From assembly GCA_011316305.1 (NCBI GenBank), contig SAUG01000074.1, positions 124,001 to 188,000 on the forward strand: a DNA stretch of 64,000 nucleotides, read 5' to 3'. Position 1 is the first letter of the stretch. The number at the start of each line of letters is the position of its first letter. The position numbers and the translations under genes are program-made. Source of the stretch: Rusavskia elegans. Taxonomy: Eukaryota; Ascomycota; Lecanoromycetes; Teloschistales; Teloschistaceae. Positions 1-64,000 of this stretch are shown here, piece after piece. The notes beneath the pieces are model-generated. The model saw only the letters and a program-made list of their open reading frames with translations. It ran no database searches and had not been told where the DNA came from.

Positions 1-2514
1 GGCTTTGTTACGGAGGCTGGCGCGGTAGCTGTAGCGCTCGGGGGAGTATGAACCGTCGTTGTTATTGATGGTAGTGTTAGATGAGGTGGGTTGTGATTGA
101 GACAATGGCTGTGTGCGAGCTAGAGGACTGGGTTCGGCGGGGAGATGAGTATCTGAGACGGAGAGTTTCCGAGGTTTGGGTGGCCGTGGTGGAGCCGGTT
201 TCCGGAAAACACGCTCAGCTATGGGCGCTTTCGAATAGGGCCTGATGTTGTTTTGGGTGGAAGATCGAAGGATTGAGGGCTTTGAAGGAGGACGAGGGGC
301 AAGAGAGCGGTCGGTTGATGTCGAGATTGATGATGGGGATTCCAGTAGCTCGTTATCGGTCATTGATCGTTTGACTTGGGTGATGTCCTCGTCGTCGTCG
401 AAGTCGATCAATTTACCCATAGCCGGCTGGGAAGGGGCGGTGCTTAAGTTACTTGCGGATCGAGTCTGCAGTCTTGAAGGGAGTCTGGGTCGCTCTTCAA
501 AGTCCTTAAGAGCTGCCTTAGATCCATTAGAAGTGGTACTGAAACTGTGTGCCGGTGTCGATCGAGGTCCATTCTTGCTCTTTTCGCCACTCCCGTTGAT
601 TGATGAGTCGAAGAACCCTTGGGGCGTCGTTGTTGTGACATCGCGAATGAAGACACCCAAGATGCGCCCTGGATTGGCCTGGACAAGTTCAGTGTAGAGT
701 TCAAGATCGGCTTCACCGCTGTCCCCAACGAGAATGAAACGCCTTTTTGGAAAGTCGGACAAAATCCGCTCAAGTGTCCCCTTTTTACGTTCGGCGACCG
801 GCTCAAAGATCCCTTGAAGCATGCCCGTGTAATGTTTGAGATGAAAGGAACCTTTGGGAAGACCAGCACCGGACAGAAAGCTCATCGATACTGGGAAGAG
901 CTGCCAAGGCATGTTGGACACATAGTGAAGCTTGACACCCATGCTTGCCATCTTCGTGTACCACTCCTTAACCCCATCGATACGGAGATCGCCCAGATCA
1001 CGGATAAAGACATTGCGAAAGACTTCTCTGGCGCCGGCGCCGATGGCAGAATGTTTGATTGTATCATCAACATCGCTTATCAGACTGACACCCTGAGGTT
1101 CCGTGATATGTATATCCTCCGTAGCCGATAACTTGTCAGAGGCAAGAACGCGGACATGAGTTGGTATAAAGTCCAAAGCAGCCCGAAGATTGAAATGACC
1201 AGCTTCGTTCGTATAGATCGTACGTGATCGAGATGTCTTCTCGTTGTAGAAAAACACAGTCAGCGGTGTACTTGTGAGAGGCGTGGTAAGAAAAGGCTTA
1301 AGTCGCAACATCATGTGGGCATTGGCAGTCGAAAGCTCATCAGAACTCATGTCTGAAGGATGATTCCATGATGCTCTCTTTGCCAGTGACCCTGGACCAG
1401 GCGCATCGTCTTGTTCTTCGTGGTACGCCGAGGTCTTCTCTAATGGATGTGGTGCCTTTCCATTGATGGAGCCTCTCGGTGACGGTGTTTTACTGCCCAA
1501 CGGAGTACTTCTATTGCTTGACCTGTCAACTGGTTGACTCGGCGCTTCGCTGTAGCCACCTCGCCAAGCAACGTCTTGCTCCCCTTCACCCTTGAGGATT
1601 ATGGACTCGGCTTGCTTCTCGACTGCTTCTTGCTCATGCCTCTTAGCCCGAGCCTCGACGCGAAGGTGGTGCGCTGAATCAGGACTCGCAGCACGAGGGC
1701 TCGCTGGCGCAGGGATACCACTCATCCTCCTCGCCAGCGCTATCATGGCTCGGTTGTATCTGGATATCTGCCCTTTGTGTGGGGTGTAGACCCAGCCCCG
1801 GACGTCGACATCCACAACTGAATTCGCCTCCTCATACCTGTCCCACTCTTGTTTGACATAACCCGAAGTATCCGGCGCATCATGCTCTCTTCTGTCGTGT
1901 AATGTTCCTGGCAAATTCTGGTGACCGGATCTCCCTGGGATATGCCGCCTTGCATAGCTTGGAAACAAAATCATTTCCTCGTCTCCACTTCGGGCAATGG
2001 CGACATCGGGGAAACTGCCGGGCACGCCCGATGTATCGTACTGCGCTGCACCATCATTTTGCGGCCCATAAACGTACGCTTGTGTGTAGGATTGCCTGAG
2101 CTCGTTGGCGGACTTGAGGATGCCAGCCAGCTTTTTCCGCCTTGTCCCTTTTCCGAGAGCCGACTCGTTGTCACTGCCATATTGCGCCATAGCTTTTTGT
2201 ATTGCTGTGCCTAATCTTGTTCTATTGACATTGTCCGGAGCGGAAAGGCGAGATGCTCGTCGCCGGGTGAGCAGGCGTGACCAGAAGCCTCCCCCGGCTG
2301 CCTTTCTCTGCCGGAGCTTCGCTTGCCGCTTGAGGATGAGCTGATAGATGCGGGACTGGGCTTGGTGACGATAGCGTGGCAGCGATTCGTATCGGAAAGC
2401 TGTAAAGCGTGCTCGTGCTCGTTTGGTGGTTTGCGGGAAGAGGTAGTTGAAGAGCGAGAAGGTGTTTTGTGGTCGTGCGAGCACTCGAGCTCGGAGTCGT
2501 GGTGGAGCCAGCTT
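1..2514 (-). CDS. APP1: APP1-type phosphatidate phosphatase (DUF2183), C-terminus beyond window
   Basis: Mg-dependent phosphatidate phosphatase of the yeast App1 kind, which makes diacylglycerol from phosphatidate and acts at cortical actin patches and endocytic membranes. One open frame on the minus strand runs off the window start. The HAD-like catalytic motif DVDDT lies at about 1061-1075, followed by KHSAIGAGAREVFRN, then GVKLHYVSNMPWQLFP, KGSFHLKHY and FILVGDSGEADLE, which are the family blocks in the right order. A long Ser/Pro/Arg-rich tail with PPRPPKPRK follows, fitting SH3-ligand tails of App1. An ATG at 2190 opens MAQYGSDNES and RRKKLAGILKSANELRQSY, a usual family start, but the frame stays open upstream to 2514 (rich in Arg and aromatic residues). 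It there meets an acceptor-like TACAG, so a short 5' exon around 2552-2680 is likely and its exact start is unsettled. Family call is firm; the 5' end is not. Confidence 0.9.
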
Positions 2515-3354
2515 CTGTAGATTGGTTGCAGGAAGATACAGTTGCTCAAACCATTATTATTGTTGGTAGTGTGATGATGCTTTGGGGTTTGGGTATGCGG
2601 CGATGCTCTGCGGAGGCGGTGGTATGGGGAGCGGATTGCATGGTTGACGCTGAAAGGAAGCTGACAGCTTTCGAGATCATGACAGATATCAATTATACCT
2701 GGGGTCAGTCATTGTGATGCAATGAAGGCTTCGTGCGACCACATCAGTTGAGTATTCGGGAGGAAAGCTACCTTACTGTCGTGTGATGACGCTTGGGGAA
2801 AAAGGTAGCTGGGAACAAGCTCGCCCCGGATAGTCACGAATGCTGATGCAGGCACCACTCTATTCTTACATGAGAGTCGCATCAGATTTATCCATTACTC
2901 GATCACGGAAGATTCCTTGAATAGATGGGCAAATGTGGTTTGTATTTCCAAAGCCAGATGGTATCTACCCCTTTCCACTGGTTTAGCTCAGTCAAAAGCC
3001 ATATCCATCACGCCAATATGATGAGTATGCATGCTTATTGTTGCTCTAACTACATGAGATCTCGCATCCTGGTCTTGTGACACCTTTGGACGCCAGGAAG
3101 ACTCCGTTGCTCTTGCTGATGCTTTCTTGGTGCAACAGACAGAGCCAGTGATGGAAGAGGACCGTCAAAGGAAATGAAACCCCTGTAATCCCCTGCAAAC
3201 TGATAACACATCTTGTCGAAAAAGTGTCTGAACCTGCAACCGCACGTCTCAAAATGCATTCTGGCCCTTTATGAATTCCGGAGAACTCAACCTCGTGTCC
3301 ACTCACGTCTCCATGATCTTCTCCACTCACTGCGCGCTTCAATTAGTTACCTCG
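2515..3354. other. intergenic region upstream of APP1-like gene
   Basis: Between two minus-strand genes. It should hold the APP1-like 5' leader, a candidate small first exon (ATG at 2641 or 2680) and the 3' untranslated region of the YRA1-like gene. No further gene is supported; the reading frames here look like chance frames. Confidence 0.5.
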
Positions 3355-5446
3355 TTAAGGATCGTGAGCAGAAAACCATACAGAAATCTCATCCATTCCC
3401 AGATCATCAGCTCCATTAGCAACCGGCTGGACTGCACCATTCGTCGCCACTCCATCATTACCCTGCACAGTGCCGTTTGCTGCGTTCGTGTCAAAGTAAT
3501 CCGTCATCTCCGCATCGAGCTCGTCAGCCGTCTTGGGCTTGGCACGACCTGCATTCCGGCCACGGCGGCCTCCACGTCCACGTCCTCGGGCGTTATCCCG
3601 AGTGCCAGCGCCGTTGGCAGTGGCCTTGGCGGTAGTCGCTGGTTTGGGTCCTTTGTTGTTCCTGGAATGGGTAAGCGATGATGATTCCAAGGTGTGATTA
3701 TGCAGATCCATACGTGATGCGGTCGCTGAGACCCTTCGAAGGCACGGCAGCTACTGCTTTGGTTGCGTCGAGAACAACTTCGATCTGGAAAGGATTAGAA
3801 GGAATCTGGAAGGAGCTGGTTGAGCATGATGCAGTACCTTCATCGGCCGCTTGTCGACTTGTACACCGTTGAGGGACTCGAGAGCTTTGGCTGCACTCTC
3901 AGGCCTTGAGAAGACGATGGTGACAATGCCTCGCATGACACCGTTAGGTCCATAGGTGAGATGAACACGCTTGACAGGTCCAATGGTGTCGCTGAAGTAT
4001 TCCTAGAAGAACGAGAACGACCAGAGTTAGTCGAACGGCAGCCGCCAGGATTTTATACGAGTTTCGCAAGCTGAAGTAAAGGACAAAGCAGGAGTAAGCG
4101 ATAGTGACCGGACTTTGGAGTGACATCCTGAACCCCCGAGTGAAGAAAGCAGTTTGCGACACGGATGAGCATCAGCAAGCGAGCAGTGAGTGTTAGTAGC
4201 GGTTAGTAGAAACCGTAGGAAGCCAGTGTCCGAGAGATCCATGGTCCAGTCTTCCGTGTCTGGTGTCCAGTATTCTGGCCGATATCCAGGTGTCCAAGCC
4301 AAACTCCCCGCGCCCAGCCGTCGCTCTCAACTTTTATCATGCAAAAACCTCAGCTTGCACCATCCATCACTCCAAGTAACAGAGACATCTCCAAACCACG
4401 ACAACACATCGCCATAGCCACAGTCACACACATACTGCCAGAGCACTGGAGGTTGATCGAAGGCCACACAATTTGCCAATCTCGCCAAGCCAACTTCATT
4501 ACGGCTCAAGTATGCTTCACTAGGTATTCCCGTGTGAAGCGTTGTTGCAGCCGTGTTGCGTCGGCGGAGTCCAAAGAACTTTGACCAGGACGCAAGGAAC
4601 AATCGAAGGATCTGGATTGGTGTCGAAATAGGTTGACTTAAGCTTGCCAGATGTTGCATGCTGTTGCGGTATAAACCGAAGGGAAAATTTGTGTGCCCGT
4701 CAGGACGCTGTGCTGTGCTGTGCTGTTCTCACTGCTTTGCTCGCTGATGCTCAAGATCACAGCCAGGATGAATGGAATTCTTCATCTCATCATACGACCT
4801 CTTGCTCATCTTCGCTTCTTCATGACCACAGCCTGCATGATGCTCGTATGGCCTGTTTGCCAGACAGGTCCATCATCTTCGCATCATCTTCTTGCAAGAC
4901 TGATCAACTCAACTTTCGATCGCTTTGCGTCAGGCCTCTGGAAGGGCGAGCAAAAGCCGAAGGAAGGAGTGATGTTTTGGTCACTGATCCGCACAGCCCA
5001 CGTAGAGTATATATGCAACGATGCACCAAGGAAAAACACGGTCCGCGCTCCGGGAAAGCTCGTTGCAATGCTCGGTAATCACGGAAGAGATGTCGAGGAA
5101 AATTCGGAAGTTCGATGGCCTCATAGTAGACATACCTTGACGTTCTTTTCGGTCACATCGGTGGGCTGAGAAGTATTAGTGATGTGCGCGCGTCGTACTG
5201 GAGTCGAAGAAAACTTGCCAGATTGCTCACGATGATCTTGGACTCTCCACTTCCAGCAGCCAGACCATTTGTCACGGCGGATTTCAAAGGGCCTCTGACG
5301 GGTCTTGTGTTCTTCTGGACCCCTGCGACAGGTGCGGTAGCCTTCCGGGCAGCGTTGGGAGCACGTCGACCTCCACGCCCGCGACGACGAGCAGTGCGCT
5401 CAGTCATGACGACGTCGTCAAGAGCCATATCAAGTTTGGCAGACAT
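3355..5446 (-). CDS. YRA1: mRNA export adaptor Yra1/ALYREF (REF family), five exons
   Basis: Nuclear RRM protein that couples transcribed mRNA to the UAP56/Sub2 helicase and the Mex67 export receptor. Exons on the minus strand: 5219-5446, 5136-5165, 3838-4002, 3714-3784 and 3355-3661, about 266 residues. The N-terminus starts MSAKLDMALDDVV, the UAP56-binding motif, then an RG-rich segment. The RRM runs IIVSNL / PTDVTEKNVK / EYFSDTIGPVKRVHLTYGPN and continues through VMRGIVTIVFS and ALESLNGVQVDKRPMKIEVVLD; the slashes are splice junctions. The tail has GRGRGGRRGRNAGRAKPK and a second UAP56-type motif, ELDAEMTDYF. Intron 1 begins GCAAGT rather than GT, and intron 2 is 1133 nt; the other two are near 50 nt. 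The last residues are uncertain, because a GTATGG site at about 3397-3402 could start a further intron giving an end at DEIS. The start is supported by the conserved N-terminal motif. Confidence 0.93.
4003..5135 (-). other. 1133-nt intron inside the RRM of the YRA1-like gene
   Basis: Bounded by donor GTATGT after AAG (exon 2 end) and acceptor TTCTAG before GAATAC; a CTAAC branch-site match lies about 25 nt before the acceptor. It is roughly 20 times longer than the other introns in this window. Frames inside it have no protein-like character. Yeast YRA1 is known to have an unusually long, poorly spliced intron used for autoregulation; whether this one has the same role is inference. Confidence 0.88.
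5166..5218 (-). other. GC-AG intron 1 of the YRA1-like gene
   Basis: The donor is GCAAGT and the acceptor CTCAG, with CTAAT as branch site. Splicing here joins IIVSNL to PTDVTE, which restores the RNP2 region of the RRM exactly. Using the nearby GTGAGC instead would delete VSNL, so the GC donor is the better reading. Confidence 0.85.
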
Positions 5447-6434
5447 TGTGTTGTCTTTGATGAGATGCTATTTAGATTCGGTGATATAAGTGTCGACTGC
5501 AAAGACAAGGCTGTCTATGCGGCAAGGATGTCTTCGAAGTGATGGCTTGAGAAACCGAGAGCAGTGACTTTGATGGCAAATATGGAAGTCTTGGAGGGTA
5601 TACTGGCCCGTTCGTGGTCTCTAAGTCGACGTGAGGATTTTGCGAGAGGATAGCTGTGTGAGCTCAAGGTAGCTGCCGCGCGTCCTGACTCGGGTCTGGC
5701 CCTCGATATGACTGGCCTGATAAAGGCGAGAAGATAGCGCTGTGAGCGCAGATGATGGTAAAGTAAGTGTGACTGGCCCTCCCCGACTTGTAGTGTGGTA
5801 TAATGATGGACAAAGTATGATTGCGGGTGGTGGTGATTGTTGAAGAGAAGAAGGAAATCTGGCGCCTAAAACTAAGGTAAAAGGACCTCGCGCTAGGCCT
5901 GAAACAGTTGCCCCTTTCACTCATCAGTTTTTGACCATTCACGTGGGCTAAAATTCAACAATTCAATAAAGAAACTTCTATTGAACTGTGTCAAAGCTTC
6001 CGAATCATATCTGTCACTACTTTTGTAACAAAACGTGATCGGAAAATTCAGTATTTGGCATTGTTACTTCGTCGTATGTTCGAGCATGTATTCCCCCTCA
6101 ACCACTCGACAGAACGCCAGAGCCAGGATCATTATCAATCATCCAAGAGCCTGAACTCCTAGTCTGCTCCCATCTCTATGTTCTAGAGAACTGAAACGTA
6201 TGATCGGCGGAGAGTAAGGTGAGTGGTGGTGGTGGGTGGGTGATTAGGAAATCGTCTCGACGAGGTGCTTGCTCCTTGAAGTGAATGCACCTCTTCAAAG
6301 CTTCCGCCCTTTGCTCGAGTGCTCCAGTATAGCTTCACCAATCCTTGTTATTGCCGAATAAATTTCGGCGTTGAGCTTCGAGTGTCTGCGAGGGGAAGTC
6401 ATAGTCGGTACGATGTTGCCATAGTCAATGCACA
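5447..6434. other. intergenic region between YRA1 and VPS24 genes
   Basis: About 1 kb holding the YRA1-like promoter and the 3' region of the VPS24-like gene. Frames here are short and not conserved-looking. No RNA gene was seen. Confidence 0.5.
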
Positions 6435-7159
6435 TCAACTCTTCAATGCCTCCAACCTCCCCCTCATCTCCTCCAACGTAGCCTCCTGCTCCTCCGCCTC
6501 CTCCTCCACGGGCTCCTCCACCGCCGGCGTCTCCACCTTCCCCAGCTTCCCCTGCAGAATCTCTCCCAACACCTTATCGACCTCGGTCTCGGCCTCTTCA
6601 TCCTCCCCTTCCATCAACTGATCATCCGGCAAACTATCCCCCACCATCTCCTCAATAATGCCCGCCTTCACCAACTCCTGGCTCAATTCCCGCATCGTGC
6701 CCGTCAACTCCGGTAATCGCACCAGAGAATTGACATCCTTCATGATGCCCGTCGAAGCCTTGATGCTGCCCTCGATTTTGCGCACCGAGAAAGCTTCATT
6801 AACTTGCATCTGCACGCTCTGCAGCTGTGCTTTGCTCGTCGCCAAGCGAGAGCTCTGTTTGCGTATCCTGATCATTTCACGGGCGAAGGTGCGGGTTTCT
6901 TTGGCGGCCTGGGCGGCTCGCGAGGGGTCTTTCTGCCCTCGCTTGGAGGCTTGGATGATGTATTGGCGGGTTTTGGAATCGAGGAGTTTGAGTTGGGAGA
7001 TGTCGCGGTCGAGTTTACGGGTGTTAGATCGGATTAGGCTGTTGCATTTTCGCATCTGCAGCGCTCATTAAATAGTGCTTGGATGAGGTTCCGGAGATAT
7101 TTGGTTGGTACCTGAGCTGCTGGGTCCGGCTTCCAGAAGACGGCCTTGATAGACTCCAT
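6435..7159 (-). CDS. VPS24: ESCRT-III subunit Vps24/CHMP3, two exons
   Basis: Subunit of the endosomal ESCRT-III filament, which with Vps2 caps Snf7 polymers and recruits Vps4 during multivesicular body formation. Exon 1 (7112-7159) encodes MESIKAVFWKPDPAAQ. A 56-nt intron (GTACC donor, GCTGCAG acceptor) follows, then exon 2 (6435-7055), giving 222 residues, the usual size. The basic N-terminal helices (CNSLIRSNTRKLDRDISQLK) form the membrane-binding core. The C-terminal half is strongly acidic. The final EEMRGRLEALKS fits the MIM1 motif (D/E-x-x-L-x-x-R-L-x-x-L-K) that binds the Vps4 MIT domain, with Met in place of the first Leu. The start was chosen because MESIKAVFW is the family N-terminus; a start at the exon 2 Met would lose it. 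Confidence 0.93.
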
Positions 7160-7622
7160 GGCTGGAGAGTGCTCTTGCGCTGTGAGAGTTCGCAAGTGGT
7201 TCTTCGTTCACATACTGTTACTGCTGGAGGGCGCTTGGCGATGCCTAAGCGGAGCAAATGACGTGGGGTTGTGGCCCGCACAAGAGATTTCTGTCAAACG
7301 GTAGCACGGCGGTCACACTTGTGAACTCCATGCTGTGAATAGAAAGAGGGCGTACACAATAGGTGAAGATAAAGACATGGCTCATTGGGGTCTCGTAGGG
7401 GTCGAATTGGAAGTGTAGATCTTGGAAGCGCACCGCTTCGGTGGGGATCTAAAATGTTCTATGAGATCAGCCCTGCGATGGCAGAAATAAATCAACCACC
7501 ACTACTCTAGTAAACTTCATACACAATTCCTTGCCAACAACAAACGCATTGCAAGTCAGAGCGAGCAGCTCTCCCTTCAGCCTTTCTATATCTTTCTCAC
7601 CCCCCAGACTACAATCACCGCC
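7160..7622. promoter_or_regulatory. divergent promoter region between VPS24 and SBA1
   Basis: The two genes point away from each other across 463 bp, so this segment must contain both promoters and leaders. A pyrimidine-rich stretch (about 7565-7620) precedes the SBA1 start with CCGCCATGTC around the ATG. No specific factor site is claimed. Confidence 0.6.
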
Positions 7623-8465
7623 ATGTCTAACACGCAGACAACCCCAGAAGGTAAGGCTATCCCAACTCCCAAAAAGTGCAGCCTTCCTAACCACCTTCCC
7701 CACAGTAACCTGGGCGCAACGATCTTCCTCAAGCGACCCCCAGAAAAATTACATCTACCTCACAATCGCCGCCCCGGACGTCAAAAAAATCGACGTGGAT
7801 CTCAAAGCCACCGGCCTAACCTTCACCGGCCACTCCGACACCAAGAAAACAACCTACCACGTCGAGCTGGAATTCTACGCCGAAATCGACGTCGAAAATT
7901 CCAAGACGCATCATACATCAAGGGACGTGTCTTTTGTGCTGCGCAAGAAGGAGCTCAAGGAGGACTACTGGCCTCGTTTGTTGAAGGACAGCCAGAAGGT
8001 GCATTTCTTGAAGACGGATTTCGATAAGGTGAGTGGATGTTCTTGATCTCCGCTTTCGTTGGCTGAACAGTGCGCTCGCAGTGGGTTGATGAGGACGAGC
8101 AAGAGGGCGCGCCCGATGATGCGATGGCTGGTATGGGCGGTATGGGAGGAATGCCTGGTATGGAAGGCATGGGAGGTATGGGAGGCATGGGCGGTGATGG
8201 AGGCTTCGGCGGCATCGGTGAGCAACCTCAAAGACACTAACGCCGTACCTATTACTGATCACACAATGCAGACTTCTCGAAACTCGGAGGCGGTGCTGGC
8301 GACATGCCTGACATGGGCGAAGGTGCTGACGATGATGACGACGATGATGACATGCCTGCACTAGAAGAGGGTGATGCAGACAAGAGCGGAGACTCAAAAG
8401 GCAAGGCGGCAGAGAAAGCCGATGATGCTCCGGCAGCAAAGTCCAAGATTGAGGAGGTATCCTAG
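7623..8465 (+). CDS. SBA1: Hsp90 co-chaperone p23/Sba1, four exons
   Basis: p23 binds the ATP-bound, closed Hsp90 dimer and slows its ATPase during client maturation. Exons: 7623-7650, 7706-8028, 8082-8217 and 8272-8465; all introns are GT-AG and 51-55 nt, giving 226 residues. The CS domain starts EVTWAQRSSSSDPQKNYIYL and contains IDVDLKATGLTFTGHS. The p23 signature follows as DVSFVLRKKELKEDYWPRLLKD, then KVHFLKTDFDKWVDEDEQEG. The tail is Gly/Met rich (GMGGMGGMPGMEGMGGMG), typical of fungal p23, then acidic with a run of eight Asp and MPALEEGD. The splice before VTWAQR is confirmed by the joined codon GAA-GTA. Confidence 0.95.
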
Positions 8466-8731
8466 ATGCGGTGGCAATTGCCAGACCTTCAGCGCTGCTA
8501 GCTACGGGCTAAACGGCGGGCATAGGCGTTGCGGATGAGCTGTGAATAATGATGCGGTACAAAGCATGATAGACCGGATAGCTAGTGGTTCATGTTTGTC
8601 AAAAGCATAGGAAAGATCGAGACGTTGTCGTTGACAGCACATCGAAATAGTTCAATAAGAATTGAGTGACATGCGAGGTCGAACAACTTTCTACTGATTT
8701 CAACGTCCAGATATGGAGAGTATGTGCAGGG
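8466..8731. other. convergent 3' region
   Basis: Short gap between the stop codons of two converging genes. Only 3' untranslated sequence is expected, and no terminator or RNA gene can be assigned. Confidence 0.5.
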
Positions 8732-9973
8732 CTACCACCTCTTTCCTCTGTTCTCATTGAAATTGCCGCCTTGCCGTTCCCTCTCCACCCTCGCGTCAAA
8801 CTCGTTCTGTGCCTCATCTCTCGCCAGTTGTCGCTGCTCGTCATCACTCGAGAACGCAAAGCTATCTCCCGTCGTCGAACCCTCTTGTTGCTCTTTCTTG
8901 ACCGTGTTCCATCTCTGGGCGTTCTGCTTTCCCCTTGAGGAAGGATTCTGCGCCTGCCTCCGTATCCGATCCCAGGCATTACCACCTTGACCTTGTTCCG
9001 CACCACCATCAGCAGTCGGGCTAGCATCATCGAAAGTGTCATTGAAACTCCTCGGCTGCTTCTCCACCTTATCTAGTCGGAAAGTCGATGCCCTGTTTTC
9101 AGTGGGACTGTCACTGGGCGAGGCCTGCTGTCTTGTCTCCTGTACTCGCATCTGAGCATCACTCATGATTCCTGTATTGCTGCCTCCAAGCCTTTCAACC
9201 TCCCCACCATAGCCATCAGCGCCAGCGCTCGGGCTTGCATCGTCGAAGCCTCCAATATCCTTCCGATGCCTTTTCCATAAGTCGCTCACACTAATGTCGC
9301 CCTGCCCGGTCGGATCTTTCGACTCTGATTTCATGGCTTCGGGATCCCCTTTCCGTTGCTTGATCTTCGCATATACTGTATCTGTGATATCTTTCAATCT
9401 AGGATCCCTCAATTCTCCGACAGCAGCGACCGTCGCGGCATAAGAATTGATGATGAGACCTCCGAAGAATATTGCCGCAGCTAGGTAGCCGGTAGAACGG
9501 AAACCATGCATCAAGAAACGAGCATTGCTTCCTTCCGAGACGGTTTGTCCCATGATGCGAATCCTTGAGCCATCCCACCATCCCCCCTCTTTCTTCAAGT
9601 CGCCCCACAAAGGATAGCGGTAGTTCTCTCTGGTGCTGAAAGCTCGAAACATGCCGAAGGTACAGGCTATTGGCACGCCGATGCTGCTTATTGTTGCACT
9701 CTTATACGCATGGAATACTATGGCTTCACGTTCCTTTTGTGAAAGACGGCGTTGCATCGCTTCCGTGTGGTACTGCAGTCTCATCGTGGCGAGGTTCGCG
9801 ATGTATGTGTTGGTGTAGCCGAAGAGAGGACCTATGATTGGGGGTGGGTGGGGCAGTTTGCTGAGGTCGATGGAGGAGAAGTCGGTGGAAGTTTGGGAGC
9901 TGGTATCGTAGGGATCTGGAGTATCGGGGGAGGCATCGTAAGAGTCTGGGATTGAGGAGGTTTCGAGGACCAT
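8732..9973 (-). CDS. conserved-looking fungal membrane protein, function unknown
   Basis: Single-exon frame of 413 residues; I do not recognise a named family. Residues 1-45 are Ser/Asp/Pro rich. Residues 46-90 (PPPIIGPLFGYTNTYIANLATMR and onward) look like a folded segment. A hydrophobic stretch lies near 93-110 (ATISSIGVPIACTFGMF) and a second near 160-185 (TGYLAAAIFFGGLIINSYAATVAAVG), so two membrane passes are likely. The last 200 residues are polar and low in complexity, with DDASP repeated twice, and end in ENRGKRW. GC content and codon use match the neighbours, supporting a real gene. It converges with SBA1. The ATG at 9971-9973 is the first in frame. No function is proposed. Confidence 0.8.
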   Translation of the reverse strand: MVLETSSIPDSYDASPDTPDPYDTSSQTSTDFSSIDLSKLPHPPPIIGPLFGYTNTYIANLATMRLQYHTEAMQRRLSQKEREAIVFHAYKSATISSIGVPIACTFGMFRAFSTRENYRYPLWGDLKKEGGWWDGSRIRIMGQTVSEGSNARFLMHGFRSTGYLAAAIFFGGLIINSYAATVAAVGELRDPRLKDITDTVYAKIKQRKGDPEAMKSESKDPTGQGDISVSDLWKRHRKDIGGFDDASPSAGADGYGGEVERLGGSNTGIMSDAQMRVQETRQQASPSDSPTENRASTFRLDKVEKQPRSFNDTFDDASPTADGGAEQGQGGNAWDRIRRQAQNPSSRGKQNAQRWNTVKKEQQEGSTTGDSFAFSSDDEQRQLARDEAQNEFDARVERERQGGNFNENRGKRW

Positions 9974-10390
9974 GACTGCGTTTCGATGTATCTAATGACC
10001 GGACTGGTGAGACTGGGCTCAGTTGTTGGGGTTTTGGGATGCGACCATAGTTCACGTCTCAGCTAACCCATAATTGTGAAAGAAAGTTTGCAGAGTATGT
10101 TTGACAAGAATCATTGAATGACGATGGAGGTGACGTCCTAATGCTAAGCTACTCGAGGCGCACGGACCACGTCTCGTCTTGTCTTGTGTGCTCCTCGCTC
10201 CGCCTTCTCTGATAAGATTTGGTGTCCACGACAGATTAATAGTGTGAATGTGAGATAGACTCACACTACAACGATACCTCATCATATCCTAGTATCCACG
10301 CCAAAGCTTACTCATACCAAAATCAATGTCTCGACCCCTAAATGGGTACCAGTGGATAACAGAGTCCGCGGTATTGCCAAGTCAACAGCC
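9974..10390. promoter_or_regulatory. intergenic region, promoter of the membrane-protein gene
   Basis: It holds the leader and promoter of the minus-strand gene ending at 8732 and the 3' end of the small CaaX gene. No other feature is supported. Confidence 0.4.
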
Positions 10391-10657
10391 TTACATGATG
10401 ATGCATTTCTTGCCCTTCCCAACATCATCTTTACCCTTTCCTCCTTTTTGATCCTTCAAAAAGTCCGCGGGTCTCGGACCAATCTTGTTCTTATCGGTGT
10501 TGTTTTTGACTAGTTCCTCTTCGGCTCGTTCCCTCTCCTCTTCCTGCTCCTATATTGCTTAAGACGTCAGGGAGGGCCACATACGGACTGGCCTTCACGG
10601 ATTGGAACATACCTCCTGAGATTTTCTATCGTTATTTTCAATGACTGTCGAAGGCAT
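10391..10657 (-). CDS. 67-residue lysine-rich protein with C-terminal CaaX box (CIIM)
   Basis: Two exons on the minus strand: 10613-10657 (15 codons, ATG in CCAACAATGCC context) and 10391-10549 (52 codons plus TAA). The 63-nt intron has donor GTATGT, a CTGAC branch match and acceptor TATAG, and both junctions keep frame. The protein starts MPSTVIENNDRKSQE, continues as an acidic/basic helical segment (EEERERAEEELVKN), then GPRPADFLKDQKGGKGK, and ends GKGKKCIIM. A polybasic stretch followed by C-I-I-M is a canonical CaaX box; Met at X favours farnesylation, as in K-Ras-like proteins. This suggests a peripheral membrane peptide. I do not recognise the family, and the role is unknown. It lies between a membrane-protein gene and tRNA genes, with no operon-like linkage. 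Confidence 0.78.
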
Positions 10658-11338
10658 TGTTGGCTAGAATTATACGAGATTGCTCGGTGGTTCAGGTACT
10701 CAAGGGTCTCGGCTCGATATATGTTGCGGAAAATGGGCATTCAGGAACGCATTTATACGTTGATCTGACAGGCCAGGTAAGAGAGCGTGGGTTTGCTTGA
10801 GAGAGCGAGCTAGAAAAGAAGGTGCGTCGCTTGCCTCCTGCAGAGCTGCGATGTCATTCTGATGGGTTTTGAGCTGGCAATACAGATTGGCGCTAGGGAC
10901 GTGGACCAGATATCAATTTGGCTCGCTGGTGCTTGCTTCGCGTCGTCGATGACTCCACATACTGGTCGTCGTGTTGAGACCTCTTTGAATGCGAAAGTGC
11001 TGAGCGATATGGAGATGACGTGTTCTCCGGTGGGTCCTGATGCGTTCGCCTGCATATTCGTGGATGTACGGAAAAACCAAGAATGAAGAACAGGATCGTT
11101 GGCAACCACGATGTCAGACCAGCTTCACCCATGGTAAGGTAATAAGACATGCACATGTAGACTTAGCGGTTAACAAAGAGAATACTGAAGTATCAGACTT
11201 CTCGATGCTATTGCTTTCTGGTCTTCTACGATTGTTGAATAAACCCGTACCTCAAGATTGGGATCTGAATATCGCAACGCTCATTGCGTTGAAAAAATGT
11301 ATATAGTGATTATTATTGCAAAACCCATCATCTTGGTC
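10658..11338. other. intergenic region upstream of CaaX gene
   Basis: About 680 bp with overlapping frames on both strands, none of which looks like a protein with recognisable features. It should contain the CaaX gene promoter. Nothing else is supported. Confidence 0.4.
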
Positions 11339-11481
11339 GTCCGAGTGGTCTGTACGTACAACCATTCGGCCCTACCTCCGCAATCTTTGCTAATCGTCCC
11401 ACAGAGTGGTATGATTCTCGCTTAGGGTTACAACCCAAGCATGTTTGCGAGAGGCCCCGCGTTCGAATCGCGGCCCGGACC
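11339..11481 (+). tRNA. tRNA-Pro (anticodon AGG) with two interruptions
   Basis: The 3' part is a clear tRNA-Pro: GGTATGATTCTCGC, anticodon loop TTAGGG...T, and GCGAGAGGCC. The T arm is CCGCG-TTCGAAT-CGCGG, the acceptor 3' strand CCCGGAC, and the discriminator C. A Pol III T-run follows at 11487-11490. An 18-nt intron sits at the normal place after position 37. The 5' acceptor strand GTCCGAG (one mismatch, pair 6, as in yeast tRNA-Pro) and TGGTCT are found 53 bp away, separated from AGTGGTATG by an insertion at 11352-11404. Joined, the D arm reads TGGTCT-AGTGGTATGATT, identical to the yeast tRNA-Pro D arm. So either the gene has a second, non-canonical intron or it is a disrupted pseudogene. 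Confidence 0.82.
11352..11404 (+). other. 53-bp spliceosomal-intron-like insertion in the tRNA-Pro D arm
   Basis: It begins GTACGT, contains TTTGCTAAT about 10 nt before its end, and ends CCCACAG. These match donor, branch and acceptor of the 50-60 nt introns in this window. It falls between tRNA positions 13 and 14 and splits the Pol III A box (TGGTCT|AGTGG). Confidence 0.75.
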
Positions 11482-11489
11482 CATTCTTT

Positions 11490-11819
11490 TGGCATTTTTG
11501 AGAGCCTGTGAGTCAACTGGAGCTTTTCTTTTGGCTAGGGAGGTGGAACCCGGACTTCTGACAGTTTGTGTGTGCGCATGTGTGACAATATGAAGCGGCG
11601 TGTGAACTGGCAGGGTAGTTAGCGCCCACCATTGCACCTGCAGGCGGGGAAGGCCCAAAATAACGGAAGTTTCTAGTTTTTCAACCCCCTTGTTGGAAAA
11701 ATCCTGTCTGTGATGTGACACTGGAATATCTATACTTACATCGTCAATCCTCCAAAACGAAGGCGCTGCCAGTAGACAAAAATTCTCACCCACGGCCTTT
11801 TCAAGGAGCAAAAACGGAA
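11490..11819. other. spacer between tRNA genes
   Basis: No gene is supported. It contains GT-rich stretches near 11560-11600; the frames here are short. Confidence 0.4.
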
Positions 11820-11903
11820 TGCCCCCAGACAGATTTGAACTATCGGCCTTTGCATGCCTCATCTTCTTACAAGTGCAACGCTCTACCCCTGAGCTATAGG
11901 GGC
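11820..11903 (-). tRNA. tRNA-Thr (anticodon TGT) with 12-nt intron
   Basis: Read on the minus strand, all arms pair. Acceptor is GCCCCTA with TGGGGGC, D arm GCTC-AGGGGTA-GAGC, anticodon stem TTGCA/TGCAA with loop CTTGTA...A, and T arm GATAG-TTCAAAT-CTGTC; the discriminator is A. The 12-nt intron lies after position 37. A and B boxes are intact. Confidence 0.93.
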
Positions 11904-12002
11904 AATTGATGTAATTCCAATAATTCGGTAATACAAAAGATATACAACTTTATGGGTCTGATATCAAATTTCTAACGTCTCCTGAAGCATCCGCAGCTTT
12001 TC

Positions 12003-12085
12003 GCCCCCATAGCTCAGGGGTGGAACGTTGCACTTGTGAGAAGAAAAGGCATGCAAAGGCCGATATTTCAACTCTGTCTAAGGCC
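12003..12085 (+). pseudogene. decayed tRNA-Thr copy in inverted orientation
   Basis: It is closely similar to the functional-looking tRNA-Thr at 11820-11903 but on the other strand. The D stem is damaged (GAAC for GAGC), the T loop changed (TTCAACT), and the acceptor 3' strand reads TAAGGCC. Several changes are G to A or C to T, as RIP would cause. The pair is separated by 99 bp and could fold as a large hairpin. Confidence 0.85.
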
Positions 12086-14239
12086 CAGGTATCTATTTGC
12101 CATGTGCTGATTTTGTCCTACGATTGTGTGTTTCTTCTACAAGATGGTCATCTTCGAACAAGAACAACCAATGATGTGTCACCAAGACGAATCATAGTCA
12201 TTTTCTCAATCATGACCCTTTGTCTTCCTGTATCTCGCGCTTTTGCAGCTCATCATCATGGGAAATCGTTGGAAGAAATACCAGATATCTTAAAGCTCAT
12301 CAATCTCGATTTTCTATTCCGCTATCGCTCTTACTATGACTTCTATTGTTTCCTTTGACACCTGTCATCGATTATCTGTCACCCATCGCGTCTAGTGCCA
12401 TCTCTGCTTTCTCGCCTATCATAACGCTATTTAGTCAGCGCTCGAATGTCTGGAAGTCCAAAATAACGAACTCTGCTACATTCTGTCAACATAGGGCCAC
12501 TAAAGGAGACGATGGGAAATCACGATACACAGCCATAAGTGAGATTAAAGCTACGAGGCTGAATCGAACAGACGAGGAAGGAAAAGAAGTAATGTATATC
12601 CCCTCCCCTACCGGTTCTGGCAATCGAATCAAGGGCACGTCTGCACAGCGCCCCTCGCCGTGTTAGAATGTTAAGAGAAGCCAACACAAATGGTATTGGT
12701 AATTATCGTAACGAGGTCCTATATCCAGATACCGACTGTTTTAAACCCCATACTGCCATTTTCACAACCACCAAGTCAATCTCCGTCGCCGCCTCGACCC
12801 CAGCAACCGGGGAATTCAATGCCTTATCCTATGCCTCTGTCTCCAGCCTCCCCACCATCTTGTTGTATGCTGTAAGTGGCTCTCGTATGAATCTCCAACC
12901 TCCTCTCCATCTCGTTGTGCGTTGGTGGTGACTACCTCGCTTTGTTTGGATACCGATGCAATAATGCACTCTTCGGGAGACGCTGACTTGAAACGGTTCG
13001 TCCGTGAATGCTTGAGGACAACCGTAAAGCTCAGATTGATCTATCTGGAGGAAGGCACTTACCTTCTGGATATCGGGTTGGGACCGGCTGTTCCAGGGAC
13101 GATATTCACGGTTCCACTGGTCGGTTATATCCCGTTTCATACCACGTCTGGTAGCTTCACTGTCTAGGTACGACCTGTTATTTCCTTGACACGTAATTTC
13201 AATGGACTGGTTATCACGGTACATTCATCTGAAGGCAGGCTCTGTGCAGTATCTTCATTGCATCGCTGTATGAAGCGAAAGATCGGTGGCTACTATCGTA
13301 CCTGACATAGGCTTCAAGATGCATGCTACCACGGGATTGGTACGCTGTCCATAAGCAATCCAGTGTGCGGGAAAATTACGCTTGTATTTCATAGAAATGA
13401 TAAGTTCTTTCCTGATTTTGTTTCTTTCTGGGCATGATGACTTCAATGTTTCTCTGAAGGAGGCCGTGTCTGTCTCGAAGTATGGTGACGGATTATTTCT
13501 CTTGGTTAAGTGTTTCAGGGATGTTGGATGCCAATCGGAGATGCGCTCATCGATTTTGTCATTCTCCAGATCAGCTTTTGTATGTCAAAGGCTGGCAGTA
13601 AGGATCTTTCGGGTAGATCTTGTCTTGGTCGTATCACTCATGATCAGGTTTGCTCAACCCATTTGTCTGGTGGGGTGGGCAGTCGATGCCACGACTGCCA
13701 ACCAAGTCGAATGCCCGAACAGTACATAATGTAATTGTGCGCCATGTACTTGTCTGGGGGTATGAGTCTGTGTGATCGAAACTTGGTTCATGGCCGCCTT
13801 CGCAGAAGTGCTGAGGGAGTGCTGTCCAGACATGCAGCTTTCGAGTCAATGTTCATGATAGCAGTATTGCGTGTCGAGTACTGGAATGTGTGTGTATGGA
13901 GGATGTCTGTGGAAGCAGCAACAAAGATGCGCGAACGAGTTTTGTTTGTCGATCAAACATCTATGGGATTGGTCCGGCTCATCGCTGTCAATCGGCGTCC
14001 CATCTGTGATGTGCTCCATCTGATTTGACCTTGGTCTCCGACTCTGACGATGCGTTGGGACCGACTCCATCTCTACCTGCCCAAGATACTCGGGATCGTC
14101 TTCAAGGCTCACAGGCTTTTTTCACTGACATCCAGAATTTCAAGTAATTCCAACTCGTTGCGCGTCATGCTGGAGATGCCAAGATAGTTATAGATGCCCT
14201 CGATGGCTACGTCTTCAGTGTCATCTTTATTCCTTACTT
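12086..14239. other. border zone without supportable genes
   Basis: Composition is intermediate between the gene arm and the AT block. Many short frames occur on both strands, none with recognisable domains. Minus-strand fragments near 13850-14110 are acidic and Ser/Arg rich and may be part of the decayed helicase unit beside them. I see no intact gene. Confidence 0.4.
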
Positions 14240-14905
14240 GCCCTCACCTCATGTCTTATTCTCTTCCATGCAAGACTATCGTGAGCCGCGGACAATTCGT
14301 CATTCGCCTCATTGAGAAGATCAACCATCAGGTTTTGTATCGGCTGGGTGTGGCTCCTAGTGGCAAGGTCCATGATTGCTTTGTCCAATGCCTCGAGTCT
14401 CTTTGCTCATCGTGGGAGTTTAACACTTTGCAATTGATGATGAGCACCTCTTGATGCTGTGCAAACTGAAGAGATATATCTTCTCGTCCAGACCAATCTG
14501 GAGAGGGTATCTACCCGGTAGTATCCGCCCCCATGCCTGGATTTCGTGTGACGCACTGAGCGCGGCTGTGGTCACAAAGGCCCCCCAAGAACAATAGTCG
14601 GCCTTCGTTGCTTGTGAACAACAATATACATCGATGTGAGATTTGTAAGGCTCGCCGTGGACATAGGAAAGACTTGCGCCAGTGTAATTGATCGTTCTTG
14701 AAGCCAGGAACATGACGACATTCAGCACCAGCTAACCGGACTTCAGTCCTAAACCTAAAAATGTGTTCAATACAGCTGTATGGTCCAACGCCGGTGAGGC
14801 TCCTGGTCGAAGTCTGTCCCTGAGAAGTCCACGAAGTACTTAAGGTCTATAGCCTCGAAGGAGCTTTCGATATCGTTCAAACGGTAGACGAGGTCAATCC
14901 GCCGG
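14240..14905 (-). pseudogene. decayed SNF2-type helicase C-terminal fragment, copy 2
   Basis: Minus-strand pieces in shifting frames match the C-terminal helicase lobe. RIDLVYRLNDIESSFEAIDLK lies near 14830-14900, AFVTTAALSASHEIQAWGR near 14530-14590, and VLIINCKVLNSHDEQRDSR near 14400-14455. LDKAIMDLATRSHTQPIQNL then follows near 14330-14390. These are motifs V and VI (Gln and Arg of Q-x-x-G-R kept) and the tail of a Snf2 family protein. The order is the same as in copy 1, but stops and frameshifts break it. Confidence 0.72.
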
Positions 14906-15840
14906 TTGTATGTGAGATTGGAACATAACCATGGGAAAATGCGACGATCAAAGCCTTCAAGTCCGATTCCTCGGAGTCAGTTGAGGAGTCGTCAAGATAC
15001 AGCTCCCCGTCCTCATAACCTTGTTTCCAATCTTCGTCGCTCTTCTCATACTCGACGTCCTCTATTTCCTATTCATCATCAAGTAGCTCTTTGTTACTTT
15101 CACGTAGTAATTCCTGCCTCCCTGTGCCATCAATCGGGCGATCCACCGATTTTCGCATCCTTGCCGAGCGTCGACTCTCCTCCGCTCTCCCAAGATCTTC
15201 TGCTGATGGCGTATCCTTCGATGGGCCAGGCCCAGATTGATTTGGAGACGGCGACTCGTCCAGATCCATAGGGTCACCAACACCCTTCGCCCGCTTTTGT
15301 CCGTCACGGCCAAGCGTCAGGGTGAAAGGAGACTCCGTATTGACGTCAAGCTCTTCGGTTGCTTATGTTTTGAGCTGTTGCCCGCGTGATGGGCGTCTTG
15401 GACTTCTTGGTCGTGTTCGTTAAGAAGTTGGACGAGCATTTGCTGCACCGCTGGATCTGGGTAGCCATGTCTGTGATGGCCTTGCGGGTCTGACGACTGT
15501 CTCGGAACTCATCGTTGATATTCTTTACCTTGCATCGAACAACGAAGACGTTATGCAGCTGAGAAAACTATTCAAGGAGCGATTAGTACAGTCCGCCCCA
15601 GATCGATCTGGGAGGAGAGCATACCCTTATGCCACGACCACGCGCCTGAATCTCTAGAGGTGCGTTCAGCGCCGCTGTCGAGACCAGCACACTATGCGAT
15701 CCTCGGTCGAGATTTGCCCCTTGGAATCCTTCGGGATAGATAAGATTTATGGTTTGAAGGGAGCTTTTGAGATTATTGAATCGATTGACAAGGTCAACCC
15801 CCTGATTTGTTGAAATGATACATGGGAGCGTTTTGGTAAA
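14906..15840 (-). pseudogene. decayed SNF2-type helicase C-terminal fragment, copy 1
   Basis: GVDLVNRFNNLKSSLQTINL, GANLDRGSHSVLVSTAALN and LEIQARGRGIR (15625-15805) are the HELICc region of a Snf2 family ATPase. A convincing intron follows (15559-15624: GTATGC donor, TACTAAT branch, CTCAG acceptor). Then come LHNVFVVRCKVKNINDEFRDSR and, after a frameshift, AVQQMLVQLLNEHDQEVQDA. A Ser/Pro/acidic tail (MDLDESPSPNQSG; EDVEYEKSDEDW) runs to about 14920 with an in-frame stop. The N-terminal ATPase lobe is absent. It lies beside the AT block, so decay by RIP leakage or drift is plausible. Confidence 0.75.
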
Positions 15841-16400
15841 AATTTAGAGGTAGGCCAGAGGAAATTAGAGACGGTGAGTAATTTTGGATTGGAAATGGAA
15901 GATTGTTAAGAGACACGAAAATGGTGAATGGATTAAGAAGGGTACAAGGGGTATGAGAAGGCCAGAAGCATCAATGGCGTAAGGAAATGAAGGTATTAAA
16001 TTGATTCGATTTCAAGATTGAGATCTTACCGAATATTGAGGGTTTATATATGAACCGGATGACGAAAGATTGGTGAAAGGGGTAGCAGAGAAGATAGTGT
16101 TTGGACTCACAGTAGCAAGCGATCAGGGGTACGTCTTCTGTGATTGTAGCGTCGACGGCCAGTAGGATAGGGGTTAAACCGCAAGAAGGCCCAATTCCTT
16201 GATCTGACGCATGGTGTACCGTAGGGTGACCGACACTTCGGCTAGGTATTGTGGTCTTTCGAGGCGTGCTTTGGGCCCTCCATAGCTTTGATGATAGTTC
16301 TCTGACTTGGCTTCTGCATGTCCTGTTCGCAGTGCGGAAATTTGGTTGGCTTGTCAGGTTCACAGGCCCGTATACTTCCGCAGAAATCTCCAACTCCAAA
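15841..16400. other. left edge of the AT block
   Basis: It contains a minus-strand frame of 142 codons (15971-16399) with no recognised domain; it may be upstream remnants of the helicase copy 1. AT content rises sharply from about 16390. Confidence 0.4.
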
Positions 16401-17556
16401 GAGAGATATAAAATAATAAAGAAGTTTTTAATCCTTACCCTTAACGAGATATCCTAGAAATTACCTCTTGGAAGGTAATTCGTGTATTACAATCTAGCTG
16501 ACTAGAAGTATTAATCTAATATTGCAGATCTATTAAAGCGATTTACCTCTCGCTTCCGCCTAATAGAGGAAGTATTATACCTTACACTTTATTCTATTCC
16601 GTCAGCTTGTATAGAGAACGATACCAAAGTCGATGAAAAGTAAAAACTGTTGAGCGATTAGTTTTATATAAAATATATATAGAGCAATAATCAATTTTTC
16701 CGCAACTGTTTTTAATAAAAAGATCAATTCCAACCTTGTATAAAATCTATTGTAGAGAAGATATTGAAAGCGAAAAGTAAATAATTATAAAATACGATTA
16801 TTTATAAATCTTTTGCCGCAAGCTTTCTATAGCCAATTTTTTATTTTTAGCGAATTCCAAAATATCGACAAATCTATTTATCTTCTATCTCTAACGTTCT
16901 ATAATCGCCGAAATATTACAGTTTAGCTTCGGAATAAAATTAAAGATCTAAACTATATTAATACGACTATATTTCTGGTACTAATACTGATAATATAATA
17001 TATAGAAATAATAACAATTTAGTAGCGTTAACCGATAGTAAATAAAATCTATTATAATATTTTAATATTTATTATTAGAATAATATTACTAATATAGAAT
17101 TTTATCTATCGAAAGTTTAAAAGATTTCTAAAAGTTTTTAGACCGTCGATATATTTTCTATATTAACGGCTGCTATATTTACTCCTCGAAAAAAACCGGA
17201 TAATAGAAAGATAGCTAAAAATTATTTCGCGGAATATCCCGTAATTAATTTAAATTAAATTTTAGTCGAAATACGATAGAATCTATTAGATCTAGAATTT
17301 ATTAAAACTGAAAGAATTATAGCCGTAGAAAATCGAAACAGCTTCTACGTAGATTCAACGATTAATTCGAAGTAGATAAATATTCGCCGAATTACGTCTT
17401 ATATTTTAGAATCTAAAAGATAAATAATGATTAAATGATTAATATAATATTATAATTGTATATTGAATTTTATTAACTATAATATTTAGTAATAATTTCT
17501 TTAATATATACTAAATATTCAAACGTTATTCAGTAATTAGTAGTATTTCGCGATAT
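16401..17556. other. AT-rich stretch, unidentified
   Basis: No element end, motif or repeat that I can align with other parts of the window was found. It is presumably old transposon sequence. Confidence 0.4.
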
Positions 17557-18026
17557 TAGACTAATCGTGGAATCGGATTAAAAAATTATTCGATCTAATT
17601 CGAATCGGGTTAGGTTTTTCTAGAATTCGATTCGATTCGGTTCCGGATCGAATTCGGAAATTCGGGTTCGATCTATTAAAACCGTTAAATTCTAATATAA
17701 AAATTATATCAATCTATTTAAAAAAATACTAGTTAAATAATTATACTAGCTAGAGTAATTCTAATAAAGACAAAAATATTATCTAAATATATTACTTCAA
17801 TATATAACTAATTAATTAATTATTTACAATATTTTACTATATATAAAAAATTTAGTAGATCGGATTAGATTTTTATTGATTTCTATTTTATATCTCGAAT
17901 TAATTTTTAGTTTTAATATTAGAAACCAACCCGAACCGTTTAGTAGATCGAATCGAATTAACTCGCTAAAACTCGAATCGAATTTTTAAAATATCGATAG
18001 AAATCCGATCTAAAATGGCCAGTTTA
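17557..18026. mobile_element. M1 MITE copy 1
   Basis: It starts TAGACTAATCG and ends GGCCAGTTTA, with the GATCGAATTCGG-type subterminal repeats and the AT-rich core of the family. The flanking 8-mers do not match, so one end may be rearranged. Confidence 0.7.
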
Positions 18027-18092
18027 AATAGTATAGATTACTAGTTATTTTATATACTTATTTAGTAATTTAATAGATTCTAGTATATTAAT

Positions 18093-18165
18093 TATATCAA
18101 TTATATCAATTATATCAAATATATCAATTATATTAATTGTATCAAATATAATCGATTATATTATC
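18093..18165. repeat. short tandem repeat of AATTATATC units
   Basis: Four or more imperfect copies of a 9-bp unit (AATTATATC/AATATATC) in a row. Confidence 0.75.
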
Positions 18166-18239
18166 TTTATAAATTTCGAAATCGATATCTTTATAGTTTG
18201 TATTTAATTTATTAATTATTGCTATATATTATTCTAGTA

Positions 18240-19200
18240 ATTTAAATTCAATTATTGTTATTTATTTAGTTAATTTATTTTGATTTTAGTACCTGGTAAA
18301 TCAGTGATTCGGTAAACAAATCAAACGTTGGTATACTAGTATTAAATATACGGTAGTAAAATTTATACTCTGGTTTAATTAACGTAAATAACGATTCTTT
18401 CTATAGAATTTTGATTTAAATTTACATAATAATATAATATATTATTCTACTGATAATTTAATATAGAAATCTTTATAGATAAATATATCTCGTAGTTATC
18501 GTTTCTTTTTCTTTTATTAGTAATATAAATCTCTCGTAAATACTACGATTTATTGAAACCTTTTACGTATATATATATTTCCGTAATAGCTATATCGTAG
18601 CTAAATCAGACGATAGTATATCCGTATTAACTATACCTATTTTCGAAGACGTCGACTATCTCGTTATAGCTAGAGCAATCTATTTTAACTTTAATAAAAA
18701 TCTTTTCCTTACCGCTTTTAAAACGCGCTACCCGACTTTCCTATTACCTTTTAATCTAATTAATTTAAAAAAGTTTCTAGCCGTAGTAGCTAGCGTACTA
18801 GCTAGTAACCTTATAACTAGCGACCGTTTTAAAGCTACGTAGGCTAAAATGTACTTTAATAATTTAGTAAAACGATTGGATACGGGTTATATAATAAATA
18901 TAGATAAGATAATAACGATTTATAATTACTTTATAGTATAGCAGGTAGATATAGCGGAAATATTAGAAGCTGATATTTATATATAACGTCGAGGAAAGAA
19001 TATATAGTATTTAAATATAGTAGAGGATTCGTAATCGAATAAAAAAGGAAATAGTTAAATAAAAGTAATTAACTGCGTTGTAAATCTTGCCTGACGAACT
19101 ATATATCTTTAGCTGTAAAAATTTCTTTATACGTAAAATACAATAATCGTTGCCGTATATAATATTGATAAAATATATATATATATATATATATATAAAC
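18240..19200 (+). mobile_element. family C element, copy 0 (partial)
   Basis: Similar to the reverse complement of 45540-47010. A readable block at 18605-18835 encodes EDVDYLVIARAIYFNFNKN and onward to LAVVASVLASNL, followed by RLDTGYIINIDK. It ends in a TA microsatellite and ACTTAATATAACTCC, as the complete copy does before its terminal inverted repeat. I do not recognise the protein. Confidence 0.65.
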
Positions 19201-20202
19201 TTAATATAACTCCAGATAGAAGCTTTCCAGAAAGAATTATTATTATTTAACTATTAATTAATTACCTGTTAAATCGTAGATTTATTGATATATTATTAAA
19301 ATCAAATTTCTTTTAAAAATATAAAAATTTTCAAACTGTTTTATAATATTATAAATATCTTTAGAATATATATTTTAGATCAACGTCAAATTTCTATTTC
19401 AAGCGTTTTGTATACGATATTTATTAGAGAATTCAAGGAACGTATAAAAGACGAACTAATACGCGATAGCCAAAGCTACGATACGCTCGATAAATTAATT
19501 AATATCGCTATCGATTTCGATAGAAAACTATATTATAGATATATTGATAAATATTATAAAAGAAATATATAAACTATTCTTAGATATTATTTTTTATATT
19601 TTTATAAAAACGAGTATATCGGCGGAAAATAAATCGAAAAAAGCTACTATAGATCTATAATAAAAGAACTAGATTCTATCTAATACTATTATAATAGAAA
19701 AAATACTAGAAATAGTAAAAGAAATAAAATTTCTAGAATATACTATAACTATAATAAAAGAGACTATTTCGCGAAAAAATATCGAGTAGATAGAATAAAA
19801 TAATAATAGTTTAACGCTACGTTAAAGAAAAAATCCTAAAAACCAATAATAAATAATTCTAAAAAATAATAATAGTAGTTTTAAATTCAAATAAACCAGT
19901 TTAGATAATAAATTTACGTTTATAAAAAACGATAAAATACTATAGAATGTTATAGTAAATAACTTTTCGCTACGAATATTAATAGAATCGATCAGAAAGA
20001 AATTGATTTCTAGATAGATATCTGTAATAGAAGACGTTTGAAAAATAAAACTAAAAACTCTATATCTTTCGGCTATATACGATAAAAAACTAATAAAATT
20101 TTTTTTATAATAATCTATAAAATTTATAAGTAAATTTATAATATATATTTTAACATCGACGAATATCTACAAAAAAATAAATAGGATTATAAAAAAAATT
20201 AA
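19201..20202 (+). pseudogene. gypsy element I: gag region with zinc knuckle
   Basis: REFKERIKDELIRDSQSYDTL and LINIAIDFDRKLY at about 19430-19560 are the C-terminal part of a Ty3/gypsy Gag. At 19741-19785 the frame reads YYNYNKRDYFAKKYR, a CCHC zinc knuckle (C-x2-C-x4-H-x4-C) in which every Cys and the His have become Tyr through G to A or C to T change. The SINE at 20203 interrupts it downstream. Confidence 0.8.
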
Positions 20203-20620
20203 GGTCTGAATGGCGCAGTGGTAACGCTGCGTGACCTGGCGGCCTAATAGATCCAGCGTTCCTTTTCGGAGTTAGCGGAGTTATTCCGGCGGGTCGGAGA
20301 TTCGAATCCCTCGAAGGCCTACTAATATTTAAGTTTTTTCTATCGACTAAACCGATTTTTATATAGAGTTTTTATATAGAGGGTTTATTTAATAGATCGT
20401 TTCGTATTCGTATAAATCGATCGAATTAGAATTAAATCTTAAAAAGGTTAAATAGATTACGGTTTCCCTCTAGGTTTTAGTCTAGATCTAGCTCTTTTAG
20501 GAGTCCTAAATTTGAGTTCGCGGTAAAATACTTAAGTACCAAATAATTGCGTAATCTGATCGGTTAGTACCTCTAGTATTAATTCGTGAAAGATAATCAA
20601 AAAATCCGAATGATTCATCG
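20203..20620 (+). mobile_element. tRNA-derived SINE, copy 1
   Basis: The head has a Pol III A box (TGGCGCAGTGG) and B box (GATTCGAATCC) with GGTCT at the start and AGGCCT after the B box. A body of about 290 bp is shared with copies at 22895 and 54224, and a TA-rich tail follows. An A-rich imperfect duplication (AAAWAAATTA) flanks it. It is the best preserved of the three. Confidence 0.85.
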
Positions 20621-22099
20621 TATATATATATAAAATAAATTATATCGTCGATATATTTATATAGAAACTAGAAAGTTATATTTTTAAAAACAAAATTATA
20701 TTTAAACAGATTTTAAAACGGGTAAATATAACGATAGAAATAGATTACTTATATTTTGATTAGGCCGATCACTACAATAATAACTATAGAATCTATAAAT
20801 CGGAAAAAAAAAAGAAACCGGATAGTATTTATTTAAACTACGTCGATACGTTCCGAAACTACTAACTATTAAATTCGAAAGTAATAATATATATAGATAT
20901 AATAACTGAAATAGCTATAGCAGATATAAATATTAGAAGAAATAAAAATCTAAATTTAATTATTGTAGATTCTATTATAATCTCTATATATATAGAAAAT
21001 ACTAGATTAAATTTTGTTAAAAAAAGAAAAAAATTCTTTTTTTAACCGAAAAAGAGAAAAAAAATAAAATATAGAACTATTTGTTAGAAATTATATCTCT
21101 ATAGATTTGAAAAATTAAAAACTATTATCATTCGAAAAAAGAATTAATTACGTAATAATAGATATACTATAAGCGTATAATATTATAATTCGGAAAAAAA
21201 AAATCAAAATTAGCTAGCTATATATATATATATATTCGAAACAGAAATAGTAATTAAATTTAAAAATAGATTTTAAAGTATTAGAATAATAATTAAATTA
21301 AACGTAGCCGGAAATTTCGTATTGGAAGATTTAATTAAAAAGAAAAAATTCTTTCAGATTAAAAAAAATAGATTTCTATAATTTAGTTGTCGGAGATAGG
21401 AATCTATTACTAAAGAGAAATAGAAAAATTAAAAAAAAAAACGATATTACTTTAAATAACGACTAACTAATATTAAATAGAAATTTAATCTAATATTATT
21501 CGTATAGCTAGCAACGAAATTTTATTCCGGATTTTTTAATTAAAGAGTTATAATCTAATAATTAATTTAAAAAAAATTATATAGTTCGCGGATAGATAAA
21601 AAATCGGATATAAAATGCGAATTTATAGTTTCGAAAAAAAACAACGATTAAAAACTAATTAGATCCGATTTATTAATTACTAATAAAAATTAGCTAGGTT
21701 ATAAAAATAAAATAGAGAAAAAAAATCATAAATTTTTCGAAATCTTCGAATTATCCGATAAAAAATTAAAAAAGAATCTATTAGAAAAAATTCCGGATAT
21801 ATTTAAAAATCAGATAAATTTATTTTAAAAAAAGATAATTAAAAACGTACTATACAAATAATAATTATAGAGTTATAAAATTCGATCTAAATTAAATAAA
21901 CAGTTTGAATTGAAATTTATTTATCTATTATCTATAATAGAACTCGAAATTCTCCGCGAATATCTAGATAAAAATAAAAATAAAAAAAATTTATCAAAAA
22001 ATTTCAATTATCGGTCGGATATCTAATTTTCTTTATATTTAAAAAAGATAGAAAATTTCGCCTATATATCGATTATCGAAAGTTAAACGATATTACGAT

Positions 22100-22352
22100 T
22101 ACACGTCGAAACGGATTCTTCGAACGAGAAGATAGAGAAAATTTTAACGATTTCGATTTTTACTAAATAAAGCGAAATTCAATATTATTAACTACGGATA
22201 AAAATCTAGAAAAAATCTTTATTTCAAAACGCTAAATATTTAGTATCTAGACGTTAGATCTAATCCGGAATATATAAAACTATTTAAGATACGAGTAGAA
22301 TTTTTTAAAAGACTTTTAATCCGATCCGAACTCCAATCCGTTTCGAGCTGCA
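22100..22352. mobile_element. M2 MITE copy 1 (253 bp)
   Basis: Terminal repeats TACACGTCGAAACGGATT and the complement of AATCCGTTTCGAGCTGCA; exact 8-bp duplication ATTACGAT at 22092-22099 and 22353-22360. It lies inside the gypsy I RT. Confidence 0.85.
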
Positions 22353-22894
22353 ATTACGATTAAAAATCGATATTAACTATTAAACACTAGCGAGTTCTAA
22401 AATAGACTTTTTAAAATAAAATATAATACTAAATTCGATTATCGAACTATATATAATTTTATATAAATAAAAACCGAAAAAAAATTGAAAATAACTTTCC
22501 GTATATAGTACGAATATTATAAATATTTACTTATTCCATTTCTTTTTACGAAGATTCGAATAATATTAGATTGGCCGTCGAATCGGATTTTAAACTCGGA
22601 TTAAAAAAAATCGACCCGATTCGAATTAATTTCGAGTTTTCTAGATACCGAACCGATAGATTTTCGGTTTCTAGTTTATAACCCGATCCGACCCGATTCG
22701 AAATCGCTAGAATACTAAATTTTGATATAAAAATATAATTTTAGTATAAAAGTTATATCTATTTATCTAAAAATATTTTATTTAAATAACTACGCTAACT
22801 AGAAAGATTCTAGTAGAACTAAATATATTATCTCCGTATATTACTTTTCTATAATATCTTTTGATTAATAAATTATAATATTTTACTATATATA

Positions 22895-23311
22895 GGCCTG
22901 GGTGGCGCAGTGGCAACGCTGCGTGACTTGGAAGCCTAACGGATCCAACGCTTTTCGGAATTAACGGAGTTAATCCAGCGGGTCGGGGATTCGAATCCTT
23001 CGAAATCTAACTCTAATACTTGTATTTTTTCTATCGATAAAGTCGATTTTTATATAGAGTTATTATATAGAGAGTTTATATAGTAGATTATCTTGATTTA
23101 AAATAGCTGGTTCGATCGAAGTAAATTAAATTAATTAAAATTAAATAGACCACGGTTTCCTTCTGGATTTTAGTTCAAATCTAATTTTTTCGGAAATCCT
23201 AAATTAAATTTACGGTAAAATATTCGTATTTATATAATTGTATAATCTAATCGATTAATACTTTTAATATTAATTTCTAAAAAACAATTAAGAATTCGAA
23301 TGATTAAATCG
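22895..23311 (+). mobile_element. tRNA-derived SINE, copy 2
   Basis: Starts GGCCTGGGTGGCGCAGTGG; A and B boxes intact; 417 bp to the conserved end. The short duplication TACTATATAYA flanks it. Inserted in M1 copy 2. Confidence 0.85.
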
Positions 23312-23439
23312 TATATATATATACTATATACAAATAAATTAGTAAATCGGATTAAATTATAATTAGATTTTTAAATTCGAATCGATATCGACTATTTAGT
23401 AGATTAGATTAAACCGATTCGTTAAAACTCGGATCGAAT

Positions 23440-23893
23440 TAGACTGGCTATTTCGGGTCGGATTCCCGTCGAATTCTATAACTCGACTCGATTTTTTAGT
23501 AAGTCGAACCGGTTCGACCCGCTAAACGGTCGGGTCCGGATCGAATTCGAAAATTTAATAGAAATCCGTTAAATTTTGATTAATAATTAAATTTAATATA
23601 TATTATATTATTAAATATTTTATATTAGTAATATATTTAGATAAAATAATTAGTCTAACTAGAACCTTTTTAGCTAGAGTAGTTAATTAGTTAGAATTTT
23701 TTTAAATAATTCGTATAATTTTTATACTAGAATTATACGAAGTATATAGATTTAGCGGATTAATTAAATCGGATTAGATTATATAACCCGACTCGAAATT
23801 CGATTCGGATCGAACCGTAGAATTTTCTAACCCGATTCGAGTCGGGTCGGATTAGTTAACCCGGGTTCGAAATCCAATCCGACGGTCAGTCTA
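23440..23893. mobile_element. M1 MITE copy 3 (454 bp)
   Basis: Ends TAGACTGGCT and GTCAGTCTA; flanks GATCGAAT and GATCGGAT (one RIP-type difference). Inserted in M1 copy 2. Confidence 0.85.
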
Positions 23894-24170
23894 GATCGGA
23901 TTTTCGAATATCAATAGAAACCCGTATCGAAACAGCCAGTTTAGACAATATTTTAGTATATAATTAATAAAATTTTAAAAAAATATTTCGATATATTTAT
24001 TATTGTCGATTTCGATAATATTTTGATATATTCTAAACTATTCGCGGAAGATTAGCTATATATTAATAGAGATTTCGAATATTTAAAGATAAAGGACTTA
24101 TATTTTAAACTAAAAAATATAAATTCTATAAAAAAAAAACAATTTTCTAAAATTTATTATAAAACGAAAT

Positions 24171-24671
24171 AAAACTGGCTATTTTAAATCGGGTTTCTAT
24201 TAGTATTTCGAGAATCCGAATCGAATATTAGTAAATCGGTTTAATTCGATCTATTAAACGGTTTATTTCGATTTTAATATTAAAATTAAAAATTAAATTT
24301 TATTATAAAATAGAAACTAATAGAAATTTAATCGAATCTATTGAACTTTTTATATATACGTAAATAGTATAATTAATTAAATAAATATTTTTAGTTTAGA
24401 AAATTATAATTAGTTAATATATTTAATTTTACTAGAATTTCTCTAGTTAATACAGTTAATTAACTAGAGTTTTTTAAATAGATAGATATAATTTTTATAT
24501 TAGAATTATATTTATATATAAGAATTTAGCGGTTTTAGTATATCAAATCCGGGTTTCCGGGTTTAATCCGAAACCGAATCGGGTCGAAATTTAGAAAAAT
24601 CCGATCCGATTCGGATTTAAATTAACTTTCGAATCGGATTTTAAATTCGGATTAGAAAAACCGATCCGACC
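24171..24671. mobile_element. M1 MITE copy 4, with start of a further copy
   Basis: It begins AAAACTGGCTATTT. From about 24622 a second copy in the other orientation seems to begin (CGAATCGGATTTTAAATTCGG). It is cut at 24671, where the gypsy II sequence starts with TGTTATAAACC. Confidence 0.6.
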
Positions 24672-26201
24672 TGTTATAAACCATTTGAGCTGCCTGCAGT
24701 TTATATGGAGTTTAATGGAGGTGCAAGCACTGGCCGATGATACCGACTGACTAATACGCTGACTAAGCCCCGTTTAACCGCGGCTTATTAGCCCTGCGGG
24801 ATTCGTTGCCCGATTAGGTCTAGCGCTCAGCTTTATTCGCTTATTTATAGAGGAGCTTTCCACCTATATAGAAATATTAAACTATTATTATTATTATAAA
24901 TCGATCTATAATTATTAGCAGTAATAAAAGATTTCTTTACAAATATTATATAATATATATATAGCGTTTAAAACGCTAAATTTCTATTTATAGATACTAA
25001 TAATACTAGTAACGTTATCTATATTCTCGGAGATACTAATTATCTTAATTAAATATATTTTATTAGCAGTATTTACTAAATAACTACCGTTTTTTACTAA
25101 TTATACCTTATATATTTAGGTACGATAGAAGTAAAGCGGTTTATTAATTAGACTCTAATTAGTTACGATAGCATTAGACGAGCTACCCCTATTTTTTAAC
25201 GATACTACTATCCTTTTCGGGTACTAGCTCGTCGAATTTATAGATAAAACCGGCTCTCGATATACTACAACCTAATACTAGAATATACTAGATTTATTAA
25301 ACTTTATATACTATAATTATAGCGAATCTAGACCTTCTAGAACCGAAGTAGATAATATTATAGATATTAAAATAAAATTATCTTTCCGGCTACTACGATC
25401 GCCTAGATAGCCCGATAAATAATTAGATAGCGGGACTATAGCGCGAGCTGCTATTAAACGCTTTAGAAATTTTATAATAGAATTCCGGAACGACTCTATA
25501 TATATATAAGCTATCGTAAATTTTCGAACCGTATTTAAAAATAAAGAAAAGGAAGATATAATCGAAGAAGCTCTAACGGACTTTCCTACTTTATTTAAAG
25601 CGGGTATAAGTCGGAAGCTAAATATAGCACGAGATTATAGTACAGATTCTACCGTAATACGATTTCTCGAAAAGTTAGAAAACTAGAATATATTAATTTA
25701 GAAATAGAAAATAGTAATCTAAAAAGAATTTAGGAAATTCTACTAGCGAAAAAAAAAAACTTTTACTTCCGCCTAAATTTTCTATATTCCTCGCCAGAAC
25801 CGATAAATATAAAAAATTCGTTATAGGCGATATTAGCTATTTCTACCTTTTCTATAATAATAAATCTGTCGAAACCGGATCTTATATTAAATATATAGAT
25901 AATGATACCTATTTCTATTCTATCTATATTTTTACTAAATAAGTTAAAGACGTTATTAGATTTAATAATAAAATTAAAAAGAATTTATAGATATATCTTC
26001 GCGGTAAAGCTCTATAATAGTATTCTAACGAACTTTCGGATATAGAAAAGGAATATCTAATAAAAAACCTCGATATATAGATTGACGCCTTAATTATTAA
26101 TTTTAAACTACTAATAGAAGAAGGAATATATATTCTAAATAAAAAAAAATATACTATCGAAGATATAAGCCGCTATGGCGAACCTCGCGAATACGGCTAG
26201 A

Positions 26202-26609
26202 TATAACGTCCCTGTATATCAGAGAACGTTACGTTCGAGCCTAGCTACAACCGTAGACGTAGTCCGAGCTATTAAATAGTAAGGGAATTCTAGCGTAGAT
26301 TATCGTAACTAATCCTATACAGCCGCAGAGGTACGGTTACGATATTACGAGGCGTCTTCGTTACGAAGTAATTAAGAAAAGAATAGTAGAGACGTATTTA
26401 ATAATTATATTAACTACTAACGAGAGAAGCTATCTATAGGAATAAGGAGCGATATATATATTAAGAGTAGCCGTAAGGGCCGATAGTAGCCGTACGCTAA
26501 AAGCCCTGCTAAGAGCAGCGGCTATAGCGGCTATAGACGGCTATAGATAATTGGGCTCGCTTGTCTGGCTAATCCTCTAGGGAACCTCTGTGGAATCGTG
26601 AACGTAACA
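26202..26609 (-). mobile_element. solo LTR, family A (408 bp)
   Basis: Starts TATAACGTCC and ends GAACGTAACA; exact 5-bp duplication CTAGA at 26197-26201 and 26610-26614. It is better preserved than its surroundings. Orientation is set by the polypurine tract and RT of the related longer copies. Confidence 0.88.
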
Positions 26610-28813
26610 CTAGACTAGGTTTCGAACTATAAAAATCGCCGAAAATACTAATATTCGGTAAATTATTATATAGATATAGATAGATCTCGCTATTCCTTTC
26701 TATACTATACTTGTCCCTAAATCTATAGAAAAGACTATCGTTAATATATTCTTTTATTTAATAGATAATTATAAGCTTGAAATCTAGGTTATAGAAAAAG
26801 ATTATCTTCGGTAATTCCGAGAAACGCCTTTTAATAATTCTAGCTATTAATAAATAGAAAATCCGTTTCTACTTCGGCTTTAATAGATACTAGAAAATAT
26901 AGTACGCTAGTTAATATTTAGTTTCGGCTTTTTCGGATACGAATATTAGCGTTTTATAATTTAGTAGGCTCTTTAGTCTTCCTAGAAATATTAACCTCCG
27001 TTTATTAAGAGAGATCTACTAGGAGCGCCTTTTATTTAAAGCGGTACGAATTCCTTTCGCTCTATATTTATAAGTAGATTAGAAAATCTATAAAGGAATT
27101 ACTTTCTAATATAGTAGAACTCTACTCTAGCGTATAGTAATAGACTTTAGGGACCTTATAATAATTAGTCCTAAAGAAAATATTATTTCGGCCCGAATTT
27201 TTAACGTTTAATTCCGTCGGCTCCGCTTTAGTAAGCCTACTAGGCCGGAGTTTATAAAGACGTATATAGTAAAGATTATCCTACTATAAAGGAAATTTAT
27301 ATCTAATACGCTAAATAGGATCCTATCTATAGATATTATAGTAATAGTTCCGTCGAACTTTATAATAACGATATCGAATACTATAATAGGACTTATAAAG
27401 AGTTAGAATATAAAAAAATTAGTTAGAATTTTATTAATACTAGGCCGAAGGTCTCCTATTTATATTAGAAATATAACGCCTCGTTCGAGTTACGTAATAA
27501 ATTATTTAAATATTTTAAGACTATTTACTAGAATACGAATAGTAATAAAGCCGAAATATAAACTTTTATCGCCGATAAATACTTTTCTAGTAAAAAAAAT
27601 ATTTCTATACCTCGCGTAATCGCTTTAAATAGTAAATAGGTTACTAGAACTAGGTTAACCTTTAAACGCTTCTATTACGCCGTTTTTCTATTAGCTTTTC
27701 GCCTAGATATATCTAATACTAAAGACGTATATACTAATTCTAGATATATTATATTAATAGCCGATAGGAAGTTTATTTCGGAAGATATTAAAATTAAAAA
27801 ACTATTTAAAAAAAATTCCTATTTATAATATAGACGAATAAATTTATCGAATAGATAAATTCGCCGTTTTTACTTTCTATCTAAAGGGCGATATAGCTAT
27901 AGTAGAACTTATAAAAAAAATCTATATTATTAAAAGTCTATAAGCTAATTTACTAATAGATATAGATATTTTAATTTCGGAAAGAATAATTCAAGATTAT
28001 TAAAAATAGTAAATTATTATCGATAGTTATAAAAATTTTAAAGTTAACTTTAACTTTTATACGCGTAAGGAACCTAACTTTAGGCGTACTATTAGAATTT
28101 AGAATAATATTATTTCAAAGCCTAATAGAATTATACGAGTCTTAATATAATATCGAGATAATATTCCCGGAAACCGTAATTTCTTTTTCGAGTTTAAATT
28201 AAAGTTAACGCCGAAAATAAACTTTAGCTTTAATAGTAGCGCTTTTATTTATATAATTAATACTTTCTTTAGTTTTGTAAATATCTATAATATAAGCTAC
28301 TCGCCGATAGTTCTATCTAAATAAACCCGGCTTAGAAAAATTATTAAAAGTTAGTATAAAAGATACTATATCGCTATTCCTAATATAGTTTCGTTTATAG
28401 TAAAATTAATATAGAGTACTATTAAATACGCCGTTAAGAAATTAGTAAAGAAAGCAGCTATTAAAACTACTATAATATTCGTTTCTATTATAGTTATATA
28501 AAATAGAACTATATATTATCTAGAATTACCTAATATAATTAGCGTACGGAATATTCTAATAAATCAAAACGCTTTCTATCTAGCTAATAAAGTAAATTTT
28601 AGCGAAAGTTTAGCGAGATTTAATATAAATTTAGCTAAAAATATCGAATTCGCTAAATTAGCCTCCTCTACTATATTAGTAGATTCTAAACTAGAATACC
28701 GTTTATTTAACGGTATTACAGTTTATAATAAACTACTAGTAGCGTAGTAACTAGCCGCTGTTACTAAGAAATATACGGACGTATTTGCCGATTAGGGAAC
28801 TATAGTAGATATT

Positions 28814-29286
28814 TGCTATAGGGCTACCTAGAGGGTCCTGGTATCTCCAAAGATTGTTTGGATTTATTAGTATATCTATAAACGGAGGTATAACGGGTAA
28901 TTACTTTAAGTTAATATAAGAATAAGTTAGTTTAATTACTAGAATAGTAGGTAGCGATAACTAATAAATTAAATATAAGCTATAAAGGCGTCGAGTTTAA
29001 AATCTATATAGATAATAAGATCCTCCTTTTCTTAGGTACCTTACCCGCTAAGATAACTAAGATAGCTCTCTTTAGGTACTTTACTTACTAAAATAACTAA
29101 GATAACCTTCCTTAGGTACCTTATTTACTAAGATAACTAAGATAACCTTTCTTAGGTACCTTACTTACTAAAATAACTAAAATAATAATACTAAGTCCTT
29201 CCTACCTATCTAGGCGTAATAAGGAATTCCGGTACTATACTAAGTACTACTGCGTTCCCGAAGTCACGCCGCGCGTGCTTATAACA
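28814..29286 (+). mobile_element. solo LTR, family B copy 1 (473 bp)
   Basis: Ends TGCTATAGGG and TTATAACA; exact duplication ATATT at 28809-28813 and 29287-29291. It sits inside gypsy II pol, whose frame continues across the insertion. It contains tandem repeats of about 40 bp at 29030-29190. Strand is by convention. Confidence 0.9.
29030..29190 (+). repeat. minisatellite inside family B LTR
   Basis: About four imperfect copies of a unit near 40 bp built on TTAGGTACCTTACTTACTA and AGATAACTAAGATAAC. The same array is present in the other B copies with differing units. Confidence 0.75.
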
Positions 29287-30385
29287 ATATTCCTAAAAAG
29301 AAATAGATACTAATATCTTTAAAGGAAGGAGTAAAATCTATACTTTTAAAGGTTTATAATCTAAACTATACGAACCGTATTAAATTTAATAAAATCTTCG
29401 ATGAATTCTATAAATAAAGGAAAATAAAATATTCCGAATAACTAACGTCTTTCGCGTACTCTATTTTTATAGTATAGGGGACTTTCCTAAATAGTACGAA
29501 AAAGAGCCGAGTAGTAGTTAATATCCGAAGCTTTAACGCTATTATAGAATCGGATAGTTTTTCCTTTCTATTATAAACGGATATTATTATCTTAATATTA
29601 AAGTATTTCTATATTTCGATCGTTAAAATTATATAATAGTTTTATTAGTTTAGAATTAAATACTATAATTATTATAAATTTACTATTGTTTTTTATCGCG
29701 GATAGAAATAAACTTCGATAGTATTTATAGAATATAAAGGCTTACCGCTATATATATAGCGCTAGTTCGATAAAATATTCCGTCCGTTAAAGATTTTTAC
29801 TAAAATCTATACAGATAATATTATTATCTTCTTATATAGTTTAGAAGAATATTTAAAATATCTAGATTAAATTTTCGCTCTATTTCGAAAAAAATAAATT
29901 AGCTTCGCGCCTTCTAAATTATTTATAGAATATCCTTTCGTTCGTCTATTTAGATAACGCGTTAACGCTTTAGAAATAACTATTTTAGAAGATAAAATTA
30001 AAGCTATTTCGGAAAAAACTTTTCCGCCGGCTTTTTAGAAAGTAAAAATGTTTTATTAAATACTATCGCGCCTTTAATAAACGTGAAAATAATTTTATTA
30101 TTTAGAAATATCGCGTTTTTTTCTTATTTTAATAAATCAGACGATCCGGTTACGTTTTATTTCTTTGATATTTATACACTAGCCGCGTACGAAACGTCTA
30201 TTAAATCAGTATCTATACTAAATAATAAGGATATTAATTGGTTATTAGAGAAATTCGATTTTTTCTAACCTTTAAAAATAACCAAGTATTAAAAGAATAT
30301 CTAATAAAAGATTTCTTCGTCTTGGTTTTTATTCTAAAATCTATATTTTAATATTATAAATTATATCCGAATTTTCTATTACTTT

Positions 30386-30800
30386 TAAACTGGTCGTCGG
30401 GTCGGGTTTCGAACTCGGATTAACTAACCCGATCCGATTTAAATCGGATTAGATTAAAATATAATCCGATTTGATCGGATTTTAGAATCTAAATTATAAT
30501 TCGATCCGATCTACTAAAACCAATAAATTTTGATATAAAAGTTTAAAGCTAGTATAACTTTTATATAAATTTACTAAAGAAATTCCAATTAATTTACTAT
30601 ATTAGTTAAAAAGATTCTAATTCGAGAAAATATATTATCTAAATATATAATATTTATTAAAATATTTAAATAATAAGTTAATAAATAATTCGACCCGGAT
30701 TCGATCTATTAAAAACTCGGGTCGGGTCCGAATCGGATTACTAAAATCGGGTCGAGTATCTAATAATTCGATAGAAACCCGACTCGAACCGGCCAGTCTA
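30386..30800. mobile_element. M1 MITE copy 5 (415 bp)
   Basis: Ends TAAACTGGTCG and GGCCAGTCTA; flanks ATTACTTT and ATTACTTC. Confidence 0.85.
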
Positions 30801-32979
30801 ATTACTTCGGCTAATTTTTATTCCTTAATTACTATTTTATTCTATTACGATAAAGATAGTAACTAGCCGAGTTTTTTATCTTTTAGTTAGACGTTTAATA
30901 TAGGGTCTAGCGTTTCTTTTTCTATATTTAGAAGATACGTCTAATATAGATTATATTCGATTTATTTTATTTTTTTAATAATATTTTAGTAGAGTTTTAT
31001 AATGTAATCTATTTATAGTTTTAAAGTTATTTTTTAGTTTTTATTATATTTCGTCGCTAGTTATTATAATAGATAATAGTATTCTTTCTAGATTATTATT
31101 TTCTATACTTCGTCTCTTTTTTTAAATTTTATATCCAGAATTCGAATTTATTTATAATCCGTATTTAATATAATTTCGAGTTCTTTATATAATAGGTTTT
31201 TATATACGAAAATGTATATTATTTATAGTTTAATTCTTTTATCTATAGTATTTTTTTATACTAATATTTCTAAAATTAATTTAATCTATTCGTTTTCTAA
31301 AACGATATATTACTTTAGACTATTAATTAATATAAAATTTAATATTCTAATAAATCTATATTTGATTTCAACTTCGACTTTTATAATTTTACTATTTTAC
31401 CGAAGATATTTTTCGATATATTTTTTAATCTAATTATATAGTTTTTTAGTAATCTTATTTTTTTTTCTCTATTTATAAAAGCTATTATTTAATAACTTCT
31501 AATTTTAACTTTAAATACTATAGTAAATAATTATTCTATTTTAAATAATTTAAATTCTATAATTAATTTTTTTACTTTTTTTATTCTTTTTAGTTCCGTA
31601 GGAAACTATTTTAATTTTTCTTTATCTAATAGATAGATAAAGTAATTATTATTATAGCAGGCTATTTAACTTTCTATTATATATTCTCTAGCTTTTCTTT
31701 TAAATAGTTTTTCTATTACCTCGAACTAGTATTCGGTTATTTCTATTATTTTTTTAGTTAGATAATTTCTTTTAAAGTATCCCGTTTTTCTATATAAACA
31801 ATAAATTTTAGTCCGCGATCTTTTAATTTCGATAGTATCGAATTCTATTAAATTTCCTTTAGACTATCTTTTAGCTGATTCTATTTTACTAAACGTTTAT
31901 TTATCAATATATTATTTATACTATCTAGTATAAATTTTTATCGCTAGTTTAATAAATATTGCTAGTAGATTTGATTTTTCGATTACTACTATAGCTTTTT
32001 TAATTCTATTATTTAATTTTTTATAGATATAAACTTTTAGAGCTAAATCTTTCTAAACCGTTTTATAAACTAAAATTCTAAACTAAATAATATAGATAGC
32101 TATATTATAAGCACGCGCGGCGTGACTTCGGGAACGCAGTAGTACTTAGTATAGTATCGGAACTCCTTATTACGCCTAGATAGGTAGGAAAGACTTAGTA
32201 TTATTATTTTAATTATCTTAGTAAATAAAGTACCTAAGGAAGGTTATCTTAGTTATCTTAGTAAGTAAGGTATCTAAAAAAGGTTATTTTAGTTATCTTA
32301 GTAAATAAGATACCTAAGAAAGGTTATTTTAGTTATCTTAGTAAGTAAAGTACCTAAAAAAAGGAGGATCTTATTATCTATATAGATCCCGAACTCGACG
32401 CCCTTATAGCTCGTATTTAATTTATTAGTTATCGCTATATACTGCTCTAGTAATTAAACTAATTTATTCTTATATTAATTTAAAGTAATTACCCGTTATA
32501 CCTCCGTTTATAGATATACTAATAAGTCTAACTAACTCTTAGAGATACCAGGACCCCTAAATAGCCCTATAACAAGCTACTGATTTCTATTATTTTAAAA
32601 CTATTAGTTTTTTTTCTATTATTCTATTTTCGTTATTATTACCGAAGGTTTCATTTATAGCTATAATTAAATTGCTAAAATTATAGAAAATCTAGGTTAT
32701 TTTATTTTCCTTTTAATTTTTCGAATTATTAAAATAGTTTTCTATATAGAACTATATCGAATTAAGGACTGCCTTTCCTAGATAGATTATTATAGATATA
32801 ATTTTAATTACTTTATTTAGAAATTGGTTTATATATAATATAAAATAGATATTTAATCAAATAAACTATAGGTTTAAAAATTTTCTATTTTCTTTATTAA
32901 TATTTAGCGATATCGTTTTAATAGTATCGCTTCGATCTATAAAGCGAGATATAAAAAGTAATATAGTAAATTATTAAAA
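30801..32979 (-). pseudogene. gypsy element III: gag with zinc knuckle, minus strand
   Basis: On the minus strand, near 31760-31805, the frame reads TKIYCLYRKTGYFKRNYLTKK. This is a CCHC knuckle with one Cys kept and the others, plus the His, turned to Tyr or Arg. Flanking sequence reads like Gag. A family B LTR is inserted at 32103-32574. The leftward part (30.8-31.7 kb) is too decayed to place. Confidence 0.65.
32103..32574 (-). mobile_element. solo LTR, family B copy 2 (472 bp)
   Basis: Reverse orientation; ends TATTATAAGC and CCCTATAACA; exact duplication AGCTA at 32098-32102 and 32575-32579. The minisatellite is present. Confidence 0.9.
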
Positions 32980-33877
32980 TATAACGTCTTTATATATATT
33001 ATAGGGCTACCGGGGGGGGCTGGTATCTCCAAAGGTTGGTTGGATTTATTAATATATCTATAAACAGAGGTATAACAGGTAATTACTTCAAGTTAATATA
33101 AGAATAAGTTAATCTAATTACTAGAGCAGTATATAGTAATAACTAATAAATTAAATATAAGCTATAAAGGCGTCGAGTTCGAGGTCTATATAGATAATAA
33201 GATCCTCCTCTTATTCTAGTTACTTACTAACTGAAACTACTGAACTAGCCTTATCTTACCGTACTTATCTTCTAAGACGACTAAGATAGTCTATTTTTAA
33301 AGTACTTACTTACTAAAATAACTGAAATCAGGGTACTTATAGTACTTATCTATTAAGACCGCTAAGATACTCTTTAGTACTGATACTAAAGCTATCCTAC
33401 CTGTTTAGGCGTAATAGGAAATCCAGTGCTGTACTGAATACTACTACGTTCCCGAAGTCACGCCGCCTGTACTCATAACAATATATTAGAAGGCGTTATA
33501 TTCGAGCCTAGCTATAGCTATAGACGTAGTCCGAACTATTAAATAATAAAAGAATTCTAGTATAGATTATCGTAATTTATTCCGTATAGCCGTAAAAGTA
33601 AGATTACGATATTACGAGGCGTCTTTATTATATAGATAATTATAAATGAGGAACGGGACGGTATTTAATAATTATATTAACAACTAACGAGAAAAGCTAT
33701 CTAATAAAATAAAAAGCGATATATTTAGATAAAAGTAGCCGCTATAGCCGAAGATAGCCGCAGGTATTTAATATCGATTTATAAAGGCGGTCCGGACGGC
33801 TATTACGATTCTACGATAATTGATTCTCTGCTAATTCAATCTATCGCTGGAACTTTTATATAGTTATAGACGTAATA
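32980..33877 (-). mobile_element. LTR of family A, interrupted by a B LTR
   Basis: Starts TATAACGTC and ends GACGTAATA. Removing the B insertion and one duplication leaves 409 bp, the family length. The flanking 5-mers (TAAAA, AAAAA) do not match well and the two sides belong to different elements, so a rearrangement is possible. Confidence 0.75.
32997..33480 (+). mobile_element. solo LTR, family B copy 3 (484 bp)
   Basis: Ends TATTATAGGG and CTCATAACA; exact duplication ATATA at 32992-32996 and 33481-33485. Inserted in a family A LTR. Its minisatellite units differ from the other copies. Confidence 0.9.
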
Positions 33878-34304
33878 AAAAATCGATCCGATCGGAATCG
33901 GTTCCGATTTTTCCAGGTATCGAATCGACGGATTTTCGGTACCTAGTTTATAATCCGATTTAACTCGATTCGGAACCGTTAAAACGTTAAACTTTAGTAT
34001 AAAATTATATACTGGTATCAATATTATATCTATTTTTTATAAAATAGTTCTAGTTAATTTATTACGCTAGCTAGAAAGATTTTAGTTGAACTGGATATAT
34101 GATCTAAATATATTACCTTTATATATTTATAAATACTATAAAATCTATTATATATAACTATTTATTACGGTTTAATAGATTTCTATCGAGTTTCTGGATT
34201 CGATTCGAAATCGATCGCTTAGCGAATCGAACCGGTTCGATTTATTAAAAATTCGAGTCGGATTATAGGTACCGACGGAAATCTGTACCGAAGTAGCTAG
34301 TCTA
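33878..34304. mobile_element. M1 MITE copy 6 (left end missing)
   Basis: Core and right end (GTAGCTAGTCTA) match the family; the first 50 bp or so are absent where the family A LTR abuts. Confidence 0.7.
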
Positions 34305-36168
34305 TACTAAATAGTGTTAGAAAGAAAAAGAATAGTAAATATTTCAAAATCTAAATAAAAAAATATAAAGAATTTAGTTTTTAGAATATTCGATTTAAAA
34401 AAACTATTATAAATGGATATAGATTGATTAAATCTAAATAGAAATTTATTTCTCTTGTAAAAATAAAACGGTCAATAGTATCCGATAGTATATAAATTAA
34501 AATAACTATTCCCAATTGAATAAAATTACAAGATTTACAATAATATATATCAAACTATAATAGTTATACTAGAATAATAGAATGGATACGCCGAAAAATT
34601 ACTAGAACTAATAAAATTTACAGTCTATAAATATCTTCTATATTCTATTATAGATGAATTAATAAATTTTATATACGACAATCCGAACTTTTTAGTCTAT
34701 AAAAACTCAAAATATATTATATACTAGATAAAAAAACTAGAAAAATAGACGTTTTATATCGAAGAAATAATATATAAAAATAAAAGAGATTTTTAGCGAT
34801 AATATTCTAAAGATTAACGAAAATAGATTACTTTTAATAAACTAATAAAAATTGAACGCAACGTTATATATATTAAAAGATAACTAGAAATAATTTCTAA
34901 TTAAAAGGATAAATCTATAAATACTTGAAAATTAAATCGATAAATAAATTAAAGAATACTACGATAGAATACTAATATATCGCAATATATATTAAAAAGT
35001 ATATTAGTTTATAATAAAATAAATATACGATTTATATTCGTTATAGCGAAATACAATATTAGAAATTATCGAATTTTCTATAGAAAAAAGTTACGATAGA
35101 ATTTATTATTAAATTTCTAAAATCTGAACATTCGATATTAAAGATAAAATACAATTTAATTTTTAAAATAGTAGATAGATTTATAAATTATATCTTTGTT
35201 ATTCCATTTATAAAAAACTATATAATAAATTAATCGGATTCATCGTTTTAGAACGATTATTTCGATACTATAGAGTATTAAAAGTATTAATAATAAATAG
35301 AAATAAATATATTTCTATTTGTTCGGCCGTCGAATCTAGTTTCGAATCTAGATTAGCTAATCCGATCCGATTTGAATCGAATTAAAAAATAGTTCGATTC
35401 GATCCGATAAATCATTATAACGGAATTTATAATCTAATCTAATTTAAAAAATCCGTTAAATTTATATAACTCGTATAATTCTAGTAAAAAAAGTTATACG
35501 AATAATTTTAAAAATATCTAAATAAATAACGATACTAGTTGGATTAAATATATTATACAGCTATTTCAATATTATAATAAATTCAATACTAAAATAGATA
35601 CAATATATAATTATTAATAAAATTCTAAAAGATTTCTATTAGATTTTCGAATTCGATTTAAAATTAACCGCTTAGCGAGTCGAACCGATTCGACCTGTTA
35701 AAAAAGCTAGATCGAATTATAGACACCGACGGAAATTTATATCGAAGTGGTAGGTCCAATTTCTATTTAGTGTTAAATTTAAAATATAAACTATTTTCTA
35801 TTCTACTATAACTAGATAGATAGAACGTACTAGTTGGTTATTTATATAATATTTAATATTTTATAATATAGACCCGTAGAATATTTAAATATTATTTCCA
35901 CATCTAGTATTATTTTTATTTAATATAACGAAATCGAAGATAATTAGAAAAATATTATTTTATATTAATTATAAAAAAGAATCAATACAATTTAAAATAC
36001 TATTACTTTATAAATCAGCGGAAGTAATATTATAAAAAATTAATATTTAAAAAATAAGATTTATAGTAAACTTAAAAAGATATAAATATAATCAGATAAT
36101 TACTAAAATAAAAAGCGAAAAATAGTATTTTAATTTTAAAAAGAAAAGAAAATATATTTTTCTATAAT
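34305..36168 (+). pseudogene. gypsy integrase fragment
   Basis: Near 35160-35310 the frame reads VDRFINYIFVIPFIKN and later LFRYYRVLKVLIINRNKYIS. This matches the integrase core pattern of Ty3/gypsy (VVDRFTK...HGVPKVLISDRD), with the catalytic Asp before R changed to Asn. After the MITE at 35320-35759 come traces of the HPQTDGQTERTNQ block. It could be the distal part of gypsy I, displaced by the insertions at 24171-34304; this is inference from order and orientation. Confidence 0.68.
35320..35759. mobile_element. M1-related MITE copy 7
   Basis: Ends TGTTCGGCCG and GGTAGGTCCA; duplication ATTTCTATT on both sides. It has the family core but divergent termini. Confidence 0.72.
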
Positions 36169-36296
36169 TAGTCTGGCCGTTTTATCGGGTTTCGAATCGT
36201 ATTAGGAAGAAGACTAACTTTAACTAGTAATTTTAACACGTTAGCCACGTTTATCGCGAAGTCGGGTCGCCACTTTGGACCGAAGTGGCCAGTCTA
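36169..36296. mobile_element. M1 MITE copy 8, 128-bp minimal form
   Basis: Ends TAGTCTGGCC and GGCCAGTCTA; exact 8-bp duplication TCTATAAT at 36161-36168 and 36297-36304. It keeps several CA and TG dinucleotides, unlike the long copies. Confidence 0.88.
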
Positions 36297-36995
36297 TCTA
36301 TAATAAAATTCAAGATAAAAATTCTAAATAAAAAACCTGACTATATTAAAATCGAACTATTTTAATTAAAAATTTAGAAAATTTTGGAATTTTAAATTTA
36401 ATCTATTTAAAAACGCTAAAATATATTCGGTATTTTATAAATTTCTATTAGAACTAGCCGATTCCAGAACGCTAATATAATAGATATTTAACTTCGAAAT
36501 ATAAAAGAAAAATATCTTTATAATCGAGAGAATTCTATAATAGAAAAGCTAAAATTATCTAATTAAATAGAAAAATTATTCCATTTCGGAAAATATTTAG
36601 AAATTTAAAAAATATTTAGTAAACTGCTAGAAGATATTTAAATAACTTTATCGAAAGTAGATATCAGAATATTTTAAAAAGAATTCGGTAAATTATCTAA
36701 AAAATTTTAAATTTACGAATATTATTTAAAATCTAATTTTATAAAAAACTCCGACGTATATTTAGATAACTGTTTATTTGGTTTTAAATAATAGATATTT
36801 TTATCGAAATTGTCTTTTTAGTTCGTTTATCTAATAAATTTATTTTTTAACGAAAATTTATTTTTTTTATAAAAGTAATATATATTTCTTTTCGAACTTT
36901 CTTTTAAATTTTATAAATCTTTCAGATATTTTAATAGAATTACAATTTGTTACTTTTTATATTTTTCTATTCGGTATAAATTACCCGAAAATTTC
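36297..36995. other. degenerate retroelement sequence, unassigned
   Basis: AT-rich with stops in all frames and no clear motif. Probably continues the retroelement interrupted by the neighbouring MITEs. Confidence 0.4.
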
Positions 36996-37248
36996 TACAC
37001 GTCGGAACGAATTCCTCAGACGAAAAGATAGAAAAAATTTTAACGATTTCGATTTCTACTAAATAAAGCAATACTTAATATTATTAACTACGAATAAAAT
37101 TCTAGAAAGAAATCTTATCTAAATACTCTGAATATTTAGTGTCTAGACGCTAGATCTATTCGGAGATAAATATTACTATTTGAAATACGAATAGAATTTT
37201 TTAAAAAATCTTTAATCTAATCCGAACGACAATCCGTTCCGAGCTGCA
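36996..37248. mobile_element. M2 MITE copy 2 (253 bp)
   Basis: Same length and ends as the copy at 22100 (TACACGTCGGAACG, CCGTTCCGAGCTGCA). Flanks AAAATTTC and AAAATTAT agree in six of eight bases. Confidence 0.8.
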
Positions 37249-40179
37249 AAAATTATATTTCTAATCGCGATCTAAATTCTCGCTTTATTTTCCAGAATAA
37301 ATATAGATTTTATATATCGAGATTTTATAAAAAATAGAATAAACTTTTATTATAGTAATATTAAAGAATTTAATAAATTTAGTAAATTTATATCGGCGAA
37401 TAATATTAGATTTGGAAAGATATTAAAATATAATATAAAGAAAAATTTTCTTAAAAAAAAAGATAAAAATTCTATACTAGATTCTACGAAATCCAATATT
37501 TAGTAATAGTTTTTCAATATTAATTAAATATTTAGACGATATTTAGTAATTAATAGTATTTTATAGTATTATTAACAATTTACGTAAATTAGTTATTTAG
37601 TTATTTAATAGTGATTGGTATATTAATTATACTAATTATAATAATTATATTTTCTATACTATTTATATTGTATGGACTAATTATAATATATATAAAGAAA
37701 TCCATTATTAATGAAAATTTTAAATTCTATAATTTTATAGTAAATATTTAATTAACTAGTTTACTCTATATATTATTCTAGTAATTAAAACTAATATATA
37801 TATCTTTATTTATTAAATAACCATTACATATATCGTAGATCTATTAATATACTAGTAAAATCAAACATTTTTTAAATATATCAAGTTTTCTAGATAATTT
37901 TATAAAAATAATATTTATCCGTTAGAAAAAAAAATCGTAATATTAGAAGGAATTATGTAAATAATGATATTTATACGTATTCGAAAATAGTAGTAAAGAT
38001 ATTTATATAAAAATTATTTTTTCTGTATTTGCTAGATTATATAGAAAGAAAAAATCGTTTTTCGATTCTATTATTAATTATATCTTTCGAAATAATATAA
38101 TTAAAAGCCGCGTGTTAATTTTTATTTAAAGAACTAATATTTTCTTCCAGTATCTAAGCCTATATAATCGGATTATAGTCTAATTCAAATATATTTAACC
38201 GTTTTTCTAGCTAATACATATATATATATATAATTTTCGATAGATTATAATTTTATAATTTATATTTTATATTTTTTAATAATTGTTCGATTAGAAATAG
38301 ACTATAGTTGCATTCAAGATAATTTGTATCTAGCGGATATATCAAAATCATTTCTTGAAAATAATATATAAAATCGTTATAAATATTTTTTCAAAATTTT
38401 TTCTAAAATATTTTAAACCGAATAAAAAGATAAAAGATATAGTTAGTAAATAGTTAACATTAAAACTGAAATTCGATAGAAAATACTATAGCTTTTCGAA
38501 ATAAAAATACTATTTTTTATTATTTTTAATAAAGTCGCGGGTAAAATATATATTCCGAAAAACTTTATATATTTAGTTTTAATCTATCCACAGTTTTCTA
38601 AAACTAGTTATTCTAAAAATTTAAAAAGAAAGTTTCTAGTGATAATAGTATTTATCTATAAAAGAATTATAATAAAAGATTTTGCTAATCGAAAAACTAA
38701 ATCGTTTTAATCGTTATTATCGTATTTTTAAATCGAATATATACAATTATAGAAAGTTTTTATATAAAATACTTCGACTATCTACATTAGTAATACTCTG
38801 TTCGAATTATATTATTAAAACTTTATTATTTATTGTAGTAGTATTCTATAACTCGATTATATTAGTAATTTTTTAAAAGCTGATTAAATGAATATTAGAT
38901 AGATAAAGATATAAATACTATATAGACGGCTATTTCTATTGTTTTCGAAGTTTTAATAAATCGAAGATCGCTATAGACAAATTGATAATACTACTATTAA
39001 TATAATATATAATTTTTATTATTTTTCGTTTTAATTCCGAACCGAATTATTTCGAGATTACAATCTTTATTAATATATATATAGATAAACTAAATCGCCT
39101 AATATTATTATATTTTACGATATTAATTTAATAGTCGTTTTTAAAAGATAGATATAGATTATATCGTATTATCTATCGATTATCGAATTAAAAATCGATT
39201 AAATTCCAGCCGTCGCGGATTTAAATACGTCTATTATTAGATTTATAATAAATCTGACAACTATTCGAAGATAGTAGTATAGAATTATAATTATTTCGGT
39301 AATCTTTTACTATATCGGATAAATCTATCGTCATTTAATAGTTATAAATAGAACGTATTAGACTTCGCTACGCTGTAGAAACTATATATTCTAGTATTTT
39401 TAATAATTTCTCTTAATCGGTTAGATTGATCGAAATCGAAATAAAATAGTTTCTTTATTATAACAGTATCCATATTATCGAAATTATAGAAACCGTTATT
39501 AATTTTTAAAAATAATAAAAAATATTTATATAGAAAGCCTCGTTTCTAATATTTAATTATTTTATTCGAATCTTCGTATTTTCCAAATAAATTCTTTGTA
39601 TATTCTTTTAGTAATAACTTTTATCTACCGTAAATAAAACGTTTATATCGTTAATAAAGTTCGATTTTAGATTTTAGATTTTAGCTATTTCGTAGTAAAG
39701 ATTTCGGGCTATTATAAATTCGCTATTATAGTTATAAAAAGCGACGATTTACTATAATATTCAACTAATACTATCGAATCTATATATAAAATAAAAGTAA
39801 TATCATTCGACGACTGATATTTAAAAAATTAATATTATTCTAAATTATTATATCTCTAACGTTCTAATATAGATTTATTCGAATCTTTTTTTTATTTTAT
39901 TATTATTAGTTATACTTTATTTAAATATATACCGCGTTTCAAAAGTATCGACTATAGTTTACTAAAAGAGACGTCTATTATAATAAAGCGATTTAAATTT
40001 CGTATTTTTTTTATAAAACTAATACGAAAAGAAATTCTACTAATTTACTTTAATTCGATTATCTTGAAATTCTAAATTTTAAATTCTAATTAAATTCTGA
40101 TTAATCTTTCGAAAAAAGTAAAATATATTAAAACGATATATAATAAATATTATTTGGATTAATATAACGTACGTTCGAT
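37249..40179. other. AT-rich stretch, unidentified
   Basis: Old RIP-degraded DNA. Frames of 60-75 codons occur but are low-complexity Ile/Asn/Tyr/Lys translations. No ends or motifs could be placed. Confidence 0.4.
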
Positions 40180-40703
40180 TAAAATAGCTATTTCGGATTA
40201 GAATTTTATAGATATTTCGGAAATCCGACCCGAGTTTTAACGAATCGGTTCGATCTAATCTATTAAACGGTTCAAATCGGTTTCTAATATTAGAATCGAG
40301 AGTCAAATCGGATTATAAAATAGAAATCGATAGAAATCGATAGAAATCTAATCTAATCTATTTAATCATCTATATATAATATAATAAAAATCAATTAATT
40401 AAATAATTGATTTTATATTAAAGTAATTTATTTAGATTATATATTTTATTTTATAAAAGTCTTTCTGGCTAATATAATTAATTAACTAGATTATTTTTAA
40501 ATAGATAAATCCAACTTTTATATTAGAGTTTAGCGATTTTAATAGATCGAATTCGGATTTCCGAATTCGATTTGGAACCGAATCAAATTAAATTTTAGAA
40601 AAATCCGATTTAATTTAGAACGAATTAGATAATTTTTTAATCCGATTTAAATCGAATCGAATTGGTTAATTTACGTTCGAAATCCGATCCGACGGTCAAT
40701 CTA
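40180..40703. mobile_element. M1 MITE copy 9
   Basis: Ends TAAAATAGCT and GGTCAATCTA; flanks CGTTCGAT and TATTCGAT differ only by RIP-type changes. Confidence 0.82.
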
Positions 40704-41050
40704 TATTCGATTAATTTAAATCTATTTTACTACGTCGATAGATAATAGTATTTCGGATATAAAATTTTATATATTTAAATAGAATTAGTAATGGAATAGT
40801 ATAGATAGTAGATAGATTTTCGCTTCGTTTATTAATATTCAATTGAATTATTATTTTATATAGATATTAAATCGAATTTAAAATAGTTTTCGATTCGTTT
40901 TATATTTATATTTCCGAATTAATTCTGATTTAATTTTTAATATATCGATAAATAGATTGTATCTATAAAGTATATATATTAACTTTTATATTAATCTATA
41001 ATCTAGATTTTTATTTCTTTTCTATCGAAACTCTACAATTTAGCTAGAAT

Positions 41051-41502
41051 TAGACTAGCTACTTCGGTATAGATTTCTATCGGTATCTATAATCCGATTT
41101 GATTTCTAGTAGATTAAATCGATTCGATTTACTAAACGGTCGGTTCCGGATCGAATCCGGAAATCCGATAGAAACCTATTAAACCTTTATTAAAAATTAT
41201 ATATTTTATATATTCCAATATAATTATTTATTATAGTAGTTATCTAGTTAGATATTTATTTAGTTTAACTAATATTCTTTTAGCTAATATAGTTATTTAA
41301 TTAAAAGATTTTAAAATTAATTATACAACTATTATATTAGAGTTATATAAATTTTATAGATTTAGCGGATTTTATATATCGGATTAGATTATAAAATCCG
41401 ATCTAAAAATCTATCGGATTAGATCGGACTATTTTTTAATTCGATTCGAATCGGGTCGGATTAGTTAATTTAAATTCGAAATCCATTTCGATGGCCAAAC
41501 TA
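41051..41502. mobile_element. M1 MITE copy 10 (452 bp)
   Basis: Ends TAGACTAGCT and GGCCAAACTA; flanks GCTAGAAT and GCTAAGAT differ only by G/A. Confidence 0.82.
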
Positions 41503-41618
41503 GCTAAGATTATATAAATAGATCTAGACGTATTACTACCGTATAATACTTTTAGTATTTGAGAGATTTTATATATAGTTTATTGTTTTTTCAATCTAGA
41601 ATAGAATTAGCTTGTTTT

Positions 41619-42083
41619 TAGATTGGCCGTCAGATCGGATTTCGAACCCGGGTTAGTTAATCCGATTCGACCCGAATCGAGTTAGACTAAAATATAATCT
41701 AATCCGATCGGGATCTAGATCCTAAATTATAATTCGATTCGATCTACTAAAACTAAATTCTAGTACTAAATTCTAATATAAAAGTATAAAGCTAGTATAA
41801 CTTTTATATAAATTTAATAAAATAATTCTAATTAATTAATTACGCTAGCTAAAAAGTCTGTAGTAATTTTAAATATATTATCTAGATATATTACTTTTAT
41901 TTAGTTATTAAAACTATATTATATTAAATATATAATATAATCGGATTGAATTCGGATTAGGTTATTAAATAATCCGATCCGAATTCGACCCGCTAAGACC
42001 CGGGTCGGATCCGGGTCGGATTACTAAAATCAGATCGGATACCCGACGGTTTAACGAAAACTCGACTCGAATCGGCTAGTCTA
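41619..42083. mobile_element. M1 MITE copy 11 (465 bp)
   Basis: Ends TAGATTGGCC and GGCTAGTCTA; exact 8-bp duplication CTTGTTTT at 41611-41618 and 42084-42091. Confidence 0.9.
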
Positions 42084-45000
42084 CTTGTTTTAAAGTAATC
42101 GAAGATTATCGATAGTTTAATAGAATATAAACGTAAAAGATTAGTTAAACTAACGGATATTCTTTAGATAATAGATACTATAGTCGTTTTCTCGGATTAA
42201 AAGATCTTTTAGAAATTACGAAAGCGGTTGCAGCGGTAGAAACTATAATTTTCTTTATTTATAATAGATTTTATTTTCGATAGCAAATTTGAAAAATTAA
42301 TTATTATTTTATTTAATTTAATATATAGTCTACAACAACTATATACTATTCGATATTAGCTGGTAGGATCGGTTTTATATAATCTAATATTATAAGATTT
42401 TAGTTTCGAACACCGCGACTTATACGCAGTAGAATAAGACTTTTTTTAACGGTATTAACGGCTCTAATTACTAAATTGACTATTAATAGCTTCGTATTAT
42501 TCTACCGGATCTTTTTCTTTACTAGTATTTTACTATTTTTCTTTATTTTGAATAGATATTACGAAAGGTATAGTAGAAATTTATTATTATTTTTAATATC
42601 TTCGCTTTTAGAATTATTTTCTTTTTAACTCGACTATTACGATTGTTATTACTGTTATTATATTTCTCGCTTGATTTAAAACGGTAATAAAAACGAATTA
42701 ACGCCGAATTTAATATCGATTCTATTAGTAATAAGAAGATCGAAGAAAAAATCGGAATAAAAACGATATTCGTTACTATTATTAATATTAAAATTAGAAT
42801 CGATATCGTTCTAGCTTTTACTACTATATATATTTTAGATATTTAGTATTTATAAAAAATTAAAGATAGTATATAGCGTATTATCTAGCTGAAATAGAAT
42901 ATAGATCTAGGGCCGTACTAATCTAATATATTATAAAAAGTAGATAAATTCGAAATCTTTTCGTTTTCTATTTAAAAAAGACGGTATATAGATTACGATA
43001 AAAATTAGTAAAATGGAAATTAAATCTAGAATTAATATACGCGTTATAGAAAAGATATTAGCTATTATATATTTAAAGACGATAAATATTATAGGCTTTT
43101 GTTGATAGATATATCTTTATTATTACTATATCTAGATCTCTGCAGCCTGATATTTAGATCTATTTCTATCAATAGAAATCGTTTCGAAATAGATACGCGT
43201 TTTTTCAAAAGAAATATATCCGTTTAGTTTGAAATTAAAACTAGCAATTTAATAGAAAAAAAAATAGAATATAAAAGATTCTATTTTAAAAGATATAATA
43301 TATTTAATAGATAGAGAAAAGTCGATTTAAAAAGTTTAATTTCTAGAAAACTATATAAAGATAGATATATTTTTCACGAAAACAGATTCGGCGTGATAAT
43401 ATTATAAAATTCCTAGAATCGAGCTAAAAAAAACTATTATAAAAGAGCTAAAAAATCTGGTGAAGATAATATTAGATTTAAAATAGAAAAAGATAGTATT
43501 ATTATAATAAAAAGTAGATTCGGACGATTAATTCGGATAAATTAAAATTCGAAATAAAATATCAAATTTTTTTCAATAGATAATTTATATATATTTCAAA
43601 AATCCGATATATAAAAGTTTCAATTTAACGATAACGGTATTTTTTCTAAAGCGATTTATATTCTAAAAATAGAAAATAAATACGTAAAATCTATATTAAT
43701 TCTAGATAAATTATCCTGAAATTGAAATATTAAAAGCAGATAATATAGTAATTATAACGATCGTATAAAATCGAATTAAACGTTTTAATTCTCGGTTATA
43801 TTACTGCAATTCTATTAAAGCGAATAGTTATCAGTAATTCGTATTTCAATATTAAATTATATAATATTATAAAAAAAACAAAGATAAATATTATTATTTG
43901 ATTACTATCTATTTAATTAAATTAAAATATTATAGAATCAATACTAGCAGCTATCGATTAATTTATTTAAAATTAATATATTCTATATCGTAAAATAACG
44001 AACGCGAAAAAAGTTAAAGAATATATTATTAATAAATTTTAGTATAAAAAATTTATTTCTAATAGAATTATTAGTATTAGAAAATTTAATTATTTATAAA
44101 CGAATTTCAATTAAATATCATTTATTATTTAATGATTCAATATTACTTGAATATTGCTTTAAATTTATATATAAATAGATAGATTAAACGATAGAATTAT
44201 ATATTGAAATTCTATTTAAATCAATATATTAATAAATAATGAAAAAATTAAATTAAATTTCTATTTTTAAATAAATTAATTGTATTGATCAGAGTTTTGA
44301 ATTCTATAAACGGGTTAAATAATATTAGAATATATATTTAGATTGTATAGTTATATACGAATTCGAAGGTTAACTGATTCGATCGTTAATCGTAAAAACG
44401 GATATAAAAACGGATATAAATCTAGCGTGGAAATATTTATATATATGAATGCCTTACTTTTATATAATTATAGAAAATCAATTCTATATTATCTATAGTG
44501 ATAGTAAATCTAACAATATAAAGTTTTTTTTAATAATTTATAAATTATAATCTAGATATAATATTTAAAAACGCTAAAAATAAATGAATAAAAAAGGAAA
44601 TAATAATTATAAAAGAGAAAATGATAAATAAAAAAATATTAATAAAAAAAATATAAATTTACAAAAAATAGATAAATCGATATATATAAATTAAAAAAAT
44701 ATCTAAAAAACGATCGAACTAAATATTATAATAAAAAATATTAATCGGTAAAATATAAAATTAAAAATTTAATACGATTATTTACAAAAATTTAAAATTC
44801 AAACAATTTTAAAAAAATATTTTTAAATTTATAGATTTTTAGATTTACTAGTTAACTTTTATAATTAAATTTAAAGTTTAAAATATCATTTATTTATTTA
44901 TATTAGAAAAGTTCTATGACTATTAAAATAACGATTTAGTACAATAGCTACTACAAAAATGTATTGATAATAAAAAAAAGTAAAAAGTAAAAATTATTTT

Positions 45001-45157
45001 AGATAAAAGATCTATAAAATCTAAAAAAAAAACGAAGATTTTAAAACAGAATTTCTAATTTAATTAAATTAACTAATTATCAAAATATCATTTTCAGTAA
45101 TTATAACAAGAATTTAAAAAAATTTAGAAATTTATCGAAATATATAATTAGAGTAAT
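42084..45157. other. AT-rich stretch, unidentified
   Basis: Stops in all frames; some coding-like composition around 42.1-43.5 kb, but no motif I can name. Confidence 0.4.
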
Positions 45158-45460
45158 TGTTACGTCTACGATTCCACAGAAATACTTACGTTTATTCGTT
45201 AAATAAACGGACTAATAGTTCAGTCCAGTTAGAGCCGCTAGAGCCGCGGGGCCGCCTCATTTTAATAGATCGACTCTATCGGATACATCGATCTTTTTTC
45301 AATATATAATATTCTTTATAGTCTAATAGATAGCTGCTCTCGTTAGTTATTATTATAATTATTTAATATTGCTTTCGTTTATCTTTTATAATTACCTATA
45401 TAACGAAAACGATTTATAATATCGTAGTTTTACTTTTATAGCTATATAGGACTAGTTATA

Positions 45461-47352
45461 TATTATAGTTTTCGAAAGATGACCTCGGGGGACTCTGGGC
45501 TTTTAGAGCTATATATATAGTATATCTATTGCTTCTAAAAGACTTTTATTTGGAATTATATTAAGTTTTTATATATATATATATATATATATAGTTTCTT
45601 AACGTTATATACGGCAACGATTATTATATTTACGTATTAAAAAATTTTACAGCTAAAAGTATATTCGTCAAGCAAGAAAGATTTGAAGCGCAATTAATTA
45701 CTTCTATTTAATTATTTTCTTTTTTATTCGCGATTGCGAGTTCTCTACTATATAAATATAACTTCGTTACTCGTAGTCTTCGATCTAGTTTAAATACTAT
45801 ATTTCCAATTCTTTTTCGACGTTATATATAATTATCAACTTCTAATATTTCCGCTATATCTATTTACTATACTGCGAAGTAATTATCTATATCCGTCGCT
45901 TCGGCTATATTTATTATACAACCTGTATCTAAACGTTCGGCAAAACTATTAAAATATTCTTTAATCTATCTAGCTTTAAAAAGATTACTAGATAATACGC
46001 TAGCTACTATAGCTAGAAGTTTTACCCGGTCGATTAGATTAAAAAAGAGTAGAGAAATCGGATAGCGCGTTTTAAAGGCGGTAAAGAAAAATTTTATATC
46101 GAAGTTAAAATAGATTACTCTAGCTATAACGAATAGTCGATAGGCGCGCGGATAGATATAGTTATTATAAATATAGATACTATCGTCTAGTATAATTTAT
46201 AGCTATAGCTATTACGGGAATATATACGTACGTAAAAGCTTTTAGTAAATCGTAGTATTTACGAAAGGCTTGTATTATATTATAGGGCTACCTGGGGGTC
46301 CTGGTATCTCCAAAGGTTGGTTAGACTTATTAGTATATCTATAAACGGAGGTATAACAGGTAATTACTTTAAATTAATATAAGAATAAATCAGTATAATT
46401 ACTAGAGTAGTATATAGCGATAACTAATAAATTAAATACGAGCTATAAGGGTGTCGAGTTCGGAATCTATATAGATAATAAGATCCTCCTTTTTTTAGAT
46501 ATCTTATTTACCGAGATAACTGAGATAACTTTCCTCAGGTACCTTACTTACTAAAATAACTAAGATAACTCTCCTTAGATACCTTATTTTCCGAGATATC
46601 TAAAATAACTCTCTTTAGGTACCTTACTTATTAAAATAATTAAAATAATAATACTAAGTCCTTCCGACCTATCTAGGCGTAATAAGGAGTTCCGGTACTA
46701 TACTAAGCACTACTGCGTTCCCGAAGTCACGCCGCGCGTGCTCATAACATATTACTGGTATAAAAAAAAGACAAAGCGATAACTGCGAGATATATTTATC
46801 TATAAAAATTTCTATAATAGTTAAATTATCGGTAGAAAGATACGTTATATTATTAAATAAATTTAAATCAAGATTCTATAGAACCGTTATTTACGTTAAC
46901 TAAACTAAAATATAAATTTTGCTCCTATATATTAAATATTGGTATATTAACGCTTGATTTTATTATCGAACCATTGGTTTATCGGATATCAAAACAAAAA
47001 CAAATTAACTAAATAGTATATTAATATAATATATTATAGAAACTATAGAATATTAAAACTAATATTTATATAGGCGGTATAATATACGCGCTAGTCACGG
47101 CGCTAGATTTTACACGTATAAAAATCTCCGATTTCGTAGGTTTTTTTTAAATTCCGATCTAGTTAGCGTTGATCGTTCGTTTTATATAACGTTAGCGAGT
47201 AGACAGCCGCTTAGAAATTCTAAGGAGCCTGAGGCGTTCCGAACGCTTCTAATAATTCCTCGGGCGCCCGGGGCGCCCGAGAGCCGTTCGAGCTCGCAGG
47301 GCCTCTACCAAAATTATAGGGCCCCCAGAGACACTTTTCGAAAACCTTGATG
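45461..47352 (-). mobile_element. family C TIR element, complete copy C1
   Basis: Flanked by TA on both sides and inserted in the A1 5' LTR. The right end read inward is CATCAAGGTTTTCGAAA; the left end TATTATAGTTTTCGAAA differs by RIP-type changes and one other. Subterminal CTCGGGGG / CTCTGGGGG also correspond. Without the B LTR it is about 1.4 kb. The coding block, shared with 18.6 kb, lies on the minus strand. TA duplication suggests a Tc1/mariner-like or related DNA transposon, but no transposase motif was recognised. Confidence 0.75.
46278..46749 (+). mobile_element. solo LTR, family B copy 4 (472 bp)
   Basis: Ends TATTATAGGG and CTCATAACA; exact duplication TATTA at 46273-46277 and 46750-46754. 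Inserted in C1. Confidence 0.9.
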
Positions 47353-47456
47353 TAATAACCTATACTAGGATCTCTTTGTTATTTAATAGTTCGGACTACG
47401 TCTATAGCTATAGCTAGGCTCGAATATAACGCCCTCTAATATATAGAGACGTTATA

Positions 47457-49264
47457 TTTTAATAATTTCCGAAAATAGATAAAAATCGAATTTTTATCTA
47501 TTTCTCGATATTTAGATAACCCGCTAAGGTACTAGTCGATTTAAAAGCTAAAAGAAATATTTTATTAAAAGATTATATAAAAAAGTTTAACGTCCTTTTA
47601 ATTAGGAAAATAGAACTATATTTTATAGATAATATTAGCTAGATTAGAACGTTTAAAATCGAATTTTAAACTAATCCTCTTTAAATAAAAACTAATAGAT
47701 ATAAAGAAGAAATCGTCTTTAATACTATAAGAGTATAGAGAGAAGTATATCTAGATATTCTCTAGCTTACGAAATAGAATCTAAAAATCGAATCGAAACC
47801 AAAACGATTAAAAATAGAAAGCTTTCTATTTAGAATATCTAAAAGACTAGCCGGAATAAAAAAAACTTTTAATATCTTTATTTAGAAATAGCCGATATGG
47901 ACGAAATTAGCGGCTATAGACGAATTTCTATAACTTTTTAAAAGATTTTAAAAATTATTAAAAAATTCGAAAAGAAAATTACTACTACCAGTTTAGATAT
48001 AAAAAAAATTACAAAATTATTATTATAGACTAGAAAAAGCAAAAAGCTAGGCTAATTAATTGATTTAATAATAAATAGTCTAAAGTATTAAGATAAAATA
48101 TTAATAAAAATTTAAAAAAAAAAGATATAGAAAATTAAATTGAAATTAAAATAGCCGATTAAATTTATATCTAAAAAAAATAGCGACTTTCGACTATAGA
48201 AAATTTAATATAATAATATAAAAGAATAGATATCTTTTTTTACTTTTTATAGATCTAATAAATAAGATAGAAAAAGCTAGATATTTTATATAATTTCATC
48301 TAAAAGTTATATTTAACTATTAAAAATAAAAAAAAAAAAAAATAAAAAAACGACGTTTAGAATAAAGTATAGACTATTCGAATATTTAATAATATTTTTT
48401 AATTTAACAAACGCGCCCGTAATATTATAACGCGCAGTTAATAAAATATTATATAATTATCCCGATGTTTTTATAATAATATATATAGATACTATTTTAA
48501 TATTTTCGGAAATAAAAATAAATACGAATAGTATATACCTAAAATACTATAGAGATTATAAAAAAATAACTTTAAAATTAATAAAGTAAAATCAGAATTT
48601 TTTAAAAAGAAAATAATCTTTTTAGAATTCGTTATAAAATTGGAAAGTATTGATATAAATAAATAAATTAAAAGTAATTAAAAAATAGGCTATATTAAAA
48701 AGTAAAAATGATATATAAAGTTTTCTAGAATTTATAAAATTCTACTAAAATATAATAAAAGAATATATAAATAAAACTATCTTATTAATAGATTTATTCC
48801 GAAACAATACGCCGTTCTGTTAGTCGAAAATAGAAAATAAAATCTTTGCGAACTTAAAGTAAAGTTTTATAAACGAGGAAACTTTAGAAATATTCGATCT
48901 AGACGAATAGAGATACTATATACTAATTTATAAAGTCGAATCTTCAAATTATATATTATATAAAAGAATCGATTTTTAAAATATTATTATAAAAAATAAA
49001 TATCTATAGAAGTCAACTATATAATAATAGATAAAAAAATACTAGTACTAATAGCAAGTTTGATATATTAAAAAATATATCCGAAAGAAATTTCTAGAAA
49101 AATAATAGTATATATAAATTATATAAACCTTTTATTATTTCTATCTAATAGAAAACATTACTAAAGATAATTAAAATAATTTAAAAATCTAATTTACTAC
49201 GATTTTAAAATACGCTAGATTAAAGATATATATAATATAGTTATAAATATTTTAAGTTTTTTAA
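47457..49264 (+). pseudogene. A1 internal region with gypsy reverse transcriptase
   Basis: At 48377-48500 the frame reads FEYLIIFFNLTNAPVIL, a stop, then RAVNKILYNYPDVF and YIDTILIFS. This is the Ty3/gypsy RT block (FGLTNAPATFQ, Y-x-D-D), with the second catalytic Asp changed. Start-proximal sequence is similar to the reverse complement of 55700-55890 in A2. Truncated near 49.26 kb. Confidence 0.82.
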
Positions 49265-50007
49265 AAGGTTTTAATTTGGAATTAGAATAAAATTTATATA
49301 TATATATATTTTATTAGTATTTTATACGGCAACGATAGTTGTATTTACGTATAAAGAAATTTTTACAATTAAAGTTCGTCAGATAAGATTTGCAACGTAT
49401 TTATTTATTTCTATTTAACTATTTCTTTCTCTATTCGCGATTACGAAACTTCTACTATATTTAAATACTCTATATTTAATCTTTTTTCGAAGTTATAAAT
49501 AATTATATATATCTAATATTTCTGTTTAATCTACCTACTATATTGCGAAGTAATTATCTATAATTATCGCCTCGATCGTATTTATTATATAATCCGTATC
49601 TAAACGTTCCGCTAAATCGTTAAAGTATTTTTTATTCTATTTAGTTTTAAAAGAATTACTAGATAGTACGCTAGCTACTACGGCTAGAAGCTTTACCCGG
49701 TCGATTAAATTAAAAAAAGATAGAAAGATCGGATAACGCGTTTAAAAAATAGTGAAAAAAAGATTTAAATTAAAGTTAACATGAATTATTTTAGCTAGAT
49801 TGATTGTTCTAGCTATAACGAAATAGTCTATAACAGCGCAGAGAGATATGATTATTATAAATATATTATCGTCTCGTTTAGTTTATAACTATAGCTATTA
49901 CCGAAATATATATATATATAAAAACTTCTAGTAAATCGTAGTATTTACTAGGAGTTTATATTACTAGTAAAAAAAAGAAGAAAAAAAGCGATAACTGCGA
50001 AGTATAC
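49265..50007 (-). mobile_element. family C element C2 (partial)
   Basis: Aligns with the left half of C1 (TTGGAATTA, TA repeat, TTTATACGGCAACGATAG) up to GCGATAACTGCGA. It stops at the start of A2; the remainder of the element is not found on the other side. Confidence 0.7.
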
Positions 50008-50409
50008 TATAACGTCCCTATATATCAGAAAGCGTTGCGTTCGAGCCTAACTATAGTCGTAGGCGTAATCCGAACTACTAAATAGTAAAGGAGTCCTAGT
50101 GTAGATTATTATAATTAGTCCCGTATAGTCGTAAAAATTAAATTATAATATTATAAAGCGTTTTGTTATATAAATAATTTTAAGAGAAAAATAGAACAAT
50201 ATTTAAAAATTATATTAATAGTTAACGAAAGAAGTTATTTAATAGAAATAAAAAGCGATATATATAGTAAAAAGGCCGACGTATTTAAAGGAGCCGATCT
50301 ATTAAATAGAAACAGCTTTTTAGTTCTAGCGGCTTTAATTAAACTAAACTATTAATTTATTTATTTAATTAATAAACGTAAATACTTCTATAGAATTCTA
50401 GATATAATA
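50008..50409 (-). repeat. A2 3' LTR (402 bp)
   Basis: Starts TATAACGTCCC and ends GATATAATA on the plus strand. Same length as its partner at 55899. Confidence 0.8.
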
Positions 50410-52471
50410 TAGCCCTTTTTATATTAATTTTCTAAAATTTTTTAAAGCTATTTAGATATATTTAAAGTATTTTTTTAGTTTCTAAATATTTTTTTTTTCG
50501 GAAAAGCCTTTTTATTTTATTAGGAATTTATTTATTTTCTTTTATTTATTAATTATTTATTCGATTTAATATTCTTTTTTTTTCTAATAGTACTAATAAT
50601 TTACTAGTAGTACTTTATTTAAAGCCTTTTTAAATAGACCGATATAGAATTTAAAAAAGATTTTTATAGTTAGTAACTTTAGATATATTATTATATCTTT
50701 AATATTCTATACTTCGATAGCTTTAATATATAGTTTATCGAATTTTCTATTTATTAGATTTTTAGTTAATAGAAGTATTCTATTTTTTTTATTAATATTA
50801 TAGTTTTTTTTAGATTTATTTATTTTTTTTTTTTACTTTATTTTTTATCTTTTAGATTTTTAATTTTATTTTTTTCTAGTTATTTTTTATTCTATTTATA
50901 AAAGTTTAGACTATAGGATTTCTAATATTCGAAACTAATTTTTATTTCAACTTACTATATAGTATTTTATCGAGTATTATCTAAATATTTCTATTAATTT
51001 AATTAATTAATTACTATTTATACTATCGGTAGTAGTTAAATCTTATTTTTTTTTTTTTCTAAATAATAGATTCTAAAATAAATTTCTAAAATCTGAATTA
51101 TCCTTTCTATCTAACCGTCGATCTATAGATAGAAAGATATTAATATTATTTATTCGGTTCTAATCGCCTATATAAATCTCTTTATAAAATTTAAAGTGAA
51201 AAGTCTATTTCTATTAATTATTAATTTTTTTATAATTCTGTTTTTATAGAATACTATTTTTAGTAATAAAAAAAGAATATTAATCTATTATTATTATAGT
51301 TTTATATAATATAAATTTAATATATTTCGTATAATTATCTATAATTATTATTATTATATTAAATAGTATTTATATATATAGATCGATTAATTCGGATATT
51401 TCTATTATAAAGTCTTTAGTAATTTATTAATATAGTTTTTTCGGTATTTAAATAGAATATAGTTTACTAATTTAATCTAGTCGATTCTTTTTTATTATTA
51501 TATATTTTAGGTAATTAATAATATATATTTCGATAAATTTTTTAAAGATTTTAATATTTTTTTTTTTAAATATATTTTAACTTTTTCGTAATATTTTAAT
51601 AATTTTAAAATTTTAGAATTATAGGCCTAGTAAATAATATTATTAAATTTTTCGGATATTTTAACCTTTTTTAAAATATTATTATTTTTCTTTAATAATA
51701 GTTTATTTATTTTTTCCGCTACTTTATAGTTAATTTTTCTATTTAGAATATCTATAATAGTAATATCTATATTTTTAATATATTTTATTTCGAAACTATA
51801 ATATATAATTTCTACTACCTATTTTATTTATTTTTAGTTAAATTCTTTAGCTATTAAAAGCGATAAAACATGATTATAATCTATATAGATTACTTTTTTT
51901 TTTTAATATTTTTTTTATATAAATTTTCTAATATACTAGACTTAAAATATTTACTAGTATTTTTTTATCTATTCTTATAAAATTAATTTCTATAGATATT
52001 AATTATTTAAAATAATATTTTAATAGTCTAGCTTTTTATACTATAAGTAATTAAAATATTATTTCTATAATATTAGTATATAGAATTATCTATTTATCTA
52101 GATTAAAAATTTCTAGATTATTTTTTATTAGTAAAACTTTATTTAAATTTTTTAAATATTTTATTTTCGATTTATATTAACTAGAAAGTTCTATTATTTT
52201 TAAATAAATCCAATAAAAAAATAGTTTTTATTATATATCTTTCTATAATATTTTAATAAAAATCTATAAATCTAAAAAAACTTTAAATATTCTTTTTATT
52301 TTTTAGAATTAGCTATTTTTTTATTATTTTTAATTTAATAACTTCTATATTTATATTCTCTAGTCTATTTATATAATCTAAAAAGATTTTTTTTTTTTTT
52401 TTAAATTTCGATTTTTTTTTTAACTCTAAGGTTATATTTTTAAAATTTCTAAAATATTTTATTAATATATT

Positions 52472-52740
52472 ATTTGATTAAATATTAGATCGGATTTTAA
52501 ATTTAGATTAACTAATCCGATTTAATCCGAATCGGATTAGAAAATTCTATAGTTCGATTTAAATAAAATTTCGGATTAAATTATATAATCCGATCCGATC
52601 CGATTTAATTTACTAAATTTATATAATTAATATAACTCTAGTATAAAAATTATATAAATTTTTTAAAAAACTTTTAATTAATTAACTATACTAGCTAGAA
52701 TTATTTTAGTTAAACTAATTATATTAATTAAATTTATTAT
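52472..52740. mobile_element. M1 MITE copy 12 (right half missing)
   Basis: Left half of the family, strongly mutated (TTGATTAAATATTAGATCGG); runs into element C3. Confidence 0.6.
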
Positions 52741-54223
52741 TTATATCTTTTTTAAAAAAATTTTATTTAGAATTATATTAAATTTATATATATATTTTAC
52801 TAATATTATATATAGTTAGACTAGCTATTTCGGGTTAGATTTCTATTAAACTATTAAATATCCAACTCGATTTTAGTAATCTAACTCGGACCCGACTTAA
52901 ATTTTAGTAGATTAAATTCGGGTCGGATTATTTGATAATCCGATCCGGATCCGATCTAATTAAATTATATATTTAATATATTATTATTTTGTTATTTTAA
53001 TAAAAATAAAACGTTTAAATAATTTTTTTTCTTTAATTAGAAAATTTCTAGCTAGTATAATTAATTAATTAGAATTTTTTTAGTAAATTTATATAAAAGT
53101 AATACTAGTTTTAAACTTTTATACTAGAATTTAGTAGTTCTAGCGGGTCGGATTAGATTATAATCTAGAATCCGAAATCCGGTTAGATCGGGTTATATTT
53201 TAGTTTAATCTAATTTAAATCGGATCGGATTAACTAATCCGGATTTAAAATTTAATCCGATATCTAGTTTATATATAGTAATAATTATTATATTTTATAT
53301 ATAAAGAAATTTTTATAATTAAAGATATATTCGTTAAATAAAGTATATAATATAGTTAATTACTTCTATTTAACTATTTCTTTCTTTATTTACGATTAAA
53401 AATTTTCTACTATATTTAAATACTATATATTCTTTTTCTAATATTATAATAGAATATAAATATCTAATATTTCTATTATATCTTTTTACTATAATATAAA
53501 GTAATTATAAATAGTTATTATATTATCTATATTTATTATATAATCTATATCTAAATATTTTACTAAACTATTAAAATATTCTTTAGTCTATATAACTTTA
53601 AAACAGTTACTAGTTATAGAATTACTAGCTAGTACGCTAGCTACTATAGCTAGAAACTTTATCCGGTCGATTAAATTAAAAGATAGTAGAGAAATCGGAT
53701 AGTACGTTTTAAAAATAGTAAAATAAAATTTTTTATCGAAGTTAAAATAGGTTATTCTAGCTATAATAAAATAGTCGACGTCTTTAAATATAGATATAGT
53801 TATTATAGATATTAATACTATTATCCAATTTAGATATAATATAGTTATTACGGGAATGTATATATATATAAAAGGTTTTAGTAAATTATAATATTTACGA
53901 AAGATTTATATTATTAGTAAAAGAAAAAGAAACGATAACTACAAGATATATTTATCTATAAAAACTTCTATATTAATTAAAACATCGTTTAAAAGATATA
54001 TTATATTACTAAATAAATTTAAATTAAAATTCTATAGAAAAAACAGTTATTTATATTAATTAAACTAGAATATAAATTCTACTATTATAAATTTAATACT
54101 AGTATACTAACGTTTAATTTATTTATCGAACTATTAGTTTACCGGATATTAAAACTAAAACTAAACTAAATAATAATAATAAATATTATTTAACTAATTA
54201 TATAATATATTCTATATTCAATT
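52741..54223 (-). mobile_element. family C element C3 (partial)
   Basis: Matches C1 from the TA repeat region through the coding block (GCTAGTACGCTAGCTAC, TATCCGGTCGATTAAATTAAA) to the AAAACTAAAACTAAACTAAATA stretch. Split by M1 copy 13; ends at the SINE. Confidence 0.7.
52817..53271. mobile_element. M1 MITE copy 13 (455 bp)
   Basis: Ends TAGACTAGCT and TATCTAGTTTA; exact 8-bp duplication TATATAGT at 52809-52816 and 53272-53279. Confidence 0.9.
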
Positions 54224-54640
54224 AGCCTAGGTAGCGTAGTAGTAACGCTATATAACCTAGCGGCTTAATAGATCTAGCGCTCTTTTTCGGAGTTAGCGGA
54301 ATTAATCCGGTAGATCGAAGATTTAAATCTCTTAAAAGCCTACTAATATTTAAGTTTTTTCTATTATTTAAATTAATTTTTATATAGAGTCTTTATATAG
54401 AGGGTTTATTTAGTAGATTATTTTGTATTCGTATAAATCGATCGAATTAGAATTAAATTTTAATAAAGTTAAATAGAGTACAATTTCCTTCTAGGTTTTA
54501 GTCTAGATCTAGCTTTTTTAAGAGTCCTAAATTTAAGTTCGCGGTAAAATATTTAAGTAATAAATAATTGCGTAATCTGATCGATTAGTGCTTCTAGTAT
54601 TAATTCGTGAAAGATAATCAAAAATCCGAATGATTCATCG
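54224..54640 (+). mobile_element. tRNA-derived SINE, copy 3
   Basis: More mutated than the others (AGCCTAGGTAGCGTAGTAG in the A-box region). It has a long target duplication: TATATTCTATATTCAATTA before and the same with one C/T change after. Such long duplications are typical of LINE-driven insertion. Confidence 0.85.
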
Positions 54641-54659
54641 TATATATTCTATATTTAAT

Positions 54660-54805
54660 TATTATCAATGGTTTAACGAGTTTTCGTTAGATTTCCGAAT
54701 TCGATTCGGACCCGACTACTTAGCGGATCGAACCGGTTCGACTTATTAAAAAATCGGATCGAATTATAGAATTCGATAAAAATCCGATTCGAAATAGCTA
54801 ATCTA
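54660..54805. mobile_element. M1 MITE copy 14 (right part only)
   Basis: CGATTCGGACCCGACTACTTAG... to GAAATAGCTAATCTA matches the right third of the family. Confidence 0.7.
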
Positions 54806-55898
54806 TATATTATTCGTATTTATTTCTCGTTTTAGAAAATATTAATATATTGTCTATATAAACTATAACGAAGATATTAAAATAATTATATATTTCTTTA
54901 TTAACGGCGTATTATAGGGTCGGGATTATATTCGTTGATTCAAAAAGAAATACTAAATATTTAAATAATCCGTATTTTATTCTAAATTTAGTTTTCTATT
55001 TATTTTTCTTTTTAATTTTTAATAGTTTAAAAGTATCCTTTAGATTAAATTTTATAAATTATTTTATTTTTCTAATTCTACTTTGAAAGTCCGCGAATAG
55101 AGGAAAGAGATATTTATTTTTCTATATTACTACGTTAAATCGTCTAAAGTCGATATAAAATCGAAAGTTTCTAATTTTTTTAGAAATAAATATAGTCGGT
55201 TATCTTGTTATTAATTTAGAATAGCGTATATTTTCTTTTAAGGTTATAATCGATATATTATTATATCATTTTCGATAATTTATTATATAATCCGTAAATT
55301 AGGTTAACTTTTAGTCTATCGAAATCTATTATAATAATTTTATAGTTTTTCTAGATATAAATTAGTAAAAGTAACTTTCCTTTCGGTTTTTTTAGTACGT
55401 CTTGGAATTTTCTAGTTAGTTATAGAACTTTGTCTATAGTAGCTAATTGCTTTTTAATCTACTATTTCCGAATAAAAATATTATAAACTTTTTTTTATCC
55501 CGGCCAATCTTTTAGATAATATAAATAGATAGTTATAAATCTTTATTTATTCTATTATCTTTTCGATTTTTAAATTCTATTTTATAAATAAAAGTATATC
55601 TAAATATATATCTTTGTATATTTTTATAACGTTAAAAATTATTTTTTCTTTATATTCGTTACTTCGTATTTAAAAAAATCTAGTTTACTATTTAACTTTA
55701 TTAATATCTATAATATATATATTCTCTATAAAATATAGTTCCGTTTCTCTAATTATAGAAATATTAAACCGTTTTATATAGTCTTTTACTAAGATTTTTC
55801 TAGTAGTTTTTAAATCGACTAGTACTTCTATAAATTATCTAAATAATATTAATTAAATAAAAATTCAATTTTTATTTATTTTCCGGAATTATTAAAAT

Positions 55899-56300
55899 TC
55901 AACGTCTTTATATATTAAAAGGCGTTATATTCGAGTTTAGTTCCAGCCGTAGGCGTAATCCGAACTATTAAATAGTAAAAAAGTCCTAGCGTAAATTATC
56001 GTAACTAGTTTTATATAGCCGTAAAAGTAAGATTATAATATTATAAAGCGTTTTAGTTATATAGATAATTATAAAAGAGAAACAAAATACTATTTAGTAA
56101 TTATAATAATAACTATAGAGAAAAGTTATCTAATAGAAATTAAAAACGATATATATAATAAAAAGGCCGATATATCCGATAGAGCTGACCTACTAAATAG
56201 AGATAACTTTATAGTTCTAGCGGTTTTAATTAGATTAAACTATTGATCCATTTATTTTTTTAATAAACGTAAATACTTTTATAAAATTTTGGATGTAATA
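55899..56300 (-). repeat. A2 5' LTR (402 bp)
   Basis: Starts TTCAACGTC and ends GATGTAATA on the plus strand. The adjoining internal sequence matches the region after the A1 5' LTR. Confidence 0.8.
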
Positions 56301-56503
56301 ATACTAATATTAAAAAATTTGTACTACTAGAAAAGAAAAGAATATAAAGTTAAAAAAATAATCGATAAAAAAAAGAAACTAATAAATTTTTAATTAAATA
56401 GAAAAGATTGCTAGACGAAGAAAATATATAAAAACTAAGAAAATATCTTAAAAGAATTTAGAAAACTTTAAAAAAATTTAGAAAAGCGTTAAAGAGAGAG
56501 TTA

Positions 56504-56929
56504 TATTACGTCTATAATTTTACAAAAGTTCTTATACTTATTTATTAGATAAACGGACTATTAGTTTAGTCTAATTAGAGCCGTTAAAACTATAGAGCCG
56601 CCCCATTTTAATAGGTCGGTCCCGTCGAGTATATTAGCTTTCTTTCTATATATATCGTTCGTTATAGTCTAGTAAATAGTTTCTCTCGTTAGTTGTTAAT
56701 ATAATTACTAAAGTTTTTAATATAGTTACTGAATATAACTCCCGTTTATTGTTTATAATTATCTATATAATAAAAACCTTTTATAATATTATAATTTTAT
56801 CTTTATAGCTATATAGAACTAATTATAATAATCTCTACTAGAATTCCTTTACTATTTAATAGTTCGGACTACGTCTATAGCTATAGCTAGGCGCGAGCGC
56901 AACGCCTTTTGATATACAAAGACGTTACA
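56504..56929 (+). repeat. A1 3' LTR (426 bp)
   Basis: TATTACGTCTATAATT at the start, GACGTTACA at the end; preceded by the purine tract AAAGAGAGAG. Confidence 0.82.
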
Positions 56930-59111
56930 ATAATTTTTTAATACAAATAATATAAATCAAAATTTAAAAAAAAGTAAAATTTAAAAAAAATATACTATAA
57001 TTAAAAATCATTTATTATAGACGTATAGATATTTGTAGAAGAAATATATTATATCAATATAAAAAAAAGATTATTATAATTATTAAAATCCGTCTATAAA
57101 CTATTTATTTTAACTATCTTTTTAATTGTTTTCGAAAAGAAAAAATAATAATACTAATAATATAATCTTTTATAATATAGATAAAAATACTATTTAAAAA
57201 TGTTTTTTTATAGAAATTAAAATAGTTAGTAAAATTAAAATATTTAGAAATTATAGCGAATACGCTAAAAAAGACTAGAATATCGATAGTTTTAATTTCT
57301 ACGAAATAAATTTCGGATATTTCTAGCCTATTCGAAACTAAATAGAAAATAGTTAAAAGCGATTAAAATAAAATTATAAATGATAAATATATTATCTTTT
57401 TATCATTTATAGTACGAGACGGAGTTAGCAAAAATAGTTTACTAATATTATAAAGAATCTATTAATAGATAACATCGAATTCTATATAATAGAAAATGAT
57501 ACTATTTTAAAAAATAACTAATCGACGAATAATAGAAATATAATTTCGCAAAATAAAATCTCGATAAACAATACTAGTTACGTAATCTCGAATATAAAAT
57601 AGCTAGCTATATCTATGTAAATCTAGATAAATATATTAATTTTATTATCGCAAATATTATAAATGATATAGGAAAATAGAATATAATATTTATATCGCTA
57701 TCAAAATTTGAATATTACAATCCGAAAAATAGTTTTTAATTTAATAGTCAAATATTAGTAATTAGCTACCTCGTATTAATGGTTATAAATTATATTTAAA
57801 AATTCTAAATTTTTAATAATTGAATATAATATAATAGCAGACGTCGGCTGCAGTTTAGAATATTAATAGTATTTATTTTAAAAAAATAGAAATCTAGATA
57901 CCGCTAGCGAGGCGAAACGTTAACGATAGAAAAAGAGTTAAACTTATATAGCGGCGAAATAAATCTATATAAAAAAAAATAAACGTAATAAAAAGTAATC
58001 GAAATTTAAAATTCTAAATTTCGGATCGTAAAATAGTTTATTCTATTTATAAAATCGTACTTTTAAAAATTAGATTTTGATAATATATTTAGAAGCTTTT
58101 TTTCGTTTAGTAATTATATTTTAGATTTAAGTAAAGTATTTTAAAAAAGAAGATTATTATATTAAATCGTTTAATATTATATCGGAAATCGAAATATATT
58201 TTAAAATATTAATAGTATCTATTATAAAACATTTTACTATTTTTCGATTGATAGATATAAATTTTTTATAATTTTATATAATAGTATTATCTATATCTAT
58301 TATCTATTATATAAAAGTTTCGAAAATACGAATCATTTATTATAGTAAACTTTAAACTAATATAATAATATAGACGATATAATTTTATAATCTAGTAATT
58401 TTTTCCGGTTTTATTTTTTTTTTTATATATATTTTTTCAAAATTCTTTTTAAATATTCGAAAATAAAACGAAGACGATTAATATTGTTTTTATTATTAAA
58501 AGCCGTAAAAAGATAATAATAATAGAGGAAAAACGATTTTAAATAAATAAATAAATACAGTATAGCGTAATAGTAAAAAACATTTATTTAAAAAAATAAA
58601 ATAAAAATAATTAGATTTTTTATAAAATAAAATTTTATCTTATATTATTAGTATCGTATTAGAACTATATCGTTCCGAATTCGTTTATTTACTATTTATA
58701 TTCTTCGAATATTCGCGTTAAATTCGAATCTAATTATATTTATTGAATTTAATATTTAATATTATTAACAATTACTATATATGTAAAAAATAGCGATTAT
58801 AATATATATCTATTGATATAATATATTATTTCGAATAAATATATTAAATTAATATTATATAATTTATTTAAAGATTCTATAATATAAAATTTAGTATTTC
58901 TAGAAAAAAAATTTCGCTAATTTTAAAATATATTTATATAATTGAAATATTATTATTAATAATAAATAGTAGATTATAATAATTATTATAAAATAATTCT
59001 TTTTATTATTATATTTATTTTTATAGATAACTATATATTTAATATATTTGATTAATAAATACTTTTAAAATAACCGATAGATATAATAAAATATCGGAAC
59101 GATATTGATAT
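56930..59111. other. AT-rich stretch, unidentified
   Basis: RIP-degraded; no element ends or protein motifs could be placed. Confidence 0.4.
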
Positions 59112-60006
59112 AAAACTAGCTATTTCGAGTCCGATTCCCGTCGAATTCTATAATCCGACTCGATTTTTTAGTAAATCGAATCGATTCGATCTACTAAATA
59201 GTTAAATTCGGGTCGAATTCGAAAACCCGATAGAAACTAAATAAATTTTTATTAATAATTAAATATAATATATATTCTATAAATCTTTATATTATATTAG
59301 TAATATATTTAGATAATATATTTAGTTTAACTAGAATCTTTCTAATTAATATAGTTAATTAATTAAAAATTTTTTGAATAATTTATATAATTTTTATACT
59401 AGAGTTTAATAAATTATATAGATTTAGCAGACTTATCGGACTAGATCGGATTATATAATCCAATTCGAAATTCGATTTAAATCGAACCGTAGAATTTTCT
59501 AACCCGATTCGGATCGGATCGGATTAGTTAATCCGAGTTTAAAATCCGACCCGACGGCCAGTCTAGACTGGCCGATTCGGATCGGGTTTCCGTCGAACTG
59601 TCGGGTATCCGATCCGATTTTAATAATCCGATCCGGACCCGACCCGAATTTTAGTAGGTCGAATCCGGATTAGATTATTTAATAACTCGATCCGGATCCG
59701 ATCCGATTATATTATATATTTACTATATTATTATTTTAATAATTAAATAATAATAGTATATCTAGATATTATATTTAGTTTTATTATAGATTTTCTAACT
59801 AACGTAATTAATTAATTAGAATTTTTTTAGTAAATTCGTATAAAAGTTATACTAGCTTTATACTTTTATACTAAAGTTTAGCGCTAAAATCTAGTTTTAG
59901 CGGATCGAATCGGATTATAATTTAGGATTCGAAACCCGGTCGGATCGGATCGGATTAGTTAACTCGAATTCGAAATCCGATCCGACGGCCAGTCTAAGCC
60001 AGTCTA
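59112..60006. mobile_element. M1 MITE copy 15, split by copy 16
   Basis: Flanks ATTGATAT and ATTAATAT. The right terminal repeat is broken after GGCCAGTC by copy 16 and finishes at 60005-60006. Its own length is 454 bp. Confidence 0.88.
59564..59996. mobile_element. M1 MITE copy 16 (433 bp)
   Basis: Ends TAGACTGGCCG and GGCCAGTCTA. Duplication GGCCAGTC / AGCCAGTC consists of the terminal repeat of copy 15. Confidence 0.88.
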
Positions 60007-60210
60007 ATTAATATAAAAGGAGAATATTTAATATTAAACGCGTTATAGTTATTTTAGAAATATAATTAAAATATTTAGCAACGAACTTCGTTATCTAGTC
60101 GCTATAACGTCGTTAACGTATCGAATTTCGATTCTTTTCTACTTTTTTTCTTTTTTTATTACAAGGCTATATTCTAGTCTTTCTAGATAATAAATTTTTT
60201 CTATAATATA

Positions 60211-61143
60211 TAGACTGGCTACTTTAATATAGATTTCCGTCGATATCTATAATCCGACTCGATTTTTTAATAGATCGAACCGGTTCGATTCGCTAAACGG
60301 TTAGTTCCGGGTTAAATTCGAAAATTCGATAGAAAGTCGTTAAATCTTTATTAATAGTAATATATTTCATTTATTAAAACAGTAATATTAATATATTAAT
60401 AATATAATTCGATAATATATTTAGTTTAACTAGTATTTTTTTTACTAATATAGTTAATAAATTAGTATTTTTTAAAGTTATTTATATAATTTATATATCA
60501 GATATATTGAAGTTATATAGATCTAGTAGATTATTTAGATCGAATCGGATTATAAAATTCGATTTAAAAATCTATCGGATGGAATCGAATTAGTTAATTT
60601 AGATTCGAATTTCGATTTAAACTGATTGTCGGATCGAATTTCGAATTCGGATTAAAAAAACCGATCCGATTCGAATCGATTCCGACTTTTCTAGGTATCG
60701 AACCGAATTCGAAAATCCGGATTCGATTTACTAAAACTGCGAAAGTCGTTGAATTCTAATATAAAAATATAATTCTAGTAAAAATATTATATCTGTCTAT
60801 TTAAATAACTTCTAGTCAATTAGTTACGCTAGTTAAAGAAATTCTAGTTAGATTAAATATATTATCTAAATATATTAATTTAAATTAAAATTGATAAATT
60901 AAATATTTAAAAGATTAATAATAATATTATATTATATATAGTAGATTTAGTAGATTAGATCTGATTTCGGTCGGTTTCTATTTTATAATTCGATTTAACT
61001 TTTAATTTTAATATTAAAAATCGATTCGAACTATTTAGTAGATTAGATCGAACTAATTCGCTAAAATTCGAATCGGATTTTCGAAGTATCGATAGATTTC
61101 TATATCGAAATAGCCAGTCTATTTCGATCCGACGGTCAAACTA
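60211..61143. mobile_element. M1 MITE copy 17, split by copy 18
   Basis: Exact 8-bp duplication ATAATATA at 60203-60210 and 61144-61151. Interrupted near its right end by copy 18. Confidence 0.9.
60618..61121. mobile_element. M1 MITE copy 18 (504 bp)
   Basis: Ends TAAACTGATTG and AGCCAGTCTA; flanks TTTCGATT and TTTCGATC. Confidence 0.88.
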
Positions 61144-62074
61144 ATAATATATTTTTCGTTTAATCTATAACCGTATATTGTTTTAAAAATATCATCGTTT
61201 TAATAAATTACGTTCGAATTCGCTAATACGGCTGTTAGAATTCGTATGAAAATAACTAAAAATTTCGTTATATTTTATTTAATATTAATTTTTTTAGTTA
61301 TTACTATTAATCGATAGGTTATTTCTAGATTTATCTAATAAATTTCTAATGATAACTTTATTTTCGTTTATTTTTTTCTTTAATCGTCGATCGAAAGTAA
61401 AATTATATTTTTTAAAAGTTTTATTAAAAAATATTTTAACCAGACAATCATATTATAAGATTTAAAATATTGATCTACTTTTTATAGCCTATTTTTAAAC
61501 GTTTTTTACAGACGAATTCTAAAATAATTATAATAGCGATTTAATAATAAAATATATTTGAATTAAAAATAAATTCGTTTATAATATCAATATAGATTCA
61601 TTTAAATAAACTTTTAATAATTGGTAAATATATGGATGAAAAAACGAAGATAAATTTAAAAATTTATTACTATTAATATAAAATTCTAAATTAACTTTTA
61701 TTAAATATTTAGAAAATAGAATTTTTATATTAACTAGACGTTTTATATATTTTCTAGATCTATAAAGACCTTTAGAGTTCTAAAAAGTTTATACAACGTT
61801 ATATTATACTTCCGTCTGACGTCGTATACGACGGCACTTGAGAACTATACGGAATATAATCTTTTAATTGGCTCTGGCCACTATAGCGATCCAAAATTAC
61901 ATATATATATCAAATAGCTCGTCGTCTATCGCATTTTGAAGTAATTAAGGTTAGTTCAACTGGCTACACCGATATCTTAAAGTACTTTGATGAATTGTAT
62001 CTAACGATCAATGTGGCCTTGTGAGAAGATTTATCATACAGTCTCCCAATTCTAACCGAGGGTGAAGGGGTTGC
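61144..62074. other. right edge of the AT block and 3' flank of the next gene
   Basis: RIP-type sequence continues to about 61.85 kb, then normal composition resumes within about 100 bp. No gene is supported. Confidence 0.5.
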
Positions 62075-63494
62075 TCAGGAGATACTGGGAATGTAAAGAG
62101 TCCAATCGACGGTAGCGAAAACTTTGGGTGATACGGCTCGCAAGCCGACAAAGACCTCTGCCATTAGGTATAGCCTTGTGATCGCGTAGCAAGGGATGAT
62201 GATCCACAAGGGAAGATCTTTGAACACCGATCCGGGCTGGAGCCAGGAAAGTACAACGGCTATCGGCATAGCGAAAGCTATGTATCCAAGCATAAGGCAA
62301 ATCGATATTTTCCACCTGTGATGACCTCGTCAACATCCAGCCTCGGACTTGTTGTACTTCATGCACGGCAAGCAGGGAAGCCATGGGGGACAGGACGTAC
62401 AATAACAACTCGAGCTCCGTCGGGAATGTGTTGTTCCACGCTGCAAAATGTAGGCCATAGAAGAACCACCCGGCAAGGACAAGGACCAAGTCGTTGATGT
62501 TATCCCATTCAGTAGCTTGAAATTCACACACCGAAGGCAGATACCACGAAGCGACTCGTGCCTCCGCCTCCGAACACTTGACCATGTCGTAGAGATCCTT
62601 AGGCACCAAGCCATTCCCACGAACGATTCTCATCGTCTTCATGTCAGTGGACTTCTCGAACCAGTAGAAGTCCCATCCTCTGCTATGGATTTCCTTGACT
62701 GCCGGCCTGTACCAGCTTCCACTTTTCTTGTCGTAACAAGTTGCTTCGACCAGGCGGCGCAGGGTATCGTTGGATAAAGCAGAAGTATAGATAGTGGTGC
62801 TAGTCTCCAGGTCGACCACCTTATTCCACCAGAAGAAGTAGGTCAACCAAGTGCATCCGATGAATGGTAGGGTTCCGATTTCGAGCGTTGTCAGAGGCAA
62901 ATGTTGCACCACCCGGGCGATGCTCGATACGACAAATTGGGCTGATTGCAGACAAGCTAGAACCTTGGCTAGTCGATTCGCCTTACTTCGGTCCGTAATG
63001 TCTTTCTTGCTGATTGCTGGTAAGGTGATCACTCCGTTCATTGCCAGCCAGTAAAGCTGCGCCGTCCTGAATGTGTACTTTTGACCAGTCGTCTCATCCA
63101 CCACCTTGAAACCACCCATTTCCGAGTAGAACCCGTGCTGTAGCGTCCAGGCAGGCAGGAACGGACGCATTTTCGGAATGGTACTGTGCGCATGTTGCCA
63201 CTGGGTGAAGGCGATTGCAAGGATGCCTTCCGGGATGAAGACTGCGGTGGCCGCCCATCTAAGCTTGTGCAGATATATACGCCAGGTTCTCCATTCTTCT
63301 GGAGGTATATTGAGATGGAGAATGGTCCAAGTGTTGAGTACGATAACGGTCAGACATGTCCAAACGATATTCAACGTCCCGCGGCCAGTGGGCTCCTCGA
63401 CGAATCCTACAGACTGCTCTGCGAAGGTAATATTCTCATATTGGATTGTATGAAACATAAAGACAGGCTCAACGCCTGGCAAGCCGTCGGACAT
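62075..63494 (-). CDS. fungal multi-pass membrane protein, function unknown, two exons
   Basis: Exon 1 is 62401-63494 and exon 2 62075-62315, about 444 residues. The 85-nt intron has donor GTACGT, GTTGAC branch match and acceptor CACAG. Reading through it would replace the conserved end with an unrelated tail. Exon 1 contains GTLNIVWTCLTVIVLNTWTILHLNIP, a pattern common in a large fungal membrane-protein family, then LRWAATAVFIPEGILAIAF and later VLAGWFFYGLHFAAWN. Exon 2 starts LLWKISICLMLGYIAF and ends YLMAEVFVGLRAVSPKVFATVDWTLYIPSIS, the C-terminal signature of the same family (acidic residue before the LR pair, W near a PxI end). I count about six to seven hydrophobic segments. The ATG at 63494 is the first in frame; an upstream signal-peptide exon is possible. 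No function is known to me. Confidence 0.85.
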
Positions 63495-64000
63495 GAAAGC
63501 GGCAGACTCGGACTGTGGAAGTACGATGGTCGATGTCTGCAAATGGAGTCAGAGTTCTGCGTTGCTGCACTTTCAGGCGCCACGTAGCAAGCTGAAAAGT
63601 TATGCATTTGTTGATCGCAAGCCCTCCATGGACGATGGCAGGCCAGCCGCACGGCAGGCTGCCCCCACAATTCGGCGAGCTGAGAAAGATGGGCATCTCC
63701 AGACACGGCAAGCAAGATGATTGGATGTGATCTTCTCAGATGATAAGAATCGGGCAATGACATGAAAGAGGGTCGAGGGTGGTTGTACAACAGTAGGCCA
63801 AGACAGTTGGGCGCTTGGGTGAGGCTGTGATGTTGAAGTGGGGACATCCTTTGATCGCTTTGGCAATAAAGAGGCATGATAAATTAACCGCAATTCCTCT
63901 TCTTTCGAATGCTGAGCTGTTGATACGACTCAACGCCGGTGACCACACACGATGATTGGCGAGAGCAGGCTCGCCTACGTCTTCATTAGAGCTTTCATTC
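63495..64000. other. upstream region of the membrane-protein gene
   Basis: Normal-composition DNA with overlapping chance frames. It probably holds the promoter, and perhaps a 5' exon ending at an ATTTGCAG site near 63540. No other gene is supported. Confidence 0.4.

Follow-up and report, generated by a model that had tools for sequence, protein, structure and literature searches.

The split tRNA-Pro(AGG) gene

Positions 11339–11481 of the window (the whole stretch of 64,000 nt analysed here) contain a tRNA-Pro(AGG) gene whose D arm is split by an insert of spliceosomal type, as the sequence-only reading had proposed and as direct reading of the sequence and ARAGORN now confirm. The gene, the putative signals of the insert and the flanking elements are arranged as follows:

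11300–11305, + strand: TATATA at −39 to −34 relative to the tRNA start (candidate Pol III upstream element)
11339–11351, + strand: exon 1, GTCCGAGTGGTCT, comprising the acceptor 5′ strand and positions 8–13, the first 6 nt of the A box (direct reading, ARAGORN)
11352–11404, + strand: 53-nt GT-AG insert of spliceosomal type between tRNA positions 13 and 14 (splice-signal scoring)
11352–11357, + strand: putative 5′ splice site GTACGT, joint commonest donor hexamer (4 of 57 host introns)
11361–11369, + strand: ACCATTCGG, potential pairing partner of exon 1 CCGAGTGGT (11341–11349) in the predicted fold
11390–11394, + strand: branch-site motif CTAAT inside TGCTAATC, with the putative branch A at 11393, 11 nt before the 3′ end
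11400–11404, + strand: putative 3′ splice site CACAG (splice-signal scoring)
11405–11427, + strand: exon 2, comprising the remaining D arm, the anticodon 5′ stem, the anticodon AGG (11424–11426) and G37 (direct reading, ARAGORN)
11428–11445, + strand: 18-nt conventional tRNA intron after position 37, following G37 (ARAGORN)
11446–11481, + strand: exon 3, comprising the anticodon 3′ stem, variable loop, T arm, acceptor 3′ strand CCCGGAC and C73
11460–11470, + strand: B box CGTTCGAATCG in the T arm (direct reading)
11487–11490, + strand: TTTT, candidate Pol III terminator, 6 nt past the gene end

Direct reading bore out the size of the insert, 53 bp, and its two ends, GTACGT and CACAG, between which it carries TTTGCTAATC; the sequence right after it reads AGTGGTATGATTCTCGCTTAGGG, exon 2 opening with AGTGGTATGATTCTCGC at 11405. 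The locus as it stands was missed by ARAGORN and by the Rfam tRNA model at gathering scores, only the neighbouring tRNA-Thr on the opposite strand being reported, and ARAGORN reported no tRNA for the unspliced gene. Once exactly these 53 bp were removed, ARAGORN called a tRNA-Pro(agg) with an 18-nt intron, in agreement with the earlier observation that the two parts join into a tRNA-Pro D arm, and the removal of both introns resulted in a 72-nt tRNA-Pro(agg), a cloverleaf with a proline anticodon. Other particulars of the first description also held: the separate 18-nt intron is present at the normal tRNA position; the acceptor stem pairs in 6 of 7 positions, the mismatch being A6 against C67; and the A box is broken by the insert, which at the DNA level splits it after its first 6 nt. 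An alternative 5′ half with better pairing was looked for by eye in and beside the insert, and none was seen there.

The insert boundaries follow from homology to tRNAs, without recourse to the GT-AG rule, and they cannot slide, as the preceding base is not the same as the insert's last base, nor the following base the same as its first. The restored stretch TGGTCTAGTGGTATGATTCTCGC occurs uninterrupted in a tRNA-Pro(TGG) gene (record L117) on a contig filed under a Haloplasmataceae MAG, a filing that may not indicate the true source organism. The search behind this record fixed only the part from AGTGG onwards, so that the preceding TGGTCT is independent evidence. A target-site duplication was also considered and rejected: GAGTGGT flanks the insert, but collapsing this repeat deletes 8 nt of the conserved D arm, and the repeat is present because the tRNA-Pro sequence itself contains TGGTCT and AGTGGTAT.

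Regarding the surroundings, the minus strand carries the neighbouring tRNA-Thr(TGT) gene, with a 12-nt intron, at 11819–11904, and what looks by eye like a degenerate copy of this gene in inverted orientation lies ca. 100 bp away on the plus strand (ca. 12006–12092). The protein encoded at 8732–9973 (minus strand) shows 97 % identity with a protein of Rusavskia elegans, 93 % with one of Xanthoria sp. and 83 % with one of Xanthoria calcicola; on this basis the host is regarded as a Xanthoria-like lichen-forming fungus (Teloschistaceae). From ca. 16000 to 62000 the window consists of a block of 16–30 % G+C, with flanks of ca. 50 % G+C, resembling a mutated transposon-rich isochore.

Splice signals of the insert

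The insert was compared with introns derived from Ras-family genes of the same genome. The Ras search yielded 43 matches in 30 loci, of which 22 were used, the other eight being further exons of genes already in the set; these loci were aligned, in a splice-aware manner and requiring only GT...AG, to eight yeast Ras-family proteins. From the 65 introns derived we kept 57 (45–100 nt, distinct sequences), some of which are probably wrong and blur the resulting model. They have a median length of 58 nt, and 18 measure 50–56 nt, so the 53-nt insert is within the host range. Their commonest donors are GTACGT and GTGAGT (four introns each), CTRAY occurs in 40 of the 57 with the A situated 8–23 nt from the 3′ end, and TGCTAATC is among the commonest branch octamers (two introns).

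In leave-one-out scoring the donor of the insert exceeded 31 of the 57 introns, its acceptor exceeded 38, and its branch site TGCTAATC, with the A 11 nt from the end, exceeded 53; for donor, branch site and acceptor together the insert reached 20.4, above 46 of the 57. The insert fits the spliceosomal introns of this genome in length, donor, branch site and acceptor. Control 53-mers (31,258) were drawn from both strands of positions 1–16000 of the window without 11301–11550, whether or not they had GT-AG ends; none attained this score, their maximum being 17.7, and the insert was the top-scoring of the 60 GT-AG pairs of 40–100 nt found in 11239–11581. In 391,228 strand-bases of retrieved genome loci, which include real introns and overlapping loci counted repeatedly, the Pro(AGG) locus among them, there were 85 GT-AG pairs of 40–100 nt scoring at least 20.4 and 883 scoring at least 16.6. 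Splice signals alone are therefore not rare, and the argument is not one of uniqueness; the case rests on the coincidence that the best of the 60 GT-AG pairs is exactly the one whose removal restores a tRNA.

The insert, with its exact GT-AG ends at a site of a kind not seen before, could also be a copy of a mobile introner-type element spreading in the genome, which is a claim on its origin and compatible with its being spliced. We consider this very unlikely, because the insert matched only itself in a 171-base search of the genome, a search of limited reach that also missed tRNA-Pro(TGG), and because blastn-short of the insert against ca. 348 kb of retrieved sequence produced only matches of 11–15 nt.

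Predicted folding and endonuclease cleavage

The insert alone did not show any special structure (z = 0.42). The predicted fold of the precursor had a z of −3.54, with exon 1 CCGAGTGGT paired to ACCATTCGG at the start of the insert, precluding the cloverleaf. Positions 11341–11369 constitute a near-perfect inverted repeat of exon 1 and the insert start, with the 5′ splice site in the hairpin loop, and equally stable folds were obtained in 18 of 5000 shuffles of intron nt 7–22 in which exon 1 and the first six intron bases were kept fixed. The predicted pairing could hide the donor site in the precursor, and the hairpin may be due to chance, may be a trace of the origin of the insert or may act as a brake on splicing.

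The tRNA endonuclease might instead cut out the 53-nt insert at a bulge-helix-bulge motif, as it does with the non-canonical tRNA introns of red algae and archaea; nucleomorph tRNA genes provide further examples of non-canonical introns. In agreement with this, a 4-bp GTGG/CCAC central helix can form at the insert, only at shifted cut sites, but there no outer helix forms towards the exons, and the one towards the intron has 1 bp. No strict bulge-helix-bulge was found at this insert or at that of the tRNA-Lys gene described below, although this test discriminates poorly: the ordinary 18-nt intron of the Pro gene, at 37/38, forms no strict motif either. Moreover, the predicted unspliced fold does not contain such a motif, and cleavage by the endonuclease leaves GTACGT, the branch motif and CACAG unexplained, so that we regard this possibility as highly improbable.

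Copy number and candidate expression signals of the Pro(AGG) gene

Three patterns were searched in the genome (44.16 Mb, 217 contigs). The D-arm pattern, with up to two mismatches, had a single match, at the Pro(AGG) gene itself. The pattern for the 3′ half had 41 matches (36 in the reversed control), the sole perfect one being again this gene; 16 of the other 40, which contain one or two mismatches, were read and included tRNA-Pro(TGG) and tRNA-Tyr and no Pro(AGG). A gapped pattern allowing all proline anticodons identified only two genes, the Pro(AGG) gene and an intact tRNA-Pro(TGG) gene on contig C170. The number of other intact Pro(AGG) genes, which the sequence-only reading had left to be counted, is thus none by these three genome-wide patterns, which could miss a strongly diverged copy, and the tRNA-Pro(AGG) gene at 11339–11481 is apparently single-copy. 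The codons CCC and CCT make up 73 of the 124 proline codons in the Ras exons. As in yeast, tRNA-Pro(TGG) might read other proline codons, and Pro(AGG) may therefore be dispensable. The Rfam tRNA search of the genome scored 62 of 2276 candidates and missed Pro(TGG), Tyr and other genes found later, and therefore we do not claim the full tRNA set.

The gene has the B box CGTTCGAATCG and a candidate T-run terminator (TTTT, 6 nt downstream). TATA is present at −39/−37 and, between −30 and −42, in 14 of the 39 ARAGORN tRNA genes of the genome, a raw count without chance control in which some loci have less than 60 nt upstream. There is no internal TTTT in the 143 nt of the gene, which is uninformative, as 6 of the 39 ARAGORN genes have one. 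An intact A box is lacking, the best substitutes having two mismatches to the consensus and the one that spans the donor having three, and the acceptor pairs in 6 of 7 positions versus 7 of 7 in 36 of the 39 ARAGORN genes (best of several offsets).

Both the split A box and the A6–C67 mismatch count against function and, together with the hairpin spanning the donor site, agree with a disrupted pseudogene, in which intron-like DNA landed in the Pro gene and the transcript is either not made or not spliced. Nevertheless, no other Pro(AGG) gene was found by the three patterns; the D arm, anticodon arm, T arm, downstream T run and 37/38 intron are all preserved; and the splice signals of the insert surpass those of most derived introns (46 of 57). 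With a second tRNA gene carrying an insert of the same kind, these observations make a pseudogene unlikely.

A second candidate, tRNA-Lys(CTT)

The second case, which came from weak Rfam hits, is a 131-nt gene (G000:C141:348208-348338, minus strand; record L095, G000:C141:348150-348400) that reads as tRNA-Lys(CTT) and contains a short anticodon intron and a 50-nt insert. The latter (C141:348231-348280, minus strand) reads GTGAGT...AAACTAACTTGTTCCAG, with ACTAAC as putative branch site and CCAG at its end, and is placed, in our own numbering, between positions 50 and 51 in the T stem. Once it is removed, the variable loop and the T arm are those of an ordinary Lys(CTT), and the anticodon stem contains a single T-T mismatch. 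The insert scored 16.6, compared with a mean of 16.7 for the 57 host introns, and was the best of 29 GT-AG pairs at the locus; this score was reached by 5 of 56,400 random 50-mers from the retrieved loci. ARAGORN proposes an alternative structure for the unspliced gene, in which the anticodon intron measures 48 nt and the variable loop is too long, and an intact tRNA-Lys(CTT) gene exists (record L019). We thus regard the Lys(CTT) insert as a comparable candidate of spliceosomal type, although a weaker case than that of Pro; the occurrence of a similar insert in a second tRNA gene favours an intron over a pseudogene.

A pattern with a branch site and an acceptor just before a T arm had 32 matches in the genome versus 8 in the reversed control; these could include further split tRNA genes, or tRNA-like repeats, and no conclusion is drawn from them except for the Lys gene already described. 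Nothing was matched in viral contigs. Record L116 contains an Ile(TAT)-like gene, identified as Ser(tga) by ARAGORN, whose insert of 48 nt showed no credible spliceosomal intron by eye and was kept as a conventional intron.

Interpretation

We estimate a probability of roughly three in four that the locus is a functional tRNA-Pro(AGG) gene, apparently the only copy, in which two different kinds of intron occur, a judgement made from its sequence. Of the two possibilities offered by the sequence-only reading, that of a spliceable mRNA-type intron was strengthened by the host-like signals, the failure to find another Pro(AGG) gene and the Lys case, and that of a pseudogene was reduced to the unlikely alternative discussed above. 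It also seems fairly probable, if a less secure proposition, that spliceosomal introns entered nuclear tRNA genes at least twice, in the D arm of Pro and in the T arm of Lys, so that decoding of the commonest proline codons would require the spliceosome to process a Pol III transcript ahead of the usual tRNA splicing.

In the pathway that we propose, Pol III would transcribe the Pro(AGG) gene from its B box, aided by the upstream TATA and a weakened A box, and the spliceosome, acting in the nucleus, would then free the D arm of the 53-nt GT-AG intron, as the signals of this intron suggest. Folding of the tRNA and trimming of its ends would probably be possible only after this removal, and the 18-nt intron of the anticodon loop would leave last, through the established pathway of tRNA endonuclease and ligase. 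Since the excerpted text of PMC4090602 reports that the endonuclease subunit Sen54 contacts the D arm, spliceosomal removal would come first. The gene would hence depend on both splicing machineries, suggesting that the spliceosome, besides the tRNA-splicing enzymes, has to process a tRNA.

Introns of tRNAs and mRNAs are treated as separate worlds, with separate enzymes, and a spliceosome-dependent tRNA would cross this line. If this reading is true, the splicing pathway is accessible to uncapped tRNA precursors made by Pol III, a promoter inside a gene can tolerate being interrupted, and the translation of CCC and CCT is tied to splicing capacity, in organisms whose rRNA genes already carry such introns. 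Because ARAGORN and the Rfam tRNA model missed the Pro gene as it stands, more such genes may hide in published genomes.

Relation to known introns

Spliceosomal introns in the nuclear rDNA of lichen-forming ascomycetes were reportedly described by Bhattacharya et al. in 2000. According to the excerpted text of PMC8527467, lichen rDNA contains ectopic spliceosomal introns that are removed by the host, and yeast spliced such introns out of Pol I transcripts. The Pro insert is likewise an intron of spliceosomal type in a gene for a structured non-coding RNA outside the realm of Pol II, and its host belongs to the same broad group; unlike those of rRNA genes, transcribed by Pol I, it is in a tRNA gene, presumably transcribed by Pol III, and lies within the internal promoter. 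Among small structured RNAs, according to the excerpted text of PMC5832005, frequent interruption is known only for fungal U3 and U6, with tRNA unnamed there. The introns of fungal U6 snRNA and U3 snoRNA resemble the Pro insert in being GT-AG, with RCTRAY branch sites, and in residing in small structured RNAs, and U6 additionally shares Pol III transcription with the presumed Pol III gene of tRNA-Pro (excerpts of PMC5832005).

Nuclear tRNA introns lie after position 37 and are processed by the endonuclease and the Trl1 ligase (excerpts of PMC4090602), and the Pro gene has one of these, of 18 nt. The 53-nt insert differs from them in its location at 13/14, in its donor, branch and acceptor motifs and, as far as a weak test indicates, in having no strict endonuclease motif. 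It is similar to the non-canonical tRNA introns of Cyanidioschyzon merolae in being situated away from position 37, but these are assigned to the tRNA endonuclease (excerpts of PMC4090602). The word stem "spliceosom" is absent from two reviews of tRNA introns and tRNA genes (PMC4090602, PMC4033280), and a spliceosomal intron in a nuclear tRNA gene appeared in none of the literature matches listed, which come from a search with most subscription journals outside it. Ectopic spliceosomal introns were already known from lichen rDNA, U3 and U6, and tRNA genes as their hosts would be what is new.

Other tRNA-like loci in the genome

Isolated D arms of Leu/Ser type, that is, tRNA-like 5′ parts, occur at four loci (L099, L101, L102 and L103), and ARAGORN finds no tRNA in the sequence that follows them; by eye, the Ser(AGA) gene in L006 has a 5′ half that matches L102. 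A repeat resembling a tRNA (TCGAGAGGTTCAGTGTTCGAATC, with variants) is present in several copies, found in L035, L044, L053 and L057 and in further matches of the 3′-half pattern; the surroundings are A+T-rich in the four copies read, and the repeat may be a SINE or an element that derives from a tRNA and has mutated. Of the 39 ARAGORN tRNA genes of the genome, 28 have an intron at the anticodon loop or close to it, which is a high share. Additionally, two genes (L009 and L024) were read by ARAGORN as tRNA-Ile(GAT), an anticodon that is unusual for a nuclear fungal gene.
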